From: Mesorhizobium sp.
Lineage (GTDB): Bacteria > Pseudomonadota > Alphaproteobacteria > Rhizobiales > Rhizobiaceae
Direction of reading: 5' to 3'
DNA: 64,000 nt
Assembly: GCA_004017535.1 (NCBI GenBank)
Contig: SAJS01000003.1
Location: forward strand, 372,001-436,000
Both the position numbers and the translations under genes were made by a program. Position 1 is the first letter of the stretch, and each line of letters starts with the position of its first letter. The notes below the pieces were generated by a model. The model was not told the origin of the DNA, made no database searches, and worked only from the letters and a program-made list of their open reading frames with translations. Below are positions 1-64,000 of this stretch, one piece after another.

Positions 1-150
1 GACTTCGAGGCGCAGGTCGTAATGATCGGCGGTGGCGTGGTGCTTGTGGACGACGAAGCGGTTGGAGCCCTCGCTGACGGTGCCGCCGGCAGGCTCCGGA
101 GTGCGGGAGAATTCGCGCTTGGCGCGATAGGGTTTGAGGTTGGCGGGCAT
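1..150 (-). CDS. ligD: DNA ligase D, N-terminal 3'-phosphoesterase domain (partial)
   Basis: Only the first 50 codons are inside the window; the gene continues past base 1. The start is an ATG at 150. Residues 32-49 carry the LigD 3'-phosphoesterase signature, with His37, His43 and Asp45 spaced H-x5-H-x-D as in the Mn-binding site that trims ribonucleotides and 3'-phosphates at breaks. In the family this domain is fused to an ATP-dependent ligase and a polymerase/primase for Ku-dependent end joining. Those domains and ku are not visible here. A second, stand-alone ligase lies at 24783-25649. Confidence is high for the domain; full architecture is inference. Confidence 0.85.
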   Translation of the reverse strand, partial: MPANLKPYRAKREFSRTPEPAGGTVSEGSNRFVVHKHHATADHYDLRLEV

Positions 151-199
151 GGATCAGGCGCCGAAGAACGCAATGGAATACGGCGAACGCCGAGTTCCC

Positions 200-371
200 T
201 CGCCCCCCTCTCTGTCCTGCCGGACATCTCCCCCTCTAGGGGGGAGATTGGCAGTTCGAGCGCCGGCACCTCTCTTGCAACGGTGGCGATTGGCGAACCC
301 GGCGGCGACATCTGATCTCCCCCCTTGTGGGGGAGATGTCCGGCAGGACAGAGGGGGGCGCTGTCCCGCCA
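200..371. repeat. Paired inverted palindromic repeat (family A), no gene inside
   Basis: Two arms, about 202-254 and 311-362, are inverted copies of a C-run/G-run element containing CTGTCCTGCCGGACATCTCC. The roughly 56-bp centre holds no gene. Other copies lie at 22489-22646, 40316-40366, 41298-41354, 41788-41843 and 47011-47058. It resembles rhizobial RIME-type mosaic elements; the family letter is mine. Confidence 0.85.
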
Positions 372-415
372 GCATCTGAGATTTTCCTATAGCGCGGCGG
401 AGCAAAGGAAAGAGA

Positions 416-640
416 TCAATCGTCAATTGCCGGCGTCAGTTCCAACTCGGCCGGCGTCAGCCCCTGCCTCAGCTGGCTCAGCCGGAACTCGTCGACCCAA
501 TAGGCCTCGCCGTCGACCAGCACGCGGGCGCTGTAGGAGCCGCCGGAAAAGCGCTGCGCGGTGACATAGACCTTGTGGCGCTCGAGCGCGGACTTCACCG
601 CGGCGCGGCGGGACTTCTCTCTGGCAACGGGACTGGCCAT
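416..640 (-). CDS. Conserved hypothetical protein, 74 aa
   Basis: A small acidic-tailed protein with ATG at 640 and no signal peptide or membrane segment. The N-terminal third is rich in Arg/Lys (SREKSRRAA-like), and the middle has a short beta-rich stretch with Tyr and Trp (SYSARVLVDGEAYWVDEF). No catalytic motif is recognisable. It lies between ligD and the polysaccharide locus, read in the same direction as both, about 96 bp downstream of the acetyltransferase gene. I do not recognise the family; it is called because frame and codon use fit the neighbours. Confidence 0.6.
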   Translation of the reverse strand: MASPVAREKSRRAAVKSALERHKVYVTAQRFSGGSYSARVLVDGEAYWVDEFRLSQLRQGLTPAELELTPAIDD

Positions 641-736
641 GGCCTCACTCGAACACGCTGCCGCCGAAGAATGCGGCTGCCATAAGCATGGCGGAGAGCG
701 GAATGCGAGTCAATTTAGCCAGCGCAGTTCGCCCAC

Positions 737-1966
737 TCACCGCCCCGCCCGCAACCGCCGCCAGCGCTGCATGAAGTCCTGCGCGAGCTTGAACAGGTGC
801 GGGTTGTCGCGCACGAAGGCGACGCCCCGGCCGCGATAGTTGATGGCGCCGCTCGCGGCCAGGCCCTTCAGCGTGATGCCGTAGCAAAGCTCGGACAGAA
901 CCGACTTCACCGCGCCCATATGCTCCTTGTAGCTCTGGTTGCCGACCGACAGGTCGAAATAGTCGAAGCCCTGCCCGCGGCCCCAGCGCATCAGCTCGCC
1001 CATGATGCACAGTCCGGGCGAAACGTTGGGCACCGCGGTCTGGTCGATCGCGACCAGCAGCGCATGCAGTGTGCCGAGATGGACCGCCAGGTACTGGACC
1101 GCGACCATGACGTCGCCGGCGCGCAGGCCGAACACGCGTACCGAACCGTCCTTCAGACCGCGCTGCGCCGCGCTGCGGTAGAAATCGACGACCGGTGGCC
1201 GCGCCAGGAGATCGAACCGGCCCAGCTCGCGAAAACGGCTGAGCCGCATTTCGACAAGCTTGCCGAAAATCGAGTCGACCAACGCCGGAGTGTCGGCTTC
1301 CACCAGCGCCAGGCCGCCATTGCGGTCCAGCCGGCGCAGATCCTTGTTGAGGGCCTTGACGAAGGACGGACGGCAGATGCGCTTGACGACGGTCTCGGCG
1401 TCGCCATCCATGGCGATGCCGTAGCGGGAATGGATGGAATCGCGCGCCTGCGAAAGCAGGGCGAGCGGATTGGCGACGCCGCCGATCTCTTTCGGGATAC
1501 CGGTGATGTGGATGCGGTCCGCCGGCGGCAGCACGGAAAGCACCGCCGCCCAGGCGACTTCGGCGGACTGCCCGGTCCAGGGCGTGGCGTCGGCGAGCAA
1601 GGGTGCCGCGTAGTCGCAGACCCCGCAGCTCAGCCACTCGATCACCCAGTGGCCGAACGCGCGGCGCCGCATCAGCGGCACCAGCATGACCGGTTCGCCG
1701 GTCGCGGCGTCCCGCAATTCGACGATGGCCAGTTCGGCTTTCGGGGGCATGAGCCGCTCGACGATTCCCTCGGCCCAGGCGAAATGCTGATGGCCGGTGC
1801 ACACGCCGGTCGTCTCGAGACGCAGCCAGAGCGGCTTGGCCGTTTCGAGGCTGGTGTGCAACTGCGCCACGTAAGCGACGTCAGCGACGTCAGCGGCGTG
1901 CGGCGCAGCCTCGCCGTCGGCCAGGCCGGTCGTCATCGCGGCCATCGGCATTGCCTGGCTTGCCAC
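737..1966 (-). CDS. GNAT-family acetyltransferase, BioF2/CelD-like, exopolysaccharide locus
   Basis: A protein of 409 residues with ATG at 1966. The region around residues 180-370 matches the BioF2-like GNAT fold seen in CelD-type cellulose or polysaccharide biosynthesis proteins, including the run VFGLRAGDVMVAVQYLA and the acetyl-CoA-side segment DYFDLSVGNQSYKEHMGA. In this family the enzyme is thought to acylate polysaccharide or its precursors. It is the last gene of a minus-strand run with the flippase (1976-3283) and glycosyltransferase (3280-4464), separated from the flippase by only 9 bp, so co-transcription is likely. Residues 20-35 hold a short Ala/Asp/Val near-repeat. Exact acyl donor and acceptor are unknown. 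Confidence 0.75.
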   Translation of the reverse strand: MASQAMPMAAMTTGLADGEAAPHAADVADVAYVAQLHTSLETAKPLWLRLETTGVCTGHQHFAWAEGIVERLMPPKAELAIVELRDAATGEPVMLVPLMRRRAFGHWVIEWLSCGVCDYAAPLLADATPWTGQSAEVAWAAVLSVLPPADRIHITGIPKEIGGVANPLALLSQARDSIHSRYGIAMDGDAETVVKRICRPSFVKALNKDLRRLDRNGGLALVEADTPALVDSIFGKLVEMRLSRFRELGRFDLLARPPVVDFYRSAAQRGLKDGSVRVFGLRAGDVMVAVQYLAVHLGTLHALLVAIDQTAVPNVSPGLCIMGELMRWGRGQGFDYFDLSVGNQSYKEHMGAVKSVLSELCYGITLKGLAASGAINYRGRGVAFVRDNPHLFKLAQDFMQRWRRLRAGR

Positions 1967-1975
1967 ATCATTCTC

Positions 1976-3283
1976 CTATCGTTTCTGCACGGCGAGCGTC
2001 GCCGCGCGGCGCCAGGCACCGACCATCGTGGGGCGTTGCTCGTTGGGGTGCTTGAGGTTCCACATGCGGTTGGCCGTGAAATACCATGAGGCCACCAGCA
2101 CGAAGGTCTCGGACACCGCCGCGCCGGCCAGCGCCCATGTCGACGGCGCGACGGCCAGCAGGATGCCGATCGTCGCCAGCCCGACGATCGCGCCGGCCAT
2201 GGTGATGAAGGCGACGATGCGGAAATCGCCCAGAATCTCGAGGACCACGCGCGGCATCACATAGGCCATGATCGGCACGAAGTTGGCGATGGCGAAAATT
2301 CCGATCAGGCCGACCGAGGCATGCTGCAGAGCCTGCGATCTGATCATCGGCAGTACGAACAGAACGCCGCAGCCATAGGCCAGGCTGCCGCAACCCATGA
2401 CGAGCGCCCAGATCTTGGCCTGCGTCCAGACGCGGTCGAACTCCTTGTTGCGCACCAGCTTTGCAAGTTCCGGCTGCAGCATGTTCGAGAAGGCAAGGCT
2501 GGAGATGCGCAGCGGCGCGAACAGCACCAGCACCGCCGCCAGTGGAGCGTAGGCGGCAGGCCCGGCGATGCCCGCGACCAGCAGCGCCAGGGATTGCCCC
2601 TGAATGTTGGTGGTGGTGGCGCTGAACCCCGACCAGCAGAGCTGCGGCCAGAGCTTTGCATAGCGCCGCCAGGTCGGCGCGCGAAACGAGACGCGCAGCC
2701 TGCGGCGCGCCAGTTTCACCAGCACCGCGATGCCGACGATATTGGCCGCGGCAAGTGCATAGAAGGTGGTCTGAAGCGCGTTCGCGAAGAACCAGATCGC
2801 CGCTGCCGCCAGCACGATGCCCGCGATCGTGAATGCGGCGTCGCTGATGGAGACGACGAGTTGCATGCGGCGCGCGAAGAATGCCGTGCGCATATGGCTG
2901 CGCAGCGACCAGGCGCAGACGAAGCAGGCGGCGCCGATGCCGCTCGGGTCGCCGAGGAGGCGCATCAGCAGCCCCGTGCCCAGCCCCATCAGCAGCGCCA
3001 CCACAAGCGCGGCCGATCCGAAGGTCATGTCATAGGCGTCGACGCCGGCGCTGTTGGTGCTCTTGCCCATCCATATGGCGGCCGGAACGGCGGTGAGCGA
3101 ACGGATATAGGACAGGCCGACGCCGCCCATCACCATGGCCAGCGCGAAGAGGCCGTAACCTTCGGCCGACAGAAGATGCAGCAGCGCGATGTTGAGGGCG
3201 AAATGGAAGCCGCTCTGCATCGCCTCGCCGCCGATCATCAACATGAGGCGCCGCACCAGATGGGCAGGGAAGGTGAACTTCAC
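1976..3283 (-). CDS. Polysaccharide flippase (Wzx/MOP superfamily)
   Basis: A protein of 435 residues, hydrophobic throughout with about 12 predicted membrane segments and an Arg-rich N-terminus (LVRRLMLMIGGEAMQSG). This is the layout of MOP-superfamily lipid-linked oligosaccharide flippases. The predicted role is moving undecaprenyl-linked repeat units across the inner membrane for Wzy-dependent polymerisation. Its start codon overlaps the end of the upstream glycosyltransferase gene by 4 bp, so the pair is translationally coupled. Length is normal for Wzx. Fold-level assignment is solid; the transported sugar unit cannot be read from sequence. Confidence 0.82.
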   Translation of the reverse strand: MKFTFPAHLVRRLMLMIGGEAMQSGFHFALNIALLHLLSAEGYGLFALAMVMGGVGLSYIRSLTAVPAAIWMGKSTNSAGVDAYDMTFGSAALVVALLMGLGTGLLMRLLGDPSGIGAACFVCAWSLRSHMRTAFFARRMQLVVSISDAAFTIAGIVLAAAAIWFFANALQTTFYALAAANIVGIAVLVKLARRRLRVSFRAPTWRRYAKLWPQLCWSGFSATTTNIQGQSLALLVAGIAGPAAYAPLAAVLVLFAPLRISSLAFSNMLQPELAKLVRNKEFDRVWTQAKIWALVMGCGSLAYGCGVLFVLPMIRSQALQHASVGLIGIFAIANFVPIMAYVMPRVVLEILGDFRIVAFITMAGAIVGLATIGILLAVAPSTWALAGAAVSETFVLVASWYFTANRMWNLKHPNEQRPTMVGAWRRAATLAVQKR

Positions 3284-4464
3284 GGGCTCGTCTCCGCCTC
3301 GCGGGCGACGCCCGCCCGCCCCCGCCGCGGCGTGGCCGCCTTCAGCTTGTCGGCCACGATCGCCACGATCGCGGCGGCGGCGATATGCTCGCTGAAGAGC
3401 GTCTCGTAGCGCGCGCGGCCGGCGGCGGCGAAATCGCGCCAGAGCTCCGGCCGCTGGATGATCTCGCTGAGCTTGCCTGCAAGGGCCTTGGCATCCCCCG
3501 GCGGCACATGCCAGCCGGTCTCGCCGTCGGCCACCACTTCCACCAGCCCGCCGATCGCCGACACCAGCGGCGGCCTGCCCCAGCCCATCGCCTCGATGGC
3601 GACGCGGCCAAGCGATTCCGGGCGGCGCGACGGCACCGCCACGATATCGGCCCAGCGGTAGTGATCGGTGGGGTCGGAGACAAAGGGCAGCACCTCGACA
3701 TGCCCAGTAAGCCCCATGCGACCGACCAGCTCGGCGAGCGCCTGCTCGCGCTCGACGCTTTCGAAGGCGCCGCCGACGAGACGGACCTCGACGCGATTGC
3801 GCAACCCAGCGGGAAGCGAGGCGACTGCTTCGAGCAGCACCTCCTGCCCCTTGATGCGGTTGACACGGCCAAGCAGCAGGACCCTGAGCGGGCGGCTGCC
3901 GTCATAGGTCACCGGCAGGGCGGCCAGCGGCCCGGCGACGCCGTTATAGACGACATGCGTGCGCCGCCCGCTGGCATCGACGGCCGGCGGATCACCGAAA
4001 GTGGCGCGCGTGGCGCGCGAGTTGAAGATCAGGTCCGCACGGCTCCAGCGCATCAGGGTGACAAGGACCTTGCGCAATATGCCCTCGGGGATCTCGTGGA
4101 TGTGCAGCAGCGCCTTGCGCGGCAAAAGCCGCGCCGCCAGCGCATAGTCGGCGATGATCGAGGTGTTGATGTAGGTCAGGTCGCTGCCCCGCATGCGCCG
4201 CCAGGCGCGCCAGAGCGCCGCGGGCAGCCGCGCCATCTCGACGGTGGCGAGCCTGAGCATCGCCTGGCGCCTGAGCACCCAGAGCGGCTCGAACACGATG
4301 CGGCTGGCATGCGGCTTGAGGATCTCGACGATCGGCCCCTCGCGCGGCAGCACGATCTCAATTTCGGCGGCCGGAAACGCGGCGCGCAACGCAGCCACGC
4401 TCTCGGCGAAGCTACGGTCCGAACCATAGAGCTCATAGCCCTGATGAATGCAGGCAATGCGCAT
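3280..4464 (-). CDS. Glycosyltransferase family 4 (GT-B)
   Basis: 394 residues. An in-frame upstream start at 4569 exists, but the ATG at 4464 is preferred: a GGAAAGAG ribosome site sits just upstream and MRIACIHQGYELYGSDRSF is the usual GT4 beginning. The donor-site half has LGRVNRIKGQEVLLEA and the E-x7-E motif region PESLGRVAIEAMGWGRP, typical of retaining GT-B enzymes. It should add a sugar to the lipid-linked EPS repeat on the cytoplasmic side. It is first in the minus-strand run with flippase and acetyltransferase, and a sigma-54-like site lies at 4582-4597. The sugar specificity is not predictable. Confidence 0.85.
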   Translation of the reverse strand: MRIACIHQGYELYGSDRSFAESVAALRAAFPAAEIEIVLPREGPIVEILKPHASRIVFEPLWVLRRQAMLRLATVEMARLPAALWRAWRRMRGSDLTYINTSIIADYALAARLLPRKALLHIHEIPEGILRKVLVTLMRWSRADLIFNSRATRATFGDPPAVDASGRRTHVVYNGVAGPLAALPVTYDGSRPLRVLLLGRVNRIKGQEVLLEAVASLPAGLRNRVEVRLVGGAFESVEREQALAELVGRMGLTGHVEVLPFVSDPTDHYRWADIVAVPSRRPESLGRVAIEAMGWGRPPLVSAIGGLVEVVADGETGWHVPPGDAKALAGKLSEIIQRPELWRDFAAAGRARYETLFSEHIAAAAIVAIVADKLKAATPRRGRAGVAREAETSP

Positions 4465-4581
4465 CACTCTCTTTCCACCCGCACCCCGAGTCCGCTCGGC
4501 ACCGGGCCCTTCAAGCGCGGAAGAAACTTCATGCCAATTCCGCACGCCGCTCTGCCCAGCGGCGGCCACCGCAGGCCCAGG

Positions 4582-4597
4582 AGCAAGGATCGTGCCG
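4582..4597 (-). promoter_or_regulatory. Sigma-54 promoter match for glycosyltransferase/flippase run
   Basis: Minus-strand CGGCACGATCCTTGCT keeps the invariant GG and GC dinucleotides exactly 10 bp apart and has a consensus TTGCT; only the first T of TGGCAC is C. It lies about 118 bp upstream of the ATG at 4464. Weaker than the two plus-strand sites. Confidence 0.5.
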
Positions 4598-4748
4598 ACT
4601 TCCAGATTGCCCTGCTGCGGCCCTGGTACCCGACCGTGCCCCGTATCGACACAGATACGTCGCGAAGGTTGACCGATAATGAAGCAAGCCCCGCGCTCTG
4701 AAGAGAAATTTTACACCTTCATGCGAGTATCCACCCTGGGGGTACCCC

Positions 4749-4764
4749 TGGCACGGAAGTTGCT
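4749..4764 (+). promoter_or_regulatory. Sigma-54 promoter for DUF1972 glycosyltransferase/GH5 operon
   Basis: TGGCACGGAAGTTGCT is a full match to the -24/-12 consensus TGGCACR-N4-TTGCW, with GG and GC 10 bp apart. The ATG at 4791 is 27 bp downstream of the element, a normal leader. An NtrC-type activator would be needed; none is encoded in the window. Confidence 0.78.
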
Positions 4765-4790
4765 GGGCGGTCATTGACACAGCAACAACC

Positions 4791-6008
4791 ATGACCGGAC
4801 CCCGGGGGAATCCTTTTATTTTGAAACCGGAACGACCTTCCAACCCGATCGAAAAGCCTTCGATCCTGATCCTGGGGACACGCGGCATTCCGGCTTCCCA
4901 CGGCGGCTTCGAGACTTTCGCCGAGCGCCTGGCGCTTTTCCTGGCCGGACGCGGCTGGAAGGTCGGCGTCTACTGCCAGAAGGAAGTCGAGCTCGTCGGC
5001 CAAAGGGTGACGAGCGACACCTGGCGCGGCATCGAGCTCATCACCATCGAGGTCGCCTCCAGGGGCCCGCGCGCGACGCTGGAATTCGACTGGCAATGCG
5101 TGCTCGACGCCGCCAGGCGTCCTGGTGTCTGCCTGGTGCTCGGCTATAACGGCGCGGTGTTCCTGACCTGGCTCAGGCTCATGCGGCGCAAGATCATCAC
5201 CAACATGGACGGCATCGAGTGGCGGCGGCCGAAATGGGGGCCGGCGGCGCGCGCCTGGTTCTGGCTCAACGAATGGATCGGCGCCTGGCTCTCGCAACGG
5301 CTTATCGCAGACCACCCGGCGATCGCCGACCATCTGGCGACGCGGCGGCCGCGCAGCGCCATCGCCACCATCGCCTACGGGGCCGACCCGGTGACCTTGG
5401 CGCCGGACGAACCCGTTCGCGCGCTCGGGCTGGAGCCCGGCAAATATCTGGTCTCGATCGCGCGCATCGAACCCGACAACAACATCCTGCCGATCATCGA
5501 AGCCTTCCGCCGCCGCGATCGCGGCGACATGAAGCTGGTGGTGCTGGGCACGCTCAACGACGAGATCCCCTACCATAGCGCCGTGCGCGAGGCAGCAGGT
5601 TCGGTGGTGATCATGCCGGGCGCGATCTACGACCAGGCGACCGTGAAGGCGCTGCGCTACCATGCGCGCGCCTATATGCACGGCCACACGGTGGGCGGCA
5701 CCAACCCCTCGTTGGTCGAGGCGCTGGCTGCCGGCAACATGGTGATCGCCCATGACAACCGCTACAACCGCTGGGTCGCCGGCGAGGCGGCGATCTATTT
5801 CAACGACACCGACAGCCTGAGCCAGCGGATCGACGCGGCGCTGGCCGACGACGCGCTGGTGGCGCGCTGCAGCAAGGCGGCGCGGGCACGCGCCCGCGAG
5901 GCCTTCCGCTGGGACGACGTGCTCAGCGCCTATGAGAAGGAAGCGCTGCGGCAGCTCGGCGGCGCCACCGCCGCGCCGGCGCAAGCCGACCGCGCAAAAC
6001 ACGCATGA
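4791..6008 (+). CDS. Glycosyltransferase with DUF1972 N-terminal domain
   Basis: 405 residues. Residues 24-50 (ILGTRGIPASHGGFETFAE) are the hallmark of the DUF1972/GT4 rhamnosyltransferase-like group used in capsule and EPS assembly. A GT-B donor half follows, with VSIARIEPDNNILPIIEAF and the acceptor-side GGTNPSLVEALAAGN motif containing the conserved Glu. The product is cytoplasmic and predicted to extend the lipid-linked repeat. It overlaps no gene upstream, and the GH5 gene begins 11 bp after its stop, so they form an operon behind the sigma-54 element at 4749. Sugar specificity is unknown. Confidence 0.85.
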   Translation: MTGPRGNPFILKPERPSNPIEKPSILILGTRGIPASHGGFETFAERLALFLAGRGWKVGVYCQKEVELVGQRVTSDTWRGIELITIEVASRGPRATLEFDWQCVLDAARRPGVCLVLGYNGAVFLTWLRLMRRKIITNMDGIEWRRPKWGPAARAWFWLNEWIGAWLSQRLIADHPAIADHLATRRPRSAIATIAYGADPVTLAPDEPVRALGLEPGKYLVSIARIEPDNNILPIIEAFRRRDRGDMKLVVLGTLNDEIPYHSAVREAAGSVVIMPGAIYDQATVKALRYHARAYMHGHTVGGTNPSLVEALAAGNMVIAHDNRYNRWVAGEAAIYFNDTDSLSQRIDAALADDALVARCSKAARARAREAFRWDDVLSAYEKEALRQLGGATAAPAQADRAKHA

Positions 6009-6018
6009 CTGGGCACGC

Positions 6019-7284
6019 ATGACCGGCTGGTCTCGCCGCCGTCTGCTCGGCGCGGCGCTGGTCGCGGCGACGGCGCCGCTGGCGGTCCCGCCGCTTGTAT
6101 CTAAAGCGCGCGCCGCCGGCGAATGGCCTTTCAGGCGCGGCGTCAACGCCTGGCCGTGGTTTGCACTGACGCGCGAATTTCCCGCGCCCCGCACCGACTA
6201 TGACTGGCCGCCCTTCCAGTCGCAGCGGCCGGTGCCGACGCCGGCCGACCTTGCCCGGCTGCGCGCCAGCGGGCTCGACTTCATCCGCCTGCCTGTCGAT
6301 CCGGGCCCGTTCCTGGCCGCCGATGCGGGCCGGCGCGCCGACCTCATGGCGATGCTCAGCGCGGCGGTCGAAGCCGCTCTAGCCGCCGACCTCGGCGTCA
6401 TCGTCAACGTGCAGGCCAATGGCGCCACCCATTACTGGAACCCCGAGCGCATGGTTTCCAGCACCGGCGCGCCGGAATTCCCCCGCTATCGCGCTTTTGT
6501 CGCCGACGTCGCCGGCATGCTCAAGGACATGGCGCCCGGCAGGGTCGCGCTGGAACCGGTGAATGAGCCGCCGCAGGACTGCTCCTCCGAGGCGTGGCCC
6601 AAGGTGCAGGCAGCGCTGCTGACCGCCGCGCGGGGCTCGGCGAAAGACCTGCCGCTGCTCACCACCGGCGGCTGCGGCTCGATGGTGCGGGGCCTCACCG
6701 CGCTCGATCCGGCGCCGCTGGCGGTATTCGAGCCGATCCTGTTCACCTTCCACTTCTACGAACCCTACCTGTTCAGCCATCAGGGCGCGCCATGGATGGG
6801 CGAGCCGGTCTATCGCGCGCTGAACAACGTGCCCTGGCCGGCCACGGCCGGCTCATTGGAGCAAACGCTGGCCTCGGTCCGGGCAAGGATGGCTGAGGAT
6901 ACGGAGAGGTCCGACGAGGCCAAGAAGGCCGCCTATGCCGAGACCGAGAAGGTGCTCAAAGTCTATTTCGACGCGCAGCCCGGCCGCGGCTTCATCGACG
7001 GCTATCTCGCGCAGGTGAGCGAATGGGCGGACGGCCACGGCATCGTGCCCGGGCGTATCATCATGGGCGAGTTCGGCGCGTTGCGAACCGACGCCCGCTA
7101 CACCGCCGCGCCCAATCCCGACCGCGCCCGCTATATCGCCGACGTGCGGCAGAGCGCCGAAGCCGCCGGCTTTCCCTGGGCGTTCTGGGACCTGTTCGAC
7201 GGCATGGGCATGATGGACGACACAACCCGCGCGCTGGATCCCGCCATGGTCGAGGCGCTCGGCTTGACGATGCCGCGCGCTTGA
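6019..7284 (+). CDS. Glycoside hydrolase family 5 (cellulase-like), Tat-exported
   Basis: 421 residues from the ATG at 6019; a longer frame from 5932 only runs back into the upstream gene. The N-terminus SRRRLLGAALVAA is a twin-arginine signal ending near ARAAG, so the enzyme is exported folded. Clan GH-A residues are visible: acid/base Glu about residue 183 in LEPVNEPP and nucleophile Glu about residue 351 in IIMGEFGA. It probably trims or cleaves the locus's own beta-linked polysaccharide during polymerisation or release, as EPS-locus endoglycanases do. It sits 11 bp behind the glycosyltransferase gene. Substrate is inferred from context. Confidence 0.85.
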   Translation: MTGWSRRRLLGAALVAATAPLAVPPLVSKARAAGEWPFRRGVNAWPWFALTREFPAPRTDYDWPPFQSQRPVPTPADLARLRASGLDFIRLPVDPGPFLAADAGRRADLMAMLSAAVEAALAADLGVIVNVQANGATHYWNPERMVSSTGAPEFPRYRAFVADVAGMLKDMAPGRVALEPVNEPPQDCSSEAWPKVQAALLTAARGSAKDLPLLTTGGCGSMVRGLTALDPAPLAVFEPILFTFHFYEPYLFSHQGAPWMGEPVYRALNNVPWPATAGSLEQTLASVRARMAEDTERSDEAKKAAYAETEKVLKVYFDAQPGRGFIDGYLAQVSEWADGHGIVPGRIIMGEFGALRTDARYTAAPNPDRARYIADVRQSAEAAGFPWAFWDLFDGMGMMDDTTRALDPAMVEALGLTMPRA

Positions 7285-7295
7285 CGGGTTGAATG

Positions 7296-7319
7296 ACCAA
7301 ACAGCTCCAAGGGTTTGGT
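7296..7319. terminator. Bidirectional hairpin between convergent genes
   Basis: ACCAAAC (7296-7302) pairs with GTTTGGT (7313-7319), followed by a short T run on the plus strand and preceded by A-rich sequence on the other. It lies between the convergent GH5 and polymerase genes. Confidence 0.6.
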
Positions 7320-7320
7320 T

Positions 7321-8667
7321 TTACAAAAGAGCATGACGAAAGCCGGCGTTTCGTGTTCCCGGCATTTCGCTTTCGATCCTCGCCGGCCTGTACAGCGCCA
7401 GGGCGATCACCACGAATTTGGTCATCAGCGTCGTCTTGGAGGCGATGCTTTCGGAGGTGTTGAGCAGGATGAGCCAGCCCAGCATCGGCAGCCAGATGCC
7501 CGGGTGGCAGCGGCGCGCGACCTCGTGCATGAACAGCGCGAAGCCGAAGAAGATCAGGAGCGTGAAGAAGGCGCCCTGATAGAGCGTGAAGCGCAGGATT
7601 GGATTCTCGATGCCCTGCTCCAGGCCGGTGATGCGGCGCATGCTGTCGAGCAGGTCGACATCTGGGCCGACGATCAGGTCGCGCAGCTCAAGATGCCGGA
7701 AGAGGTCGAACATCTCGACGCGGGCATTGGCGCTGCCGCTGTCGGACACGAAACGTCCGAGCAGCGCGTCGAAGAAGCCGTAATAGCCGGCAAGCGCGAC
7801 CGCCAGCGGCAGCAACGCGGCGAGCATGATCACCAGCGCGGCGCCCAAGAGGTTGACGCGCCCGGTCCTGAGCTGCGCCAGGCCCTGGATCAGCAGATAG
7901 ACGCCGCCGAGCAGGATCGTCAGAACCATGCCCGAGCGGCCGCCGAAGGCGACCAGCGCGCAGAACTGCAAGCCGACAAGCGCCAGCCTGAGCGGCGTCG
8001 ACAGCGAGCGCGACCCCGACAGCAGCGACAGCACATAGATCGAGGTGACCGTTGCATTGGAGAGCGGATGCCCCTGCAATGCCGTCGAGCGCAAATCGTT
8101 GACGAACACGGCGCCGTCGAACCTGTAGGGGAACACCAGATGCTTTGTGCCGAACTCGAACAGCGCCATCAGCGCGTTCACCGTCATCACGGCATGGATG
8201 ACGATCCGCAGCTGGGCAAAGGTCTTCTCATCGTCCTCGCTAAGCAGCAGCACGACCAGCGCCGGGGCGACGAACGTGTCGATCATGCCGGCCATGCCGG
8301 GGCGCTGCCTGAGGATGACGACGAAGAGAAGCACCGTCGAGATCACCGCCATCAGCATGGTTGCCGGCCGCTTGTTGGTGACATGGACAACATAGCCGAC
8401 CGGATTGCCGAAGGTGCAGGCGCGCCAGACGAACACGAGCACGAAGAGATAGGTGGACGGGTGGATCTTGCTCAGCGGGCTGCCCTGCAGGCCGTCGTAA
8501 TTGTAGCCGGCCAGCCACAGCATGCCGCCCGAGACGGAAAACAGAAGCAGCACCGCCACGGTGATGCCAAGCCGGGTCAGCGTGTCAACCGGAACAGTGC
8601 GCGGGCCCGCTGTGCCGTAGCCCGGAGCCGGGACAGGTCGAACGGGACCCGCCAGGACCGAGGCCAT
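7321..8667 (-). CDS. Polysaccharide polymerase / O-antigen ligase-like (VpsF-type) membrane protein
   Basis: 448 residues with about 10-11 predicted membrane segments and one larger extracytoplasmic loop around residues 290-350 (RFVSDSGSANARVEMFDLF and following). This is the layout of Wzy polymerases and WaaL-type ligases. FGGRSGMVLTILLGG resembles the conserved Arg-containing segment before that loop. In context it should be the Wzy of the EPS pathway. It begins one base after the stop of the chain-length gene, so the two are one transcript. A ligase role cannot be excluded from sequence alone. Confidence 0.75.
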   Translation of the reverse strand: MASVLAGPVRPVPAPGYGTAGPRTVPVDTLTRLGITVAVLLLFSVSGGMLWLAGYNYDGLQGSPLSKIHPSTYLFVLVFVWRACTFGNPVGYVVHVTNKRPATMLMAVISTVLLFVVILRQRPGMAGMIDTFVAPALVVLLLSEDDEKTFAQLRIVIHAVMTVNALMALFEFGTKHLVFPYRFDGAVFVNDLRSTALQGHPLSNATVTSIYVLSLLSGSRSLSTPLRLALVGLQFCALVAFGGRSGMVLTILLGGVYLLIQGLAQLRTGRVNLLGAALVIMLAALLPLAVALAGYYGFFDALLGRFVSDSGSANARVEMFDLFRHLELRDLIVGPDVDLLDSMRRITGLEQGIENPILRFTLYQGAFFTLLIFFGFALFMHEVARRCHPGIWLPMLGWLILLNTSESIASKTTLMTKFVVIALALYRPARIESEMPGTRNAGFRHALL

Positions 8668-8668
8668 G

Positions 8669-10759
8669 TCAGGCCGCCTCGTCGACCAGCATGGCGCCGG
8701 TCGGCAGCCGCCCCATCACGGAGACCGCTTCCGAGGTCGACGCGACATCGCGCATCGGCGTCGCGTTCAGCCTGGCGACGAGCAGGATCTCGTCGGCCAT
8801 GGCGACCAGCGGCAGGACGTTGAGATCGTCGGCCAGAGCGCCGCCGTCGACGACGACAAGCTCGAAGCTGCGATTGGCCTCGGCCAGCATGCGATGGGCG
8901 AAATAGAGCGCCTGTGCTTCCTGGAACACGGCTGCCGGCCGGCCCCGGCCGATGAGCGCGACGGAACTGCCCGGCGCATAGCGGCTGACCGCGTCGAGCG
9001 GATATTCGCCGCGCAGCACGTCAAGCACGCCGGGCTGCGGGTCCTTCTGGCCCTTGCCGGCATTGATATCGATGAACAGCACGCGGCGTCCCCTGGCTGC
9101 CGCCGCGTTGGCGAGCTGCCATGCAACCCTCGAGCGCTGGGTCTTGTCCTCGGGCGGCGACGCCACCAGGATCGAAGGCACAAGCGGCCAGTCGGGCGGA
9201 CGCCTCGTGGCGGCGGCGATGCGCTGCAGCGCCAGCCCGGCCACGGCGTCGGTCTTCTGCGCCACGCCGCCGGCGCGGCCGGAGCGGCGGCGTCCCCTGC
9301 CCGGCAACACGCCCAGCACCGGCGCTTCGATGGCCGACTGCATCTGGTTGGCGGAAAGCACGGTCGGCGAGAGATATTCGGCGATCAGCGCCATGCCGAT
9401 GCCCAGCGCCAGCCCGCCGAACACGGCGCCGAAGACAAGCAGCCCCTTCGGCGGCCAGCTCTTCTTCAGCGCCGGCATGGCCTCTGAGATGATGCGGGCA
9501 TTGGTGCTGTCGACATTGGTCTGCTCGCGCGTTTCCTGGGCGCGCTGCAGGTAGTTGGCATAAACCGTGCGCACGGCCTCGAGGTCGCGCTGCAACTCAC
9601 GCAGGCGCACCGAAGCCTGGTCGGTATCGAGCGATTTCGACTTGAGCGCCGCCACCTTGGCCTGCAGGGCCTGCTGGTTGGCCAGGGACCGTTCATAATC
9701 GGTCTCCGCCGCCGTGACGATGCGGCCAAGCTCTCGCTGGATCAGCACGCGCAGGTCGCGCAGCTGCTGCTGGGCGGCGATCATCGAGGGGTGGCGCGGC
9801 CCGAGCCCGGTGCCGAGCTGGGCGATCTGGTCGACCAGCGCCGCTTCCTGTGCCCTGAGGCTCGAAATCGTCGAGGAGCGCGTGGCCTCCGAGGTCGCGT
9901 CCGTCGCGCTCCCCTGCCTGCGCAGTTGATCGACCTGCGCCTTCAGCTGCTGGGTGCGCGCCTGCGCGGCGGTCAGCTCGGCATTGAGCCCGGTCAGTTC
10001 CTGGTCGCTCACCAGATTGCCCTGGGCCATCACCATGTTGTGCTGCGAGCGGTAGGCCTCGACCGCGTTCTCGGCCTGCTCGACGCGCTTGCGCTGTTCG
10101 TCGAGCCGCGCGGTGATCGCCTCGGAGGCCTTGGCCGCCTTGTCCTTGCGCGCGTCGGCCTGGTCGGCAAGGTAGGCGGTGGCGATGGCGTTGGCGATGT
10201 CCGATGCCTTCTGCGGGCTCCTGGCGGTGATGATGATGTTGAGCACCAGAACCTTGTCGTCGCGCTTGACGGCGAGGACACGGCGCAGCGAATCCAGCGT
10301 TGTCGCCGTCCTGTCGCTGTCATTGTCGCCGAAGAGCTTGCCTATCCAGCGGCCGAGAACGCCCTGCCCGTTGAAATCCGGATCTTCTGTGAGGTTCGTC
10401 GCCTTGATCGCGCGCAGCAGGACGCCGTTCGACTGCGCGACGCTGACCTGGCTCTCGACCTGGGTGATGCCGCCGTCGGGCGAGATGCGGCTCGGATTGA
10501 CGTCGTTGGTGACGACTTGCAGGTCCTCGGGGTCGACGATGATCTGCGCCGTCGAGGAATAGAGCGCCGGCGTCAGCATCGTGTAGACGAGCGTCACGGC
10601 GGTGAGCAGCGCGGTGACGGCAAGGATCAGGACGCGGCGCCGCAACAGGATGCGGCCGAGGTCGCCAAGCTCGACGGTGGGTGACGCTGGCGCGGGCGCG
10701 GGCGTGTAATAGGCCGGCGCCGGCGCGACAGCCTCCGGAGCGTTGTGCTGAGGCACCAT
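8669..10759 (-). CDS. Wzc/GumC-type polysaccharide co-polymerase with degenerate kinase domain
   Basis: 696 residues from the ATG at 10759; an in-frame TTG at 10810 would add 17. Order of parts: proline-rich tail, first membrane segment (residues about 45-65), Wzz domain, long coiled coil (roughly 190-420, rich in Gln/Ala/Arg), second membrane segment about 445, then a cytoplasmic BY-kinase-like Rossmann domain. In BY-kinases the Walker A reads about GEGKS/T; here the segment is ASPPEDKTQRSRVAWQLA, with no P-loop glycines or GKS/T. The Walker A' equivalent is LFIDIN, and no tyrosine cluster follows. It therefore probably sets chain length and export without tyrosine phosphorylation. Stop abuts the polymerase gene. 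Confidence 0.82.
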   Translation of the reverse strand: MVPQHNAPEAVAPAPAYYTPAPAPASPTVELGDLGRILLRRRVLILAVTALLTAVTLVYTMLTPALYSSTAQIIVDPEDLQVVTNDVNPSRISPDGGITQVESQVSVAQSNGVLLRAIKATNLTEDPDFNGQGVLGRWIGKLFGDNDSDRTATTLDSLRRVLAVKRDDKVLVLNIIITARSPQKASDIANAIATAYLADQADARKDKAAKASEAITARLDEQRKRVEQAENAVEAYRSQHNMVMAQGNLVSDQELTGLNAELTAAQARTQQLKAQVDQLRRQGSATDATSEATRSSTISSLRAQEAALVDQIAQLGTGLGPRHPSMIAAQQQLRDLRVLIQRELGRIVTAAETDYERSLANQQALQAKVAALKSKSLDTDQASVRLRELQRDLEAVRTVYANYLQRAQETREQTNVDSTNARIISEAMPALKKSWPPKGLLVFGAVFGGLALGIGMALIAEYLSPTVLSANQMQSAIEAPVLGVLPGRGRRRSGRAGGVAQKTDAVAGLALQRIAAATRRPPDWPLVPSILVASPPEDKTQRSRVAWQLANAAAARGRRVLFIDINAGKGQKDPQPGVLDVLRGEYPLDAVSRYAPGSSVALIGRGRPAAVFQEAQALYFAHRMLAEANRSFELVVVDGGALADDLNVLPLVAMADEILLVARLNATPMRDVASTSEAVSVMGRLPTGAMLVDEAA

Positions 10760-10891
10760 GAGCAGGGGTGGTTGCAAAGGTCGCTCCGACAACGCTCCAT
10801 CGGCCGGCAAGACAAGAAATGCGGCGTTGGCTTAGCTATTCCCGGCAACGATTAAAACACTGTTAATTATGTTCATAAATTGGGACTGCCC

Positions 10892-10907
10892 TGGCACGAA
10901 GTTTGCA
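10892..10907 (+). promoter_or_regulatory. Sigma-54 promoter for GINT1-like / FAD monooxygenase operon
   Basis: TGGCACGAAGTTTGCA fits the -24/-12 consensus, GG and GC 10 bp apart. It lies about 116 bp upstream of the ATG at 11024, in the divergent gap with the Wzc-like gene. Confidence 0.75.
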
Positions 10908-11023
10908 CCGACACAGTGGAAATTAGGTGCAGCTGAAATTGGAGACATCGTGCGCATGCGGCGGGAACTAGAACCGGCGGGCCTGCCTGCCGGCTCGGAA
11001 GGCGAGTCGCCGGGGGACCGAGC

Positions 11024-12556
11024 ATGCGCCTGAGCCTGCGCCTCAACGGCGACCGCGTGCGCGCTTTCCATGTCGCGCTGGCCGAAAGGCTGTCGCAGCT
11101 GCCCGGGCTCGAGCTTTGCGTCGACGCGCGTCCGGCGGCGGGCGGTGTGCCGCAGGCGGCCGAGGCGCTGTTCCAGCTTGAGACGCTTATCCACCGCCTG
11201 CCCGGCAATGGGACGGCAAGGCGTGTGCCGATTTCGGCCCTCGCCGGCCATGCGAGGGCGTCCGCGCCGACCGATCTCATTATCGACCTCGTCGGCGATG
11301 TCGAGCCGCAAGGCGGACAGGTCTGGCGGGTCGCCTATGACGGCGTCTGCGGCGAGGAAGCCCTGCTGGCGCTCATCCTTTCCGGCCGCACGCCGCTCGC
11401 CCGCCTGGAGCAAAACGGCGCGACCATCGCCGAAGGGCGGCTCGGCACCGAATATCACGGCATCGCGCTGGCGTCCTTCCAGGACATGCTGGCGCGCACG
11501 GCCAGCCTGATCGTGGCGGCGGTGGCCGGCGCCGCGCGCTCGCACCTGCCCGTGTTGCCCGAACCGCCATCCGGGGCGTCACCCCCGCCCATGCCATCGG
11601 CCACGAAGCTCGGTGTGCGGGCCGCCAAGGCCACGGCGCGGCGCATCGTCCAGCAGATCTATCATCTGTGCTACAACGCCCCGCACTGGCGGGTCGGCTG
11701 GCGCACGACCGCAGGCAAGGACCTCTACGATCTGCGCGCCCATCCGCCATCAGGCTGGCGCGACCTGGCCGACGACGGCAGCCGCTTCTACGCCGACCCG
11801 TTCCCGGTGCTTCACCGCGGCCAGGTGACGCTGTTCGTGGAGGACTATATCCATCGCACCGGCAAGGCGATCCTGTCGGCGGTGGCTTTCGGGCCGAACG
11901 GACCGGCAGGCACCCCGAAGCCGGTGCTGGAACTGCCCTACCACCTCTCCTACCCCTTCGTATTCGAGCGCGACGGCGAGATGTGGATGGTGCCGGAAAG
12001 CGGCGCCAACCGCAGCGTCGATCTCTACCGCGCCACCGCGTTCCCGGGCGGCTGGGTCAAGGAAGCGACGCTGCTGTCGGACACCGTCGCCAGCGACGCA
12101 ACGCTTGTCGAGCATGGCGGGCGTTGGTGGATGTTCGCCACCGTGCGCGATGGCGGCGGCGCCTTCTCGGACCAGTTGCATCTGTGGTCGGCGCCGGATT
12201 TCCGCGGGCCGTGGACGCCGCATCCGAAGAACCCCGTTATGATCGACATAGCGTCGGCGCGCCCCGCGGGCCGCATGGTGAGCCGCGGCGGGCAGCTTCT
12301 GCGTCCGGTGCAGGACTGCCGCAGGAGCTACGGCGCCGCGCTCGGCATCGCGCGGGTCACGCGTCTCGACGAGGGCGGCTTCGAGCAGGTCGTCGAGACG
12401 ATCCTCAATCCGGGCGCCGGCTGGGCCGGCCGCAAGCTGCATACGCTCAACGAAGCGGGCGGACTGGAATTCATAGATGGCTCGGCATTGGCGCCGCGCT
12501 GGAAGCAGGCTCAGCGGCGGGAGAGCATGCCCCCGGGCCTTGGAGACAAGCAATGA
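11024..12556 (+). CDS. GINT1-like beta-propeller protein of the EPS locus
   Basis: 510 residues. The N-terminal 190 residues resemble no domain I can name. From about residue 220 the protein has blades typical of the GH43-like propeller annotated as glucosamine inositolphosphorylceramide transferase 1 N-terminal domain: DGSRFYADPFPV, VTLFVEDY, GEMWMVPESGANRSVDLYR and RWWMFATVRD. Such modules occur in EPS clusters, often attached to formyl- or glycosyltransferases, and are suspected to modify sugars; the reaction is not established. No signal peptide. ATG at 11024; the stop overlaps the start of the next gene (ATGA). It is first in an operon behind the sigma-54 site at 10892. Confidence 0.65.
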   Translation: MRLSLRLNGDRVRAFHVALAERLSQLPGLELCVDARPAAGGVPQAAEALFQLETLIHRLPGNGTARRVPISALAGHARASAPTDLIIDLVGDVEPQGGQVWRVAYDGVCGEEALLALILSGRTPLARLEQNGATIAEGRLGTEYHGIALASFQDMLARTASLIVAAVAGAARSHLPVLPEPPSGASPPPMPSATKLGVRAAKATARRIVQQIYHLCYNAPHWRVGWRTTAGKDLYDLRAHPPSGWRDLADDGSRFYADPFPVLHRGQVTLFVEDYIHRTGKAILSAVAFGPNGPAGTPKPVLELPYHLSYPFVFERDGEMWMVPESGANRSVDLYRATAFPGGWVKEATLLSDTVASDATLVEHGGRWWMFATVRDGGGAFSDQLHLWSAPDFRGPWTPHPKNPVMIDIASARPAGRMVSRGGQLLRPVQDCRRSYGAALGIARVTRLDEGGFEQVVETILNPGAGWAGRKLHTLNEAGGLEFIDGSALAPRWKQAQRRESMPPGLGDKQ

Positions 12557-13761
12557 GCATCATCGAGAACCACGAAACGCCCGCAGCCCCGCCCGGCCGG
12601 ACCGAGGTGGAAGTGGCAATCGTCGGCGCCGGGCTGGCCGGAACCGTTCTGGCGATAACGCTCGCCAAGGCCGGCCGCAAGGTGGCGCTGATCGATCCGC
12701 ACCGTGTCCACCATGACGAATTCCGGGCCGAGAAAACCCGCGACGAACAGATGCGGCTGTTCGAGAAGCTTGGCCTGGGCTCAGTCTTCAGATCGCTCTC
12801 CACGCCGATGACCGATCTCCATGTCTTCCGCTTCGGCCAGTTGTTCGAGCGCAAGCAGACCTTTGAATACGCCTTCTCCTACGCGCCGCTGGTCAACGGC
12901 ATGCGCGCGGCGCTGCCTCCGGAAGTGCCGCTGACGATAGGCAAGGTCGCCGAGGTGTCGACCGGGCCGGACCGGCAGCGCCTGGTGCTCACCGACGGCT
13001 CGGTCATCGACGCGCGGCTTCTGGTGGTGGCCACCGGCTACAGTGAGGCGGTGCGGCGCGCCATCGGCGTCGAGCGCATCGAGGAATCGAAGGCGCATTC
13101 GCTGTCGATGGGCTTCGATCTGGCGATGACGCCGCAGGAATTCGGCCTGCAGTCCCTCACCTTCTACGCAAAGCGTGTCGCCGATCGCATTGCCTTTCTT
13201 ACCATCTTCCGGATCGGCGAGCGGCTGCGGGCGAACATGTTCGTCTATCGGACCGTCGCCGACCCGTGGGTGCGGGCGTTCCGCGAGAACCCGCAAAAGA
13301 TGCTTCAGGACCTGATGCCGGAGATTGCCCAGCGGTGCGGCAACTTCGCCGTGGCCAGCGAGGTCGAGGTGCGGCAGGTCAGCCTGACGACGACACGGGG
13401 CCATCGCCGCGACGGCGTAGTCTTCATCGGCGATGCGTTCGCCACGACCTGCCCGGCGCAAGGCGACGGCATAAACCGCGTGCTAACCGATGTCGATTGC
13501 CTCAGCTCAACGCATATACCCGCCTGGCTCGAAACGCCCGGCATGGCGGCCGACAAGATCTGCGCCTTCTATGACGATCCGATCAAGGTCGCGGCCGACA
13601 CCAGGGCCCTGCGCGCCAGCATCTATGCCAAGCGCATCACCACCGAGACGGGACTGGAATGGCGCCTGCGCCGCCTGCGCAACAACACGGCGCGGCAGTT
13701 GATGGTCTTCAGCCGACGTATCCGCGAAGCGGGAAGACCGGCCGAGCCGCGCGCGGCGTGA
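12553..13761 (+). CDS. FAD-dependent monooxygenase (PHBH-like)
   Basis: 402 residues. The N-terminal Rossmann motif VGAGLAGTVLAITLAKAG binds FAD, residues 45-60 hold the RxxK/R-type follow-on, and GDAFATTCPAQGDGINRVL is the second FAD motif (GD) of group A aromatic-hydroxylase-like flavoproteins. In EPS loci such enzymes are rare; it could oxidise a lipid carrier, a quinone or a sugar-linked group, which is unproven. It is translationally coupled (4-bp overlap) to the GINT1-like gene, so its product probably acts in the same pathway. The C-terminal 50 residues are strongly basic. Confidence 0.72.
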   Translation: MSIIENHETPAAPPGRTEVEVAIVGAGLAGTVLAITLAKAGRKVALIDPHRVHHDEFRAEKTRDEQMRLFEKLGLGSVFRSLSTPMTDLHVFRFGQLFERKQTFEYAFSYAPLVNGMRAALPPEVPLTIGKVAEVSTGPDRQRLVLTDGSVIDARLLVVATGYSEAVRRAIGVERIEESKAHSLSMGFDLAMTPQEFGLQSLTFYAKRVADRIAFLTIFRIGERLRANMFVYRTVADPWVRAFRENPQKMLQDLMPEIAQRCGNFAVASEVEVRQVSLTTTRGHRRDGVVFIGDAFATTCPAQGDGINRVLTDVDCLSSTHIPAWLETPGMAADKICAFYDDPIKVAADTRALRASIYAKRITTETGLEWRLRRLRNNTARQLMVFSRRIREAGRPAEPRAA

Positions 13762-14093
13762 GGGGGGCGTGGCGCCGCCGCGCCTGGGAACGTCATCGTG
13801 ACTGAGCTTACGAATCCGTAAGTCGCGTGCCTGGCGATGCCGGCTTAAATCGCGGTTGAGCAGTGTCTCCTGCTCGGCGGGACAGCACTCCCGTCGCGTC
13901 AATGGCCCGCTGCCGTCTCTATTCGGTCCGGCAGTGGGCTATCGAGCGGGGGGGACACAGGATCTTTTCCGCCGCCCGTGATATCCGCCTGAACGCCCGG
14001 CACCGGCGCCGACAGGATCGGCGCTCTCCGCGCCCGGGGGTTGGCCCCGCACCGAGCTTCGCCCTATCTTCGGATTGAAACAAGGACACGACC
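13762..14093. other. Gene-free stretch
   Basis: 332 bp with no convincing gene. A small hairpin (CTTACG/CGTAAG, 13807-13822) without a T run may end the upstream operon. No promoter is recognised. Confidence 0.4.
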
Positions 14094-14591
14094 ATGACCC
14101 GTATCCGGGCGATGACGAGGACCGACCTTGCCGGTGTATCGCGGCTGCTCGGCCAATCCTGGCGGCGGACCTACGCGCCGATCATGGGCGACGAGACCGT
14201 GGCCCGGCTTTCCGACGAAAGGCATGCGCCGGACAGGCTCGCGGAAGAACTCGAAGACGAGGACAAGATGTCCTTCGTCGCCGAACGCGCCGACGGCTCG
14301 ATCGCCGGCTATGCCATGGCGGCGATGGACGCCAAAGGCGACGTCACGCTGGAGCGGCTGCATATCGAGCCGCAGGCGTTCGGCAGCGGGCTTGCGGTCG
14401 ACCTTCTGCATGCCGTGCTTGCCGCCCATGCCGGCATTCCCTCGATCGCGCTGGAGGTGATCGAAGGCAACGACCGCGCGATCGCCTTCTACCGCAAGCA
14501 CGGCTTCGAGGTGGTAGAGCGCCGCGAGGCCGCCCACGGCGTCGGCGGCCACGCCTCGCTGATCATGCGCCGCATGCTGCCGATGGCTTAG
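14094..14591 (+). CDS. GNAT N-acetyltransferase
   Basis: 165 residues with the RimI-like GNAT layout: acetyl-CoA pyrophosphate-binding segment around residues 83-105 (LHIEPQAFGSGLAVDLL, a loose R/Q-x-x-G-x-G/A loop) and the C-terminal ALEVIEGNDRAIAFYRKHGF stretch with the conserved Asn and Tyr. It transfers acetyl from acetyl-CoA to an amine; the substrate is unknown. ATG at 14094. It converges on the ABC transporter genes and appears to be a single-gene unit. Confidence 0.82.
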   Translation: MTRIRAMTRTDLAGVSRLLGQSWRRTYAPIMGDETVARLSDERHAPDRLAEELEDEDKMSFVAERADGSIAGYAMAAMDAKGDVTLERLHIEPQAFGSGLAVDLLHAVLAAHAGIPSIALEVIEGNDRAIAFYRKHGFEVVERREAAHGVGGHASLIMRRMLPMA

Positions 14592-14598
14592 ATCGACA

Positions 14599-15351
14599 TC
14601 AGGCAGCGGCCCGCGTTCGCAGCGCTTGCATGACGCTTGCCTCGAACGCTCCCGGCGCCCTGCCTGCCTCGGCCAGTTGCGCCGTATCCCAGCTCCGGGT
14701 CAGGCTTCCGTCGGCCACCAGGACGGCGCGGTTGCAGAGCGCCGGCACGGCTTCCACCACATGGGTCGACACGATCACGGCGTGGCGGCCGCTCGCGCAA
14801 AGCGCGGTGATCACGCGCTTCACCTCCCAAGCGGCAACTGGATCGAGGCCGTTCAGCGTCTCGTCGAAAATCAGCAGCGGCGGCCGGCCGAGAAGCGCAG
14901 CAACGATCGCGACCTTGGCACGCGTGCCGAGCGAATATTCGGCGATCGGGCGGTCGATCCAGCGCCCGAGCTCCAGCCGCTCCACAAGGTCGGCGCCCGG
15001 CAGATCGGCACTCGGCAGATCGTCGGGCGCGCAGCCGCGGATCGAGGCGACGAGCTCGATATATTGGCGTCCCGACAGCGGCGCCGGCAATTCATGCGGC
15101 TCGATGGCGAGGCCGAAGCCGGCCTTGGCGCGCTCCGGCGCGGTGGCAAGCGCGATGCCGTCGATCGTCACGCTGCCGCCGAGCAACGGGATCTGGCCGG
15201 TGATCGCCCTGATGAGCGTCGACTTGCCCGAACCATTGGCGCCGAGCAGGCCGAGAATATCGCCCCGGCGGAGCGATAGATCGATGCCGCGCACCACGGC
15301 GCGCCCGCGATAGCCCGCGCTGAGCGCTTCGACGGTAAGGACTTCAGCCAT
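14599..15351 (-). CDS. ABC transporter ATP-binding protein
   Basis: 250 residues with every ATPase motif in order: Walker A GANGSGKST near residue 37, a Q-loop region, the signature YSLGTRAKVAI (a variant of LSGGQ), Walker B PLLIFDE and the switch His in VIVSTHV. The arrangement matches CcmA/drug-export type ATPases. Its start overlaps the end of the permease gene by 8 bp, so the two form one transporter. Direction of transport is likely export because no periplasmic binding protein is present. The substrate is unknown. Confidence 0.88.
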   Translation of the reverse strand: MAEVLTVEALSAGYRGRAVVRGIDLSLRRGDILGLLGANGSGKSTLIRAITGQIPLLGGSVTIDGIALATAPERAKAGFGLAIEPHELPAPLSGRQYIELVASIRGCAPDDLPSADLPGADLVERLELGRWIDRPIAEYSLGTRAKVAIVAALLGRPPLLIFDETLNGLDPVAAWEVKRVITALCASGRHAVIVSTHVVEAVPALCNRAVLVADGSLTRSWDTAQLAEAGRAPGAFEASVMQALRTRAAA

Positions 15352-16495
15352 TGCGATACCTTTGTCGGGTTCGGTGCCACAGGAAAACCACCAGCGCCGC
15401 CAGGCCGATCAGCACGGTGCGTCCATATTCGAGCGTTTCATAGCCGGCATAGGCGAGCGCGCTGGCGAAGCTCAGCATGGCGACAAAGGGCGCGTTGAGG
15501 AAATAGGCGCCGAACACCGCATAGGCGCCGTTCAGCACCAGCAGCCAGACCCCACCCGCCACCGGCACGGCCCATGCCGACGGCTCGGCCGCGAGCGCCG
15601 CGCCCGCCGGCAACAGGAAAAAGGCGAGCGACAATTGCAGCGGCAGTTGCAACAGCCGCAGCCACACGCGCGTGAAGCCGATGGGCGCCGTGCGCAGCAC
15701 CGGGGAGCCGAGCGGCTGGCAGCGCAGGCTGAGCATGAAGACGAGAATGCCGCCCGCCAGTCCCGCGACCGCCGCCGGCCCGGCCGTGCGGCCGGCAAGG
15801 CTTGCCCATGCGCCAAGGACGGCCGCGGCCGCCAATACCGGGCCGGCCGCGGCGAGCTTCCATGACGGCCGCAAATGGCCGCCCGGCAGTTTCCACGCCC
15901 AGCTCGAAAGCCAGCGCGGACGCGCCCGGTCGAGGCGGCGCAGCCAGGGCCTTCCAACCGGCGCCGTCTCGCTCGCCGCCTCATCGAGGAGAAGGCGTGG
16001 CCGCCGCAGGCGCCAAAGGGCGGCCGTGCCGAAGCCCAGGGCAAACAGGATCGCCGCGCCCAGGCCCCAGGCCGCCGGCAACGGCTTTCCAATGATGGCG
16101 CAGGCGAAGCCGACCAAAACGACAACCAGGACGCCCAGCGGTGCGAAGATCGCCAGCGTCGCCCTGCCGGCCATGTGACGGCGCTGTCCGGGCGCAAGCG
16201 GCAGCGCCTTGAGGAAGGGCGCGAAAGCCCGTTCAAGGCAGAGCCTGGCGACCGCGTTGCCTGTGAGTGCCCCGAGCACGACCAGGGTGAGCGGCAGGCC
16301 AAGAGTCCACAGCAGCTGGTCATCCCGCAATTTCGGCGCCGCGGCATGGAGGGCGAGCACGATATCGGCGATCGCATAGGCCAGCAGCGCGCCGCCGCCG
16401 AGCCCGATCCAGGCGAGATCGCGGCGCCGCATCGCCCGCAGGCCGGCGATGAGCTCGCGCCGGAGCAATATCAGGACAAGCCGGTCGTGCCGCAT
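15344..16495 (-). CDS. ABC transporter permease
   Basis: About 383 residues from ATG 16495, with some 10 hydrophobic segments. A longer version from a GTG at 16540 would begin inside a dispersed repeat (16521-16625) and is not preferred. Residues about 60-85 and 330-380 are membrane spans; a central loop (about 150-200) is Arg/Pro-rich. It pairs with the ATPase gene that overlaps its 3' end. It is similar in style to exporter permeases of the ABC-2 class, but no diagnostic motif is visible, so the family is uncertain. Confidence 0.72.
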   Translation of the reverse strand: MRHDRLVLILLRRELIAGLRAMRRRDLAWIGLGGGALLAYAIADIVLALHAAAPKLRDDQLLWTLGLPLTLVVLGALTGNAVARLCLERAFAPFLKALPLAPGQRRHMAGRATLAIFAPLGVLVVVLVGFACAIIGKPLPAAWGLGAAILFALGFGTAALWRLRRPRLLLDEAASETAPVGRPWLRRLDRARPRWLSSWAWKLPGGHLRPSWKLAAAGPVLAAAAVLGAWASLAGRTAGPAAVAGLAGGILVFMLSLRCQPLGSPVLRTAPIGFTRVWLRLLQLPLQLSLAFFLLPAGAALAAEPSAWAVPVAGGVWLLVLNGAYAVFGAYFLNAPFVAMLSFASALAYAGYETLEYGRTVLIGLAALVVFLWHRTRQRYRNG

Positions 16496-16520
16496 TGGTT
16501 CGTCATCATGGTTCCGACAC

Positions 16521-16625
16521 CAGAGCGGTTCAGCGTTCACGGAATCGCCGAACTACTCTAAGCCTTTGTATTTACGCAATTCCGGACGGAAAACTGCTAC
16601 GCACTTTTCCTGGAATTGCTCTAGA
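16521..16625 (-). repeat. Dispersed ~100-bp repeat (family D)
   Basis: In minus orientation it runs from CTAGAGCAATTCCAGGAAAA through TCCGGAATTGCGTAAA to AGCGGTTCG-like sequence ending near CTCTG. A second full copy is at 30494-30593 and a short remnant at 59108-59130. It ends 26 bp before the preferred permease start. Confidence 0.85.
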
Positions 16626-16663
16626 ATAGGTCACGGCAATTGTGCCGCGAGTGGGGCGATGGC

Positions 16664-17062
16664 TCACCCGTTCGGCTTCGTGTTGACGTTCTTCATGGCG
16701 GCAAGCAGGTAGTCCTGCACCGTCGCCTGAAGGTTGGTGGTGGCGGCGCGCACCGCGGCCATCGCCTGCCTGACCGCCGCCTCGTCGAAAGGCTGCGCCT
16801 TCTCGGCCGCAGCCAGGTCGGCGCGCGCCGCCCGCAGCTGCCGCAGGGCTTCGAATGTGCGGGCGCGGTTGTCGCGCATGACCGCGCGGAACTCCTTGCG
16901 CACCTCTGGCGAGTAGGCGCCCGCGACCTCCGCCAGCAGCCCGCGCCCGACCGCCGCCTGGCGCAGGCCATGCGCTGCATAGCCGACGAAGAAGAAGTTG
17001 AGCGCGAGCGAAAGGGCGAGCACAACCAGCACCGCAGCCCAGATCCACGAGCGACCGTTCAT
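16664..17062 (-). CDS. Periplasmic heavy-metal-sensor-like protein (CnrX/Spy type)
   Basis: 132 residues: short basic start, one membrane anchor at about 8-28 (AAVLVVLALSLALNFFFVG), then an all-helical, Ala/Arg-rich periplasmic domain with alternating heptads to residue 125. This matches the periplasmic metal-sensor family related to CnrX, which senses stress or metal and controls a partner anti-sigma factor. There are few Met/His residues, so direct metal binding is doubtful. Its start overlaps the upstream gene stop by 4 bp, completing a three-gene sigma/anti-sigma/sensor unit. Function beyond that is inference from context. Confidence 0.7.
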   Translation of the reverse strand: MNGRSWIWAAVLVVLALSLALNFFFVGYAAHGLRQAAVGRGLLAEVAGAYSPEVRKEFRAVMRDNRARTFEALRQLRAARADLAAAEKAQPFDEAAVRQAMAAVRAATTNLQATVQDYLLAAMKNVNTKPNG

Positions 17063-17499
17063 AGCGCGTCCCCCTCACCCACATCGCCGGCGATTGGCGG
17101 CCCGCCGTCGTCGGGTAGCCTTGCGCCGGCGGCGAGCGCCAGAAGCTCGGAATCCTGCGACTGGTCCTGAAGACGCGCCACCTGGTAGCCGGCGATTGTC
17201 GCGATGACCAGCAAGGCCGCGGCGCAAGCGGCGATGCCGGCCGGCGCGACGAGGAAGCGCGGCAGCAGCGAAGGACGCGCCGCGCCGCGATCGATGCGCG
17301 CCAGCACCTTGCGCGCCACAGCGCGGTCGTCGCCCTCGACCAGGGCGGCCTGCCGCACGAGCCTGTCGAGCGCCGCGTCGGCGTCGGCATCGCCGTCAAG
17401 CGCCATCAATGCCAGGGCGGGCCCTCTCAAGGCCGCCGGCCAGGCATCGATGTCGTCGCCGAAGCGGCGCCGGTTGTTCTCGAGTTCCTCGCGTGTCAT
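17059..17499 (-). CDS. Putative anti-sigma factor, single-pass membrane protein
   Basis: 146 residues. A cytoplasmic N-terminal helical domain (about 1-85, acidic, with WPAALRGP) is followed by one membrane segment at about 88-108 (APAGIAACAAALLVIATIAG) and a short acidic periplasmic tail. Placement directly between an ECF sigma gene (4-bp overlap) and a metal-sensor-like gene (4-bp overlap) is the usual place for the anti-sigma factor. No zinc-binding HxxxCxxC motif is present, so it is not a ZAS-type protein. The call rests on architecture and context. Confidence 0.65.
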   Translation of the reverse strand: MTREELENNRRRFGDDIDAWPAALRGPALALMALDGDADADAALDRLVRQAALVEGDDRAVARKVLARIDRGAARPSLLPRFLVAPAGIAACAAALLVIATIAGYQVARLQDQSQDSELLALAAGARLPDDGGPPIAGDVGEGDAL

Positions 17500-18092
17500 G
17501 AGGACTTCCTTTCGCGGCCCGCGGCCGCATCTGCCAAATGATCCCTGAGCGCGCGGCGCCCGCGCACGAGCAACTGTTCGACCGAGCCCGCGCTGGCGCC
17601 CATCACCTCGGCGATCGCCGCGATGTCAAGCTCGCCCACCGCCCGCAGAAGCAGCGCCATGCGCTGGCGCTCCGGCAGGCGCGACAGGCCATCGCGCACG
17701 ATCGCCAGTTCCTGCCTTGCCGCCGTCGCGGTCTCGGCATTCGCTTCAGGCGCGGCCGGCTCCTCTGCGATGTCGTCCAGGCCGAAGAAGTTGCGCAGCG
17801 CGCGGCGCCGGCGCTGGTCGATGCAGCGGTTGGCCGTGATCCGGTAGAGCCATGTCGAGGCGCGCGCCCGGCCGGGGTCGAAGCGCGCGGCCTGTTTCCA
17901 GACGGTCACGAACACCTCCTGCACCACGTCCTCGGCATCGGCGGCATGGCCGAGATAGCGCGCGGCGAATGTCCGCAGCCCACGGCCGTGACGGGCCATG
18001 AGCGCGGACAAAGCCGCCTGGCTGCCCGCGGCGATGCGGGCCAGAAGCTCCTCATCGCCACCGACAGCTTCATCCCGCACGGCGGCGGGCAC
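17496..18092 (-). CDS. ECF-type RNA polymerase sigma factor
   Basis: 198 residues starting at GTG 18092 (GTG 18080 is an alternative; there is no in-frame ATG). Region 2 spans about 25-95 with the -10 recognition helix YLGHAADAEDVVQEVFVTVWK and RASTWLYRITANRCIDQRRR. Region 4 spans about 130-185 with LSRLPERQRMALLLR and the HTH GASAGSVEQLLVRGRRAL. The linker holds an acidic stretch. It is not the general-stress EcfG as far as context shows, because NepR/PhyR are absent. It is co-transcribed with its presumed anti-sigma and sensor. Secreted EF-hand proteins follow next door and may be targets. Confidence 0.88.
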   Translation of the reverse strand: MPAAVRDEAVGGDEELLARIAAGSQAALSALMARHGRGLRTFAARYLGHAADAEDVVQEVFVTVWKQAARFDPGRARASTWLYRITANRCIDQRRRRALRNFFGLDDIAEEPAAPEANAETATAARQELAIVRDGLSRLPERQRMALLLRAVGELDIAAIAEVMGASAGSVEQLLVRGRRALRDHLADAAAGRERKSS

Positions 18093-18183
18093 CGGTCGAC
18101 GAGGCTGCGGCGGCGAGGCAGAAATCCGCGACGATCTGGCTCGGGAGAAAAACGAATTCCGACGTCAAGTCCACCACCAGATG

Positions 18184-18567
18184 TCAGCGGCGCCAACGGC
18201 GGAAGCCGTGAACCGTATTGCCGTTCGGGCCCGTGATGCTGCCGACAGAACGGCCGCGAAACGGTCCGGCCGCGCTGTAGCGCTGACCTGAAACGGTCTT
18301 GCCGTTCGGCCCGGTGGCAGAATAGCTCCTGGAGCAGCGGTCAACAACGCCGGCCTTGCAGGTTGAGTTGGAGGTGTAGGTGCCGCCATTCGGTCCGGTG
18401 CGCGTGGTCGAACCGGTGTAGATATTGCCGTCCCGGTCGACGCTGCGGCTCAGTTCGCCGCCATGCACGGTCTTGCGCGTCCACTCCTCGGCCGAGGCCG
18501 GGGAAGCGGCCGACCAGACGACCATCGCGCCGAGGCAAAGCAGCGGAAGCTTGAGTCTTGAAAGCAT
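18184..18567 (-). CDS. Secreted GPNG-repeat hypothetical protein
   Basis: 127 residues from ATG 18567, behind a strong AGAAAGGAAA ribosome site. A Sec signal (about 1-26, ending PASAEE) leads to a mature part with three repeats of the pattern T-GPNG-x-(T/V), reminiscent of short YD-type beta repeats, and two Cys (KAG and RCSRS regions) that could form a disulfide. The C-terminus is RRWRR. Catalysis is not evident; a cell-surface or periplasmic structural role is possible. It lies between the sigma-factor gene and an EF-hand gene, all on the minus strand. Confidence 0.72.
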   Translation of the reverse strand: MLSRLKLPLLCLGAMVVWSAASPASAEEWTRKTVHGGELSRSVDRDGNIYTGSTTRTGPNGGTYTSNSTCKAGVVDRCSRSYSATGPNGKTVSGQRYSAAGPFRGRSVGSITGPNGNTVHGFRRWRR

Positions 18568-18595
18568 GTCATTTCCTTTCTGGAAGGCAGGTTGG

Positions 18596-19030
18596 TCAAT
18601 TGGCGTGAGCAGCCACGATCTTGCGGATGGCCGCGATCTCGTCGGCGGAGAGCCTGCCGTCGCCATTGCGGTCGGCGAGATCGAAGAGCGGCGTGCTGGC
18701 CTGGAACTCGTCCTCGGTGACCTTGCCGTCGCCATTCCTGTCCATGCGCCGCCAGCGATTGCCGAGGCGGGCCTCGGCTGCCAGGGCGCGGTCATCGATG
18801 GCCTTACGGGCGGTCTCGATCTCGTTCTCGTCGATGACGCCATCGCCATTACGGTCGAGCCTTTTGAAGAGGCGTTCGCGGGCGGCGAGCATCTCGTCCT
18901 TCGAGATCGCGCCGTCGCCATTGGTGTCGAGGCGCTGCAGGATGCGCTGGCCGGGCATGTCCTGCGCAGCGGCAGCGCAGAGCGGAGCGAGCCCGAGAAG
19001 CAGGCCCGCAAGGATTGCTGAGTGTTTCAT
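18596..19030 (-). CDS. Secreted EF-hand calcium-binding protein (four EF-hands)
   Basis: 144 residues. A signal peptide (about 1-22, ending AAAQ) is followed by four EF-hand loops: DTNGDGAISKDE, DRNGDGVIDENE, DRNGDGKVTEDE and DRNGDGRLSADE. Each has Asp/Asn at positions 1, 3 and 5 and Glu at 12, so calcium binding is expected. The protein is periplasmic or extracellular. It is divergent from another EF-hand gene at 19258, and the gap holds three copies of a GCGTAGGA motif (separate entry). The nearby sigma/anti-sigma/sensor unit suggests a shared envelope-stress or metal response, which is inference. Confidence 0.85.
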   Translation of the reverse strand: MKHSAILAGLLLGLAPLCAAAAQDMPGQRILQRLDTNGDGAISKDEMLAARERLFKRLDRNGDGVIDENEIETARKAIDDRALAAEARLGNRWRRMDRNGDGKVTEDEFQASTPLFDLADRNGDGRLSADEIAAIRKIVAAHAN

Positions 19031-19094
19031 GGTTGGTCCTTTCGACTGTCACGTCGCGGGGGGCGACTGTCGGCCAATACGCAGCCCGGTTCGT

Positions 19095-19206
19095 GCTCCT
19101 ACGCCGGCGTGCGGATTTTTTTGCCGGCCGCCATGGCGCGGCGCGTGCATCGACCTCCCGAAAATTCGAAGACGGCGCGTAGGAGCCGTCGAACTTGCGC
19201 GTAGGA
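19095..19206. promoter_or_regulatory. Three GCGTAGGA motifs between divergent EF-hand genes
   Basis: GCGTAGGAGC occurs on the minus strand at 19095-19104 and on the plus strand at 19177-19186; a third plus copy, GCGTAGGA, is at 19199-19206. Orientation follows the two divergent genes. They could be -10 elements of the adjacent ECF sigma factor or an operator; I cannot decide between these. Confidence 0.4.
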
Positions 19207-19257
19207 CGCGCTGCAAGGACGGTCCGCGGCGGGCCGTCGATTACAGCGGAGACCCAG

Positions 19258-19680
19258 ATGACCAAGATTGTGACGGCGCTCGCCGGGCTGCTTCTGTGCG
19301 GCTGCAGCGCCTTCGCCGCCGACCAGGGCGCAAGGGAAGCGTTCCGGCGCATCGACACCAATGGCGACAGAAAGCTCGAATTCAGCGAGATCCAGGCGGC
19401 GCGGGCGCGGATGTTCGACCGGCTGGACGCCAACCACAACGGCGTGCTCGACCCCGACGAGATCCGCGCGGCCGTGGCGCAGGTCAAGGCGAAGCGCGAC
19501 ATCCAGGCCGCGCGCTTCGCGGGGCTGCAGTCCGAGGCGAGCCGCATGGACCGCAACGGCGACGGCAAGATCTCGCGCGACGAATTCACGGCCGCCATTC
19601 CCGACCGGCTCTTGCAGGCGGACACCGATGGCGACGGCGCGCTTTCGATTTCCGAACTGCGGGCGCTGAAGCGCCCGTGA
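19258..19680 (+). CDS. Secreted EF-hand protein
   Basis: 140 residues from ATG 19258. The signal peptide LLLCGCSAFAA (about 5-21) contains Cys residues that could be a lipobox (LCGC), so lipoprotein export is possible. EF-hand loops: DTNGDRKLEFSE, DANHNGVLDPDE, DRNGDGKISRDE and DTDGDGALSISE; the first has Arg replacing Gly at position 6 and may bind calcium weakly. It is paralogous in design to the divergent EF-hand gene at 18596-19030. No enzyme domain is present, so a calcium buffer or sensor role is likely. Confidence 0.82.
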   Translation: MTKIVTALAGLLLCGCSAFAADQGAREAFRRIDTNGDRKLEFSEIQAARARMFDRLDANHNGVLDPDEIRAAVAQVKAKRDIQAARFAGLQSEASRMDRNGDGKISRDEFTAAIPDRLLQADTDGDGALSISELRALKRP

Positions 19681-19722
19681 TCCCCCGTGGTCCCAGGTGA
19701 CACACAACAAAGGAGAGAGACG

Positions 19723-20145
19723 ATGAAATGGATAGCGACGGCCATTTGCGGCCTGATGCTCGGCGCATCGGTGCTGGCCTCGCCGGCCGAGGCCGTTCCG
19801 GTGGTGCCCGCCCCGGGCCAGGCATCGGTAACGAGCCAGGCGACGCCGGTCTGGTACCGGCGCGGCTTCTACGTCGTCGGCGGCGTCTATTACTACAATG
19901 GTTACCGCGGCTATTGGCGCGTGCGGCCCGGCTACCGCTACTACAATGGCTACTGGTTCCCGGCCGCCGCCTTCGCGGCCGGCGTGGCGGCCGCCACGGT
20001 CGCGCCACCCCCGCCCCCCGCGGCGCGCCTGGCGGCCGCCCATGTGCGCTGGTGCTTTGACCGCTACCGCTCCTACCGCGCGTGGGACAATAGCTACCAG
20101 CCCTATGAAGGACCTCGCCAGCAGTGCCGGTCGCCCTATGGTTGA
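19723..20145 (+). CDS. BA14K-family secreted protein
   Basis: 140 residues from ATG 19723, preceded by AGGAGAGAGACG. A signal peptide (about 1-24) is followed by a Tyr/Gly-rich region (YYYNGYRGYWRVRPGYRYYN), a short membrane-like Ala/Pro segment, and the C-terminal BA14K signature WCFDRYRSYRAWDNSYQPY ending in a Gly-x-Arg-x-x-Cys motif. The family founder is a 14-kDa immunoreactive Brucella protein with lectin-like activity; rhizobial members are abundant and mostly uncharacterised. The two Cys are conserved and probably disulfide-linked. It lies 42 bp after the EF-hand gene and could be co-transcribed. Confidence 0.82.
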   Translation: MKWIATAICGLMLGASVLASPAEAVPVVPAPGQASVTSQATPVWYRRGFYVVGGVYYYNGYRGYWRVRPGYRYYNGYWFPAAAFAAGVAAATVAPPPPPAARLAAAHVRWCFDRYRSYRAWDNSYQPYEGPRQQCRSPYG

Positions 20146-20233
20146 GACGGGCGCGGCGTGGACTTGGGATGCATGAAAAAAGCGCGTCGCGCCGAAAGCG
20201 AGTTCGGGCGACGCGTTACAGTGTTTGCCATTG

Positions 20234-20299
20234 ACCGCCAGATGGCGGTGTGGGTGGTTCCGTGCGTCCCCGAGGGAGTGGCGTCGGCCGGAACCACCC
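20234..20299. other. Two stem-loops in a gene-free region
   Basis: ACCGCCA-GA-TGGCGGT (20234-20249) is a tight palindrome. GGGTGGTTCCG (20252-20262) pairs perfectly with CGGAACCACCC (20289-20299) across 26 nt. No T run follows. It may be a terminator region or a structured transcript; the rest of 20146-20455 holds only the box at 20359. Confidence 0.45.
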
Positions 20300-20358
20300 G
20301 CCCGCCTTGTGTCCTTCCCAAGACGGACCAACGATACGATACCCACTTGCGGCTTTCC

Positions 20359-21457
<1,099 letters not shown>

Positions 21458-21474
21458 GCGCGGTTCTCAACGCC

Positions 21475-21702
21475 CTACTTGTTCTTGCAATCCGCCCTAG
21501 CCTCCATCGCTTTCCTAGCCTCCCCCTCGCTTGGGTATGTCTTCTTGCCGAGATCCACGACAAGCGTGCCATCCGGCTTCTTCGGCACGATCTCGCACTG
21601 CTTGGAGACCGCGTCCCTGGCGACCCAATATTTTTCGGCCGCCACGGCGGGCAGGCTCATGATGCCGGTGGCGAGGATTGCGATGGCAAGGGTGCGGACC
21701 AT
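21475..21702 (-). CDS. Small secreted hypothetical protein
   Basis: 75 residues from ATG 21702, chosen over 21735 because GGAGG lies just upstream and a signal peptide begins there (VRTLAIAILATGIMSLPAVA). The mature part of about 55 residues has two Cys (SKQCEIV and ADCKNK) likely to pair, a KKPDGTLVVDLGKKTYPSEGE stretch, and no known catalytic motif. Similar small periplasmic proteins are common in rhizobia, with unknown role. It converges on the aldo/keto reductase gene. Confidence 0.72.
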   Translation of the reverse strand: MVRTLAIAILATGIMSLPAVAAEKYWVARDAVSKQCEIVPKKPDGTLVVDLGKKTYPSEGEARKAMEARADCKNK

Positions 21703-21771
21703 TGCGGGCCTCCATGGCTCTGGTTGGAATGCCATTGGGAAACGCCCTGCCCGCCGCCGTGTTCCTGCGGC

Positions 21772-22401
21772 TCACCCGCCCGAATGCGGATCGATGCTGT
21801 AGGGATGCACCGGATAGCCAGGCCCGATCGCCTCGCCCACCCTCTCCACCCAGGCTTCGACCGCCGGATAATCGGCGAGGAAGAACCCGCAATCCTCGGC
21901 GCGGTGGCTGTAGGCATAGACCGCGATGTCGGCGATGGTGAGCGTATCGCCGACCAGGAAAGGCATGTCGGCCAAGCTGCGCTCCAGCGCGCCAAGCGCT
22001 CGCACACCCGCCTCGCGCTTGCCGGCAACCAGAGCTTGGTTGCGCTCCAGCCTGCCGGTCAGCGTCCAGAAGCGCAGCGAGCCGATGACCGGCTCGACAT
22101 AATACTGCTCGAAGAACAGCCACTGCATGACCTTGGCGCGGGCAAGCCGATCCGCCGGCAGATAGGGCGTGCCCTCGGCGACGAGGGTGAGGATTGCGTT
22201 GGACTCGGCGATCGCCTGGCCATTCTCCACGGCGAGCACCGGAACGGCACCCGCCGGGTTGAGCTTGAGGAAGGCTTCAGTTCGGCTCTCGCCCTCGAAG
22301 ATCGAGACCATGCGAGTTTCGTAGGCGATACCGAGCAGGCCGAGCAGGACGCGGATCTTCCAGGCGTTTTGCGACGGGAGATAATCGTAGAGCGTGAGCA
22401 T
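21772..22401 (-). CDS. Glutathione S-transferase
   Basis: 209 residues from ATG 22401; the longer frame to 22524 runs into a dispersed repeat. The N-terminal thioredoxin fold starts LTLYDYLPSQNAWKIRVLL, with the catalytic Ser/Tyr region at about residues 5-9 and the cis-Pro in NPAGAVPVLAVENG. ESNAIL supplies the conserved Glu-Ser for glutathione. The C-terminal helical domain has the N-capping box LTIADIAVYAY. It conjugates or reduces substrates with glutathione; the substrate is unknown. Confidence 0.88.
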   Translation of the reverse strand: MLTLYDYLPSQNAWKIRVLLGLLGIAYETRMVSIFEGESRTEAFLKLNPAGAVPVLAVENGQAIAESNAILTLVAEGTPYLPADRLARAKVMQWLFFEQYYVEPVIGSLRFWTLTGRLERNQALVAGKREAGVRALGALERSLADMPFLVGDTLTIADIAVYAYSHRAEDCGFFLADYPAVEAWVERVGEAIGPGYPVHPYSIDPHSGG

Positions 22402-22488
22402 GGCGCGGGTCCCCGGTTGGTAAGGTGGCTTCGCATGCGGGAAGAAACTAGCGCCACCCGATTCATGATTCAGCAAGGTCGGCGCGGG

Positions 22489-22646
22489 GCCCCCTCTCTG
22501 CCCTGCCGGGCATCTCCCCCTCAAGGGGGAGATTGGCAGCTTCAGAGACGGCGGTCATCTCGCGGCGCCGGAGATTAGCGAAGGTCGAGGCGAAGTCTAA
22601 TCTCCCCCCTTGAGGGGGAGATGTCCGGCAGGACAAAGAGGGGGGC
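22489..22646. repeat. Paired inverted repeat, family A, no gene inside
   Basis: Arms about 22489-22543 and 22597-22646 are inverted copies of the CTGCCGGRCATCTCCCCC element; the spacer of about 53 bp contains no gene. Same design as 200-371. Confidence 0.85.
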
Positions 22647-22682
22647 GAAGGAACTCGGCCTATCACGTTTGCCGCCGCCTCC

Positions 22683-23780
22683 TCACCGCCCCGCAATATC
22701 CTTCGCCACTGCCAGCGCCTCGATGCCGATCTCGCGCAGCAGGCCGGTGACGGGGTTGTAGAAGCCGACGAGATAGACGCCCAGCTCGCTCGCCCGCGCG
22801 TTGACGCCGCTCTTGTCCGGCCTGAACTCCGTCGGCAGGAAGGCGTCATAGGCCGGACGGTAGCCGGTGGCGAAAATGGCCGCGTCGAATTTCTTCTCCA
22901 CGCCATCGACGAATGTGGCGCCGTCTCCGGTGAAGCTTGCGATGTCCGGCGCGATGCCGATCCGGCCCTGCTTGATCGCCGCCACGGTGCCGATATCGAT
23001 CACCGGGATGCGGCCGGCCTCGATGCCTTGCAGGATGCCTTGCTTTGGCCGCACGATGCCGTATCGCCCCAGCCGGCCCAGCGCGAGGTCGAGGATTTTC
23101 GGGAACATCCAGTCATTGACCGACCGCGGCATGGTCCGGCTGGCGATGCCCACCATCTGGATCGGCACGCCGAACAGCTGGCGCGGCACGATGTGGACGC
23201 CGTTGCGCACTGAGATGGTGGGACGAGCGCCGCTTTCGGCGAGATCGAGCGCGATCTCCGCGCCCGTATTGCCCATGCCGATGACCAGCACGTCCTTGCC
23301 GCCATAGGGCTCCGCTTCGGTGTAGGTGGCGCTGTGCAGCACCTTGCCCTTGAAATCCTCGATGCCCGGGAAATCCGGCATAATCGGCTGGGCGTTGTTG
23401 CCGGTGGCGACGACGACCTTCCTGGCGCTGATCGCGCCGGCGTCCGTCTCGACCTGGAATCTTTCGCCCTCGCGGCGGATGGATTTGACCGTGACGCCGA
23501 AGCGCGGCTCAAGGCCGAAGCGCTCGGCATAGGCATCGAGATAGGCCACCACCTTTTCGCGCGGAACGTAGCGGGGATGGCTTTTCGGGAACGGCACGAA
23601 AGGCAGCGAGGAGAAGGATTTCACCGTGTGCAGATGCAGCCGCCGGTAATGCCGCCGCCAGGACGGCGCAACCTCATCAGCCTTTTCGAGAATCAGGAAA
23701 TCGACGCCCGTCTGTTTAAGGCAGGCCGCGACGGCGAGCCCGGCAGGGCCGGCGCCGACAATGACGACATTGGTCTCCAA
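22683..23780 (-). CDS. Flavin-containing monooxygenase-like NAD(P)/FAD oxidoreductase
   Basis: 365 residues. I start it at TTG 23780 because GGGAGG lies 8 nt before it and no ATG is available; a TTG at 23807 lacks this and sits in repeat sequence. Residues 6-24 hold the FAD Rossmann motif VGAGPAGLAVAACLKQTG. A second Rossmann, VIGMGNTGAEIALDLAESG, binds NADPH, and FATGYRPAYD is the class B monooxygenase ATG motif. The layout is that of YUCCA/TrkA-like oxidoreductases; the substrate is unknown and an auxin-type reaction would be a guess. Confidence 0.85.
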   Translation of the reverse strand: METNVVIVGAGPAGLAVAACLKQTGVDFLILEKADEVAPSWRRHYRRLHLHTVKSFSSLPFVPFPKSHPRYVPREKVVAYLDAYAERFGLEPRFGVTVKSIRREGERFQVETDAGAISARKVVVATGNNAQPIMPDFPGIEDFKGKVLHSATYTEAEPYGGKDVLVIGMGNTGAEIALDLAESGARPTISVRNGVHIVPRQLFGVPIQMVGIASRTMPRSVNDWMFPKILDLALGRLGRYGIVRPKQGILQGIEAGRIPVIDIGTVAAIKQGRIGIAPDIASFTGDGATFVDGVEKKFDAAIFATGYRPAYDAFLPTEFRPDKSGVNARASELGVYLVGFYNPVTGLLREIGIEALAVAKDIAGR

Positions 23781-23790
23781 ACGCTTTTCC

Positions 23791-23877
23791 TCCCGCCAAA
23801 GCGGCAAAACCTATGACGGGAGGTGTTGGAGGGGCAAGTAGGGAGAAGCACCCATGCTTGACCCTTGTCAGGGCGCC
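23791..23877. repeat. Dispersed repeat, family F, copy 1
   Basis: Shares CGCCAAAGCGGCAAAA, TAGGGAGAAGCACC and TCAGGGCGCC in the same order with 27560-27645. It overlaps the 5' edge of the monooxygenase gene region and leaves an open but non-coding frame on the minus strand. Confidence 0.8.
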
Positions 23878-23986
23878 GGAGCTTATCTCCCCGGGGCGTG
23901 ACATCACCAAGGCCGCGATGTCAGATGTTGGATAAAACCTGGCAGCCGCGCCGGCACGTGCTTCGTTGCAAAAATCGGTCCCACCC

Positions 23987-24012
23987 GGAACATTTTAGCG
24001 AGATTGAATGTT
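23987..24012 (+). promoter_or_regulatory. EcfG (general stress) promoter for the XRE gene
   Basis: GGAAC (23987-23991), 18 bp, GTT (24010-24012), the alphaproteobacterial EcfG consensus. The first 8 spacer bases (ATTTTAGC) are identical to those of the promoter at 27202. ATG at 24021, so the leader is very short. Confidence 0.75.
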
Positions 24013-24020
24013 CCAAACTT

Positions 24021-24380
24021 ATGGACAGTCGACATGAACTCTCGGCAGAACAGGTCAGACTCGCCCGCGCCCTCCTGAAATGGTCGCGGGTGCGACTTGC
24101 TTCCAAGGCCGACCTCAGCGAAGCAACGATCAGCGGAATCGAAAACGGGCTAAAGAACACCCGGCCTAGCAGTGTGCGTGCTGTGCGGCTGGCTTTGGAG
24201 GCTGGGGGAATTGTCTTTGCGCCGGACGGGCGCGCTTCGATAGTGGATCCGAAAGGCCAGATCACTGCCGACAATAGAACGTGGCGCCGGCGGATGGCGG
24301 ACCGCTCCTTGACCCGCGACCGATCTGAGGGGCGATCTCCAATGAGAGCCGTCGCTCGAAAGAAAAACCCGCCGACCTGA
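24021..24380 (+). CDS. XRE-family transcriptional regulator
   Basis: 119 residues from ATG 24021. An HTH domain at about 5-65 (LSAEQVRLARALLKWSRVR and DLSEATISGIENG) is followed by a short beta strand (GGIVFAPDGRA) and a basic, repeat-free tail. The LALEAGGIVF ending of the HTH is typical of small rhizobial XRE proteins of the HipB-like type. Its stress promoter ends 8 bp before the start, so it is probably induced by general stress. Targets are unknown. The last codons form the left half of a terminator. Confidence 0.82.
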   Translation: MDSRHELSAEQVRLARALLKWSRVRLASKADLSEATISGIENGLKNTRPSSVRAVRLALEAGGIVFAPDGRASIVDPKGQITADNRTWRRRMADRSLTRDRSEGRSPMRAVARKKNPPT

Positions 24381-24388
24381 GCCGGCGG
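24364..24388 (+). terminator. Rho-independent-type terminator
   Basis: AACCCGCCGACC/GGCGGGTT-type stem: ACCCGCCGG-like arms around CTGA, preceded by GAAAAA. It overlaps the end of the XRE gene. Confidence 0.65.
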
Positions 24389-24546
24389 GTCATCTTCCCT
24401 CAAACTGCTGTGCGCCCCTTTCCCCGGATGGTCCGCCCGAAACCCAGGAAACCCCGCACAAGCCTTTTCTAATGGAATCTCGGCTAACAGGCTGTAGCTT
24501 GGCGGCAACAGCTGGCGCGACTCAGAAGCAACGACCGCGATGCCGC

Positions 24547-24768
24547 CTACGACATGTGTGAGCGGCCCAGAGGCAGCCGTGACAGCGAAACAAGCTCCTC
24601 CTCATCCTCGATGCCGGCCATGAAGTTGGCGAGGATTCGTGACGCCAGAGCCTCACGTTCATCGGCAGTCTGCTCCTCAGTTTTCAGGCGGTGGAACACC
24701 CTTGCCAGGAACTCCAATTCTTGAGGCTCGAAAATTCCGGCGTCCTGTGCCTTCTGGCGAACTGGCAT
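24547..24768 (-). CDS. Small hypothetical protein in the DNA ligase operon
   Basis: 73 residues from ATG 24768, behind GGTGGAG. It begins 14 bp after the ligase stop, so both are on one transcript. It is fully soluble, helical and acidic, with EPQELEFLARVFHRL and a DEREALASRILANFMAGI helix; no metal or nuclease motif is present. The family is unknown to me, but constant pairing with a repair ligase would make it a candidate accessory factor. Confidence 0.65.
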   Translation of the reverse strand: MPVRQKAQDAGIFEPQELEFLARVFHRLKTEEQTADEREALASRILANFMAGIEDEEELVSLSRLPLGRSHMS

Positions 24769-24782
24769 CGCAGTAACTCCAC

Positions 24783-25649
24783 CTACTTTTCGTGAAAATC
24801 CTTCAGCGAGGCATGACGCAACGTCTCCTCGCCCTTGAGGAACTTCACCCGTCCGACCAGGCCCGGCTTCAGCCATTCCGCCTTCTGCTTTGCCAATCCC
24901 TTTGGAGGCGGAGCACCAATCTTGCCCTGCACGCGATCCCAGAGAGCCTGTCGTTTATCGGCTTTGAAAGTGACAAACGCACCGCCCATATAACGGCCCT
25001 TGTCGGCCATCAGCACCATGGAAGGCTTCCCCGCCTCACGCTGGACGCCAATGATGTCCATTTCGGCTTCGACGTAGCACTTGATTTTCCGCCAGTTCAT
25101 GGTCGCGCCAGAGCGATAGACACTGTCGAGGCGCTTCGAAACGATGCCTTCCAGGTTGGCCTCGCATGCGAGGTGGTAAACGGCGTCGCCAGTGCCCGGC
25201 AGAGCCTCCGAGAACTGGATATGCCCGCCTGCCGGGATAAGCGCTTGTAGCACCTCCCTGCGATCTTTCAGGGCCATGTCGCGCAAGTCATGGCCGTTCA
25301 GATGCAGGAGGTCGAACGCGACGAAATAGAGGGCCTGGGGCCGCTGTGTGATGGCCGAGCGCAGCGCATGGAAGTCGGACAGGCCTTTTTCGTTGAGCAC
25401 AATCATCTCGCCTTCGATAATGAAGCTCTCTGCCTCCAGGGTCTCGGCTTCCTTGGCGATCGACTTGTACTTCGCAGTCCAATCGATACCCGACTTTGTG
25501 AACACTCGGACGCCTTCATCGTCCTTGACGAGCTGCGATCTGTAGCCGTCGAACTTCACCTCATGGCTCCAGCCGTCTCCCTTTGGTGGTTGCTCGACAA
25601 GCTCAGGTTCCATCGGGCGAATGAAGGACAGCCGGACCGGCTTACGCAT
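24783..25649 (-). CDS. Stand-alone ATP-dependent DNA ligase (LigC/LigD-ligase type)
   Basis: 288 residues. Nucleotidyltransferase motifs in order: motif I EVKFDGYR with the adenylated Lys at residue 32, motif III YFVAFDLLHLNG, motif IV EGIVSKR, and motif V WRKIKC, then an OB-fold to the C-terminus (VQREAGKPSMVLMADKGRYMGGAF). Length matches single-domain ligases without polymerase or phosphoesterase parts. It seals nicks using ATP, probably in stationary-phase or stress repair. A second ligase (ligD) begins at base 150 of this window. It is upstream of a 73-residue gene (14-bp gap) and divergent from a stress-promoted DUF3606 gene. Confidence 0.9.
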   Translation of the reverse strand: MRKPVRLSFIRPMEPELVEQPPKGDGWSHEVKFDGYRSQLVKDDEGVRVFTKSGIDWTAKYKSIAKEAETLEAESFIIEGEMIVLNEKGLSDFHALRSAITQRPQALYFVAFDLLHLNGHDLRDMALKDRREVLQALIPAGGHIQFSEALPGTGDAVYHLACEANLEGIVSKRLDSVYRSGATMNWRKIKCYVEAEMDIIGVQREAGKPSMVLMADKGRYMGGAFVTFKADKRQALWDRVQGKIGAPPPKGLAKQKAEWLKPGLVGRVKFLKGEETLRHASLKDFHEK

Positions 25650-25707
25650 GAGAGCCCCAACGCATCACTCAAGTTTGATTCAATAGCGCAGGGTCGTTTC
25701 AGTTCCG

Positions 25708-25721
25708 TTAGCTGCAGCTAA
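25708..25721. promoter_or_regulatory. 14-bp perfect palindrome between divergent GGAAC elements
   Basis: TTAGCTGCAGCTAA sits in the ligase/DUF3606 gap, flanked by GTTCC (25702-25706) and GGAAC (25724-25728), so the -35 boxes of two divergent stress promoters lie symmetrically around it. The leftward one lacks a proper GTT at the right distance (ATT instead). Confidence 0.5.
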
Positions 25722-25723
25722 TG

Positions 25724-25748
25724 GGAACATTCGGTGCGGAACTCTGTT
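25724..25748 (+). promoter_or_regulatory. EcfG promoter for the DUF3606 gene
   Basis: GGAAC (25724-25728), 17 bp, GTT (25746-25748). ATG at 25772 follows an AGGAGG-like site (CAGGAGGAACAGCT). Confidence 0.72.
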
Positions 25749-25771
25749 CTCTCTCACCAGGAGGAACAGCT

Positions 25772-25957
25772 ATGGCAGACGACAAAACCAAGCGCGATTT
25801 CAGGGACCGCGACCGTGTTTCGGCGGATGAGGATTACGAAGTCCGCTACTTCGCTAAACAGCATCGCATCACGCCCGAGCAGGTGCGTGAACTGATCGGC
25901 GAGCACGGCAACGATAGAAAGACGTTGGAGCGCGAGGCAAGGAAGCTTCGAGGATGA
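25772..25957 (+). CDS. DUF3606 small protein
   Basis: 61 residues from ATG 25772. It matches the DUF3606 pattern: a charged start (DDKTKRDFRDRDRV) followed by EVRYFAKQHRITPEQVRELIGEHGN, then a short basic helix. Members are small, soluble and frequently general-stress regulated; no biochemical role is established. The strong ribosome site and EcfG promoter argue for high expression under stress. The ORF end overlaps the start of the small frame described next. Confidence 0.85.
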   Translation: MADDKTKRDFRDRDRVSADEDYEVRYFAKQHRITPEQVRELIGEHGNDRKTLEREARKLRG

Positions 25958-26015
25958 CGAGGCTTTCCGAGCTCGGTCCGCCGAAAGGGGTGACAGTGCA
26001 CCGCCCGCCGGCTCC

Positions 26016-26138
26016 ATTCGGAATTCGGATTTCTATCGCTGCGAGACGTGCGGCCAGGTCGTCGACTGCCAAGACATCAGACAGGTCATGTGGCACGAGT
26101 TCCAGGACGATCATGAGTCGCTGGAGTTAGACGCCTGA
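26016..26138 (+). pseudogene. Small Cys-rich frame without a clear start (possible frameshift)
   Basis: In one frame the codons read FYRCETCGQVVDCQDIRQVM and on through HEFQDDHESLELDA to a stop at 26136-26138. The CxxC and His residues look like a small zinc-binding protein. No ATG, GTG or TTG is available in this frame after the DUF3606 stop. An ATG at 25954 is in another frame, so one indel near 25980-26015 may have broken it. It could also use an unusual start; I call it a likely pseudogene. Confidence 0.4.
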
Positions 26139-26276
26139 CGCGGATAATATTCCTGCCCGCGACCTAGGATGGTCCTCCAAGGCGGCGAAACTGGCCTGCG
26201 CTACTGTCAAGCCGCAACGACCGCGAAACAAAGTCGTGAGGCGAGAGTTATTCCACTGTTCAACAAGGCCAGCGGA

Positions 26277-26573
26277 ATGCCCACTTTTCATTTCCACGTC
26301 CACAACGGCGAATTCAACCCCGATGATGAGGGCGTCGATCTCCCCGATCTGGATGCCGCGCGCCAGGAAGCAGTGCGCGCCGCCGGCGAGATGATAAACG
26401 ACAGCAAGCGATCGTTCTGGGAGCATATGACCCCTTGGATCATGAATGTGACGGATGACAGAAATCGGCTTCTGTTCACGCTCCAGTTCGCAGCAAAGGT
26501 GCCATCAGGAGAGGCTCTTTACATTCCGCGAGAGCGCGAAACAAAAAACCCGCCAGCCGAAGCCAGCGGGTGA
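26277..26573 (+). CDS. DUF6894 family protein
   Basis: 98 residues from ATG 26277; the upstream extension to 26169 lacks coding character. It starts PTFHFHVHNGEFNPDDEGVD, the typical DUF6894 beginning (beta hairpin then D-x-x-G), followed by LPDLDAARQEAVRAAGEMI, then a beta sheet ending LLFTLQFAAKVP. The family is small, cytoplasmic and widespread in rhizobia, with unknown role. Its 3' end runs into a terminator hairpin. Confidence 0.78.
   Translation: MPTFHFHVHNGEFNPDDEGVDLPDLDAARQEAVRAAGEMINDSKRSFWEHMTPWIMNVTDDRNRLLFTLQFAAKVPSGEALYIPRERETKNPPAEASG
26546..26573 (+). terminator. Hairpin at the end of the DUF6894 gene
   Basis: CCCGC-CAG and CCAG-CGGG form a stem around CCGAAG, preceded by AAAAAA. 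It overlaps the last codons. No T run follows, so it may act bidirectionally. Confidence 0.55.
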
Positions 26574-26691
26574 AAGGTGGTTGGGCTCGGACCCGCCAGG
26601 ACCGAGCGACCAATCATGTGCACACGACGGGATGAGGCCGCGCCCACAAATGTTAAAGGGGTCATTGCGTAAGCCTGCCTGATATGGACGC

Positions 26692-26895
26692 TTAGTCCGG
26701 AACGCGGCGATACGGGAAATGATTTCGAATGTGGTCGTTGAAAAAGCGACCCTTGACGAATGCCGATCGGAAAGCTGCGTAGGTCTCAGGCGGCACCCCC
26801 TCAAAATCGTAGCGCTTGCCGCTAGCCACGAACCACACAGAGAGGATCCTGCTGGCCTGATCGTACTCAGTCTTCTTGATCGAGGTGGATGGCAA
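26692..26895 (-). CDS. KTSC-domain small protein
   Basis: 67 residues from TTG 26895, the only reasonable start; AAGGTG lies 5 nt before it. It has the KTSC signature layout: S-x-(I/L) start, YDQASRILSVWFVASGKRYDFEGVPPETY and AFVKGRFFNDHIRNHFPYRR, which ends with the conserved basic patch. Members are 60-70 residues and thought to be RNA- or protein-binding; nothing is proven. Gene orientation is opposite to its neighbours. Confidence 0.82.
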   Translation of the reverse strand: MPSTSIKKTEYDQASRILSVWFVASGKRYDFEGVPPETYAAFRSAFVKGRFFNDHIRNHFPYRRVPD

Positions 26896-26976
26896 TGACG
26901 CACCTTGCGAGTTTGCATTCGCAAACGCCGGGGACGCGGCTTTTGTTTCAGGGATGTGAACCTATAACGCCCCTCC

Positions 26977-27189
26977 ATGAAGACGACAGCGACCTACGAT
27001 TCGGCGACGGACACATTCACGCTTGAGAAGGGCATATGGCGAGGGGCGTTCCCGATTGCCGATTTGCAGAAGTGGCTGACTTTCTATCGCCAACAGATGG
27101 AGCGCTACCCTGCGCAAGCGCGGTCCTACGCAGAAGACGTGAAGGCTCTTGAAGCGCTCGCCAAACAGATCGGCGCGAAATTGCACTGA
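26977..27189 (+). CDS. Small hypothetical protein
   Basis: 70 residues from ATG 26977. A beta-hairpin start (TATYDSATDTFTLEKGIWRG) is followed by a helix (ADLQKWLTFYRQQMERYP) and a second helix ending AKQIGAKLH. It is soluble and has no known motif. A Shine-Dalgarno site is not obvious, and the gap to the divergent KTSC gene is only 81 bp, without an EcfG element. The family is unrecognised. Confidence 0.6.
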   Translation: MKTTATYDSATDTFTLEKGIWRGAFPIADLQKWLTFYRQQMERYPAQARSYAEDVKALEALAKQIGAKLH

Positions 27190-27201
27190 TCCATCCTGCC
27201 C

Positions 27202-27227
27202 GGAACATTTTAGCCCTTCTGCATGTT
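27202..27227 (+). promoter_or_regulatory. EcfG promoter
   Basis: GGAAC (27202-27206), 18 bp, GTT (27225-27227). CCCGGAACATTTTAGC is shared with the promoter at 23987. The gene starts at 27235, so the transcript is nearly leaderless. Confidence 0.75.
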
Positions 27228-27234
27228 TCCATGA

Positions 27235-27462
27235 ATGACCAAGAACGATCCTGACTGCCGCGCCGCGCTCCAACTTATCCGGGCCACGATCGAGGAGCAT
27301 TGCCCGCCTGGCGTGCTACCGAGCGAAGATTTCACCTATGGCCGCGATGGTCCTTCCCTGCTGTCCGAAGCTGAGGCGCTATCAGCCGCGATTGTGGCCA
27401 CGGTCAAGCGGCTGAGCTTCGAGCCGCGCGAGATGCCGCCAGCGCCAAGCATCAAAGCTTAG
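27235..27462 (+). CDS. Small hypothetical stress-linked protein
   Basis: 75 residues from ATG 27235. N-terminal DPDCRAALQLIRATIEEHCPP, with two Cys, is followed by an acidic loop (SEDFTYGRDGPSL) and a helix (EAEALSAAIVATVKRL). It is soluble; no enzyme motif is visible. An ATG at 27231 is in another frame. The EcfG promoter 8 bp upstream makes stress induction likely. Function is unknown. Confidence 0.62.
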   Translation: MTKNDPDCRAALQLIRATIEEHCPPGVLPSEDFTYGRDGPSLLSEAEALSAAIVATVKRLSFEPREMPPAPSIKA

Positions 27463-27510
27463 CTGGAGACGTCTCTCGATCACCGTATCAAGCACCGCGA
27501 GATCTTCCAG

Positions 27511-27540
27511 TGCTGCTACTTCCAGTGCTGCTACTTCCAG
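27511..27540. repeat. Two-copy 15-bp tandem repeat
   Basis: TGCTGCTACTTCCAG occurs at 27511-27525 and again, identical, at 27526-27540, just upstream of the family F repeat. Coding frames across it are not convincing. Confidence 0.8.
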
Positions 27541-27559
27541 CGGGTCCGCTGCTTGTGCC

Positions 27560-27645
27560 GCCGCCAAAGCGGCAAAAGCTATGAGGGATGGGGGCAGAGG
27601 GGCAGGTAGGGAGAAGCACCTGTGCTTCACCCATGTCAGGGCGCC
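27560..27645. repeat. Dispersed repeat, family F, copy 2
   Basis: Second copy of the element at 23791-23877, same orientation, about 75-80% similar by eye. Confidence 0.8.
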
Positions 27646-27651
27646 CGCGCC

Positions 27652-27885
27652 CTAGTCCGCCGCGCGCGGCGCCTCGGGCTCGTCGTCGGGCGGTTCGAGG
27701 ATCTCGATCAGTCGCGCCACGCGGGCGCCAGGCATGGCATGGCCCTCATTCACCAGCGCCTCGTCGGCGCCGATCCAGGCGAAGGCCTCGCGCAGTTCCT
27801 CGAGGCTGGCCCCGGTGAGCGCGATGTCGGCGATGACGGCCTCGTCGACCGGTCCAAGCACGGAAATGATCTCGCTGCGGGTCAT
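27652..27885 (-). CDS. Small hypothetical protein, stress-linked
   Basis: 77 residues from ATG 27885, which is preceded by GGGAGGACAAG. The first two-thirds are helical and acidic (SEIISVLGPVDEAVIADIA, then LEELREAFAWIGADEAL), ending in an acidic/Pro tail. An EcfG promoter match lies 40 bp upstream. No known domain; conserved-looking codon use supports a real gene. The longer frame to 28128 has no ribosome site. Confidence 0.7.
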   Translation of the reverse strand: MTRSEIISVLGPVDEAVIADIALTGASLEELREAFAWIGADEALVNEGHAMPGARVARLIEILEPPDDEPEAPRAAD

Positions 27886-27924
27886 CTTGTCCTCCCTCAC
27901 AGGTCGGGATGATTGGCCAAAGGA

Positions 27925-27950
27925 AACGGCTGACGGGCGGAGCGGGTTCC
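27925..27950 (-). promoter_or_regulatory. EcfG promoter for 27652-27885
   Basis: On the minus strand: GGAAC (27950-27946), 18 bp ending in C, GTT (27927-27925). Leader about 35 bp. Confidence 0.72.
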
Positions 27951-28060
27951 GGCGCGGCGGCCCGTAATCGCCTTCCTCGAAGGACGGGATTGGCCGCGCG
28001 CTTTGATCTCGCACGAGACAACCGCTATGCACCTCACGGACGGAAACATCCGAGTCCCTC

Positions 28061-28654
28061 ATGAAATTCGCTATCCTGCTTTGCGCCTTGCTGCTTGCCT
28101 CCCCTGCCCGGGCGGACTGGAAGCCCATCGAGAAGATCGAGACCTATGCCGTCTCGGGCCAAGGCGCGGAGCAGCTCTATCTCTCGATCGGCGAGAAGGG
28201 TCCGCTGGTCGGCGCGGCCGGCGGCGGGCGTCGCGTCATTGCGCACACGTTCTTCAAGCTGACCTGGCAGCGCGACTACCAGCCGCAAGGCAGCGCCTGC
28301 GTGCTGAAGTCGGCGCGGCCGAAGCTGATCATCACCTACACGCTGCCGAAGCCGGCCGGAAAGCTGGACCCCGCCCTGCAGGCGCGCTGGGACAGGTTCG
28401 CGGCCGGCCTGATCGCGCATGAGAAGGTGCATGGCGCCGGCATCGTCGACATGGTCGAGAAGATCGTCGCCTTCAGCACCGGCCTCACCGCCGAGAACGA
28501 TCCCGGCTGCAAGAAGGTCAGGGCGGAACTGACGGCCTATCTCGACCAGCTCTCCAAGGCGCAGCGCCAGGGCAGCCGCGACTTCGACAGGAAAGAGTTC
28601 GGGCAGGACGGCAACATGCTGAAGCTGATCGCGGCGTTTCTGGGCGGCGGCTAG
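28061..28654 (+). CDS. DUF922 secreted zinc-dependent protease-like protein
   Basis: 197 residues. A signal peptide (about 1-18, ending ARAD) leads to the DUF922 domain: beta strands with YAVSGQGAEQLY at the start, then the motif GLIAHEKVHGAGIVD near residue 120, a HExxH-like zinc site. The family is annotated as a predicted periplasmic Zn protease, without a known target. The C-terminal helical part carries a FDRKEFGQDG turn. ATG at 28061. It converges on the LuxR-type regulator gene, whose stop overlaps its own by 4 bp. Confidence 0.82.
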   Translation: MKFAILLCALLLASPARADWKPIEKIETYAVSGQGAEQLYLSIGEKGPLVGAAGGGRRVIAHTFFKLTWQRDYQPQGSACVLKSARPKLIITYTLPKPAGKLDPALQARWDRFAAGLIAHEKVHGAGIVDMVEKIVAFSTGLTAENDPGCKKVRAELTAYLDQLSKAQRQGSRDFDRKEFGQDGNMLKLIAAFLGGG

Positions 28655-30075
28655 CGGATCGCCACCAGCTTCGCCGCGTCGCGGATAGCGCGCACGGCGT
28701 CCGGATTGGTGACGGGATAGCCCGCAATGAAACCGTCCACCGAGAAGCCTGGAAATTCCGTGCGCAACCTGCCCGCGATGGCGGCCGCCTCGGCCCCCTC
28801 GCCCTCCCTCGCATGGGCGAGCATCAGAAATATCAGCACGTGCGGAGAATCCGGCGTGCTCCGTCGCAGTGCGGCTATGGCTTCCCGGTACTTGCCGGCC
28901 GTGAACAGGACCCGCCCCTGCATGCCGAAATACCATGGCGGGGCAAGCGGGTTGAGGCGCATGGCGCGCTCGATGAGCGGGATCGCTTCGGCCGGATCGC
29001 CCGCGACCAGCGCCTTGCTGCCGGCAAGCAGCGCCAGTGTGTCGGCATGATTTGAACCGCATTCGAAGGCGCGCCGGTGCGCTCTTTCAGCTGCCTCCAG
29101 ATCGCCGAGGCAGCCCATGAGATCGCCGAAGCAGTTGTGCGCAGTGCTGTCGCTCGGGTCGAGCCGCAGGGCATTCTCGGCCGCCCAGCGCCATTTGGCG
29201 ATCGAGGCGTTCAGATCGTCGCCGAAGCCGTTACCGGCCTCGATCGAATATGCGTACGCGAGCTCGGTCCAGGCCCGCACCAAGGTCGGGTCAAGCTCGA
29301 GCGCACGCGAAAACAGTCGGATGGCCTCCCTGTTGCCGCTGCGGCTGAAGGTGTTGTGCTGCTCGACACCCAACAGATAGCAGTCGTAGGCGCGCAGGCT
29401 AGCCGGCGGCTTGCGGCGGATCGCATTGCGGCCGACCGTGGCGATCGTTCCGAAACAGCCGGCGAGCACGTTGATGACGCTTTCGGTCAAGCTGTCCTGC
29501 AGCGCGAAGATGTCCTCCACGGACCGGTCGAAGCGCTCGCTCCACAGGCTGACGCCGGTCCCTGCGTCCGCGAGTTCCATCGTAAGCCGTACCCGTTGGC
29601 CGACCGCTCGCAATTGACCAGACAGGATATAGGCAGCGCCCAACGCCTTGCCGTCGGCGGCGAAATCGGCCGGCCTGCTGCCAAGAGCCTTCATGGTGTG
29701 GAAGGCAACGACCGGGAGGTCCGCGTAGCGCGCAAGATCGACGGTAATGTCCGACGAAAGGCCGTCGGCAAAACGGCGCCATTGCTCGTCGGCACTCAGG
29801 CATTCGATTGGGAACATCGCGAGCACCGGCGAAGCTTCCGGCCCGTTCGGTGACATGGCCGGCGCGGCTGCGATGGCGTTGATATGCATGGCGAGCGCGA
29901 CCTTGCTGCGCACGCCTAGCTTTTCATAAATCGCGGCGAGATGGGTGCGCACGGTGGACGGCGCGATGAACAGCGCCTCGCCGATCTCGCGATAGGTCAT
30001 GCCGGCGGCGAACCTCTCCGCCACCGCGCGCTCGCGGTCCGACAACACCTCCGAGGTCGTCACGATGCGGTTCAT
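28651..30075 (-). CDS. LuxR-type HTH regulator fused to TolB-like and TPR domains
   Basis: 474 residues. Residues 8-70 are a LuxR/GerE HTH (LSDRERAVAERFAAGMTYREIGEALFIAPSTVRTHLAAIYEKLG). Residues about 90-230 are a TolB-N-like domain (PIECLSADEQWRRFADGLSSDI, SLWSERFDRSVEDIFALQDSL) of the type attached to adenylate cyclases. From 240 to the end are TPR-like repeats. No nucleotide-cyclase catalytic motif is present, so it is probably a regulator or signal scaffold. A second protein with the same TolB/TPR body but an OmpR-type HTH lies at 30994-32523. Targets are unknown. Confidence 0.8.
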   Translation of the reverse strand: MNRIVTTSEVLSDRERAVAERFAAGMTYREIGEALFIAPSTVRTHLAAIYEKLGVRSKVALAMHINAIAAAPAMSPNGPEASPVLAMFPIECLSADEQWRRFADGLSSDITVDLARYADLPVVAFHTMKALGSRPADFAADGKALGAAYILSGQLRAVGQRVRLTMELADAGTGVSLWSERFDRSVEDIFALQDSLTESVINVLAGCFGTIATVGRNAIRRKPPASLRAYDCYLLGVEQHNTFSRSGNREAIRLFSRALELDPTLVRAWTELAYAYSIEAGNGFGDDLNASIAKWRWAAENALRLDPSDSTAHNCFGDLMGCLGDLEAAERAHRRAFECGSNHADTLALLAGSKALVAGDPAEAIPLIERAMRLNPLAPPWYFGMQGRVLFTAGKYREAIAALRRSTPDSPHVLIFLMLAHAREGEGAEAAAIAGRLRTEFPGFSVDGFIAGYPVTNPDAVRAIRDAAKLVAIR

Positions 30076-30242
30076 GGCTTGTCCTGCCAGTGGGCATAGA
30101 CGCGTTCAACCGTAGAACCATCAAAATACTACAAATGCAGGACCCAAAACACTGCATGCGGCCGATGGTTCGGCGGAGGGCGAAGGTTCAGGCTCCCCGC
30201 ATGCCTTTTCAAAGGGCAGCGTTTCAAAGGAGGGAGCCGACC

Positions 30243-30497
30243 ATGAAAACGATGCTGGACACGATATCTGGGTTCTATGGCGCCGTGCGGCTCGATCTTA
30301 GCGAGCCGCCGACGGGCGCCGATCTGGCCGAGCAGCGGCCCGGCCTGTTCGGCCTGCTATCAGCATGGGGAGAGCGGGCGCGGTTTCGTGAGGAGCTTGC
30401 GACCAAGGCGCGCGACACGCCGCATCTCATAGGCGATATCGGCCTGACGATGGACCAGGTGCGCGACGAACTCGCAAAACCCTTGTGGCGCCGCTAG
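30243..30497 (+). CDS. DUF1127-type small protein
   Basis: 84 residues from ATG 30243, after AAGGAGGGAGCC. N-terminal part MLDTISGFYGAVRLDL, central WGERARFREELATKARDTPHLIGDIGLTMDQVRDELAKPLWRR with the DUF1127 C-terminal pattern of Arg residues around a Leu/Asp turn. Members help RNA-linked regulation of phosphate or other metabolism in alphaproteobacteria; the precise role here is unknown. The stop codon TAG is supplied by the first bases of a family D repeat. Confidence 0.78.
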   Translation: MKTMLDTISGFYGAVRLDLSEPPTGADLAEQRPGLFGLLSAWGERARFREELATKARDTPHLIGDIGLTMDQVRDELAKPLWRR

Positions 30498-30593
30498 AGC
30501 AATTCCAAGAAAAGTGTGAGCGGTTTTCTGTCCGGAATTGCGTAAAAACAAGGAGATAGAGCGGTTCTCCGTTGAAACGGTGAAACGCTCTAG
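30494..30593 (+). repeat. Dispersed repeat, family D
   Basis: CTAGAGCAATTCCAAGAAAA at the left and CGTTGAAACGGTGAAACGCT near the right; inverted relative to the copy at 16521-16625. It starts at the DUF1127 stop codon. Confidence 0.85.
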
Positions 30594-30699
30594 CCGGCCG
30601 AATTCAGCGAAAAATCAGGATTGTTTCAGGACAAACGAAGGCCCTCGGGACGATGATGGCGTTCATGGCGGCACATGGCGCCAGCCACGGAGGTGGATC

Positions 30700-30930
30700 A
30701 TGCATGCGAGGACTGACACATCATTTGCACCGACGTCGCTGTCGCGGGGTGAAGCGCTGAGCATGCTTTCCGCGGGCATAGCGGGCCCCTGCTGCGGCGA
30801 AGCCAACGAGATGCTGGCCTGGCTTTACCTGCTGCCGCCCACCGAGACCGCGCCAGGCGAGGCTCGCGTCGAACCGAGCGCCGCACGCCGCCGTTCGTGG
30901 CTTGGCCTGCTCGGCATGTTTCGGGCTTGA
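30700..30930 (+). CDS. Small hypothetical protein
   Basis: 76 residues from ATG 30700. Preceded by GGAGGTGGATC at a proper distance. N-terminal polar part (ARTDTSFAPTSLSRGEA), central GPCCGEANEMLAWLYLLPP with adjacent Cys, and a basic end (ARRRSWLGLLGMFRA). Soluble or weakly membrane-associated. No family recognised. It ends 63 bp before the OmpR-type regulator start and could be co-transcribed with it. Confidence 0.55.
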   Translation: MHARTDTSFAPTSLSRGEALSMLSAGIAGPCCGEANEMLAWLYLLPPTETAPGEARVEPSAARRRSWLGLLGMFRA

Positions 30931-30993
30931 CCTTGCCGGCATTTGCCCTCCCAATGAACCCTGCGCAATCAGGCGTGTCGATGGGGCAAGGGC

Positions 30994-32523
30994 TTGGCGC
31001 TACGGATTGGCGGCGCTGTTCTCGATCTTGACCGGGGTACGCTCCGGCGCGACGGCGACATTGTGCCCGTCCGGCCAAAAACCCTGGAACTGCTCGCCTT
31101 CCTGACGCGCAATCCGGGACGGGTGCTGAGCAAGGACGAACTGATGCAGGCAGTCTGGCCGGGCATCATCGTCACCGAGGACTCGCTCACCCAGTCGATC
31201 CGCGACGCGCGCAAATCGATCGGAGACGAGGCGCAGGCGCTGATCCGCACGGTGCCGCGCCGGGGCTACCTGTTCCAGCTTCCCGAGACTGAGGCCGCGC
31301 AGCCTCCGGCGGCGGCCGCGGCGCGGGCGGAGCCTACGGTGGCGGTGCTGCCGTTTGACGTGGACCCTGCCGACGCCACCGCCAAGGCATTGTTCGATGG
31401 CGCCGTCGAGGAAATCACCAACGCGCTTTCATATTTCAAGACCGTCGCCGTGCTGGCGCGCCATTCGGCTTTCGCCCTGGCCGAGCATTCGCGCGAGGAC
31501 ATCCGGGCGACGGCGGAGCGGCTCGGCGCGGACTATATCGCCGAAGGCCGCGTCGAAACCGCCGGGACGGAATACGGCGCGCGCGTGGTTCTGACCGAGA
31601 CGGCATCCGGCCGGCGCGTCTGGTCGCAGAGCTTCACTTTTGCCCCGGCCGATATCTTCGCTTTCCAGACGATGGTGGCGCAGCGGATCGTGACGGCGCT
31701 GGTCGCCAATATCGAAAGCGCGGTGATGCGGCGCGGCCTGCCTGCGGCCGCGGCCAATGTCGAAGCCTATCTGCATTTCCTGCGGGGGAAGGAGCTGCTG
31801 CGCAGCTATGGCGAACGGGTCAACCAGGATGCGCGCGAGCATTTCCTCAAGGCGATCGAGCTGGATCCGCAATCAGGGCTGGCGCATGCCTATCTGGCTC
31901 TCGCCGAAGTGATTATCGGCGGCTACAACGACGCGCCGCGCGTCGTGCTCGACCAGGCACGCGATCGGGCGCTGCACGCGATCGCGCTCAGCCCGGACGA
32001 GGCGCGCTGCCACCGCATGCTGGCGCTGACGCTTCTCTATCGCGGCCGTGACGAATACGACGCAGTCGAGAAGCACTTCGCCCGCGCGCTGGACCTCAAT
32101 CCCTACGATGCGGACACGCTCGCCCAAACCGGCTTCTTCCGGGCGCTGCGTGGCGACGGCGAGGCCGGGCTGGCCCTGCTCGACAAGGCCATCCAGCTCA
32201 ATCCGATGCATCCGACCTGGTACTATTACGACCGGGGCGAAGCCTTGCTGATCCTCGGCCGCTACCGCGAAGCGGCCGCCTCTTTCTCTTGCCTGCCTCG
32301 CAAAAGCGCTTGGCAATGGGCGAGACTGGCAACGTGCCACGCCCTGGCCGGCGACGCCGGGAAGGCCGTGGCCTGCGTGCGTGAAGGACGCGCCCTGGAG
32401 CCCGCCCTCACCATCGCGCAAATCATCGAGGAAACGCGCATGGAGCGATCCGAGGACCGCGAGAGAATACGTGGGGGGCTCGAGCTGGCAGGCTGGGACG
32501 GCCCGCCGCTCGCTAGAAGCTGA
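30994..32523 (+). CDS. OmpR-type winged-helix regulator fused to TolB-like and TPR domains
   Basis: 509 residues starting at TTG 30994 (GGGGCAAGGGC precedes it; there is no in-frame ATG nearby). Residues 5-95 are a winged helix of the OmpR/CadC class (VRPKTLELLAFLTRNPGRVLSK and IVTEDSLTQSIRDARKSIG). Residues about 115-235 are the TolB-N-like domain (VAVLPFDVDPADATAKALF, LGADYIAEGRVETAG), then TPR repeats including KAIELDPQSGLAHAYLALAE and ARALDLNPYDADTLAQTG. No transmembrane helix, so unlike CadC it is cytoplasmic. It resembles the neighbouring LuxR-type protein apart from the DNA-binding end. Confidence 0.82.
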   Translation: MALRIGGAVLDLDRGTLRRDGDIVPVRPKTLELLAFLTRNPGRVLSKDELMQAVWPGIIVTEDSLTQSIRDARKSIGDEAQALIRTVPRRGYLFQLPETEAAQPPAAAAARAEPTVAVLPFDVDPADATAKALFDGAVEEITNALSYFKTVAVLARHSAFALAEHSREDIRATAERLGADYIAEGRVETAGTEYGARVVLTETASGRRVWSQSFTFAPADIFAFQTMVAQRIVTALVANIESAVMRRGLPAAAANVEAYLHFLRGKELLRSYGERVNQDAREHFLKAIELDPQSGLAHAYLALAEVIIGGYNDAPRVVLDQARDRALHAIALSPDEARCHRMLALTLLYRGRDEYDAVEKHFARALDLNPYDADTLAQTGFFRALRGDGEAGLALLDKAIQLNPMHPTWYYYDRGEALLILGRYREAAASFSCLPRKSAWQWARLATCHALAGDAGKAVACVREGRALEPALTIAQIIEETRMERSEDRERIRGGLELAGWDGPPLARS

Positions 32524-32932
32524 TCTCCACCGCCGCGGCGCTTCGCCTGGCCTCGCCGTGGAACACCGCCTCGATGTTGTTGCCGTCGGGGTCGAGCAGG
32601 AAGCAGGCATAGTAGCCGGGATGGTAATGGCGCTCGCCCGGCCCGCCATTGTCCTTGCCGCCGGCGGCGAGCCCGGCCTTGTAGAAGGCGTCGACCATGG
32701 CGCGGTCCTTCGCCTGGAAGGCGAGATGATGGCGGCCGGTGAGCACGCCGAGCGCGGCGCGGCTGTCGGCGCTGGAGACGAACAATTCGTCGGCCCAGAA
32801 ATAATCCTGCGCCTCGCCGCCGATCGGAACGCCCAGCACCTCGAACAGGGCGCCGTAAAAACGCCGGCTGGCCGCAAGGTCGCGCACCACGAGCTGGATG
32901 TGGTCGATGAGCCGGCCGCGATAAAGTTCCAT
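32513..32932 (-). CDS. VOC-family (glyoxalase/bleomycin resistance) protein
   Basis: 139 residues from ATG 32932; the longer frame to 33196 runs over non-coding sequence. Start: RLIDHIQLVVRDLAASRRFY, the VOC metal-ligand His at the first strand, and the C-terminal YYACFLLDPDGNNIEAVFHGE, giving the conserved Glu. It fits a single-domain metal-dependent VOC enzyme of the glyoxalase/dioxygenase superfamily; substrate unknown. Its 3' end overlaps the TPR regulator gene on the opposite strand by 11 bp. Confidence 0.82.
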   Translation of the reverse strand: MELYRGRLIDHIQLVVRDLAASRRFYGALFEVLGVPIGGEAQDYFWADELFVSSADSRAALGVLTGRHHLAFQAKDRAMVDAFYKAGLAAGGKDNGGPGERHYHPGYYACFLLDPDGNNIEAVFHGEARRSAAAVEISF

Positions 32933-33194
32933 GGGGTGCTCCTGCTGGTTTCTGCGGCTCAATCTAGAAGGGCCTGCAACGCGGTCAATGTGGAGCGCCG
33001 CAGACTGCTGACACTGAAAGGCCGGCCGCGGAGCGTCGACGGCAAATAACGACGCGCCCAAAAACCAGATAAAAAATGCAACCGGATTTGTAGGATCGGC
33101 TGCCGCCCCGGCGTCCTTCGGACGCAAATGGCCCGGTGGACTGGAAAAACCGCGCCACATCAAACAGGATGCCTTACGGCATGGGAGCAGAACC

Positions 33195-34403
33195 ATGAAC
33201 CATTCCTATCGTTGGGTCATCGTCGCGGCCGGCGCGCTGATGACCTGCGTGGCGCTCGGCGCCATGTTCTCGCTGGCGATCTTTCTGGAGCCGATGTCGC
33301 TCGACACCAACTGGTCGCGCACCGGTATCTCCAGCGCCATGACCTTGAACTTCCTGGTGATGGGCCTCGGCGGCTTCGCCTGGGGCACGATCTATGACCG
33401 GGTCGGCGCGCGGCCCGTGGTGCTTGCGGGCGCCGTGCTGCTCGGCCTGTCGCTGGTGGTGGCGAGCCGGGCCAATTCGCTCATCGTCTTCCAGCTCAGC
33501 TACGGCATCATCGTGGGCCTTGCGGCAAGCGCCTTCTTCGCGCCGATGATCGCGCTCACCACCGCCTGGTTCGACACCAACCGCAGCCTCGCCGTGTCGC
33601 TGGTCTCGGCCGGCATGGGCGTCGCGCCGATGACCATCTCGCCCTTCGCCCGCTGGCTGATCACCGCCTATGACTGGCGCACCGCCATGTTCGATATCGG
33701 CGTCATGGCCTGGGTGCTGCTTTTGCCCGCCGTCCTGCTGGTGCGCCAGCCGCCGGCGGCGGCCGTGGCAAGCGACGGCACGCCGGCGCCCGCCGCCGAC
33801 GATCCCGGCATGAGCGTCGGCCAGGCGCTGCGCTCGCCGCAATTCATCGTGCTGGGCCTCACCTTCTTCGCCTGCTGCGCGGCGCATTCGGGCCCGATCT
33901 TCCACATGGTGAGCTATGCCATGTCCTGCGGTATCGCGCCGATGGCGGCCGTATCGATCTACAGCGTCGAGGGCCTGGCCGGCCTTGGCGGACGCGTGCT
34001 CTACGGCGTGCTCGGCGACCGGCTTGGCGTGAAACCGGTGCTGGTCGCCGGGCTTGCCATCCAGGGGCTGGTGATCGCCGCCTATCTCGCCGTCGGCCGG
34101 ATCGAGCAGTTCTACCTCCTGGCCGTCGTCTTCGGCGCCACCTATGGCGGCGTGATGCCGCTCTACGCGGTGCTGGCGCGCGAATATTTCGGCCTGCGCA
34201 TCATCGGCACGGTGCTGGGCGCCGCGACGCTGCTCTCCAGCCTCGGCATGTCGCTCGGCCCGCTTGCCGGCGGCATGATCTACGACGCCACCGCGAGCTA
34301 CCATTGGCTGTTCATCGGCTCGGCGCTGATCGGGCTGGGCGCGGCCGGCATCGCGATCGCCTTCCCGCCGCAACCCAGCCGGCAGAAGCTGCAGATGGCG
34401 TGA
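33195..34403 (+). CDS. MFS transporter (OFA/monocarboxylate-like)
   Basis: 402 residues, 12 predicted membrane segments. The loop-2 MFS motif reads GFAWGTIYDRVGARPVVL and the loop-8 counterpart GGRVLYGVLGDRLGVKPVL. SYGIIVGLAASAFFAPMIALTTAWF resembles the OFA/monocarboxylate group. The predicted role is proton-linked uptake or exchange of organic acids in the inner membrane; the substrate is unknown. Start ATG 33195 after GGGAGCAGAACC. It appears monocistronic. Confidence 0.85.
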   Translation: MNHSYRWVIVAAGALMTCVALGAMFSLAIFLEPMSLDTNWSRTGISSAMTLNFLVMGLGGFAWGTIYDRVGARPVVLAGAVLLGLSLVVASRANSLIVFQLSYGIIVGLAASAFFAPMIALTTAWFDTNRSLAVSLVSAGMGVAPMTISPFARWLITAYDWRTAMFDIGVMAWVLLLPAVLLVRQPPAAAVASDGTPAPAADDPGMSVGQALRSPQFIVLGLTFFACCAAHSGPIFHMVSYAMSCGIAPMAAVSIYSVEGLAGLGGRVLYGVLGDRLGVKPVLVAGLAIQGLVIAAYLAVGRIEQFYLLAVVFGATYGGVMPLYAVLAREYFGLRIIGTVLGAATLLSSLGMSLGPLAGGMIYDATASYHWLFIGSALIGLGAAGIAIAFPPQPSRQKLQMA

Positions 34404-34429
34404 GGAATCGAGCTAGGGGGCGATCGGCC

Positions 34430-36742
34430 TCAACCGGTCCCCGTGCCCGTGCGCACGGCCTCACGGTCGTTCTCGTCGCGTTTCACCCGCTCGTCGGAGA
34501 TCAGCACCACCGGGCACGGGCCGCGTCGCAGGACGCCCGTCGTCGTCTCGCCGAAGATGAGTTCCTCGCCCTGCCTCCGCGACACGCCCATGACGATCAG
34601 CGCTGCGTTGCGCCCGGCCTGGCGGGCGATGGCGTCGGCGGCTGCCGCCCGGCTTCTGATGGCAGTCTCGATCTCGACGCCATATCGGTCGGCAAGCGCG
34701 ACGATGTCCTTCAAAACCGCCTCGCGGCGTCGATGCGAGACGGTGTCGCGCGGCTCCTCGCGGCCGGTGCGCGCGACATAGAGCATCTTGACCGGGGCGC
34801 CGGTGACGGCGGCTATCGCCAGCGCCAGCTCAGCGCCGCGACGGGCAACCGCCGTGCCGTTGACGGGCACCAGTATCTTGCCGGATCCCGGGCCGAGTTG
34901 CGGCATCTGGCGACCGGCGCTCGCCGGCTTCAGGACCAGGCAAAGCGGCCCGTCGAAGGCGCCGGCGACTTCGTTCAGGCGGTGCGAGAAGGCGCCCTTG
35001 GCGGTGACGGCGCGGCCGAGGCCGACCAGCAGCATCCCGTAGCCCTTGCGGGCCTCCCTGGCGACCGCCTCGGCCGAAAGCTCGCCATGCTGGCGCCGGG
35101 TGACCGGTGTTTCGCGCACCGGCGCTTCGTCGCTCTTTTTCGCCGCTTCGCGGCTGTCCTCGGCCCCCTTCTCGATCTCGTCGAGATGCAGCCCCTCGGT
35201 CGGCTCGGCGTCGATCTCGCCGCTAGAATGCAGCACCGTCGTCGGCTTGCCGGCGCCGATGACGCCGGCCAGATAGGCGGCGAAGCGCCCGACGACGCCT
35301 TCGTCGACCACGACCAGAAGCCGCTCCAGATTGGCGACGAAACCGCGCTGATCCATCTCCTCGCGTTCCAGGCGCTTCTTTTCCTGCTCGCCCATCGGCA
35401 GCCGGCGCAGCGCCCAGCGCAATGTCGGCGGCATGGCCAAGGTGGTGATGACCGCCATGGTGACGATCATGGTGAAGAGGTTGTGCGAGAGCACCCCCAT
35501 CGACAGGCCGATCGAAGCGACAATGACCTCGGTGGAGCCGCGCGCGTTCATGCCGCAACCGACCGCAATGCCCTCGGCGCGGGTCATGCCGGCGAGCTCC
35601 GCGCCGATGAAGGCGCCGCCGAATTTGCCGATCGAGGCGATGACGACCAAAGCGACGGTGAGCAGCGCCAGCAGCGGGTCGGTCAGCACGGTGAGGTCGG
35701 CGGAGAGGCCGGCAACGCCGAAGAACACCGGCATGAAAAGCGCGGTGATGATGCCCCGCAATTGCCCTTCGATGTGACGCGACAGGATCGGCGATTCACC
35801 CACCAATATGCCGGCGACGAAGGCGCCCAGCACGGTGTGCACGCCGATCAGGTCGGTGATCAGCGCCATGGCGCCCATGATGGCGAGGATGACGGTGACG
35901 ACCGCATATTCCGAGCGGAATGTGTCGTTGGTCCAGCGGATGGCGTCGAAGACGATGCGGCGCCCGAGCGTGAACGAAAACACCATGAAGGCGGCAACGC
36001 CGAGGACGGTGAAGGCCAGGCTGCCGATCTCGACGCGCCCCTTGGTGGCGATGCCGATGGTGATGGCGATGATGACCCAACCGATCGTGTCCTCGATGAT
36101 GGCCGAAGAGACGATGATCTGGCCGAGGTTGCGGCGCATGAAGTTCATGTCGCGCACCACCATGGCGACGATCTTGACGGAGGAGATGGAGAGCGCAGTT
36201 CCGAGGAATAGTCCGGCGACGATGCGCTCGCCGCCCGTGGCAAGCAGCGTGTCCGGCATGAAATGGGCGGCTGCGAAGCCGAGCCCGAACGGCACCGCGA
36301 CGCCGGCGGCCGAGATGGAAAAGCAGGCGCGGCCTACGCGGCGCACGAGCCGCAGATCGGTCTCCATGCCGGTCAGCAACAGAAGCATCAGCACGCCGAG
36401 CTGGGCGATGGCGTTGATCATCGACTTCTGCGATGGATCGTCAGCGAAGATCAGCCGCTCGGCCTCAGGCCAGACCCAGCCGAGGAGCGAAGGGCCGAGC
36501 ATGATGCCGCCGATCAGCTGCCCCATGACCGCCGGCTGTCCGAGCGCTTCAAGCACCTCGCCGATGCCGCGGCCGACAACCAGGAGCAGGATCAGCTCGG
36601 CGACGAAAATGCCTTCCGAGGACATGCCTTTCTTCTCGGCGGCGAAGGCGACGGCTGGCATCAGGGCGAACGCCGCGATGCCGAGCGCGACCCAGACCCA
36701 CAGCGACGGTCGCCGATTGAGCATGTTCGACAATTTGTGCAC
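34430..36742 (-). CDS. CPA2-type cation:proton antiporter fused to a universal stress domain
   Basis: 770 residues, GTG at 36742 behind GAGGAATGAGGG; ATG 36724 is an alternative. Residues about 15-440 contain 12-13 membrane segments of a Na+(K+)/H+ exchanger with LLLLTGMETDLRLVRR and FAGILVGESPILSRH. Residues about 480-760 are cytoplasmic, with two USP-like folds, the second having the ATP-loop pattern VMGVSRRQGEELIFGETTTG. The layout suggests ion exchange gated by a nucleotide-binding stress module. It lies convergent to the MFS gene, with repeat material upstream. Confidence 0.87.
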   Translation of the reverse strand: MHKLSNMLNRRPSLWVWVALGIAAFALMPAVAFAAEKKGMSSEGIFVAELILLLVVGRGIGEVLEALGQPAVMGQLIGGIMLGPSLLGWVWPEAERLIFADDPSQKSMINAIAQLGVLMLLLLTGMETDLRLVRRVGRACFSISAAGVAVPFGLGFAAAHFMPDTLLATGGERIVAGLFLGTALSISSVKIVAMVVRDMNFMRRNLGQIIVSSAIIEDTIGWVIIAITIGIATKGRVEIGSLAFTVLGVAAFMVFSFTLGRRIVFDAIRWTNDTFRSEYAVVTVILAIMGAMALITDLIGVHTVLGAFVAGILVGESPILSRHIEGQLRGIITALFMPVFFGVAGLSADLTVLTDPLLALLTVALVVIASIGKFGGAFIGAELAGMTRAEGIAVGCGMNARGSTEVIVASIGLSMGVLSHNLFTMIVTMAVITTLAMPPTLRWALRRLPMGEQEKKRLEREEMDQRGFVANLERLLVVVDEGVVGRFAAYLAGVIGAGKPTTVLHSSGEIDAEPTEGLHLDEIEKGAEDSREAAKKSDEAPVRETPVTRRQHGELSAEAVAREARKGYGMLLVGLGRAVTAKGAFSHRLNEVAGAFDGPLCLVLKPASAGRQMPQLGPGSGKILVPVNGTAVARRGAELALAIAAVTGAPVKMLYVARTGREEPRDTVSHRRREAVLKDIVALADRYGVEIETAIRSRAAAADAIARQAGRNAALIVMGVSRRQGEELIFGETTTGVLRRGPCPVVLISDERVKRDENDREAVRTGTGTG

Positions 36743-36803
36743 CCCTCATTCCTCGCATCGCCACAACGGTTTGGCCAGAGGATCGGTTGCACGGCTGATG
36801 GCA

Positions 36804-36980
36804 GCGTTTCCTCGCCCCCATGAAATGGGGGAGAGGTGGCTCGGCGAAGCCGAGACGGAGAGGGGAGCACCCGTTCGACCGGCAAACGCACTTCGAAGAG
36901 GAGGGCTTCCGCTCTACGAAGCCCCCTCTCCGTCCGCTTCGCGGACTCGTCTCCCCCGCTTTGCGGGGGCGAGGAAACGC
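36804..36980. repeat. Inverted repeat, family B
   Basis: The outer 16 bp GCGTTTCCTCGCCCCC (36804-36819) recurs perfectly inverted at 36965-36980. Inside, TCGGCGAAGCCGAGACGG and CCGTCCGCTTCGCGGA form further inverted motifs. Related copies: 46852-46985 and, partly, 63806-63950. It fills most of the 334-bp gap before the next gene. Confidence 0.85.
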
Positions 36981-37076
36981 TCCCTACAATTCTAATCAAA
37001 TGCCAGCGCCGATCTTTGCTTCGCGGTAAAGCGACTCGGCGATGGTCGCGCCATGGCGGGCAATAAGGAGAAGCTA

Positions 37077-37283
37077 ATGAAAAGCGACTTTGCCGCCGCC
37101 CACCTGCACCTCGACCGGGCGTGCCATTACCTGCGTGGCGATGATGAAACAAGCCGCGCGGCGCTTCAGGCACTCGACCTTGTGATCGACGCGGTGGCTG
37201 CGGCCCAGCATGCCAGGCCGGTGGCCGATGTTCTGCCCTTTCCGCGGCGCTCGAATGGCGGGGTTCCGCCGCTTGCATCCTGA
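37077..37283 (+). CDS. Small hypothetical protein
   Basis: 68 residues from ATG 37077, chosen over 37053 because AAGGAG lies 7 nt upstream of it. A single amphipathic helix region (DFAAAHLHLDRACHYLRGDDETSRAAL), then QALDLVIDAVAAAQHA and a proline-rich tail. No domain recognised; soluble. An EcfG promoter follows rather than precedes it. Likely rhizobial-specific, function unknown. Confidence 0.6.
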   Translation: MKSDFAAAHLHLDRACHYLRGDDETSRAALQALDLVIDAVAAAQHARPVADVLPFPRRSNGGVPPLAS

Positions 37284-37303
37284 CTTATCCGCCTGAAAAG
37301 GCG

Positions 37304-37329
37304 GGAACATTTTGGGCCGGCCACACGTT
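37304..37329 (+). promoter_or_regulatory. EcfG promoter for the DUF2270 gene
   Basis: GGAAC (37304-37308), 18 bp, GTT (37327-37329), with ATTTT right after GGAAC as in the sites at 23987 and 27202. The gene starts at 37405. Confidence 0.75.
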
Positions 37330-37404
37330 GTGCTATACGGGGTGTGGTCGGTCTGTTCTTAGTCGGAATACGGCCGGCCATGGCGGCGGGAGGCGCATGG
37401 CACG

Positions 37405-38193
37405 ATGTCCCAGACGACGAAGGCCGCAAAATCCGCCGACGCGGCCAAGGGCCCGAAATCCATCGAGGCGAACGCGCCGGAAAGATCTACCGAGAAGGCC
37501 GCACCGCCAAGAGCGTCCGACACGCTGGCGCTGAAGCTCAGCTCTCCCGAATTCACCACGACGCTGTCGCATTTCCATCGCGCCGAGATCGCGCGCATGG
37601 CGGGCTGGCGCGACCGGCTCGACCGCACCAGCAACTGGGCGATCACCGTGGTCGCGGCGATGCTGTCGGTGTCGCTGTCGACGCCTTCCGCGCATCACGG
37701 CGTGCTCTTGTTCGCCATGCTTCTGATCACGCTGCTTTTGTGGATAGAGGCGCGGCGCTACCGTTTCTTCGACGTCTACCGCGCCCGTGTGCGGCAGTTC
37801 GAGCGCTACTATTTCGCGCAGATCTTTTCGCCGCAGCCGGATTACGCTTCCAACTGGCTGGCCATCCTCGGCGAAGGCCTGCGCTCGCCGCGTTTCCTGA
37901 TCACGCAGCGCGCGGCGCTGATCCGCCGGCTGCGCCGCAACTACATCTTCATGTACACGATCCTGCTGCTTGCCTGGATCCTCAAGATCACCACGCCGAG
38001 CCTGTCGCGCGAAGGCTCCCCCATCGGCTTCGGCGCCTCGCTGGTCGACACGTTCCGCGTGGCGACGCTCGGGCCCATCCCCGGCGTGGTCGTGGTGAGC
38101 GGCGTGGCCGCCTGCTATCTCGCGCTGCTCGCCGCCGCCTTCCTCATCCGCGCCGATGACGGCGAACTGTCCGTTGGTGATGTGCATGTGTGA
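37405..38193 (+). CDS. DUF2270 membrane protein
   Basis: 262 residues. A basic, Ala/Lys-rich cytoplasmic N-terminus (about 1-70, charged and probably disordered) precedes two membrane segments around 78-95 and 100-118, a conserved cytoplasmic segment YFAQIFSPQPDYASNWLAILGE, and two more segments near 180-200 and 230-250. This is the DUF2270 layout. Function is unknown; regulation by EcfG is likely from the promoter 75 bp upstream. The C-terminus is acidic. Confidence 0.82.
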   Translation: MSQTTKAAKSADAAKGPKSIEANAPERSTEKAAPPRASDTLALKLSSPEFTTTLSHFHRAEIARMAGWRDRLDRTSNWAITVVAAMLSVSLSTPSAHHGVLLFAMLLITLLLWIEARRYRFFDVYRARVRQFERYYFAQIFSPQPDYASNWLAILGEGLRSPRFLITQRAALIRRLRRNYIFMYTILLLAWILKITTPSLSREGSPIGFGASLVDTFRVATLGPIPGVVVVSGVAACYLALLAAAFLIRADDGELSVGDVHV

Positions 38194-38265
38194 GGGAGGG
38201 AGGCAGTAGGCAGTGGGAATTAGGCAGTAGCAAAGTCAGAACGGCGGGCCCCTACTGCTGCCGCC

Positions 38266-38868
38266 TCACTGCGGCGACAGCGCCGCGCGGAACTCCTGCC
38301 TGGTGTTGCGGGCAGGATAGGGTTCGTGCGGCACGGGAACGCCGAGATGGGCGCAGAGCGGCGCCCAGCCGTCGCCGAGCTTGTGCACCAGCAGTCGCTC
38401 CGCCGGCACGGTGTTCAGCACCGCCTCGACATTGTTTCGATAGACGGCGATGGCATGGGCGCGGTCCTGCGGACGGCCGCCGAAAACCTGGTTAGCGACG
38501 AGCGCGATGCCCAGCGACTCCTGGTCGGTGCTGCCGACGATCGCCGGCAGGATGGTCTTTTCGAAACTCTCCCACCAGCTTTCGGGCGAGCGCCAGGTGA
38601 GGATGACGCGCGCCTTGGGATAAGCTTCGATCAGCTCGCGCCAATAGAATGCCGAGGGCCAGTCGACGCAGGATTTGTATCCCGCGAAGAGCTCGGCCCA
38701 GTTGGGCGCCCCGCCTTTGGCCACCGCCCGCCAGAGCCGCTTCTGCTCTGCATGCGCCATGACCTCCCACATATGATGGCAGGGGCCGAAACCAAGCATG
38801 GTCAGCGCCTCGCGCATCGAATCCGTACCGGTCCGGCCGAAGCCGGTTCCGATCACCATCAGCGACAT
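38266..38868 (-). CDS. Sulfotransferase-family protein
   Basis: 200 residues from ATG 38868, behind GGAGGAGGG. The N-terminal IGTGFGRTGTDSMREAL is the PAPS 5'-phosphosulfate loop. PKARVILTWRSPESWWESF gives the 3'-phosphate-binding Arg/Ser pattern. The C-terminal KLGDGWAPLCAHLGVPVPHEPYP matches the rhizobial sulfotransferase group close to FAD/SAM-independent forms. It should transfer sulfate from PAPS to an unknown acceptor in the cytoplasm. It lies tail to tail with the DUF2270 gene. Confidence 0.82.
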   Translation of the reverse strand: MSLMVIGTGFGRTGTDSMREALTMLGFGPCHHMWEVMAHAEQKRLWRAVAKGGAPNWAELFAGYKSCVDWPSAFYWRELIEAYPKARVILTWRSPESWWESFEKTILPAIVGSTDQESLGIALVANQVFGGRPQDRAHAIAVYRNNVEAVLNTVPAERLLVHKLGDGWAPLCAHLGVPVPHEPYPARNTRQEFRAALSPQ

Positions 38869-38908
38869 TTTCCCCTCCTCCATTTTTCCCGTGTTCAAGC
38901 GGTTGCTG

Positions 38909-39808
38909 TCAGCCTCCCTGGACCACGAGCCGCAGGCGATTGCCTTCCGGATCAGCGGTCGAGATGGCGCGTCCGTCTCTTTTCGCTAGTATGTCGGCCG
39001 CCTCGAGCCTGCGCTGCACGGCGGCGAGCTCCTGCGCCGAGCCAAGCTCGATGGTGAAATGGTCGAGGCCGGCCGCACCCGGTGGCGGCTCGCGCAGCTC
39101 GTCGCGCGCCCAGATGTTGAAGGCGATCATATGCGGGCGGCGCGCGGTGCCGCAGTCGAACATGCCGAAGGTCCTGGACTGGATGTGGGGCCGGAAGCCG
39201 AGCACGCCCAAATAAAACTTCATCAGCATCTCGGGCGCGCGGGCGCGCAAATGGATGTGGCCGATGAAGGCGTCCCGCGCCATCCTCGGCTCGACATGGC
39301 CGGAATTGCCGAGATCGCGCAGCAAACCCGACACATCCAGCGGCTCCAGCCCGGAATGCGCGCTGCCGTCGACGGCGATCAACGACACGCGGCCGCTGGG
39401 AGAGACTTGGTGGCGCAGCAAGCGTTCAGGCGTGTCGAAGCAGATCTCTATGCCGTTGCCGGACGTATCGGAGACGTAGAGCGATTCCGAAATCAGGTGG
39501 TCCTGGGCGCTGTATCGCAGCCCCGACGCCTTGAGGCGGGCGGCCGCATGCGCCAGGTCGCGGCGGGTGGTGACGTGGATGGCGACATGAAAGAGATCGC
39601 GCGACTTCTGCGGCAGGGCGACGTCGGCGCCCGCATGGAGCACGATCAGCGGCCGGCCGCCGGCGCCGAGCTGCGCCTGAGCGGCATCCTCGCCGGCCGG
39701 CGCCAGCCCAAGCGTGTCGCGCCAGACGGTCAAGGCGGCTGGAATGTCGGTCACCTTGAGATGGACCGGCCCGAGACGCGTGGCCTGAGACAGCAATCCT
39801 TCGTCCAT
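38909..39808 (-). CDS. Two-domain VOC enzyme, CatE-like ring-cleaving dioxygenase
   Basis: 299 residues with two VOC modules: about 1-120 (LGPVHLKVTDIPAALTVW) and about 165-290 (FIGHIHLRARAPEMLMKFY). The second keeps the dioxygenase iron ligands: His near the start, His in AGLDHFTIELG, and Glu in the SADPEGNRLRLV type end. The layout fits Bacillus CatE-type extradiol dioxygenases or related isomerases. Substrate not predictable. It follows the sulfotransferase gene on the same strand, 40 bp away, possibly one transcript. Confidence 0.8.
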   Translation of the reverse strand: MDEGLLSQATRLGPVHLKVTDIPAALTVWRDTLGLAPAGEDAAQAQLGAGGRPLIVLHAGADVALPQKSRDLFHVAIHVTTRRDLAHAAARLKASGLRYSAQDHLISESLYVSDTSGNGIEICFDTPERLLRHQVSPSGRVSLIAVDGSAHSGLEPLDVSGLLRDLGNSGHVEPRMARDAFIGHIHLRARAPEMLMKFYLGVLGFRPHIQSRTFGMFDCGTARRPHMIAFNIWARDELREPPPGAAGLDHFTIELGSAQELAAVQRRLEAADILAKRDGRAISTADPEGNRLRLVVQGG

Positions 39809-39963
39809 CGTCGTCTACTCGATTGCAGTCGATAAACATATTAGCTCCGAACGATATTTATGTCTCGCGCCAAGTTCGGGTTGACCCCTTCCCGGCGGGC
39901 GGCGACTATCGCCGAAGCAGGCTGCCTTTTCCGCAGCTCCGAACGAAGCAGGAGGAATCTCCC

Positions 39964-40263
39964 ATGGACGACACCGACCACTGGCGCAACATGGCGAGCG
40001 CGCCGCGGGACGGCAGCCGCATCCTGGTGACGGTGCGCTCCTCCGAACAGGGACCGGCCGAGGTTGACATGGCCTACTGGTCGCGCGCCGACCAGTTCGG
40101 CGAGGAAGGCTGGCGGGCCTCGGATTCCTCGCCCGGCCGCATCGTCGAATATGCCGAGCCGGAGCTCAGATGCTGGATGCCGCTGCCGAGCGCCGGGCGA
40201 GGCTCGATGCCCAGCCCCTGGGAGGGCGAGGACGTGCCGCTGGTGGACGGAGAAGGGATTTAG
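39964..40263 (+). CDS. Conserved hypothetical protein, 99 aa
   Basis: ATG 39964 after AGGAGGAATCTCCC. A Trp/Tyr-containing small domain (HWRNMASAPRDGSRILVTVR, then DMAYWSRADQFGEEGWRAS), short beta strands and a proline-rich, low-complexity end. No signal or membrane segment. Similar to small DUF551-style proteins in tone, but I will not assign it. It stands alone between divergent VOC and convergent aldo/keto reductase genes. Confidence 0.65.
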   Translation: MDDTDHWRNMASAPRDGSRILVTVRSSEQGPAEVDMAYWSRADQFGEEGWRASDSSPGRIVEYAEPELRCWMPLPSAGRGSMPSPWEGEDVPLVDGEGI

Positions 40264-40315
40264 GGCACCTTTCCCTTCTCCCCTTTGCGATTGGCCAAAG
40301 CAGCGGCGACAGCCA

Positions 40316-40366
40316 AACTCCCCCCTGGTGAGGGAGATTGGCAGCTTCGGCGCCGGCTCCCTTCTA
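40316..40366. repeat. Partial family A repeat
   Basis: CCCCCTGGTGAGGGAGATTG then GCAGCTTC, a single decayed arm ending 9 bp before the aldo/keto reductase stop. Confidence 0.7.
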
Positions 40367-40374
40367 TCAGTGCG

Positions 40375-41205
40375 CTAAAACAAGAACGCCGCCGTTGCCG
40401 GATCAGGTCCGGTGCGGCCGTCGGCGGAATCCAGGCCACGGATGGTCTGCATGTCGTCCGCGTCCAGCTCGAAACCGAAGACGTCGAAATTGCCGGCGAT
40501 GCGCTCCTGGTGGATCGACTTCGGGATGACGATCAGCCCCTCCTGCAAATGCCAGCGGATGATCACCTGCGCCACCGACTTGCCGTGCTTCTTCCCCAGC
40601 TTCTCCAGCGTCGGGTCGGAAAGCAGCCGGCCGCTGCCCAGCGGGCTCCAGCTCTCGATATGGATGTTGTGTTTCTTGTGGAAATCGCGCTTGTCGCGCT
40701 GCTGGAAGCGCGGGTGCAATTCGATCTGGTTGACGACGGGGGTCACGCCGGTCTCGCCGATGATGCGCTCCAGATGATCCTGGTTGAAGTTGGAGACGCC
40801 GACCGACTTGATGCGGCCGGCTTGCTTTAGCTCGACGAGTGTCTGCCAGGCCTCGACATATTTGTTCTGGCTGGGCACCGGCCAGTGGATCAGGAAAAGA
40901 TCGATCCGGTCGATCCCGAGTTTCTGCATCGTGTCGTCGAAGGCGCGCAACGCCGCGTCGCGCTGATGCGCGCCGTTGCGCAGCTTGGAGGTGATGAAGA
41001 GTTCGTTCCTCGCCACGCCGGCCGCGCGGATCGCCTCGCCGACGCCTTCCTCGTTGCGGTAGCCCTCGGCGGTGTCGATCAGCCGGTAGCCGGCCTCGAT
41101 CCCCCAGCGCACAACCTTTGCGGTGATGGCCGGATCGACCTGCCACACACCGAGCCCGATCTGCGGGATGGTCGAGCCGTCATTCAGTTTGAGCTGTTCG
41201 GGCAT
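40375..41205 (-). CDS. Aldo/keto reductase (2,5-diketogluconate reductase-like)
   Basis: 276 residues from ATG 41205; longer frames upstream run into repeats. Catalytic tetrad: Asp and Tyr in LIDTAEGYRNE, Lys in ITSKLRNG, His in LFLIHWPVP. The C-terminal VIPKSIHQERIAGNFDVF is the NADPH-binding loop. The group (AKR5-like) reduces sugars, methylglyoxal or keto acids. Monocistronic-looking, with a family A repeat arm just past its start side (41298-41354). Confidence 0.9.
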   Translation of the reverse strand: MPEQLKLNDGSTIPQIGLGVWQVDPAITAKVVRWGIEAGYRLIDTAEGYRNEEGVGEAIRAAGVARNELFITSKLRNGAHQRDAALRAFDDTMQKLGIDRIDLFLIHWPVPSQNKYVEAWQTLVELKQAGRIKSVGVSNFNQDHLERIIGETGVTPVVNQIELHPRFQQRDKRDFHKKHNIHIESWSPLGSGRLLSDPTLEKLGKKHGKSVAQVIIRWHLQEGLIVIPKSIHQERIAGNFDVFGFELDADDMQTIRGLDSADGRTGPDPATAAFLF

Positions 41206-41297
41206 GGGAGATTCCTTTTGGCAGGGAGGATGGTGCCGACTATGTAGGCCGCGGGTTGGGGAATGCCAGTCAGCGATAGAGAAGATGGCGCGAAACC

Positions 41298-41354
41298 GAA
41301 GCTGCCAATCTCCCCCCTCGTGGGGGAGATGTCCGGCAGGACAGAGGGGGGCGC
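41298..41354 (+). repeat. Family A repeat arm, left bracket of the DUF559 gene
   Basis: 57-bp arm, inverted match to 41788-41843, differing by one substitution and one indel (by eye). It starts GAAGCTGCCAATCTCCCCC and ends GGGGGGCGC. Confidence 0.9.
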
Positions 41355-41400
41355 CGTAGAGTAAGAAACGCAGGTGAATCTGTCTCGGTCTAATGCACCC

Positions 41401-41772
41401 ATGCCCCACACACCACTCTCACCTCGACATCGCGCCAACGCGAAATCGATGCGCAAAGTCATGACCGACGCTGAACTGAAGCTTTGGAACGAGCTTCGTG
41501 CTCACCGGCTGATGGGTTTGGGCTTTCGCAGGCAGTTGCCGGTCGCGGGCTATATCGTCGACTTCGCGTGTCCTCACAAGAAGCTGATCGTGGAGGTTGA
41601 CGGCTCACAACATGGGGATGCGGGCCGTGCCGAGGCCGATGCGACCAGAACCAAGCGCTTGGAGCAGGATGGCTGGATTATCCTGCGGTTCTGGAATGAC
41701 GACGTCATTCGAGACATCGACAATGTCTGCCAGCACATTGTTATTGCCGCAGGGTTGGCCGGTCCGACTTGA
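41401..41772 (+). CDS. DUF559-family endonuclease-like protein, repeat-bracketed
   Basis: 123 residues from ATG 41401 (a GTG at 41374 would add 9). The start PHTPLSPRHRANAKSMRKVM and LWNELRAHRLMGLGFRRQLP lead to the restriction-endonuclease-like core IVDFACPHKKLIVEVDGSQH, with the Asp, the Glu-x-Asp pair and following His of the Vsr-like fold, then DGWIILRFWNDDVI. DUF559 proteins are predicted nucleases related to very-short-patch repair enzymes. The gene alone lies between two inverted family A arms (41298-41354 and 41788-41843). Whether it acts on those repeats is speculation. Confidence 0.85.
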   Translation: MPHTPLSPRHRANAKSMRKVMTDAELKLWNELRAHRLMGLGFRRQLPVAGYIVDFACPHKKLIVEVDGSQHGDAGRAEADATRTKRLEQDGWIILRFWNDDVIRDIDNVCQHIVIAAGLAGPT

Positions 41773-41787
41773 GATGTCGGCGGGACA

Positions 41788-41843
41788 GCGCCCCCCTCTG
41801 TCCTGCCGGACATCTCCCCCACAAGGGGGAGATTGGCAGCTTC
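41788..41843 (-). repeat. Family A repeat arm, right bracket of the DUF559 gene
   Basis: 56-bp inverted partner of 41298-41354, starting 15 bp after the DUF559 stop codon. Confidence 0.9.
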
Positions 41844-41883
41844 ACCGCCGGCTCTCCTACATGAAATGGGATAGAGACGAGCC

Positions 41884-42495
41884 CTACCCTCTCGCCCCGA
41901 ACCGCAGCCCATCCATCAAGAGCTTCACCAGACGTCCGGACCGCTCGCGCCAGTCCGGCGTGTTGGGCGCGGAGTAGATGCCGCCGAGCGCATGCATGAC
42001 ATCGGAGGCGTCGATGTCGGCGCGGATTTTTCCCGCGGCGGCGGCGGATTGGACAAGGCCTCGCATGGCGCCGGAGACGCGGCCCGATGTGTCGGAGAAC
42101 AGCGTCGAGTTGGCGGTGAGCAACAGGCGCAGGCTGGTGGCGAGGCCGCGCTTGGTGGCGATGTAGTCGACGAAGCGCTGCATCCAGAGCTCCAGCGCGA
42201 CATCGGCCGGATGCTCGCGGGCAAGTTCGTCAGCGGCGTGGCAGAGCCCTTCCACCTCGCGGCGGTAGACGACCTCGACCAGATGCTCGCGCGTCGGGAA
42301 ATGGCGATAGAGCGTGCCGATGCCGACCCCTGCCCGCTTGGCGATCTCCTCCAGCGAGGCGTCGACGCCGTCGCTGGCAAACATCTGCGCCGCCACTTCG
42401 ACCAGCCTGTCGCGGTTGCGCTGCGCATCGGCGCGCAGCGGCTTTTGTGCCGGCGCATCGCGCGTCGCTTCAGCGGTCATTTCGGGCTCGGGCAC
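41884..42495 (-). CDS. TetR-family transcriptional repressor
   Basis: 203 residues from GTG 42495, preferred since GGAG lies 6 nt upstream; alternatives are GTG 42507 and ATG 42480. N-terminal HTH: NRDRLVEVAAQMFASDGVDASLEEIAKRAGVGIGTLYRHFPTREHL. The C-terminal ligand domain has two Ala-rich helices (LRLLLTANSTLFSDTSG) typical of the SBP-domain group. It is divergent from the paoABC-type operon and a palindrome at 42556-42578 lies in the gap, so it likely represses both. Inducer is probably an aldehyde substrate; inference. Confidence 0.87.
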   Translation of the reverse strand: MPEPEMTAEATRDAPAQKPLRADAQRNRDRLVEVAAQMFASDGVDASLEEIAKRAGVGIGTLYRHFPTREHLVEVVYRREVEGLCHAADELAREHPADVALELWMQRFVDYIATKRGLATSLRLLLTANSTLFSDTSGRVSGAMRGLVQSAAAAGKIRADIDASDVMHALGGIYSAPNTPDWRERSGRLVKLLMDGLRFGARG

Positions 42496-42555
42496 TTTTT
42501 TCTCCACCGACGCAATATGGGGGGTTGAACCATGACTGGCCAGACCCCAGCTAAA

Positions 42556-42578
42556 TAAACGGAGGCACCTCCGCTTTA
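42556..42578. promoter_or_regulatory. Candidate TetR operator
   Basis: CGGAGG-CA-CCTCCG is a perfect 14-bp palindrome, flanked by TAAA and TTTA-type bases. It lies 61 bp upstream of the repressor start and about 380 bp before paoA, in the divergent gap. Confidence 0.65.
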
Positions 42579-42705
42579 GTGGAGTGCTTTTATCATATAA
42601 CCAGGGGAAGCGTTATGTCACCAGATCATGGACGGAAAGCTTCGCCTGGCCGCTGGAGACAGGGGCATTCTTCGACGCCCGTGGTTGGCAAATCCGCTCG
42701 TGAGT

Positions 42706-42872
42706 TCGTCATCCCAGGGCGAAGAAAGCAGCGGAGCGACGCGGCGCAGACTCTGGGATCCATGCCATATCCTGCGAGCGCGGCTACGGTGCAGAATTCT
42801 GGCCCGCCGCGTCCTTCGGCAAACGCCACGGCATGGATCCTCGGGTCAAGCCCGAGGACGACGAACGCGAAG
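42706..42872. repeat. Family C repeat, gene-less copy
   Basis: CGTCATCCCAGGGCGAAG, then ACTCTGGGATCCATGCC and ACGGTGCAGAATTCT, followed by an inverted GGCATGGATCC and CCCGAGGACGACG. It resembles the arms flanking the GIY-YIG gene but with no gene inside. With the operator it accounts for most of the 452-bp gap 42508-42959; no gene is seen there. Confidence 0.75.
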
Positions 42873-42959
42873 GTCGCCTGCAGGCGACCACCACCCTTGC
42901 CCCTCTCCTCCCAAGTTCCATTTCCATCCTAGCGTCCAGCAATCGGAGCCCGACGCCTC

Positions 42960-43532
42960 ATGACAAGTCAAATCCACACAGGCCAGACCATCATCGATCC
43001 TCCCGAAGATGGCCATTTCAGGAATGGCGCTGGCAGCAACGGCTTAGCACCCAGTCCCACGACGCTTTCCCTCCATCTCACAATCAACGGCCGCGACCAT
43101 GCGCTGGAGATCGAGCCGCGCGTCACCTTGCTCGACGCGCTGCGCGACCGCCTCCACCTCACCGGCACCAAGAAAGGCTGCGACCAGGGCCAGTGCGGCG
43201 CCTGCACGGTCCATGTCGACGGCGAGCGCGTGCTCGCCTGCCTGACTTTGGCCGCCCAGGTCGAAGGCCGCGAGATCACGACCATCGAAGGGCTCGCTGG
43301 CGAGGACGGCACGCTCAACGCCGTGCAGGCCGCGTTCCTCGAGCATGACGCCTTCCAGTGCGGCTATTGCACGCCGGGGCAGATCATGTCGGCGGTGGCC
43401 TGCATCCGCGAGGGCCATGCCGGTTCCGACGAGGAAATCCGCGAATACATGGCCGGCAATCTTTGCCGCTGCGGCGCCTATCCGAACATCGTCGCCGCCG
43501 TCCGCCAGGCTGCACAGGAGCTGCGCTCATGA
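42960..43532 (+). CDS. paoA: Aldehyde oxidoreductase, 2Fe-2S subunit
   Basis: 190 residues. Two 2Fe-2S clusters: plant-type Cys pattern GCDQGQCGACTVHVDG and LACLTL (about residues 72-100), and the helical cluster CGYCTPGQIMSA with NLCRCGAYPNIV (about 138-178). It feeds electrons from the molybdenum centre to the FAD subunit. Unlike E. coli PaoA no Tat signal is visible; the first 40 residues are polar, so the enzyme may be cytoplasmic. Overlaps the FAD-subunit gene by 4 bp. Confidence 0.9.
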   Translation: MTSQIHTGQTIIDPPEDGHFRNGAGSNGLAPSPTTLSLHLTINGRDHALEIEPRVTLLDALRDRLHLTGTKKGCDQGQCGACTVHVDGERVLACLTLAAQVEGREITTIEGLAGEDGTLNAVQAAFLEHDAFQCGYCTPGQIMSAVACIREGHAGSDEEIREYMAGNLCRCGAYPNIVAAVRQAAQELRS

Positions 43533-44512
43533 GAGATTTTTCCTACCTCCGCGCCGACAGTATCGAGGCCGCCCGTAACGCGGCCGCCCTCCCCGGCGCG
43601 ATGCTGCTTGCCGGCGGCACGACGCTGATCGACCTCGCCAAATGCGGCGTCGCCGAACCTTCGACCGTGATCGACATCAGCCATATCGAAGGGCTCAACG
43701 CCGTCGACGTGACCGCCGACCGCGCGGTCATCGGCGCGCTGGCCAGGATGAGCCATGTCGCCGACAACCCGCAAGTGAGGAACCTCTTCCCGGCGGTGTC
43801 GGAAGCGCTGTGGCAGGCGGCGTCGGCGCAACTGCGCAACATGGCGACCGTCGGCGGCAATCTGATGCAGCGCACGCGCTGCCCCTATTTCCGCGATCCC
43901 GCCAACTTCCCGGCCTGCAACAAGCGCGCGCCGGGCAGCGGCTGCTCGGCGATCGGCGGCGTGACGCGCGGCCATGCGGTGCTTGGCGTGAGCGAAGCCT
44001 GCATCGCCACCTATCCAGGGGATCTCGCGGTGGCGCTCGTCGCCTTCGACGCCGAGGTCGATCTCGGCGAGCGCAAGCTCAAGGTCGAGGATTTCTTCCT
44101 TGCGCCGGGCGCCACCGCCGAGCAGGAGCACGACATCCGCCCAGGCGAGGTGATCACGGCCATCGAAATCCCCGGCTCGGCCGCCGCCAGGCGCTCGACC
44201 TACCTCAAGGTGCGCGACCGCCAGTCCTATGAATTCGCCGCGGCCAGCGCCGCCGTCGGGCTGGAGCTCGAAAGCGACGGCCGTACCGTGCGCGACATAC
44301 GCGTGGCACTTGGCGGCGTCGCGACGAAGCCGTGGCGGGTCCGCGCCGTCGAGGACGCGCTAAGGGGCAAGGCGCTCGACGAAGCGATCGTCCGCGAGGC
44401 GAGCGAGCTCGCCATGGAGGGCGCCGTCGACCATGGCGCCAACCACTACAAGATCGCATTGGCGCCGCGCGTCATCGCGCGCGCCATCCTCAAATTGGGA
44501 GAGACGGCATGA
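43529..44512 (+). CDS. paoB: Aldehyde oxidoreductase, FAD subunit with extra Fe-S insert
   Basis: 327 residues from ATG 43529. FAD-binding motifs MLLAGGTTLID and MATVGGNLMQRT. The Cys-rich insert RCPYFRDPANFPACNKRA plus GSGCSAIGG is the 4Fe-4S loop characteristic of PaoB-type subunits. The C-terminal CO-dehydrogenase flavoprotein domain follows. ATGA couplings with both neighbours show tight stoichiometric expression. Confidence 0.9.
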   Translation: MRDFSYLRADSIEAARNAAALPGAMLLAGGTTLIDLAKCGVAEPSTVIDISHIEGLNAVDVTADRAVIGALARMSHVADNPQVRNLFPAVSEALWQAASAQLRNMATVGGNLMQRTRCPYFRDPANFPACNKRAPGSGCSAIGGVTRGHAVLGVSEACIATYPGDLAVALVAFDAEVDLGERKLKVEDFFLAPGATAEQEHDIRPGEVITAIEIPGSAAARRSTYLKVRDRQSYEFAAASAAVGLELESDGRTVRDIRVALGGVATKPWRVRAVEDALRGKALDEAIVREASELAMEGAVDHGANHYKIALAPRVIARAILKLGETA

Positions 44513-46803
44513 CCGTTCATGACATGAAGCACGCCGCGTCGGACAGCGCGCGCCTCGAAGCGGTCGGCGGGCGCCTGTCGCGCGTCGACGGCCCGGCCAA
44601 GATCACCGGCGCGGCGAAATACGCCTTAGAGCAGCAGCTCGAAGGGCTGACGCACGCGGTGCTGGTCGGCGCGACCATCGCCGCCGGCAAGGTCTCGGCC
44701 ATCGACAGCCGCGCGGCCGAGACCGCGCCCGGCGTGCTCGCCGTGCTCACGCCCGACACGATCATGGAACTGAAGGGCGCGTCGGACTGGCTGGGCAACC
44801 CTTCGCCGCAGCCGACCTACAACCCCCTCGCCCGCGAGGTCACCTATTCGGGCCAGCATATCGCGGCGGTGGTGGCCGAGACTTTCGAGCAGGCGGTGGC
44901 CGCCGCGGCGCTGGTCAAGGTCTGGTATGACGAGACACCGGCCATCGTCGATTTGAGCGACGGCAAGGCCGGCGACGGCATCCCGATCGACGCCATGACC
45001 AAGGAATGGGGCGATGCTGAAGCCGCCTTCGCCGCTGCCCCGGTGCGCATCTGCGCGGCCTACAACACGCCGCGCGAGTTCCAGGCGGCGATGGAGCCGC
45101 ATGGGCTGATCGCGCGCTGGGAAGGCGACGCGCTGACCATCTGGGAGCCGAGCCAATGGCTGGACGGGATGGCGCGCACTTATGCCGAGTGGTTCGGCGT
45201 GCCGTTCGAGAATGTGCGGCTGGTCTCGCCCTATATAGGCGGCGGCTTCGGGTCGAAGGCGCTGGCGCTGGCGCACAGCGCGGTGGCGGCGGCCGCAGCC
45301 AAGATGCTGGGGCGGCCGGTCAAGCTGGTGCTCAACCGCCCGCAGAATTTCACCTCCTATGGCGGCCGCGCGGCGACGCGGCAGACGGTGGCGATCGGCG
45401 CCGACAGGGATGGCAGGATCCAGTCGATCGTGCATCGCGGCGTCAACGAAACCGCGGTCGACGGCATGTGGGTCGAACCGCTCGGCTCGGTGACCTCGAT
45501 TATGTACGCCACGCCGAATTTCTCCTCGAAGCAGAATGTGGTGCGGGTGAACACCGTGGTGCCGGGAGCAAAGCGCGCGCCGGGCGAGAACCCCAGCGCC
45601 TTCGGCATCGAATGCGCCATCGACGAGCTGGCTCATGAGCTCGGCATCGATCCGCTGGAGATGCGGCTGATCAACTATGCCGAGCAGGATCCGCATGCGA
45701 AGAAGGCGTGGTCGACGCGCCAGTTGCGCGAAGCCTTTGCCGCCGGCGCCGAAGCCTTCGGCTGGGCGAAACGTTCGCCTCAGCCGCGCTCGATGCGAGA
45801 CGGTCGTCAACTCATCGGCTGGGGCATGGCGGCTGGCACCTATCCGGTGCGGCGGGCTCATGGCGAGGCGGTGGTGAAGCTCCTCGCCGACGGTTCGGTC
45901 GTGGTCGAAAGCTCCTCGATCGACATGGGCCAGGGCACCTACACGATCCTGGCCCAAACGGCGGCCGAGACGCTCGGCGTTCCAGTGGAGAATGTCTCGG
46001 TGAAACTCGGCGACTCGCATTTCGCCCGCGCGGGCGTCACCGGCGGCTCGCGGCTGGCCGGCGTCATGACCGGCGCCGTCTACAAGGCGGCCGGCCAGGC
46101 GCTGGACGAGCTCATCGGCCTGGCACTCTCCGATCCGCGCTCGCCGTTCCAGAAGCTGCAGGCGAACACGCTGCAAGTTCGGGACGGCCGCATCGCCTCG
46201 TCGCGCGGCGAAGGGCCGGAGCTGTCGATCGCCGAGTTCATGGCGGCTGTCGGCCGCGAGCAGATCGAAGCCAAGGGCGATACGCTGCCGGCCAGCACGA
46301 CAGCGGAGGAGCGCTACGCGAACTACACGACCATCGCCAAATCGATCCCGCACACCGAGGGCGACTGGTCGCGTCATTCCTGGTGCGCGCATTTCGTCGA
46401 GGTGCGGGTAGATGAGGACTTCGGCACGGTGCGCGTGTCGCGCGTGGTGTCGGCGCTCGATTCCGGCCGGCTCTACAATCCGAAGCTGGCGGAGAGCCAG
46501 TGGAAGGGCGGCATCATCATGGGCATCGGCCAAGCGCTGCTCGAGGAAGGCATCGTCGATCGCCGCCACGGCCGCATCGTCAACGGCAATTTCGCCGACT
46601 ACATGCTGCCTACCAATGCCGACATCCCCGATATCCAGACCATCTCGGTCGGCATCCCCGACCCGCACTCCTCCGCCCTCGGCGGCAAGGGGGTGGGCGA
46701 GCTGGCGATCGTGGGGATCGCGCCGGCGATTGCGAACGCGGTGTTCCACGCGACGGGGAAGCGGGTGCGGGATCTGCCGATCACGCTGGAGAAGCTGATC
46801 TGA
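44509..46803 (+). CDS. paoC: Aldehyde oxidoreductase, molybdopterin subunit
   Basis: 764 residues from ATG 44509. Xanthine-dehydrogenase-type layout: domain 1 with GPAKITGAAKYALE, molybdopterin contacts YIGGGFGSKALALAHS and MGQGTYTILAQTAAETLG, and the C-terminal GGKGVGELAIVGIAPAIANA with the catalytic Glu of the GVGE motif. It oxidises aldehydes with water. Maturation genes (molybdenum-cofactor sulfurase or XdhC/PaoD) do not follow it here; a repeat does. A short decayed copy of its 3' end lies at 49666-49770. Confidence 0.92.
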   Translation: MTVHDMKHAASDSARLEAVGGRLSRVDGPAKITGAAKYALEQQLEGLTHAVLVGATIAAGKVSAIDSRAAETAPGVLAVLTPDTIMELKGASDWLGNPSPQPTYNPLAREVTYSGQHIAAVVAETFEQAVAAAALVKVWYDETPAIVDLSDGKAGDGIPIDAMTKEWGDAEAAFAAAPVRICAAYNTPREFQAAMEPHGLIARWEGDALTIWEPSQWLDGMARTYAEWFGVPFENVRLVSPYIGGGFGSKALALAHSAVAAAAAKMLGRPVKLVLNRPQNFTSYGGRAATRQTVAIGADRDGRIQSIVHRGVNETAVDGMWVEPLGSVTSIMYATPNFSSKQNVVRVNTVVPGAKRAPGENPSAFGIECAIDELAHELGIDPLEMRLINYAEQDPHAKKAWSTRQLREAFAAGAEAFGWAKRSPQPRSMRDGRQLIGWGMAAGTYPVRRAHGEAVVKLLADGSVVVESSSIDMGQGTYTILAQTAAETLGVPVENVSVKLGDSHFARAGVTGGSRLAGVMTGAVYKAAGQALDELIGLALSDPRSPFQKLQANTLQVRDGRIASSRGEGPELSIAEFMAAVGREQIEAKGDTLPASTTAEERYANYTTIAKSIPHTEGDWSRHSWCAHFVEVRVDEDFGTVRVSRVVSALDSGRLYNPKLAESQWKGGIIMGIGQALLEEGIVDRRHGRIVNGNFADYMLPTNADIPDIQTISVGIPDPHSSALGGKGVGELAIVGIAPAIANAVFHATGKRVRDLPITLEKLI

Positions 46804-46851
46804 GGTCGGTGCGAGGGGCGCGTGAGGGAGCGCCGTCCCTCTCGGGTTCAA

Positions 46852-46985
46852 GGTTCCTCGCCCCACGAATGTGGGGAGAGGTGGCTCGGCGAAGCCGAGA
46901 CGGAGAGGGGAGCGCCCTACGAAGGCCCCCTCTCCGTCCGCTTCGCGGACACCTCTCCCCCGCCTTTGGGCGGGGGCGAGGAACC
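46852..46985. repeat. Family B inverted repeat
   Basis: GGTTCCTCGCCCC at the left returns inverted at the right, GGGGGCGAGGAACC, with TCGGCGAAGCCGAGACGG inside. Shares about 18-bp blocks with 36804-36980. Confidence 0.85.
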
Positions 46986-47010
46986 CAAGCGTTGATGCGT
47001 CGGCGGGACA

Positions 47011-47058
47011 GCGCCCCCCTCTGTCCTGCCGGACATCTCCCCCACAAGGGGGGAGATC
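47011..47058. repeat. Family A repeat arm
   Basis: GCGCCCCCCTCTGTCCTGCC then GGACATCTCCCCCACAAGGG; single arm between paoC and the oxidoreductase gene. Confidence 0.8.
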
Positions 47059-47097
47059 AGCGCTCAGCCGCTTTCGCCAATCTCCAACCTGCTCTTC

Positions 47098-48108
47098 CTA
47101 CCAGTCCAGCCCGAATACCAATTTGCCGAAATGCAGGCCGCCGGCGGCCATGTGGGTGTAGGCTTCGGTCGCCTCATTTTGTGAAAACACCTTGTCGACG
47201 ACCGGCTCGATGCGGGCGGCGCCGATGGCCCGCGCCGCGTCCTTGAGGTCGGACACCGATCCGGTGTTGTTGCCCACCACCTTCAGCGCCTTGATGATGA
47301 TCGGCAGCAGGTTGACCGTCGCCTCGGCGCCGGTGACGAAGCCGATGGTGAACAGCGTGCCGCCGGGCGCGGTGGCGTTGACGGCGCGGGCGAAGGTGGC
47401 GGTGCCGCCGGTTTCGACGAGGAGGTCGGCGCCAAGGCCATCGGTCAATTCCAGCACCTTGCCGTCCCAGTCCGGCGTCGAGCGGTAGTTGATCAGGTGA
47501 TCGGCGCCGAGCGCCCTGGCCCGCTCCAGCTTCTCGTCCGAGGATGAGGTGATGACCACGGTTGCGCCGGCCGCCTTGGCGAGCTGCAGCGTGAAGATCG
47601 AGACGCCGCCGGTGCCGAGCAGCACGACCACCGAGCCCGGTCCGACATCGGCGGCGCGGAGCGCGTTCCAGGCGGTGGTGCCGGCGATGGGCAGCGTCGA
47701 GGCCGCCTCGAAGGAGAGATGCGCCGGGACCGGCACGACCGAGTTGGCAGGGAGCGCGACATATTCGGCCAGCGATCCAGGCAGCGAGATGCCGCGCATC
47801 TGCCTCATCTCGTAAGGACGCGGCCGGCCGCCGATCCAGCGCGGCTTGGCATGGGCGACGACGCGGTCGCCAACGGCCAACGTGGTCACGCCCTCGCCGA
47901 GCGCGACGATCTCGCCGGCGCCGTCGGCGACGGGTATGAGCGGGAAAACCGGTCCGGGATAGTTGCCGCCCGCCACGGCGACGTCGACGAAATTCAGGCT
48001 CGCAGCGCGCTGGCGGATCAGCACCTCGCCGCGCTGCGGTTCGGGCGTGGCGACGCTGGCGGTGCAGAAGGCGTCCAGCCTGGGCTGGCTGAGTTCGATG
48101 GCTTTCAT
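47098..48108 (-). CDS. Zinc-type alcohol dehydrogenase / quinone oxidoreductase
   Basis: 336 residues of the MDR superfamily. The catalytic-domain half has AASLNFVDVAVAGGNYPGP and SLAEYVALPA. The NADPH Rossmann reads VVVLLGTGGVSIFTLQLAKAAGA. The structural-zinc Cys cluster is missing, pointing to the quinone oxidoreductase branch. It reduces quinones or enones with NADPH; divergent from the LysR gene, which is the likely regulator. Confidence 0.88.
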   Translation of the reverse strand: MKAIELSQPRLDAFCTASVATPEPQRGEVLIRQRAASLNFVDVAVAGGNYPGPVFPLIPVADGAGEIVALGEGVTTLAVGDRVVAHAKPRWIGGRPRPYEMRQMRGISLPGSLAEYVALPANSVVPVPAHLSFEAASTLPIAGTTAWNALRAADVGPGSVVVLLGTGGVSIFTLQLAKAAGATVVITSSSDEKLERARALGADHLINYRSTPDWDGKVLELTDGLGADLLVETGGTATFARAVNATAPGGTLFTIGFVTGAEATVNLLPIIIKALKVVGNNTGSVSDLKDAARAIGAARIEPVVDKVFSQNEATEAYTHMAAGGLHFGKLVFGLDW

Positions 48109-48185
48109 GGGTTCACTCCGTGGGTGGATTGACGGTTGAGTGAAGCTATCTGCTGCGCTATGCCTCGATAATTGTCGGCTTTCGC

Positions 48186-48202
48186 ATTTGAGTATTGCAA
48201 AT
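48186..48202. promoter_or_regulatory. Possible LysR operator
   Basis: ATTTG-N7-CAAAT, containing TTGAGTATTGCAA that fits T-N11-A. It lies just before the LysR start (ATG 48204), in the gap with the divergent dehydrogenase gene; a weak call by arm length. Confidence 0.4.
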
Positions 48203-48203
48203 C

Positions 48204-49133
48204 ATGCAGCAATCCCACGAACCCGCCGCCCTTGCCGAAATGGCCGCCTTCGCGGCCGTCGCCGAGGCGCGCTCCTTCACCCGGGCGGCGGCGACGGTCG
48301 GGCGCGACGCGACCATCCTGTCGCGCCGGCTGCAATCGCTGGAAGAGCGGCTGGGGGTGCGGCTGCTGCACCGCACGACGCGCAGCGTGTCGCTGACCGA
48401 GGCGGGCGCGGAATTCCTGGTGCGCGTGCGCGCCATCCTGGCTTCTGTCGACGAGGCCGAAGCCGCGGCTTCCGCGCATGCCGGCGGCCGGCCGCGCGGG
48501 CTGCTCAGGCTGGCGCTGCCCGGCACGTTCGGGCGTATGTGGATAGCCCCGTTCCTGCCCCAGTTCCTCGCCGAGTTCCCGGATCTGCGCATCGAGGCCG
48601 AATTCTCCAACCGCTTCGCCGATCTCGTCGCCGAGAATTTCGACGTCGCCGTGCGGCTGGGCAGCCTCGAGGATTCACGCCTGGTGGCGCGCAAGGTGGC
48701 GACGCGGCGCCGGCTGCTCTGCGCCGCCCCTTCCTACCTCGCCCGAAGGGGCATGCCTCAGACGCCGCAGGCGCTGCTCGAGCATTCCTGCCTCGGCTTC
48801 ACCGGCTTCCAGACCTTTCCGGCCTGGGAGATGACCGACCGCGAGGGCCGGCGCGCGCGCGTCGAGGTTTCCGGGCCACTGGTCAGCGACGACGCCGAGG
48901 TGCTGGTCGAGGCCGCCGTGCAGGGCGTCGGGCTGATGATGAGCACGGACTGGCTGGTCGGACGCGAGATTGCCGGCGGCCGGCTGGTGCCGATCCTGGA
49001 GGACTGGACGCTGGCCGACGAGGGCGCGGTTTATGTCGTCACGCCCTCAGCCAAAGGCCAGGCGGCCAAGACCCGCGCCTTCGCCGACTGGATCGGCAAG
49101 CGATTTTCGCCCGAGCCGCCCTGGCGGCGGTGA
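48204..49133 (+). CDS. LysR-family transcriptional regulator
   Basis: 309 residues from ATG 48204. HTH at about 10-70: MAAFAAVAEARSFTRAAATVGRDATILSRRLQSLEERLGVRLLHRTTR. The co-inducer domain follows, in the CrgA/AaeR-like group with GLLRLALPGTFGRMWIAPFL. It probably activates or represses the divergent quinone oxidoreductase gene in response to an electrophile or phenolic. Typical length. Confidence 0.9.
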   Translation: MQQSHEPAALAEMAAFAAVAEARSFTRAAATVGRDATILSRRLQSLEERLGVRLLHRTTRSVSLTEAGAEFLVRVRAILASVDEAEAAASAHAGGRPRGLLRLALPGTFGRMWIAPFLPQFLAEFPDLRIEAEFSNRFADLVAENFDVAVRLGSLEDSRLVARKVATRRRLLCAAPSYLARRGMPQTPQALLEHSCLGFTGFQTFPAWEMTDREGRRARVEVSGPLVSDDAEVLVEAAVQGVGLMMSTDWLVGREIAGGRLVPILEDWTLADEGAVYVVTPSAKGQAAKTRAFADWIGKRFSPEPPWRR

Positions 49134-49264
49134 GAAGGCAACCTTCCAGATGTCGGCGGAAGTCCTGAGCGGGTGATCAAGGCATTCAGGACTATGGGCA
49201 AAAAAATTGGCAGCCTGGCGACAGGCCGGCTAAACTGCTCACCCGTTCACGGAAAGGCGAGACG

Positions 49265-49648
49265 ATGTCCACGACTGTAAATGTCCGCTACATGGTCAAC
49301 GATGTGGAAGAGGCCCTCACCTGGTACACGAAGCATCTGGGCTTCACCCAGCTTTCGAACCAGGCGCCGGCCTTTGCGGATGTCACGAGGGGAGCGCTTC
49401 GGCTGCTCCTCAGCGGTCCGACCAGCTCGGCGGGCAGGCCGATGCCCGATGGCGAGCGGCCGGGCCCAGGGGGCTGGAACCGCATCCACCTGATCGTCGA
49501 GGATATCGCGGCGGAGGTTGCCCGGCTGCGGGCGGCAGGCCTCAGCTTCCGCAACGACATCGTGACCGGGCCGGGCGGCTCGCAGATCCTGCTGGTCGAT
49601 CCATCCGGCAATCTGGTGGAATTGTTCCAGCCGGCCAAGGCGCGGTGA
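49265..49648 (+). CDS. VOC-family enzyme
   Basis: 127 residues from ATG 49265. Beginning VNVRYMVNDVEEALTWYTKHLGF, and the C-terminal half has RIHLIVEDIAAEVARLRAAG with ILLVDPSGNLVELFQPA at the end, giving the conserved Glu. A small single-domain glyoxalase/dioxygenase-superfamily protein. Substrate unknown. Follows a ribosome site GGAAAGGCGAGACG. Confidence 0.85.
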   Translation: MSTTVNVRYMVNDVEEALTWYTKHLGFTQLSNQAPAFADVTRGALRLLLSGPTSSAGRPMPDGERPGPGGWNRIHLIVEDIAAEVARLRAAGLSFRNDIVTGPGGSQILLVDPSGNLVELFQPAKAR

Positions 49649-49665
49649 CCGCAAGCCCACGCCAT

Positions 49666-49770
49666 GGCGGCAAGGGCGTCGGGAACTGGCGATCGCGGGC
49701 ATCGCCCCGGCGATTGCCATGCGGTGTTCTGTGCCACGGGGGAAGGGTTACGCTGGAGAAGTTGATCTAG
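49666..49770 (+). pseudogene. Decayed fragment of a molybdopterin-subunit gene 3' end
   Basis: The segment repeats the end of paoC (46681-46803) with several deletions: GGCGGCAAGGGCGTCGGGAA versus the intact GGCGGCAAGGGGGTGGGCGA, then a shared CGGGCATCGCC-like and GCGGTGTTC run, and the end CTGGAGAAGTTGATCTAG. Frame is broken. It probably marks loss of a second oxidoreductase gene, or a local copy. Confidence 0.7.
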
Positions 49771-49781
49771 CGCCAGCCTAT

Positions 49782-49850
49782 CTTCGTCATTCTAGGGCGG
49801 AGCAAGGAGCGAAGCGACGCGCGCAGACCCTAGAATCCATGCCGTGACGC
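49782..49850 (+). repeat. Left 69-bp inverted arm (family C) around the GIY-YIG gene
   Basis: Identical to the reverse complement of 50226-50294 at 68 of 69 positions (G/A difference near the inner end). It begins CTTCGTCATTCTAGGGCGG and ends ATGCCGTGACGC. A further inverted ACGGTGCAGAA lies inside, at 49863-49873 versus 50200-50210. Confidence 0.95.
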
Positions 49851-49876
49851 CTGAGAGCCACCACGGTGCAGAACGC

Positions 49877-50164
49877 TCACCAGCCGATCCCGCGAAAGAG
49901 TTCGAACCATTCCGGATTGGTCTTCTCGATCAATTCGACCTTCCATTGGCGTGGCCAGCGCTTCAGCGATGTCTCACGTTGGATAGCATCGGCGATGTCG
50001 AAGTATTCCTCGTACCAGACCAGACGCTGCACACCGTAGCGGCTGGTAAAGCTAGAGCCTTGGCCAGCCTTGTGCTCGGGCATCCGGCGAGCGAGGTCAT
50101 TGGTGACACCGATGTAGATCGTGCCGCCTTTCTGGCTTGCGGTCATGTAGACGTAGCCTGTCAT
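49877..50164 (-). CDS. GIY-YIG nuclease-domain protein, repeat-bracketed
   Basis: 95 residues from ATG 50164. The GIY-YIG core reads YVYMTASQKGGTIYIGVTND, i.e. the Y-x-Y start, the T(I)YIG half and the Arg in LARRMPEHKAG. RETSLKRWPRQWKVELIEK and the final NPEWFELF carry the Glu that closes the active site. It belongs to the small UPF0213-like bacterial single-domain group. The whole gene, and nothing else, lies within a near-perfect 69-bp inverted repeat. Nuclease activity is expected; a role for the repeats is speculation. Confidence 0.9.
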   Translation of the reverse strand: MTGYVYMTASQKGGTIYIGVTNDLARRMPEHKAGQGSSFTSRYGVQRLVWYEEYFDIADAIQRETSLKRWPRQWKVELIEKTNPEWFELFRGIGW

Positions 50165-50225
50165 GTCGGAATCTTAGCTGGCGATGTTGCAAGTAGCCAT
50201 TCTGCACCGTTGCATCTTACGGCCC

Positions 50226-50294
50226 GCGTCATGGCATGGATTCTAGGGTCTGCGCGCGTCGCTTCGCTCCTTGCTCCGCCCTAGAATGACGAAG
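50226..50294 (-). repeat. Right 69-bp inverted arm (family C) around the GIY-YIG gene
   Basis: Mirror of 49782-49850, ending CCCTAGAATGACGAAG. The pair, the nuclease gene and inner short repeats span 49782-50294. Confidence 0.95.
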
Positions 50295-50372
50295 CGAAAG
50301 GGTGAGAGATTGCGCGCTCGCCCGTTCTCGCCAATCCCTGTATGATCCACCGCATCACGAGGGGGGGCGATC

Positions 50373-50858
50373 ATGAAACGCGGGCTGACAACACTCATCC
50401 TGGCACTGCTCACCGCCCTGCCCGCCCATGCCGCGTCCTGCTCCTGGTCCGCCAGGATGGAAGAGGACGAGGGCGGCAGCGTGATGATGGCCTCGGTGTG
50501 CGGCGGGCCGAAGGGCGATGCGCATCTGATGCTCGCCTGTTTCGGCAAGCCGGTGCTGAGCTACGACCTCGGCGCCGCGGGCGGACAGCTGGAGCCCGGC
50601 ATCAGCGGCTCCTTCACCTTCAAGGCCGGCGACAAGAGCCTGACGAAGAAGCTCGAGCTGGAGGCGATGTACAACTACTTCACCACCGAGCTCTCCGGCC
50701 CCGCTGACCCGTTGCTTTCGCTGCTGCGCGGCAAGGGCGACGTGACGGTCAGCGCGGACAAGTATGGCGAGGCGACGTTTCCGTTGAAGGGCTCGGGCGC
50801 TGCTATCGGCAAGGTGCTGGCCGAGTGCGGCAAGGGTTCGGGCGGCGAGGCCGATTGA
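50373..50858 (+). CDS. Secreted hypothetical protein, 161 aa
   Basis: ATG 50373 is followed by a clear signal peptide (TTLILALLTALPAHAASC). The mature domain of about 140 residues has four Cys (CSW, VCGG, LACFG, AECGKG), likely two disulfides, and beta-rich character with FTFKAGDKSLTKKLELEAMYN. No enzyme motif. Periplasmic; family not recognised. The C-terminus is Gly/acidic. Confidence 0.72.
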   Translation: MKRGLTTLILALLTALPAHAASCSWSARMEEDEGGSVMMASVCGGPKGDAHLMLACFGKPVLSYDLGAAGGQLEPGISGSFTFKAGDKSLTKKLELEAMYNYFTTELSGPADPLLSLLRGKGDVTVSADKYGEATFPLKGSGAAIGKVLAECGKGSGGEAD

Positions 50859-50891
50859 CGCCTGTTCCGAGGCCTTTTCCGCGGCGCCTGG

Positions 50892-52817
50892 TCACGCCTT
50901 GCGTGAAAGCGGGATCGGCTGGAAGCCGACATCCGGCTCGGCCAGCCGCGTGGCGTCGCGCCCGCTTGCCTTGGCGGCGTAGAGCGCCTTGTCCGCCTGG
51001 AGGAGCAGGCTCGTCGGATTGTGGCGAGCGGCGGGGCCGCTGACGGCGATGCCGACGCTGATGGTGACGATCTTGCGCTCGCTGCGATCATGTTCCAGCG
51101 CCCGCTCGCGCACCGCGGCGCGCAGATTGTCGGCAACGCGGATCGCGCCGGCGGCAGAGGCCTCCGACAGGATGACGGCGAACTCCTCGCCGCCATAACG
51201 AGCCACGAAATCACCGGCGCGGGTGCGCTGCCGCAGGCAATCGGCGATCTGGCGCAGGCACTCGTCTCCGGCAAGGTGTCCGTAACGGTCGTTATAGGCC
51301 TTGAAGGAGTCGACATCGATCAAGAGCAGCGCGAATTCCCGGTCGGACTGGCTTGCATCCGCAACGACGCCAGCCAGCTTCTGATCGAAGGCGCGGCGGT
51401 TGCCCACGCCAAGCAGCGGATCGGTGTTGGCAAGCTGCGCCAGCTGATTGCTGAGCGTGGTCAGTTCTCCCTCGGTGCTCTTGATCTCGGTGATGTCGGA
51501 GACGACCACGAGCGCCAGGCCCGCCTCTGTCGGCCTTGTCCGCAACATTAGCCAGCGGCCGTCGAACAGCTTGATCTGCTGCTCGCCCGGCGTGCGCAGC
51601 GCGCCGACCACATTGTCTATCCACTCCCGTTCGTGACCCTTGGGGATGCCCACCTGCTCGCCGGTCACGGTCACGGCTTCGAGGATGTCGCGCAGTCTCG
51701 TGCCGGGAACGCGCAGGTCGCCGGTGAGCGGAAAGAAGGCCCGGTATTGCTCGTTGCAGAAGATCAGCATTCCTTCGGCATCGAACATGGCAAGTCCGTC
51801 CGACATCTCCGACAGCGCGTAGGAAAGCTGGTTCTTGGCTTCGAGCAATGCCTGTTCGAGCTGCTTCTGCGCCGTGACGTCGCGCGTGACGCCGACGAGG
51901 CCGATGATATTGCCCTCGACATCGCGCACGGGCGTCTTCGAGGTGGAGAACCAACGGAGATTGCCCTTCGCATTGGGGACCTGCTCCTCGAAATCGGCCA
52001 TCCCCTCGCCCGTTTCCAGCATTCGCTGCTCCAGCTCAAAGAGGGTCTGGGCGCGCGCAGGTTCCGCTATGTCGAAGTCGGTCTTGCCCGTCATCTGGAC
52101 CGGATGATCGTAGCCATGGAAGGCGGCGACGGACTGGTTCACGGCGACGAACTGGCCGCGCGTGTTTTTGACGTGGTAGAAGTCCGGCGCCTGGGCGACC
52201 GCGGCCCGCAGCAGATCGCGCTCTTTGGTGACAAGCTGCGTGTGAAGCACGACGAGCCCGGCCACGGCGGTTGCCGCGATAGTGAGCGCGATGAGCGGCA
52301 GCACGAGGCGCACGTCGATAGCGGGCGCGGCTGTCTGCGGCAGGATCGAGATCGGCACCAGCCCGGACAGGCCTACACAAACCGCAAACACCAGCACTTG
52401 CCAGGCGCGCGTCTGGCGGCGTCCGATGATGCGGTTGGCAAGAACGCCGGCGGCGAAGGCCACCGCAATGCCGACCAATCCGGCAGTGAGGCCCTGGCCG
52501 CCGATGGCGATGCGATATCCCAATGGAAAGGCGGCGGCCACCAATGCGCCCGGCAGGCCGGCGAACAGGCCGGCCGTCGCAACCAGCGACGTCCTGAGAT
52601 CCAGCAGGACGCCCGGCCGAATCTCGACGGTCAACAGCATGGAGGCCAGGGCGCCCCAGCCCATGATGCAGCCGAAGACAAGCAGCCTGAACTTTTGCGA
52701 GCGTCCTTCAAGCCAGGGCTGCACGTAGTTCCAGCCGGAAACGAACAGCGCCACCGCAGCCAGATTTGCCGTAAGGTGTTGCCACATGACGCCGATACCG
52801 ACCTCCGATCGGGTCAT
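50892..52817 (-). CDS. Diguanylate cyclase with 5TM, PAS-PAS and GGDEF domains
   Basis: 641 residues from ATG 52817, with AGGTG at proper distance; the longer frame to 53051 is untranslated-looking. N-terminal 5 or 6 membrane segments (about 10-190) of the 5TMR/LytS type, two PAS domains (about 220-340 with FYHVKNTRGQFVAVNQS and about 345-470), then GGDEF. The active loop is YGGEEF near residue 541, and RAGD five residues earlier is an intact RxxD inhibitory site, so product feedback is likely. It makes cyclic di-GMP; the signal is unknown. Confidence 0.9.
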   Translation of the reverse strand: MTRSEVGIGVMWQHLTANLAAVALFVSGWNYVQPWLEGRSQKFRLLVFGCIMGWGALASMLLTVEIRPGVLLDLRTSLVATAGLFAGLPGALVAAAFPLGYRIAIGGQGLTAGLVGIAVAFAAGVLANRIIGRRQTRAWQVLVFAVCVGLSGLVPISILPQTAAPAIDVRLVLPLIALTIAATAVAGLVVLHTQLVTKERDLLRAAVAQAPDFYHVKNTRGQFVAVNQSVAAFHGYDHPVQMTGKTDFDIAEPARAQTLFELEQRMLETGEGMADFEEQVPNAKGNLRWFSTSKTPVRDVEGNIIGLVGVTRDVTAQKQLEQALLEAKNQLSYALSEMSDGLAMFDAEGMLIFCNEQYRAFFPLTGDLRVPGTRLRDILEAVTVTGEQVGIPKGHEREWIDNVVGALRTPGEQQIKLFDGRWLMLRTRPTEAGLALVVVSDITEIKSTEGELTTLSNQLAQLANTDPLLGVGNRRAFDQKLAGVVADASQSDREFALLLIDVDSFKAYNDRYGHLAGDECLRQIADCLRQRTRAGDFVARYGGEEFAVILSEASAAGAIRVADNLRAAVRERALEHDRSERKIVTISVGIAVSGPAARHNPTSLLLQADKALYAAKASGRDATRLAEPDVGFQPIPLSRKA

Positions 52818-53063
52818 TAAAAGCACCTGAAAAGTTGTTTCCGGGTTAAGGCCGCCACCCAAGGCGGTTCCCCGGATGCGCGTCATTGGCGAATCCCTCG
52901 GCTTCGCACCATATGATTCCCTGCCGGCGTCGATTGCCCTCGCGACAAGCGTGATCGATCCCAGACATGCCGGCCACGCGGTCCATTCCGGGCCGCCGAC
53001 GCTCCTCGCGAGGCCCGTTGCGGCATCGCGTGCCCCAAAAGGCCGCGACAAGGAGCTATTTCG

Positions 53064-53906
53064 ATGAATCCGATCACCCTTTTCCTCACCGCCGTCCTCG
53101 CGCTCATCGGCGCCGGTATCGGCGTGCTGGCCGGACCATGGGCGGGGGCGCCGTTCTTCGTCATCGCGGCGCTGGTCGCCGCCTCACTGAAGATGGCCAA
53201 CACCTGGCAGCGCTTCGTGGTCCTGCGCGCCGGCAATCTGCAGGGCGTGCGCGGTCCCGGCCTGTTCATGATCGTCCCGGTGCTCGACAATGTCGTGGCG
53301 GTCATCGACCAGCGCATCCAGACCACCGCCTTCAACGCCGAGGAGGCGCTGACCCGAGATACGGTGCCGGTCAATGTCGACGCCGTCATCTTCTGGCATG
53401 TGCATGACGCGCGCCAGGCGGCGCTGGAAATCACCAATTACCGCGAGGCGATCGACCGCGTGGCGCAGACCTCGCTGCGTGAGATGATCGGCTCCTCGAT
53501 GCTGTCCTCGCTGCTCTCCGACCGCAAGGCGGCCGACGAGCATCTGCGTGACGTGATCGGCGCCAAGACGGCGCAATGGGGCATCACCGTGATGTCGGTC
53601 GAGATCCGCGACGTCGCGATCCCCGTGGCGTTGCAGGACGCCATGTCGCGACAGGCGCAGGCCGAGCGCGAGAAGCAAGCGCGCGTCATCCTGGGGTCCG
53701 CGGAAGCGGAAGTCGCGGCGAAGTTCGTGGAGGCGGCCACCACCTATGCCGACCATCCGGCCGCACTTCAGCTGCGCGCCATGAACATCATCTACGAGAC
53801 GACCAAGGAACGCGGGGCCACCATCCTGATCCCGACCGGGCTGGTGGACAGCCTCAACCCGGCGGCGGCGCTGGTTCAGGCCGGGGTGCTGAAAAGCGCG
53901 GCCTAG
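53064..53906 (+). CDS. Slipin-family (stomatin/prohibitin) membrane protein
   Basis: 280 residues. Two hydrophobic segments at the N-terminus (about 5-45) anchor an SPFH domain: FVVLRAGNLQGVRGPGLFMIVPVLD, VIDQRIQTTAFNAEEALTRDTVPVNVDAVIFW. The C-terminal helix QAQAEREKQARVILGSAEAEVAAKFVEAA is the oligomerising coiled coil of slipins. Role: membrane microdomain scaffold, often paired with NfeD protease, which is absent here. Start ATG 53064 after AAGGAGCTATTTCG. Confidence 0.88.
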   Translation: MNPITLFLTAVLALIGAGIGVLAGPWAGAPFFVIAALVAASLKMANTWQRFVVLRAGNLQGVRGPGLFMIVPVLDNVVAVIDQRIQTTAFNAEEALTRDTVPVNVDAVIFWHVHDARQAALEITNYREAIDRVAQTSLREMIGSSMLSSLLSDRKAADEHLRDVIGAKTAQWGITVMSVEIRDVAIPVALQDAMSRQAQAEREKQARVILGSAEAEVAAKFVEAATTYADHPAALQLRAMNIIYETTKERGATILIPTGLVDSLNPAAALVQAGVLKSAA

Positions 53907-53930
53907 TCAGCCGCTAAGGCCATAAAGACT

Positions 53931-53977
53931 CGGTCCGGCTCGCGCGCCATGGCGTATGAGCCGGACCGGATTTTTTC
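53931..53977 (+). terminator. Strong rho-independent terminator
   Basis: CGGTCCGGCTC (53931-53941) pairs perfectly with GAGCCGGACCG (53958-53968), followed by GATTTTTTC. It ends the slipin transcript. Confidence 0.9.
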
Positions 53978-53993
53978 AACGATGGATGGAAAC

Positions 53994-54305
53994 TCAATAG
54001 TCGGAGCCGCTCTCGACCATGACCGGACGGTGATGGTGCCGGTGGCCGATCGAACCCGTGACGACCACGGTGTCGTCGCGGCGGTGATGGCGGTGACGCC
54101 AGCCTCGCTCGCCATTGTCATAGAAGGCGATCGTGCCGTGGCGGCGGTGGTGAAGACGGTGGCCCTCGTCGTTGATGACGACCGCCGGGCGGTGGTGATA
54201 ATAATGCCTGTGATGCGTCCTGATAACGACATCGGCCTCGGCCGCGGAGGCGACGGCGGGCGCGGCGACACAGAGCGCCAGGGCAGCAAGAAGCACTGTT
54301 TTCAT
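53994..54305 (-). CDS. Secreted His/Arg-rich small protein
   Basis: 103 residues from ATG 54305 (MKTVLLA); a start at 54332 lacks the signal context. Signal peptide about 1-22. The mature part has HRHYYHHRPAVVINDEGHRL, repeated HHRRH and HRHHHRP runs, suggesting metal (Zn/Ni/Cu) binding or a cell-surface role. Regulated by an EcfG promoter on the same strand. Convergent with the slipin gene. Confidence 0.75.
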   Translation of the reverse strand: MKTVLLAALALCVAAPAVASAAEADVVIRTHHRHYYHHRPAVVINDEGHRLHHRRHGTIAFYDNGERGWRHRHHRRDDTVVVTGSIGHRHHHRPVMVESGSDY

Positions 54306-54346
54306 TGCTCTATTCCTAATTCCTGAATTCATCCCTTCGCCGGATA

Positions 54347-54371
54347 AACCGCCGCCCGCCGCTTTGGTTCC
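54347..54371 (-). promoter_or_regulatory. EcfG promoter for the His-rich gene
   Basis: Minus strand: GGAAC (54371-54367), 17 bp, GTT (54349-54347). Leader about 35 bp to ATG 54305. Confidence 0.62.
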
Positions 54372-54433
54372 CGCCGGGGTTGCGTCGCGGCGCGGGACCG
54401 CGGCAGGCGGAAAGGCACAGCCGGCGGCAAGGC

Positions 54434-54628
54434 TCAGCCTTCGCGCCGACGCCGAAGCGCCATGTAGCGCAGGTAGGTCGTGGCGGCCGCATCGCAGGCA
54501 CGCCGCCCGGGGCCATTGGCCTCGATCATCGTTTTGGCCAGCCGCGGCGGCAGGCCGTGTTTGGCGGCGAAGAACGCCGGCTCGTAGGGTTGGTCGTCTA
54601 CATCATCTGTCGGTCTATCAACGCTCAT
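54434..54628 (-). CDS. Small hypothetical protein
   Basis: 64 residues from ATG 54628. Acidic start (DRPTDDVDDQPYEPA), then FFAAKHGLPPRLAKTMIEAN, a run recalling DUF3606-like sequences, then RRACDAAATTYLRYMALRRRREG. Soluble, helical; no known motif. Family not recognised, probably stress-linked like its neighbours. Confidence 0.6.
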   Translation of the reverse strand: MSVDRPTDDVDDQPYEPAFFAAKHGLPPRLAKTMIEANGPGRRACDAAATTYLRYMALRRRREG

Positions 54629-54769
54629 GTCGGCTCCCTATCGGCGGCGCGCGTGGAAATCGGCGCGCGGCCCAATGCGAAACCCCAGCTTTGGTTGCGG
54701 CGCTCGGTCCTCTTCGTGCACCGGTCCGACCTCAGTCCGACATCGCTTTGCGACCGTCGCCGGATCGGA

Positions 54770-54794
54770 GGAACGAAAGCTTTCCAGCCTCGTT
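54770..54794 (+). promoter_or_regulatory. EcfG promoter for the small membrane protein / iron permease operon
   Basis: GGAAC (54770-54774), 16 bp, C, GTT (54792-54794), full consensus. First gene starts at 54843. Confidence 0.75.
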
Positions 54795-54842
54795 TGCCGG
54801 CATGAATTCGCGGCACGGCGCCAGCCAACAGGAGCAAGGAAC

Positions 54843-54944
54843 ATGGACGACAATCGCAACAGTGTCCTGGAAGCGCGCTGGCTTCTGGCGGTGCCGGCAT
54901 CGGTGCTGCTCACCGTGCTGGTAGCCGGCATGCTGCTAGGATAG
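54843..54944 (+). CDS. Tiny membrane protein, 33 aa
   Basis: ATG 54843 behind AGGAGCAAGGAAC. Polar head (DDNRNSVLEARWLLAV) and one membrane span, VPASVLLTVLVAGMLLG, to the end. It lies 7 bp before the iron permease-like gene with an EcfG promoter upstream, so it is probably made under stress and may assist that protein. Too short for routine gene finders; frame and ribosome site support it. Confidence 0.62.
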   Translation: MDDNRNSVLEARWLLAVPASVLLTVLVAGMLLG

Positions 54945-54951
54945 GCGGCCG

Positions 54952-55353
54952 ATGAACCGCCTGCTCTTCCGCGCCGCCGATTTCCTGTCGCGGCCGCCAG
55001 GCTTCTACGCGATGCTTGCCGCCATGGCTGCCTGCACGCTGCTGGTGCCGTTCGGGCTTACAAACGTGGTGACCTATGCCTTGTCGGTGGCGGCCATCAT
55101 CATCACCGGGGTGGTCCTCATCCAGGGCTACCGGGACACCGCCGCCATCCACGCCAAGCTCGACGAGATCGTCATTGCGCTGAAGCAGACGCGCAACGAC
55201 GTGGTCGGGCTCGAACATGCCGAGCCGCATGAGATCAAGTCCAAGCTGATGGAACTGGAGATCGAGGCCGGGCGCCTGGCGGCGTCAGAGGCGTTGAGCG
55301 GCGCAAGAGATGAGGCCGGCGCCACAGTGGGTGGGGGGTGTTGGGATAGCTGA
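54952..55353 (+). CDS. Low-affinity iron permease-like membrane protein
   Basis: 133 residues. Two membrane segments around 17-37 and 45-65 (AMLAAMAACTLLVPFGLTN and SVAAIIITGVVLIQG), then AIHAKLDEIVIALKQTRNDVVGLEHAEPHEIK, the tail typical of the rhizobial low-affinity iron permease family (half-size of fungal Fet4 repeats). Export/import direction unproven. Cotranscribed with the 33-residue gene under a stress promoter. GTG/ATG ambiguity: ATG 54952 chosen. Confidence 0.72.
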   Translation: MNRLLFRAADFLSRPPGFYAMLAAMAACTLLVPFGLTNVVTYALSVAAIIITGVVLIQGYRDTAAIHAKLDEIVIALKQTRNDVVGLEHAEPHEIKSKLMELEIEAGRLAASEALSGARDEAGATVGGGCWDS

Positions 55354-55488
55354 GGCACCGGCCGAAGGCGGAATGGGCACCGCCGCCAGGCAAAGATAGG
55401 CCTCCCAGGCATGGGCGAAATTACGCGATCGCGGAAGTGTGCCCAAGCCCGAAGCCGGCCCGGCGCAGCGTCATCTCGCCGGCCGGCC

Positions 55489-55513
55489 GGAACAAATGCC
55501 GGGCATCGCCGTT
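55489..55513 (+). promoter_or_regulatory. EcfG promoter
   Basis: GGAAC (55489-55493), 16 bp, C, GTT (55511-55513). ATGs at 55521, 55527 and 55545 follow at once. Confidence 0.65.
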
Positions 55514-55520
55514 TGCGGGG

Positions 55521-55766
55521 ATGGTCATGTTCGCCCCGCTCGATATGCACGGCGAGAAGCGCGCCGATCTCCACCGGGCCGCAAGGTTGTCGATGCTGCA
55601 TGAGCGCGTGGTGAAGCGCTTCGACAGGGTCGACCATTCAGCCGATGCCGTCGAGACCGCCGCGGCCGCTTTCGTGGAGGCCACCCATCGGTCGAGCATC
55701 ATGGCCGATCCATTCAGGTCGGTCGGGAGGTCACAGGTGACGGCGGGCTGGACTCTCGGGCTGTAA
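55521..55766 (+). CDS. Possible small stress protein
   Basis: 81 residues if ATG 55521 is used; ATG 55527 and 55545 are alternatives without ribosome sites. The middle is a helix (RAARLSMLHERVVKRFDRVDH) with an alternating charged pattern, then AVETAAAAFVEATHRSS. No domain known. The case rests on the full-consensus EcfG promoter directly upstream and on frame length; could be a leader or chance frame. Confidence 0.4.
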   Translation: MVMFAPLDMHGEKRADLHRAARLSMLHERVVKRFDRVDHSADAVETAAAAFVEATHRSSIMADPFRSVGRSQVTAGWTLGL

Positions 55767-55792
55767 GTTCCCCCCGGAGCCGCAAGAAGTGA

Positions 55793-55993
55793 TCAGTGAG
55801 GCCGTGCGTTGCGTGCCCTGATTAGATCGCGCCTTCTCAACTCGGCATATACCGCCTCGCGGTCCCCACGATATCGCCCCAGCAATCTCACTGCCTCGTC
55901 GCGCTCCACACGCCCGAGCTTCATCATAAAGCGAAGTTCACGTTCCGGAATCAGAGGCTGAGCTTCCTGCCGCCGCCACCATGTTTCATGCAT
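55793..55993 (-). CDS. Small hypothetical protein
   Basis: 66 residues from ATG 55993. Trp-rich start (HETWWRRQEAQPLIPEREL) and two basic helices (MKLGRVERDEAVRLLGRYRGD, then EAVYAELRRRDLIRARNARP). Strongly basic, possibly nucleic-acid binding. No signal. Unrecognised; GGGGAGGTCGAAGCG just upstream of the start resembles a ribosome site. Confidence 0.6.
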   Translation of the reverse strand: MHETWWRRQEAQPLIPERELRFMMKLGRVERDEAVRLLGRYRGDREAVYAELRRRDLIRARNARPH

Positions 55994-56121
55994 CGCTTCG
56001 ACCTCCCCGCCACGCCCACTTGCCAGTCCAGCGGAACCCCTTCCTACGGTGATGTATAGACCATCCACGCGTTGGCCTCAGTGAGACTGCCCACACTTCT
56101 CAGTTCTGACATTTGCATTTG

Positions 56122-57621
56122 TTAGCGGAGTCTCCTTTCCTCCGACGGGCATCGGCCGCATCCGGTATCAAAGGGGCGAGCTTGGCTCAGGAAATCAGGC
56201 GCTGCATCGCTCCTCCGACCGCTGGCAAACGCAACCATCATCGCCGCCACGACCAGTCCCCCAGCCACCGCGAAGGTCATTGCCATCCCGTGCGCGACGG
56301 CCGCCGGGGCCGCCGCCGCGATATCTCTCTCCCCCACGGCGAAGGCGAACACCGCGCCCATCACCGCCGTGCCGGTGACGAGGCCGAGATTGCGCGAGAG
56401 GCTGAGCATGCCCGACACCACGCCGCGCTCGCTTCTGTCGACATCGGCCATGACGGCGGTGTTGTTGGCGGCCTGGAACAACTGGTAACCCGGCGTGAGC
56501 ACGGCGATCGCCGCCGCGTAGCCAGTCACGCCGAAGAGGCCCGGGAGGGCTGTGAGCGCGGCGCAGCCGGCGACCATCAGGGCAAGGCCGGCGACGACCA
56601 TCGCGGCCGCCCCCAGCCGATCGACGATACGCCCGGCAATGACGCCGCAGACCGCCGAGACCACGGGGCCGATCGACAGCACGGCCCCGGTCGCCGCTTC
56701 GCTCAGGCCCAGCGCGCGCGACAGAAAGAACGGGCCGACGACCAGGGTGGCCATCATCACCGTCGAGACCAGCGCGTTCATGGCGAGGCTCGGCGCCAGC
56801 ACGCCGTCGCGCAGCAGCGCGAGCTTGACCAAGGGGGACGCCACCTTGGCCTCGGCGACGACGAACAGCGCCGCGCCAGCCATGGCCGCGCCGAGCAACG
56901 CCGCGTTGAGGCCGCCGAAATGGCCGCGCCCTAGGGTCATCGCCAGCGCATAGGCGGCGAGCGTGGTGGCGAGGAGCAGCGTGCCCGGCATATCGAAGCG
57001 GGCCTTCGCGCCCGCCGCCTGGCGCGGGATGCTCGCCGCTGGCAGGAAGCGCCAGGCGGCAAGCAACGCGACGCCGCCCAGCGCGGCATTGACGAGGAAG
57101 ATCGAGCGCCAGCCGAGAGCGGCGATCAGCACGCCGCCGAGCGAGGGGCCGAGCGCCGTGCCGATCGCCGACATTGTGCCGAGCAGGCCCATGGCGCTGC
57201 CGGTGCGCTCTTTCGGCACCGTCTCGCCGACGACGGCTATCGTCAGCGCCATCATCACCGCCGCGCCCAGCCCCTGCACGGCGCGCGCGACAATCAGCAG
57301 CGCCAGCGACGCCGCGAGCGCCGCAGCAAACGAGGCGGCGCTGAAGAGCGCCAGACCGGCGATCAGCAAGAGCCGGCGGCCGACGAGATCGCCAAGACGC
57401 CCGACGCTGACGATCAGCGCGGTGATAGCGAGCAGATAGGCGAGCACCACCCATTGCACCGCTGGAAAGGACGCGGCGAAGACCACGCTCAGCGTCGGCA
57501 GCGCGACATTGGCGATGCTGGTGGCGAGCGAGGAGACGAGCATGGCCAGAGACAGGCTGGCCAGCGCGCCCGCCGGCGAATGGCCTACGGGCGCGGCGCG
57601 GGTCTCGGCAATATCGGCCAT
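56122..57621 (-). CDS. MFS drug exporter, DHA2 (EmrB/QacA) family
   Basis: 499 residues with 14 predicted membrane segments. Motif A-like loop LIVSVGRLGDLVGRRLLLI, segment-5 motif C region GTALGPSLGGVLIAALGW, as in 14-segment drug/H+ antiporters. It exports toxic compounds; the divergent LysR gene and the palindrome between them make substrate-induced control likely. Start ATG 57621. Typical length. Confidence 0.9.
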   Translation of the reverse strand: MADIAETRAAPVGHSPAGALASLSLAMLVSSLATSIANVALPTLSVVFAASFPAVQWVVLAYLLAITALIVSVGRLGDLVGRRLLLIAGLALFSAASFAAALAASLALLIVARAVQGLGAAVMMALTIAVVGETVPKERTGSAMGLLGTMSAIGTALGPSLGGVLIAALGWRSIFLVNAALGGVALLAAWRFLPAASIPRQAAGAKARFDMPGTLLLATTLAAYALAMTLGRGHFGGLNAALLGAAMAGAALFVVAEAKVASPLVKLALLRDGVLAPSLAMNALVSTVMMATLVVGPFFLSRALGLSEAATGAVLSIGPVVSAVCGVIAGRIVDRLGAAAMVVAGLALMVAGCAALTALPGLFGVTGYAAAIAVLTPGYQLFQAANNTAVMADVDRSERGVVSGMLSLSRNLGLVTGTAVMGAVFAFAVGERDIAAAAPAAVAHGMAMTFAVAGGLVVAAMMVAFASGRRSDAAPDFLSQARPFDTGCGRCPSEERRLR

Positions 57622-57693
57622 GATGTCTTCTCCGTCGGTTGAAATGCGCCCGGAAGATAGGCATCCAGCCGATATGGCGGAACGCGCAGCATT

Positions 57694-57710
57694 TGCACTT
57701 GATCAGTGCA
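57694..57710. promoter_or_regulatory. LysR-type operator between the MFS and LysR genes
   Basis: TGCACT-TGATC-AGTGCA, perfect 6-bp arms, contains the T-N11-A core. It lies 73 bp from the MFS start and 46 bp from the LysR start. Confidence 0.78.
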
Positions 57711-57755
57711 TGAAACGCCATGTCATCGAGCGACAACCATGCTATGGTTGCGCTT

Positions 57756-58664
57756 ATGTCGCGACCCGATCTCAACCTGCTCGTCACGCTGGATGTGCTG
57801 CTTGCCGAAGGCAGCGTCGTCAAGGCGGCGCGGCGGCTGAAGCTCAGTCCTTCGGCGATGAGCCGGGCGCTGGCGAGGCTGCGCGAGGCGACCGGCGATC
57901 CGCTTCTGGTGCGCGCCGGCCGAGGCCTGGTGCCAACGCCGCGCGCCGCAGAGCTCAGCGCGGAGGTCGGCCGGCTGGTGAAGGAGGCGGAAGCAGTGCT
58001 GCGGCCCGCCGAGCGGCTCGATCTCGCGCGGCTCAACCGCAGCTTCACGCTGCGCAACAGCGACGGCTTTGTCGAGAATTTCGGCCCGGCGCTGCTGGCC
58101 CGCGTGGCTGAGGAAGCGCCGGGCGTGCAATTGCGCTTCGTGCCCAAGCCCGACAAGGACAGCGGCCCGATGCGCGAGGGCACGGTCGACCTGGAGACCG
58201 GCGTGATCGGCACCACGACCGGGCCGGAGGTGCGCTCGCGGGCGCTGTTCCGCGACCGCTTCGTCGGCGTCGCGCGCCCCGGGCATCCTTTAAGCGAAGG
58301 CCGCATGACCGCCGCCCGCTTCGCGGCCGGCCGTCACATATTGATCTCGCGGCGCGGGCTCGATCGCGGCCCGGTGGACGACGCGCTGGAGCTCGCCGGG
58401 CTGACGCGGATGATCGCGACCGTGGTCGGCGGCTTCGCCGAGGCGCTGGCGCTGGCGCGCGGCTCGGACCTCATCGCCACGGTGCCGGAGCGCTATACGG
58501 GCACCCTGCGCGAAGGCCTGTTCACCTTTACCCTGCCGGTCCGGCTTGCCCCGCTGACGATCTCGCTGCTGTGGCATCCGAGGCTCGATGTCGATCCGGC
58601 GCATCGCTGGCTGCGGGGACTGGTGAGAGAGGTGTGTGGCGAGCCGCGTAACCCCACCACTTGA
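57756..58664 (+). CDS. LysR-family transcriptional regulator
   Basis: 302 residues from ATG 57756 (SRPDLNLLVTLDVLLAEGSVVKAARRLKLSPSAMSRALARLREATGDPLLVRAGRGLVPT); ATGs at 57720 and 57744 would extend it but lack better sites. HTH at 3-62; effector domain to the end with LRFVPKPDKDSGPMREG. The NahR/PcpR-like start suits aromatic or drug sensing. Likely controls the divergent exporter and itself through the palindrome at 57694. Confidence 0.88.
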   Translation: MSRPDLNLLVTLDVLLAEGSVVKAARRLKLSPSAMSRALARLREATGDPLLVRAGRGLVPTPRAAELSAEVGRLVKEAEAVLRPAERLDLARLNRSFTLRNSDGFVENFGPALLARVAEEAPGVQLRFVPKPDKDSGPMREGTVDLETGVIGTTTGPEVRSRALFRDRFVGVARPGHPLSEGRMTAARFAAGRHILISRRGLDRGPVDDALELAGLTRMIATVVGGFAEALALARGSDLIATVPERYTGTLREGLFTFTLPVRLAPLTISLLWHPRLDVDPAHRWLRGLVREVCGEPRNPTT

Positions 58665-58713
58665 GAGGGGCTAACGCTGGCGGGGAACCAACCTCGCCGC
58701 CGCGGACATTTCT

Positions 58714-58741
58714 TTAACATTAGCGTTTACTAACGTATAAT
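58714..58741 (+). promoter_or_regulatory. Sigma-70-type promoter
   Basis: TTAACA, 16 bp, TATAAT, one of the few vegetative consensus -10 boxes in the window; leads to the Zn-finger gene with a leader of about 75 nt. Confidence 0.6.
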
Positions 58742-58821
58742 ACAGGCAAGAAATACCATGCCGCTCATGGAGGGCATGGCCAGCGCGTTGCCGGGCGCTT
58801 TTGACAAAGCCGGAGGCTCGC

Positions 58822-59025
58822 TTGAGCGAATTCAGGAAGTTCGCGTGCCCCCGGTGCCTCGGCGCCGGCAAGGTGTTCGAGTGTGAAAAGCAGGTGGCGT
58901 CGAAAGGCTCATGCTGTCCCTCGGGCACGTTGCACGACAATTGCCCCGGACAACGGATTTCCTGCCACGCCTGCAACGGAACCGGCCTGCGCGGCTACGG
59001 CGCACCTCCTCTTTTGCAGGACTGA
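58822..59025 (+). CDS. Small zinc-finger (DnaJ-type) protein
   Basis: 67 residues from TTG 58822, chosen since CGGAGG lies 5 nt upstream; a TTG at 58801 lacks it. Two Cys motifs of the DnaJ central-domain type: CPRCLGAGKV and CHACNGTGL, with CCPSG and NCPG between, so one or two zinc sites. Without J-domain it may be a stand-alone chaperone- or RNA-binding zinc knuckle. Family uncertain. Confidence 0.65.
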   Translation: MSEFRKFACPRCLGAGKVFECEKQVASKGSCCPSGTLHDNCPGQRISCHACNGTGLRGYGAPPLLQD

Positions 59026-59126
59026 GCGGCGACAGGGCGATCAAGGCCGATGCGGCGCAGGCCCGCGACCCTCGAATTCAAAGCGATCGGACAGAGAAAA
59101 TAGTCGACCCGTTTCCTGGAATTGCT

Positions 59127-59249
59127 TTAGGCGCTGGCGCCGCCCATCAGCGCGGCGACCAGGGTCGCCAGGAAAACGAGCAGCCCCAAGGCGACCCGGT
59201 CCAGCCACCCGCGCCGTCTGGCAAGGATCTCGAACAATCGATTGGCCAT
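59127..59249 (-). CDS. Tiny membrane protein, 40 aa
   Basis: ATG 59249 to TAA 59127-59129, below usual length cutoffs. GGGGGGAAG lies 6 nt before the start. Basic amphipathic head (ANRLFEILARRRGWLDRV) and one membrane span (ALGLLVFLATLVAALMG). Its stop codon falls in a remnant of the family D repeat. A perfect hairpin (59288-59314) lies 39 bp upstream of the start. Function unknown. Confidence 0.6.
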   Translation of the reverse strand: MANRLFEILARRRGWLDRVALGLLVFLATLVAALMGGASA

Positions 59250-59287
59250 CGCAACTTCCCCCCTTCGCTTGCGCCATACTCTACCAT

Positions 59288-59314
59288 GCATTTCATGAGA
59301 ACATCATGAAATGC
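59288..59314. promoter_or_regulatory. Perfect 11-bp inverted repeat
   Basis: GCATTTCATGA, GAACA, TCATGAAATGC. AT-rich for the region, 39 bp upstream of the 40-residue gene; could be an operator or a transcript hairpin. Confidence 0.6.
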
Positions 59315-59492
59315 CTCACGGAGCCTCCGATGCCGTTTCCAGGGAAAATCGGCCGCTGCCGGTCGCCCGATGCCGCGCTGCCAAATGCACCCAAAAAAAG
59401 TCGGGGTCGAAGGGGACTGTCGATCTGGCGAAAAATCAGCTTATTCAAGCGGATACGCATATATGTGCGGCGCGGTATGCTGGACATCGGAA

Positions 59493-59660
59493 ATGCCCGG
59501 AATTCCGCCATTTCATGGCTCCTCGCCGTGGCCCCAGCATGACTGCCAAGCGTGCTTCGAGCGCGAAAAGGAGGCTAAAAAGGCGCTTCTGGGGCCCTCC
59601 CCGACGGCGTTGACAGGACCCTACGTCAATGGCACTCCGCAAGCACTGGTCACGCCATGA
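59493..59660 (+). CDS. Possible small Cys-containing protein
   Basis: 55 residues from ATG 59493 (frame open back to 59370). Content includes SPWPQHDCQACFEREKEAKK, with a Cys-x2-Cys after His-Asp, then ALLGPSPTALTGPYVNGTP. Codon third positions are mostly G/C, in keeping with real genes. No strong ribosome site. The rest of 59250-60170 holds repeats and weak frames. Confidence 0.4.
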   Translation: MPGIPPFHGSSPWPQHDCQACFEREKEAKKALLGPSPTALTGPYVNGTPQALVTP

Positions 59661-59813
59661 CCGTTGCTGTTGGGGACGGACGGGGTTTCAGCAGCTTGGC
59701 GGCGGCGCCGGACGGGCGGGCACCTGCGCGGTGCACCGCCCGCTCCTGGCCAGGCCGGCTTTCAGCTCCAAACAGCTTGCTTCAGGACCGATAGGGTCGA
59801 CGGCGCGTTCCTA

Positions 59814-59914
59814 AGCATGTCTCCCGAAAGTGGAACCGGTTTCGGGATAAAGACATGCGCAAATCAAAGACGTAAAGCGCATGGAGCGAATCCGAAGGAT
59901 CGCGACGCGCTTTA
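59814..59914. repeat. Dispersed repeat, family E
   Basis: GCATGTCTCCCGAAAG with the inverted CTTTCGGG-like TTTCGGGATAAAGACATGC, then TAAAGCGCATG and GCGACGCGCTTTA. Two nested inverted structures; of a kind frequent in mesorhizobial genomes as I recall. Confidence 0.7.
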
Positions 59915-60170
59915 GGATTCAGAAAGTGAAGCCGGAGGACGACAAGGAGGCGGTTACAGCCGAAAGCCTGTCGCGTCTGGCTAAAGTCGGTTTGCTATAT
60001 GGCTTCTTCATCGGCTGTCTCGCCTCGGTCGACGATGAAATCAAGACAGTATGATATGCCTGGCGGGGACCGCGTCAAGCGGGGGCCAGATTTGGCCGCC
60101 CTGCGACTGCCGCCAAACAATATGCCGGCAAGCCGACGGGTCCCCAACCAATTTCACCCGCGCGCCGGCG

Positions 60171-60263
60171 TTACAGGTCGACGTTCGAGGCAACCGTAGC
60201 CGCAACGACGCTCGACAGCTTCTGGCGCTTCGACAGCACCGGCTTCTCGTAAGTCTTCTTCAT
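60171..60263 (-). CDS. Putative RiPP precursor peptide, 30 aa
   Basis: ATG 60263 to TAA 60171-60173, 30 residues, with AAAGGGG 6 nt upstream. It starts MKKTYEKPVLSKRQK and ends ATVASNVDL. The YEKPVL run fits the Y-x-x-P-x-L leader motif that recognition elements bind in lasso-peptide and related precursors; the Ser/Val/Ala-rich second half would be the core, though it has no Cys. No cyclase, B-protein or other modifying enzyme is visible in the window, so the peptide is an orphan. Rhizobiales genomes often carry such stand-alone entries. Confidence 0.68.
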   Translation of the reverse strand: MKKTYEKPVLSKRQKLSSVVAATVASNVDL

Positions 60264-60264
60264 A

Positions 60265-60317
60265 GGGAACCCCTTTGCCCGATTTCACGCGCGCACCACG
60301 CAACGCCAAAGGGTTCC
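60265..60317 (-). promoter_or_regulatory. Leader hairpin of the RiPP-like gene
   Basis: GGGAACCCCTTTG (60265-60277) pairs with CAAAGGGTTCCC (60306-60317) with one bulge. The arm covers the ribosome site, so it could control translation. Confidence 0.55.
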
Positions 60318-60441
60318 CGTCAAAGGAAATCTGCGTCATCCAGGCACAATGAGGGCGGACCGCGACCGAAGGCATGTGAGCTGTGGCGTGCCGGCAACAT
60401 CCGACGCCCTCTTCCGAAAGGAACTTTACGACCGCCCCGGG

Positions 60442-61377
60442 TCAACCCGCATGCTGCAGCCAACGGCGGTCGAAGACATCGAGGATGGCGCGGAATTCGG
60501 CCGGCGGGATCTGGCCGACATCGCCCTCGCCGTCGGCCCCGAGGAACCGTCCCAGCAGCCGGTCAATTACCTCTGGATGCTCGATGGCGATGCCGAGCGC
60601 CGCCAGATCGGTGGCGACCGACCCCTGCGGCAGCAGATATCCGCCCCATTCTGTGGCGCCCGGCACCGGGTCGCGCAGGCGCACCATGATGATCCTGGTG
60701 AACGAGGGCTGCGCCTCGGGGCCGATGATGGCTGTACCGCACATATAGCCGCCCAGCACGCTGCCCGGCTGCGACTGAGGGAACAGACTGAAGAAGAACT
60801 GGGCGTCGCCGCCGGCCTCCCTGACATGGATGTACAGGCCGCGCTTTGCCGGCGTCACCGGCCCGCCCAGCACGAGCTGGCCGGTCGGCAACGCCTCGCG
60901 GTAACGGGCGGTGAGGCCGTGCACGCCCGGCCCGCCCTCGATCGACAGGCTGCCCTTGATGAGCTGGCCGCGATAATAGGGTGACCAGGCGCGCGAATAG
61001 CAGGCATAGCTGCCGATGAGCGCGATGCTGTGGGCGCGGTCGTCATGCGCGGAGGCTGCCTCGAATTGCTGGGCGGCGTGCCGCTCGAGCGCCACGCGGT
61101 CGACACCGTGACGGGCGCAGATGGCGGCGGTGAAGCTCGGCAGATCGCTTTCTGCGATCCACGCGCCGGGCTGCTCCAGCCGCAGCAGCTTTGCCCAGTC
61201 TTCGTAGACGCTGAGCTCGCGCGGATGAGCCCGGCCCTGCAGCCACTTGTCGGCGCGGCCGAGATCGAATGCCGTCCTGGCGTTGACGGAACGGAACGCC
61301 GCCGCGAGATCCTTGCGGGTGACGGTGCCGAGCAGGGCCGATGTCAGCCTCAGCTTCTGCGCGATATGTTGTGCCAT
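60442..61377 (-). CDS. Hypothetical protein, 311 aa
   Basis: ATG 61377. The N-terminal 90 residues resemble a helical DNA- or protein-binding domain (KDLAAAFRSVNARTAFDLGRADKWLQGRA), then YEDWAKLLRL. The C-terminal 200 residues are beta-rich (LTARYREALPTGQLVLGGP, FFFSLFPQSQPGSVLGGYMCG, SFTRIIMVRLRDPVPGATEWG). No catalytic set seen. It lies upstream of the RiPP-like gene on the same strand, 178 bp apart; any link is speculation. Family unrecognised. Confidence 0.7.
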   Translation of the reverse strand: MAQHIAQKLRLTSALLGTVTRKDLAAAFRSVNARTAFDLGRADKWLQGRAHPRELSVYEDWAKLLRLEQPGAWIAESDLPSFTAAICARHGVDRVALERHAAQQFEAASAHDDRAHSIALIGSYACYSRAWSPYYRGQLIKGSLSIEGGPGVHGLTARYREALPTGQLVLGGPVTPAKRGLYIHVREAGGDAQFFFSLFPQSQPGSVLGGYMCGTAIIGPEAQPSFTRIIMVRLRDPVPGATEWGGYLLPQGSVATDLAALGIAIEHPEVIDRLLGRFLGADGEGDVGQIPPAEFRAILDVFDRRWLQHAG

Positions 61378-61788
61378 CGAAGCGCCCCTCGGACCCCTTG
61401 CCCTTCCGAGAAATCATGCCTGGCCGTTGCCTGCCCGCCGGCACGGCCTCGACTCGTGATGATACGCATGCTCGCCACGCTGCGCGCCGGACTTTCGTCC
61501 TGCGCCCGACGTCCGGCGCTTCGACCTTCCACAGGCCGATGCCGCGGAATTTCCGGAGAATTCCACGCCCTTCCACATGGCCGCCCTTTGCCCCCGGGCA
61601 GCCGGCGCTAAGCTCGCATCGGGCAAGGGGCAGACCGTCATGAAAAACGCGCTGAATGTGGGCTTGAGCACGTCATCCCCTTCCTTCGCAGAGCTGTGAC
61701 ACGCTCGATTTCGAGCGACGGCGAATCCCGGCTCAAAAGCCGGCGACGAGCAAACCGTATTGCCACCTCATCCGGAAGGAATGATCAG
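61378..61788. other. Gene-free stretch
   Basis: 411 bp without a convincing gene. A GGAATTTCC-GGAG-AATTCC imperfect inverted repeat near 61545-61565 is the only structure noticed. Confidence 0.35.
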
Positions 61789-62031
61789 ATGACCTCGACC
61801 ACCTCTTCGACACTCACCTTCGCCTTGTTTACCGCAGGATGCATAGCGCTGGCGCTGCTGTTCATTAACGCGCCGGAGGGGGAATTCCCGTCTAAATACG
61901 TCAAGGCAGCGCCCGCCACGCAAGGAGCGTCGCCAACGCGCATAGACATCGACAACGACGCGCACGCGATACGCTTCTATGTCGACGGGAAGCAGGTCGC
62001 GCTGCTCGACGCATCGGGCTTCAAACCATGA
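61789..62031 (+). CDS. Small membrane-anchored hypothetical protein
   Basis: 80 residues from ATG 61789, after GGAAGGAATGATCAG. One N-terminal membrane span ([19 protein letters not shown]), then a periplasmic domain: [32 protein letters not shown], a short beta structure. Followed 32 bp on by another small exported protein. Function unknown. Confidence 0.65.
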
Positions 62032-62063
62032 GGAGGCCGCAGAACCAGGAAAGGAAACCTGCC

Positions 62064-62300
62064 ATGAAGATCGTCCTATCCGCGCTGACGGCGCTTCTCG
62101 TCTCGGTCGCGCTGACGCAAGGCGCCGGGGCCAAGACGAAAATCCCGGTGACCGAGAAGAAGGCCGCCACGACAACCGGCAAGCATCGGCCGCCGCTCGA
62201 TGAGACGGCAACCGGCGGCACCCAGCCCTTGGCGGGCCAGACGCCGAAGACTCCGGATCCGGGCCAGGCCTATCCGGAGGCGCTGGACCTGCCTTTCTAG
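62064..62300 (+). CDS. Small secreted hypothetical protein
   Basis: 78 residues from ATG 62064, AGGAAAGGAAACC upstream. Signal peptide about 1-23 (KIVLSALTALLVSVALTQGAG), then a short, Pro/Thr/Lys-rich, probably disordered mature part (TEKKAATTTGKHRPPLDET, PKTPDPGQAYPEALDLPF). Probably one operon with the preceding gene. Function unknown. Confidence 0.62.
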   Translation: MKIVLSALTALLVSVALTQGAGAKTKIPVTEKKAATTTGKHRPPLDETATGGTQPLAGQTPKTPDPGQAYPEALDLPF

Positions 62301-62572
62301 GGCGATTACGGGGGACGCGCCCGGCGGTGGGGTCCGCAACCGCCCTAAACCGATGACGGCCACCCGGGATCGAACGAGGAAAAGCAGTGGGCGAACCCCA
62401 GCCAACAGCTACCCGGCCAGCCTGAGGGCTGGGAGCTTAGCGCCGCCGGCGGGGCGGCCTCTGACCTGGCGCGGATTGCAATGCGGTCCGCGCGGGCCAA
62501 GCGCGCGGCTTGACCAGGCCATGGCCGGCGCGATAGGCGGGCGCAGGCCATCCAACCGATGAAAGACCCGCC

Positions 62573-62794
62573 ATGACCGACCTTATCGTGAAAGACAGCA
62601 ACGGCACGCCGCTGAAGGATGGCGACTCCGTGACGCTGATCAAGGACCTCAAGGTCAAGGGCACGTCCGAGACGATCAAGCGCGGCACGCTGGTGAAGAA
62701 CATCCGCCTCAACGGCAATCCCGGCGAGATCGAATGCAACACCAAGCAGGTCAAGGGCCTGGTGCTGAAGACGGAGTTCCTGAAGAAGGCGTGA
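62573..62794 (+). CDS. PhnA/YjdM-type C-terminal domain protein
   Basis: 73 residues from ATG 62573. DSNGTPLKDGDSVTLIKDLK, KGTSETIKRGTLVKNIRL and CNTKQVKGLVLKTEFLKK are the SH3-like C-terminal domain of PhnA/YjdM proteins. The N-terminal zinc ribbon of the full-length family is missing, which is usual for this short alphaproteobacterial form. The old link to alkylphosphonate use is not proven. Monocistronic. Confidence 0.85.
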   Translation: MTDLIVKDSNGTPLKDGDSVTLIKDLKVKGTSETIKRGTLVKNIRLNGNPGEIECNTKQVKGLVLKTEFLKKA

Positions 62795-62918
62795 TTGCCG
62801 GGGCCCATCTCCCCTTATGTTGCACTGCGTTAGATTTGTTGCGTTGCGATAGCGGCGCATAGGGCCGAGGCTTTGCCTCAGGCGGGATACGAACGTGCAT
62901 TCACGAGGTTCGTATTCG

Positions 62919-63859
62919 TGTCAGCATCGGCGCAGGATTTCCCACCTGGTATCGAAGGGTTGCGGGCGTTGGCCGTGGCGGGCGTCGTGGCCTGCCATTT
63001 CGGCCTGGCGGCGCTGCCGGGCGGCTTTGTCGGGGTCAACATCTTCTTCGTCATCTCGGGCCTCGTCTTTGTCGTCCTCTGCGCCTGGCTGACGAGCGTT
63101 TCGCAGCCCTGGGCCTTCTACTTCTCGCCGCTGCGCGCATGGGAATTTGCCGCCGGCGGCCTCGCATCGCTGGCGCCGGCGCGGCTTTTGCAGGCGCGTC
63201 CGCTGCTGGGGCGGGCGTTGAGCCTGGGCGGCCTGGCGATGATCGGGGCCGCTTATCTCGCCTTCAGCGAGGACGCTCCCTTCCCCGGCTTTCTGGCGCT
63301 TCTGCCTGTCGCCGGCACGGTCCTTCTGCTCAAGGCGGGAGCGGCCGGCGCCAGGGACGGCTATTCACCCGATTCCGGGCGGAATTGGGTGAATGCCGCC
63401 CTGGCGCTGCCACCTTTGCAATGGACCTGCAGGCTCTCCTATTCGACCCATCTGTGGCATTGGCCGGTCATCGTCTATGCGGGCATGCTGGCGCCGGAGC
63501 TGACGCCCATCGAGCGGCTCTATTGCCTGGCGCTGACGCTGGCGCTGTCCGCCCTCACCTACCGCCTTATCGAGAACCCGATCCGTCGCAACGGCTGGCT
63601 GATGGCCAATGCGGCGCGGGCGCCGGTGCCGGTCCTCCTCCTGACCGGCACCGGCGTCGCAGCCGCCTATGGCAATGCCAGGCTCGCCGTGCACGACCTC
63701 GCTGGAGCCGGAGGTGGAGAAGAGGATGATTTCGAAAGTGGGAAGACAGGGGCTGGGCCCACGCGTGCATGGCAGCCTGGCGTTGTCCAATGGTGCGCTG
63801 GTCGACCCCCACTCCGTCTCGGCTTCGCCGAGCCACCTCTCGCCCGATCGACGGGGTAG
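62919..63859 (+). pseudogene. Decayed acyltransferase 3 (OafA/YrhL type)
   Basis: The frame begins as acyltransferase 3 (PGIEGLRALAVAGVVACHF with the catalytic-type His, GGFVGVNIFFVISG), then jumps at LVFVVLCAW directly to the second half (SQPWAFYFSPLRAWEFAAGG), losing about 100-150 residues. TM segments continue to HDLAGAGGGEEDD, and the periplasmic SGNH domain of full-length proteins is replaced by translated family B repeat sequence. No start with a ribosome site is clear. It should be inactive. Confidence 0.72.
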
Positions 63860-63950
63860 AGCAAAGGCGCCCTTCCTTTCCCTCCGGAGGGGGGAAAGGT
63901 GGCGCTGCGAAGCAGCGACGGATTGGGGAACCACGTGGCAGTCAAGCCGA
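63806..63950. repeat. Family B-like repeat with second palindrome
   Basis: CCGTCTCGGCTTCGCCGAGC then CACCTCTCGCCC, inverted to the copies at 36804 and 46852, followed by CCTTTCCCTCCGGAGGGGGG and GAAAGGTGGCGCTGCGAAGC. It supplies the last codons of the decayed acyltransferase. Confidence 0.75.
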
Positions 63951-64000
63951 GGCCTAGTCAGTCACGCCAGCCACGGAAGATGTGTGCATAGGGTAGACGC

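Follow-up and report, generated by a model that had tools for sequence, protein, structure and literature searches.

A GIY-YIG nuclease gene between CGTC-tagged REPs in Mesorhizobium: a candidate REP/nuclease partnership

What is a lone nuclease gene doing inside an almost perfect inverted repeat? The question is raised by a unit of 513 bp (49782..50294) in a 64,000-nt stretch of Mesorhizobium sp. DNA, here called the window. The first-pass annotation had described a near-perfect 69-bp inverted repeat, a shorter inverted pair within it and a single GIY-YIG gene between the arms, and all of this is borne out: the arms (49782-49850 and 50226-50294) are 69 nt long, 99% complementary and 375 nt apart, the inner pair (49863-49873 and 50200-50210) reads as described, and a single-domain gene with the Pfam domain PF01541, an ORF of 95 aa, lies between them on the minus strand (49877..50164, stop codon included). 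What was missed is that the arms fall in a known class of REPs, that REPs without the gene are far more numerous than the gene units, and that the partnership crosses phyla.

Anatomy of the unit and the class of its arms

Both arms have the same layout, consisting of an outward-facing CGTC tag, a first stem strand ATTCTAGGG, a loop of 30 nt, a second stem strand CCCTAGAAT and a CCA tail. In the left arm (49782..49850, plus strand) the tag lies at 49785-49788, the two stem strands at 49789-49797 and 49828-49836, and the tail at 49837-49839. The right arm (50226..50294, minus strand) is an inverted copy of the same tagged REP, and its tag is found as the reverse complement at 50288-50291. In a survey of CGTC-tagged REPs, these repeats are described as having a tag, CGTC or TGTC, that remains unpaired, a stem of 8-9 bp starting with AT, a loop of 4-5 nt and a CCA tail; they occur mostly as inverted dimers and mostly in alphaproteobacteria, S. 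meliloti, A. lipoferum and N. aromaticivorans being among the species that carry them (Di Nocera et al. 2013, PMC3733652). Judged by the unpaired tag, the AT-first stem, the CCA tail and the inverted dimers, which are common to both, the window arms and their relatives are members of this class, with the difference that the window loop has 30 nt and those of the survey 4-5 nt; short loops are common beside the gene in other species. In four other loci (L114, L277, L280 and L294) nested palindromes expand the REP loops, like the 30-nt loop of the window.

The stem is conserved as a paired structure in the genome of the window. Among 56 arms, selected on sequence similarity without regard to pairing, 472 of the 504 cells of the nine-position stem were paired. 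The highest value in 500 shuffles, which ignore relatedness, was 421. Compensatory changes such as T-A to C-G were observed. The left 92 nt do not form an exceptionally stable hairpin, as they fold no better than shuffles (z -0.10). When one gene-less REPIN (an inverted REP pair) was folded as single-stranded DNA, it formed one long hairpin of -80.8 kcal/mol (shuffles -35.6, sd 3.3; z -13.7).

A plus-strand frame of 146 aa (49844-50284) overlaps the nuclease gene and part of the right arm, and no support for it as a gene was found. Directly to the left of the unit lies a different dispersed repeat (49650-49775, also at 46663-46758), which has a 79% match elsewhere in the same genome and matches in many genomes of the genus.

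Gene-less relatives and variable sites

A similarity search of the window's own genome gave 115 matching pieces, which were merged by eye into at least 40 places; this is a lower bound, as 40 of 92 first-look candidates were scored. The 39 places other than that of the window were retrieved. The hairpin-core pattern had 65 matches (up to 3 mismatches) in this genome and none in the reversed control. The genome holds a second full-length unit of gene plus arms (G000:C17:7356-7883, 79% identical to the window unit), gene-less REPINs and single REPs. The cassette is therefore not unique to the window, and chance or an assembly artefact can be ruled out, since both gene units lie inside contigs and the core matches stand at 65 against zero for the control. 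GIY-YIG hits in the genome numbered three, two of them small genes that both lie inside such arms and the third in a frame of 732 aa, which by its size is UvrC.

Many of the places consist of two inverted units that match positions 1-92 and 418-513 of the query, that is, both ends without the gene. Sixteen of the 39 places outside the window could be aligned as gene-less REPINs. In ten of these the centre is GCAGAATTCTGC or close to it (exact in three), and the other six have roughly 10-50 bp extra at the centre. The window gene occupies this centre, between GCAGAA and ATTCTGC. Because gene-less REPINs join there and the gene sits there, the inner pair of the window is the split REPIN centre, with its left half ACGGTGCAGAA at 49863..49873 and its right half TTCTGCACCGT at 50200..50210 (both plus strand). 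The gene-less REPINs resemble this element minus its gene, and the unit as a whole is a REPIN with a nuclease gene at its centre of dyad, with termini common to the gene units of the genus.

The motifs GATTGGCC... and ...GGCCAATC stand 10-20 bp outside many REPINs of this genome (L018, L022, L029, L038, L041 and others) and could be an outer inverted repeat or a target preference. We do not claim that the unit was inserted at the centre of a larger palindrome, because an outer inverted repeat reached the threshold in just 2 of the 30 gene units and, among 28 REPIN places of this genome, in 2.

The first-pass annotation had suggested a mobile or repeat-maintaining cassette and had named, as what would support it, the same arms around the gene at different loci and empty sites in related strains; such arms were found, and so were sites without the gene in relatives. 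The 31 gene units of the genus, the two of the window's genome included, stand at about 17 different sites (clustered by eye), so the gene is neither confined to one locus nor devoid of arms. Their left end reads ..TCGTCAT in 29 of 31, and their right end ATGACGA in 31 of 31 (one mismatch). By eye, no direct repeat was seen at the junctions of these 31 units that would indicate a target-site duplication, and the boundaries of the unit-free sites are imperfect.

The site of the window was read in seven of the 21 relatives with any match to it. Three have no unit there (G320, G314 and G329), one has another CGTC REP pair (G374) and one a single REP (G303). G368 holds a 57-bp palindrome (L172, about 2284-2341) with the same outer ends, CTTCGTCAT...ATGACGAAG, and an unrelated centre, which may be a scar or a separate element that shares these ends. 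An exact empty counterpart was not found among the seven. In G324 the unit is 98-99% identical to that of the window while identity in the shared right flank is about 89-94% and the left DNA differs, as recombination between strains would give, and at one site of the genus the unit occurs in both orientations (L210 versus L222). Both observations are consistent with a passive spread, where the gene would ride on REPINs moved by homologous recombination, replication slippage or horizontal transfer and the nuclease would have no role. We consider this quite improbable, as it leaves unexplained why CGTC REPs accompany this gene family in many phyla and do not accompany ParE toxin genes, and why the REP types are gene-specific (see below).

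Six places of the window's genome were further checked at the orthologous sites of five relatives (30 loci). At the site of the second gene unit, G324 has the gene, G320, G314 and G368 lack the gene and have a pair made up of two different REP types, and G374 has neither. Neither a unit match nor a REP detected by our REP finder was present at seven of the 30 loci (G374 at L009, L011 and L012; G314 at L010 and L012; G320 at L018; G324 at L016), where mostly some of the flank is also missing. S. meliloti Ak57 has the gene and REPs between gltA and lpxB, where Sinorhizobium sp. K101 has a REP-like remnant of about 100 bp, without the gene and without a REP that the finder accepts as intact. In Azospirillum lipoferum 4B the gene, with REP pairs on both sides, lies between sufB and sufC, and it is absent from this site in A. 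ramasamyi, A. oryzae and Azospirillum sp. B510, where the flanks are 95-97% identical. No REP was found in the gaps of about 90-130 bp of these three relatives (by the finder in B510, by eye in the others).

Sites with a REP pair or its remnant and no gene, as well as the position of the gene at the REPIN centre, also fit the strongest rival to an active role of the nuclease, namely that REP pairs serve as landing sites and are spread by something else. Here another agent would spread the CGTC REPINs, and a homing-type nuclease gene would insert, as a guest in a safe harbour, into these abundant and harmless pairs. This explanation agrees less well with the REP-free Azospirillum sites and with the gene-specific REP types described below, and we regard it as unlikely.

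The nuclease and its association with CGTC REPs across bacteria

The 95-aa protein matches GIY-YIG (PF01541) with an E-value of 1.4e-16 and 60.9 bits (cut-off 22.6), and its Pfam domains are GIY-YIG and T5orf172 only; a separate DNA-binding domain was not found. It received no name from NCBIfam (E up to 0.001) or PADLOC (E up to 0.01). It was also considered as a gene of a defence system, which was rejected as no PADLOC family matched, and as a phage gene, which was rejected as there were only four weak PHROG matches and one weak phage record. Among 85 of 90 proteins from the alphaproteobacterial set described below (five were dropped by a filter on stops and length), Y6, R27, H31 and E64 are conserved in 85/85, N83 in 84/85 and Y17 in 83/85, residues which correspond to those of the active site in I-TevI, UvrC and other GIY-YIG enzymes. 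The predicted active-site Tyr, Tyr, Arg and Glu of GIY-YIG nucleases are intact in the window protein.

By profile, the solved relatives are the UPF0213 proteins 1zg2 (E 2.8e-7) and 1ywl (E 4.2e-5) and, weakly, UvrC (E 0.035). Such relatives would fit a UvrC-like repair or hairpin-processing nuclease of the host, for which the flanking REPs would be regulatory hairpins or targets for removal. In line with this, three small COG2827 genes of Caulobacter crescentus are discussed as repair genes in the available part of one study, which reports an SOS box for one of them, CC3518 (PMC1839093). If the family serves REP movement, that movement may be damage-induced there. The distribution of the gene makes a plain host repair enzyme very improbable in our view: among 289 alphaproteobacterial genomes a match at E 1e-3 or better was found in 124, with up to 11 per genome, and none at this level in 165. 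In addition, its presence varies between close relatives and its REP families are gene-specific. One enzyme may also both repair DNA and move REPs.

The nuclease is associated with CGTC REPs. From the stronger of the alphaproteobacterial matches listed we analysed a class set of 90 genes, made up of 30 loci, the one in the window among them, and the next 60 down the list (the second copy of its genome, L009, was treated apart). The finder detected a CGTC REP within 200 bp of 53 of these genes, on both sides in 33 and as tag-outward pairs in 29, and none near 37. In controls it was negative for all 90 genes in every one of three shuffles and for all 30 ParE toxin genes of the same class, the one gene control whose flanks were complete. 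With a stricter finder the counts were 45 of 90 nuclease genes and 0 of 30 ParE genes. REP density was 3.32/kb within 200 bp of the gene against 0.06-0.31 farther out. A test blind to the REP sequence, searching for an inverted repeat between the 250-bp flanks, was positive in 67 and negative in 23 of the 90 genes, compared with 1 of 30 ParE loci, 1 of 88 window pairs 700-950 bp away and 15% of mispaired flanks. CGTC REPs were thus not found beside an unrelated small mobile gene, as sampled by 30 ParE loci, and these loci together with the distal windows of the nuclease loci led us to reject the idea that REPs gather near any small mobile gene.

The same holds in an independent set that consists of the best 80 of 541 confirmed matches and covers Bacteroidetes, Chloroflexi, CPR bacteria, Zixibacteria, Ignavibacteria, Nitrospirae, Omnitrophus, Kiritimatiellae and several proteobacterial classes (the named set). 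Among these best 80 of 541 a REP lies within 200 bp of 63 genes, on both sides in 41 and as tag-outward pairs in 37, and no finder REP in 17; the density was 4.56/kb within 200 bp and 0.07-0.39 beyond, and the inverted repeat was present in 58 and absent in 21 of 79; of 62 distal windows, 1 was positive. The inverted-repeat thresholds, derived separately for each set by shuffling, are not quite the same. By one signal or the other, 81 of the 90 class genes and 77 of the 80 named genes (best 80 of 541) were positive, and neither signal was seen in 9 and 3, respectively. At eight UvrC-type loci of REP-rich genomes no REP was found within about 1.5 kb on each side of the domain.

Genes of the family are present in S. 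meliloti, A. lipoferum and N. aromaticivorans. Finder REPs adjoin the gene in the first two, and in the third it has a flanking inverted repeat that the finder rejects. In ten records of a plasmid collection, those of these three species among them, a finder REP was within 200 bp of the gene in five, and in one record (Rhizobium L51/94) no inverted repeat at all was found around the gene. Three records of this collection (NZ_AP026896.1, NZ_CP119140.1 and NZ_CP119142.1; 4.9 and 2.2 Mb) are chromosome-like in size. In several Bradyrhizobium loci (L286, L255, L236 and others) and in Azospirillum (L355) the gene lies between two REP pairs, with up to four REPs, and not inside one, and in the Bradyrhizobium loci with two pairs two REP types alternate.

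Each nuclease seems to have its own type of REP, because the flanks match within a gene and the similarities of protein and stem are correlated. At least two genes were analysed in each of 18 genomes. There the median score of a flank against the other flank of its own gene was 25.5, against 9.9 to the flanks of sister genes, and the own flank was the better match in 42 of 48 genes (p 7e-8). For the 59 named genes that have an outward REP, the similarity of the proteins was correlated with that of the stems (r 0.36), also across phyla or classes as labelled from record titles (r 0.26; largest of 999 permutations 0.23, p 0.001). A gene that had merely landed in REP pairs spread by another agent would not be expected to have left and right flanks that match each other and not those of its sisters, nor a protein that covaries with the REP stem across phyla.

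Nuclease and REPs also occur in the same genomes. A generic REP pattern, which misses long-loop REPs including those of the window, was positive in 114 of the 289 class genomes, with five control hits in all. The nuclease (E 1e-15 or better) was found in 32 of 40 genomes with at least 10 REPs and in 49 of 249 others (odds ratio 16, p 1.5e-13, relatedness ignored), and its presence in most REP-rich genomes is a further point against the landing-site explanation. The remaining eight REP-rich genomes have no strong nuclease match. In seven of them (G045, G093, G094, G105, G236, G268 and G277, with 12-140 pattern matches) the sole GIY-YIG hit is in a UvrC-sized frame of 609-696 aa, which may reflect a lost enzyme, an incomplete assembly or another mover; the eighth (G081) has three smaller GIY-YIG hits with no finder REP near any of them.

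Within the genus of the window, the gene core was matched in 61 of 119 genomes. With 0, 1, 2, 3 and at least 4 gene copies (lower bounds, as six candidates were scored per genome) the median number of REPs was 14, 13, 27, 38 and 90 (rho 0.50, relatedness ignored). Genomes with one gene thus have no more REPs than those without (medians 13 versus 14), gene-less genomes have up to 73 REPs, and a gene match was found in 4 of 13 genomes that lack the window type of REP.

The proposed partnership in the light of known systems

We consider it likely that the unit represents a partnership of REPs and nuclease, a CGTC "REPtron", that resembles the RAYT systems with an unrelated nuclease, and that the nuclease acts on its own REPs. 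RAYTs are REP-associated tyrosine transposases, Y1/HUH enzymes of the IS200/IS605 type that go with GTAG REPs. As in those systems, inverted REPs bracket the gene, gene-less REPINs are present in higher copy, each copy of the enzyme has its own REP type and presence is variable between relatives. The differences are in the enzyme, for which Pfam gives GIY-YIG and T5orf172 and no Y1/HUH transposase, and in the flanking REPs, which carry CGTC or TGTC and not GTAG.

GIY-YIG homing endonucleases, of the I-TevI type and as free-standing phage genes, share with the present family the catalytic domain and a selfish-looking distribution. Here, in contrast, no separate DNA-binding domain accompanies the catalytic one, a REP family of its own flanks the gene, the many unrelated sites of the genus units take the place of one conserved target, and the phage match is single and weak. 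The pairs of IS elements and MITEs, where an autonomous unit occurs together with gene-less units with the same ends, are similar in having gene units and gene-less units with the same ends, but in our case there is no known transposase, a target duplication was not found and the ends are REP hairpins. COG2827/UPF0213 proteins (PDB 1zg2, 1ywl) are by profile the same small single-domain type of nuclease, and in the literature listings searched they are described as hypothetical or UvrC-like, with no link to repeats.

From the anatomy, the specificity and the distribution we infer that the nuclease would mobilise the repeats, so that their movement may be nuclease-driven. The nuclease would recognise its cognate REP as a hairpin, a cruciform or a tagged single strand and cut at or beside it, after which replication or repair would copy REPIN units, sometimes with the gene, into new intergenic sites. 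It would in this way do for CGTC REPs, by other chemistry, what the Y1/HUH enzyme RAYT is thought to do for GTAG REPs.

In the available text of the CGTC survey these repeats are apparently without a dedicated transposase, and the survey ends on that open question, whereas here a GIY-YIG gene is their regular companion (PMC3733652). For GTAG-1 repeats in Pseudomonas the survey cites work that followed loss and gain by deep population sequencing. The words "nuclease" and "GIY-YIG" are absent from the available text of RepRanger (PMC12306157). Among the papers listed by full-text searches, no publication linking GIY-YIG with REPs was found, judging by titles and abstract openings; the novelty is provisional, since the literature covered has no preprints and few subscription papers.

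The nuclease is a strong candidate for the spreader of a large class of bacterial repeats without a known mover. On balance, we favour a wider reading as well, that the stand-alone GIY-YIG family serves the entire CGTC REP superfamily across phyla as its dedicated enzyme and forms a second, independently evolved REP/enzyme system beside RAYT, whose cutting would be directed by a hairpin or cruciform and would not use tyrosine chemistry as RAYT does. For the CGTC REPs, a widespread class both within and outside the alphaproteobacteria, a candidate enzyme can now be named, with its anatomy given in a tractable genome. If the partnership is true, a single-domain nuclease of 95 residues together with palindromic ends would amount to a strikingly small mobile system that parallels the RAYT/REPIN partnership independently, and it would give a meaning to the scattered annotations "GIY-YIG nuclease family" and "excinuclease ABC subunit C".
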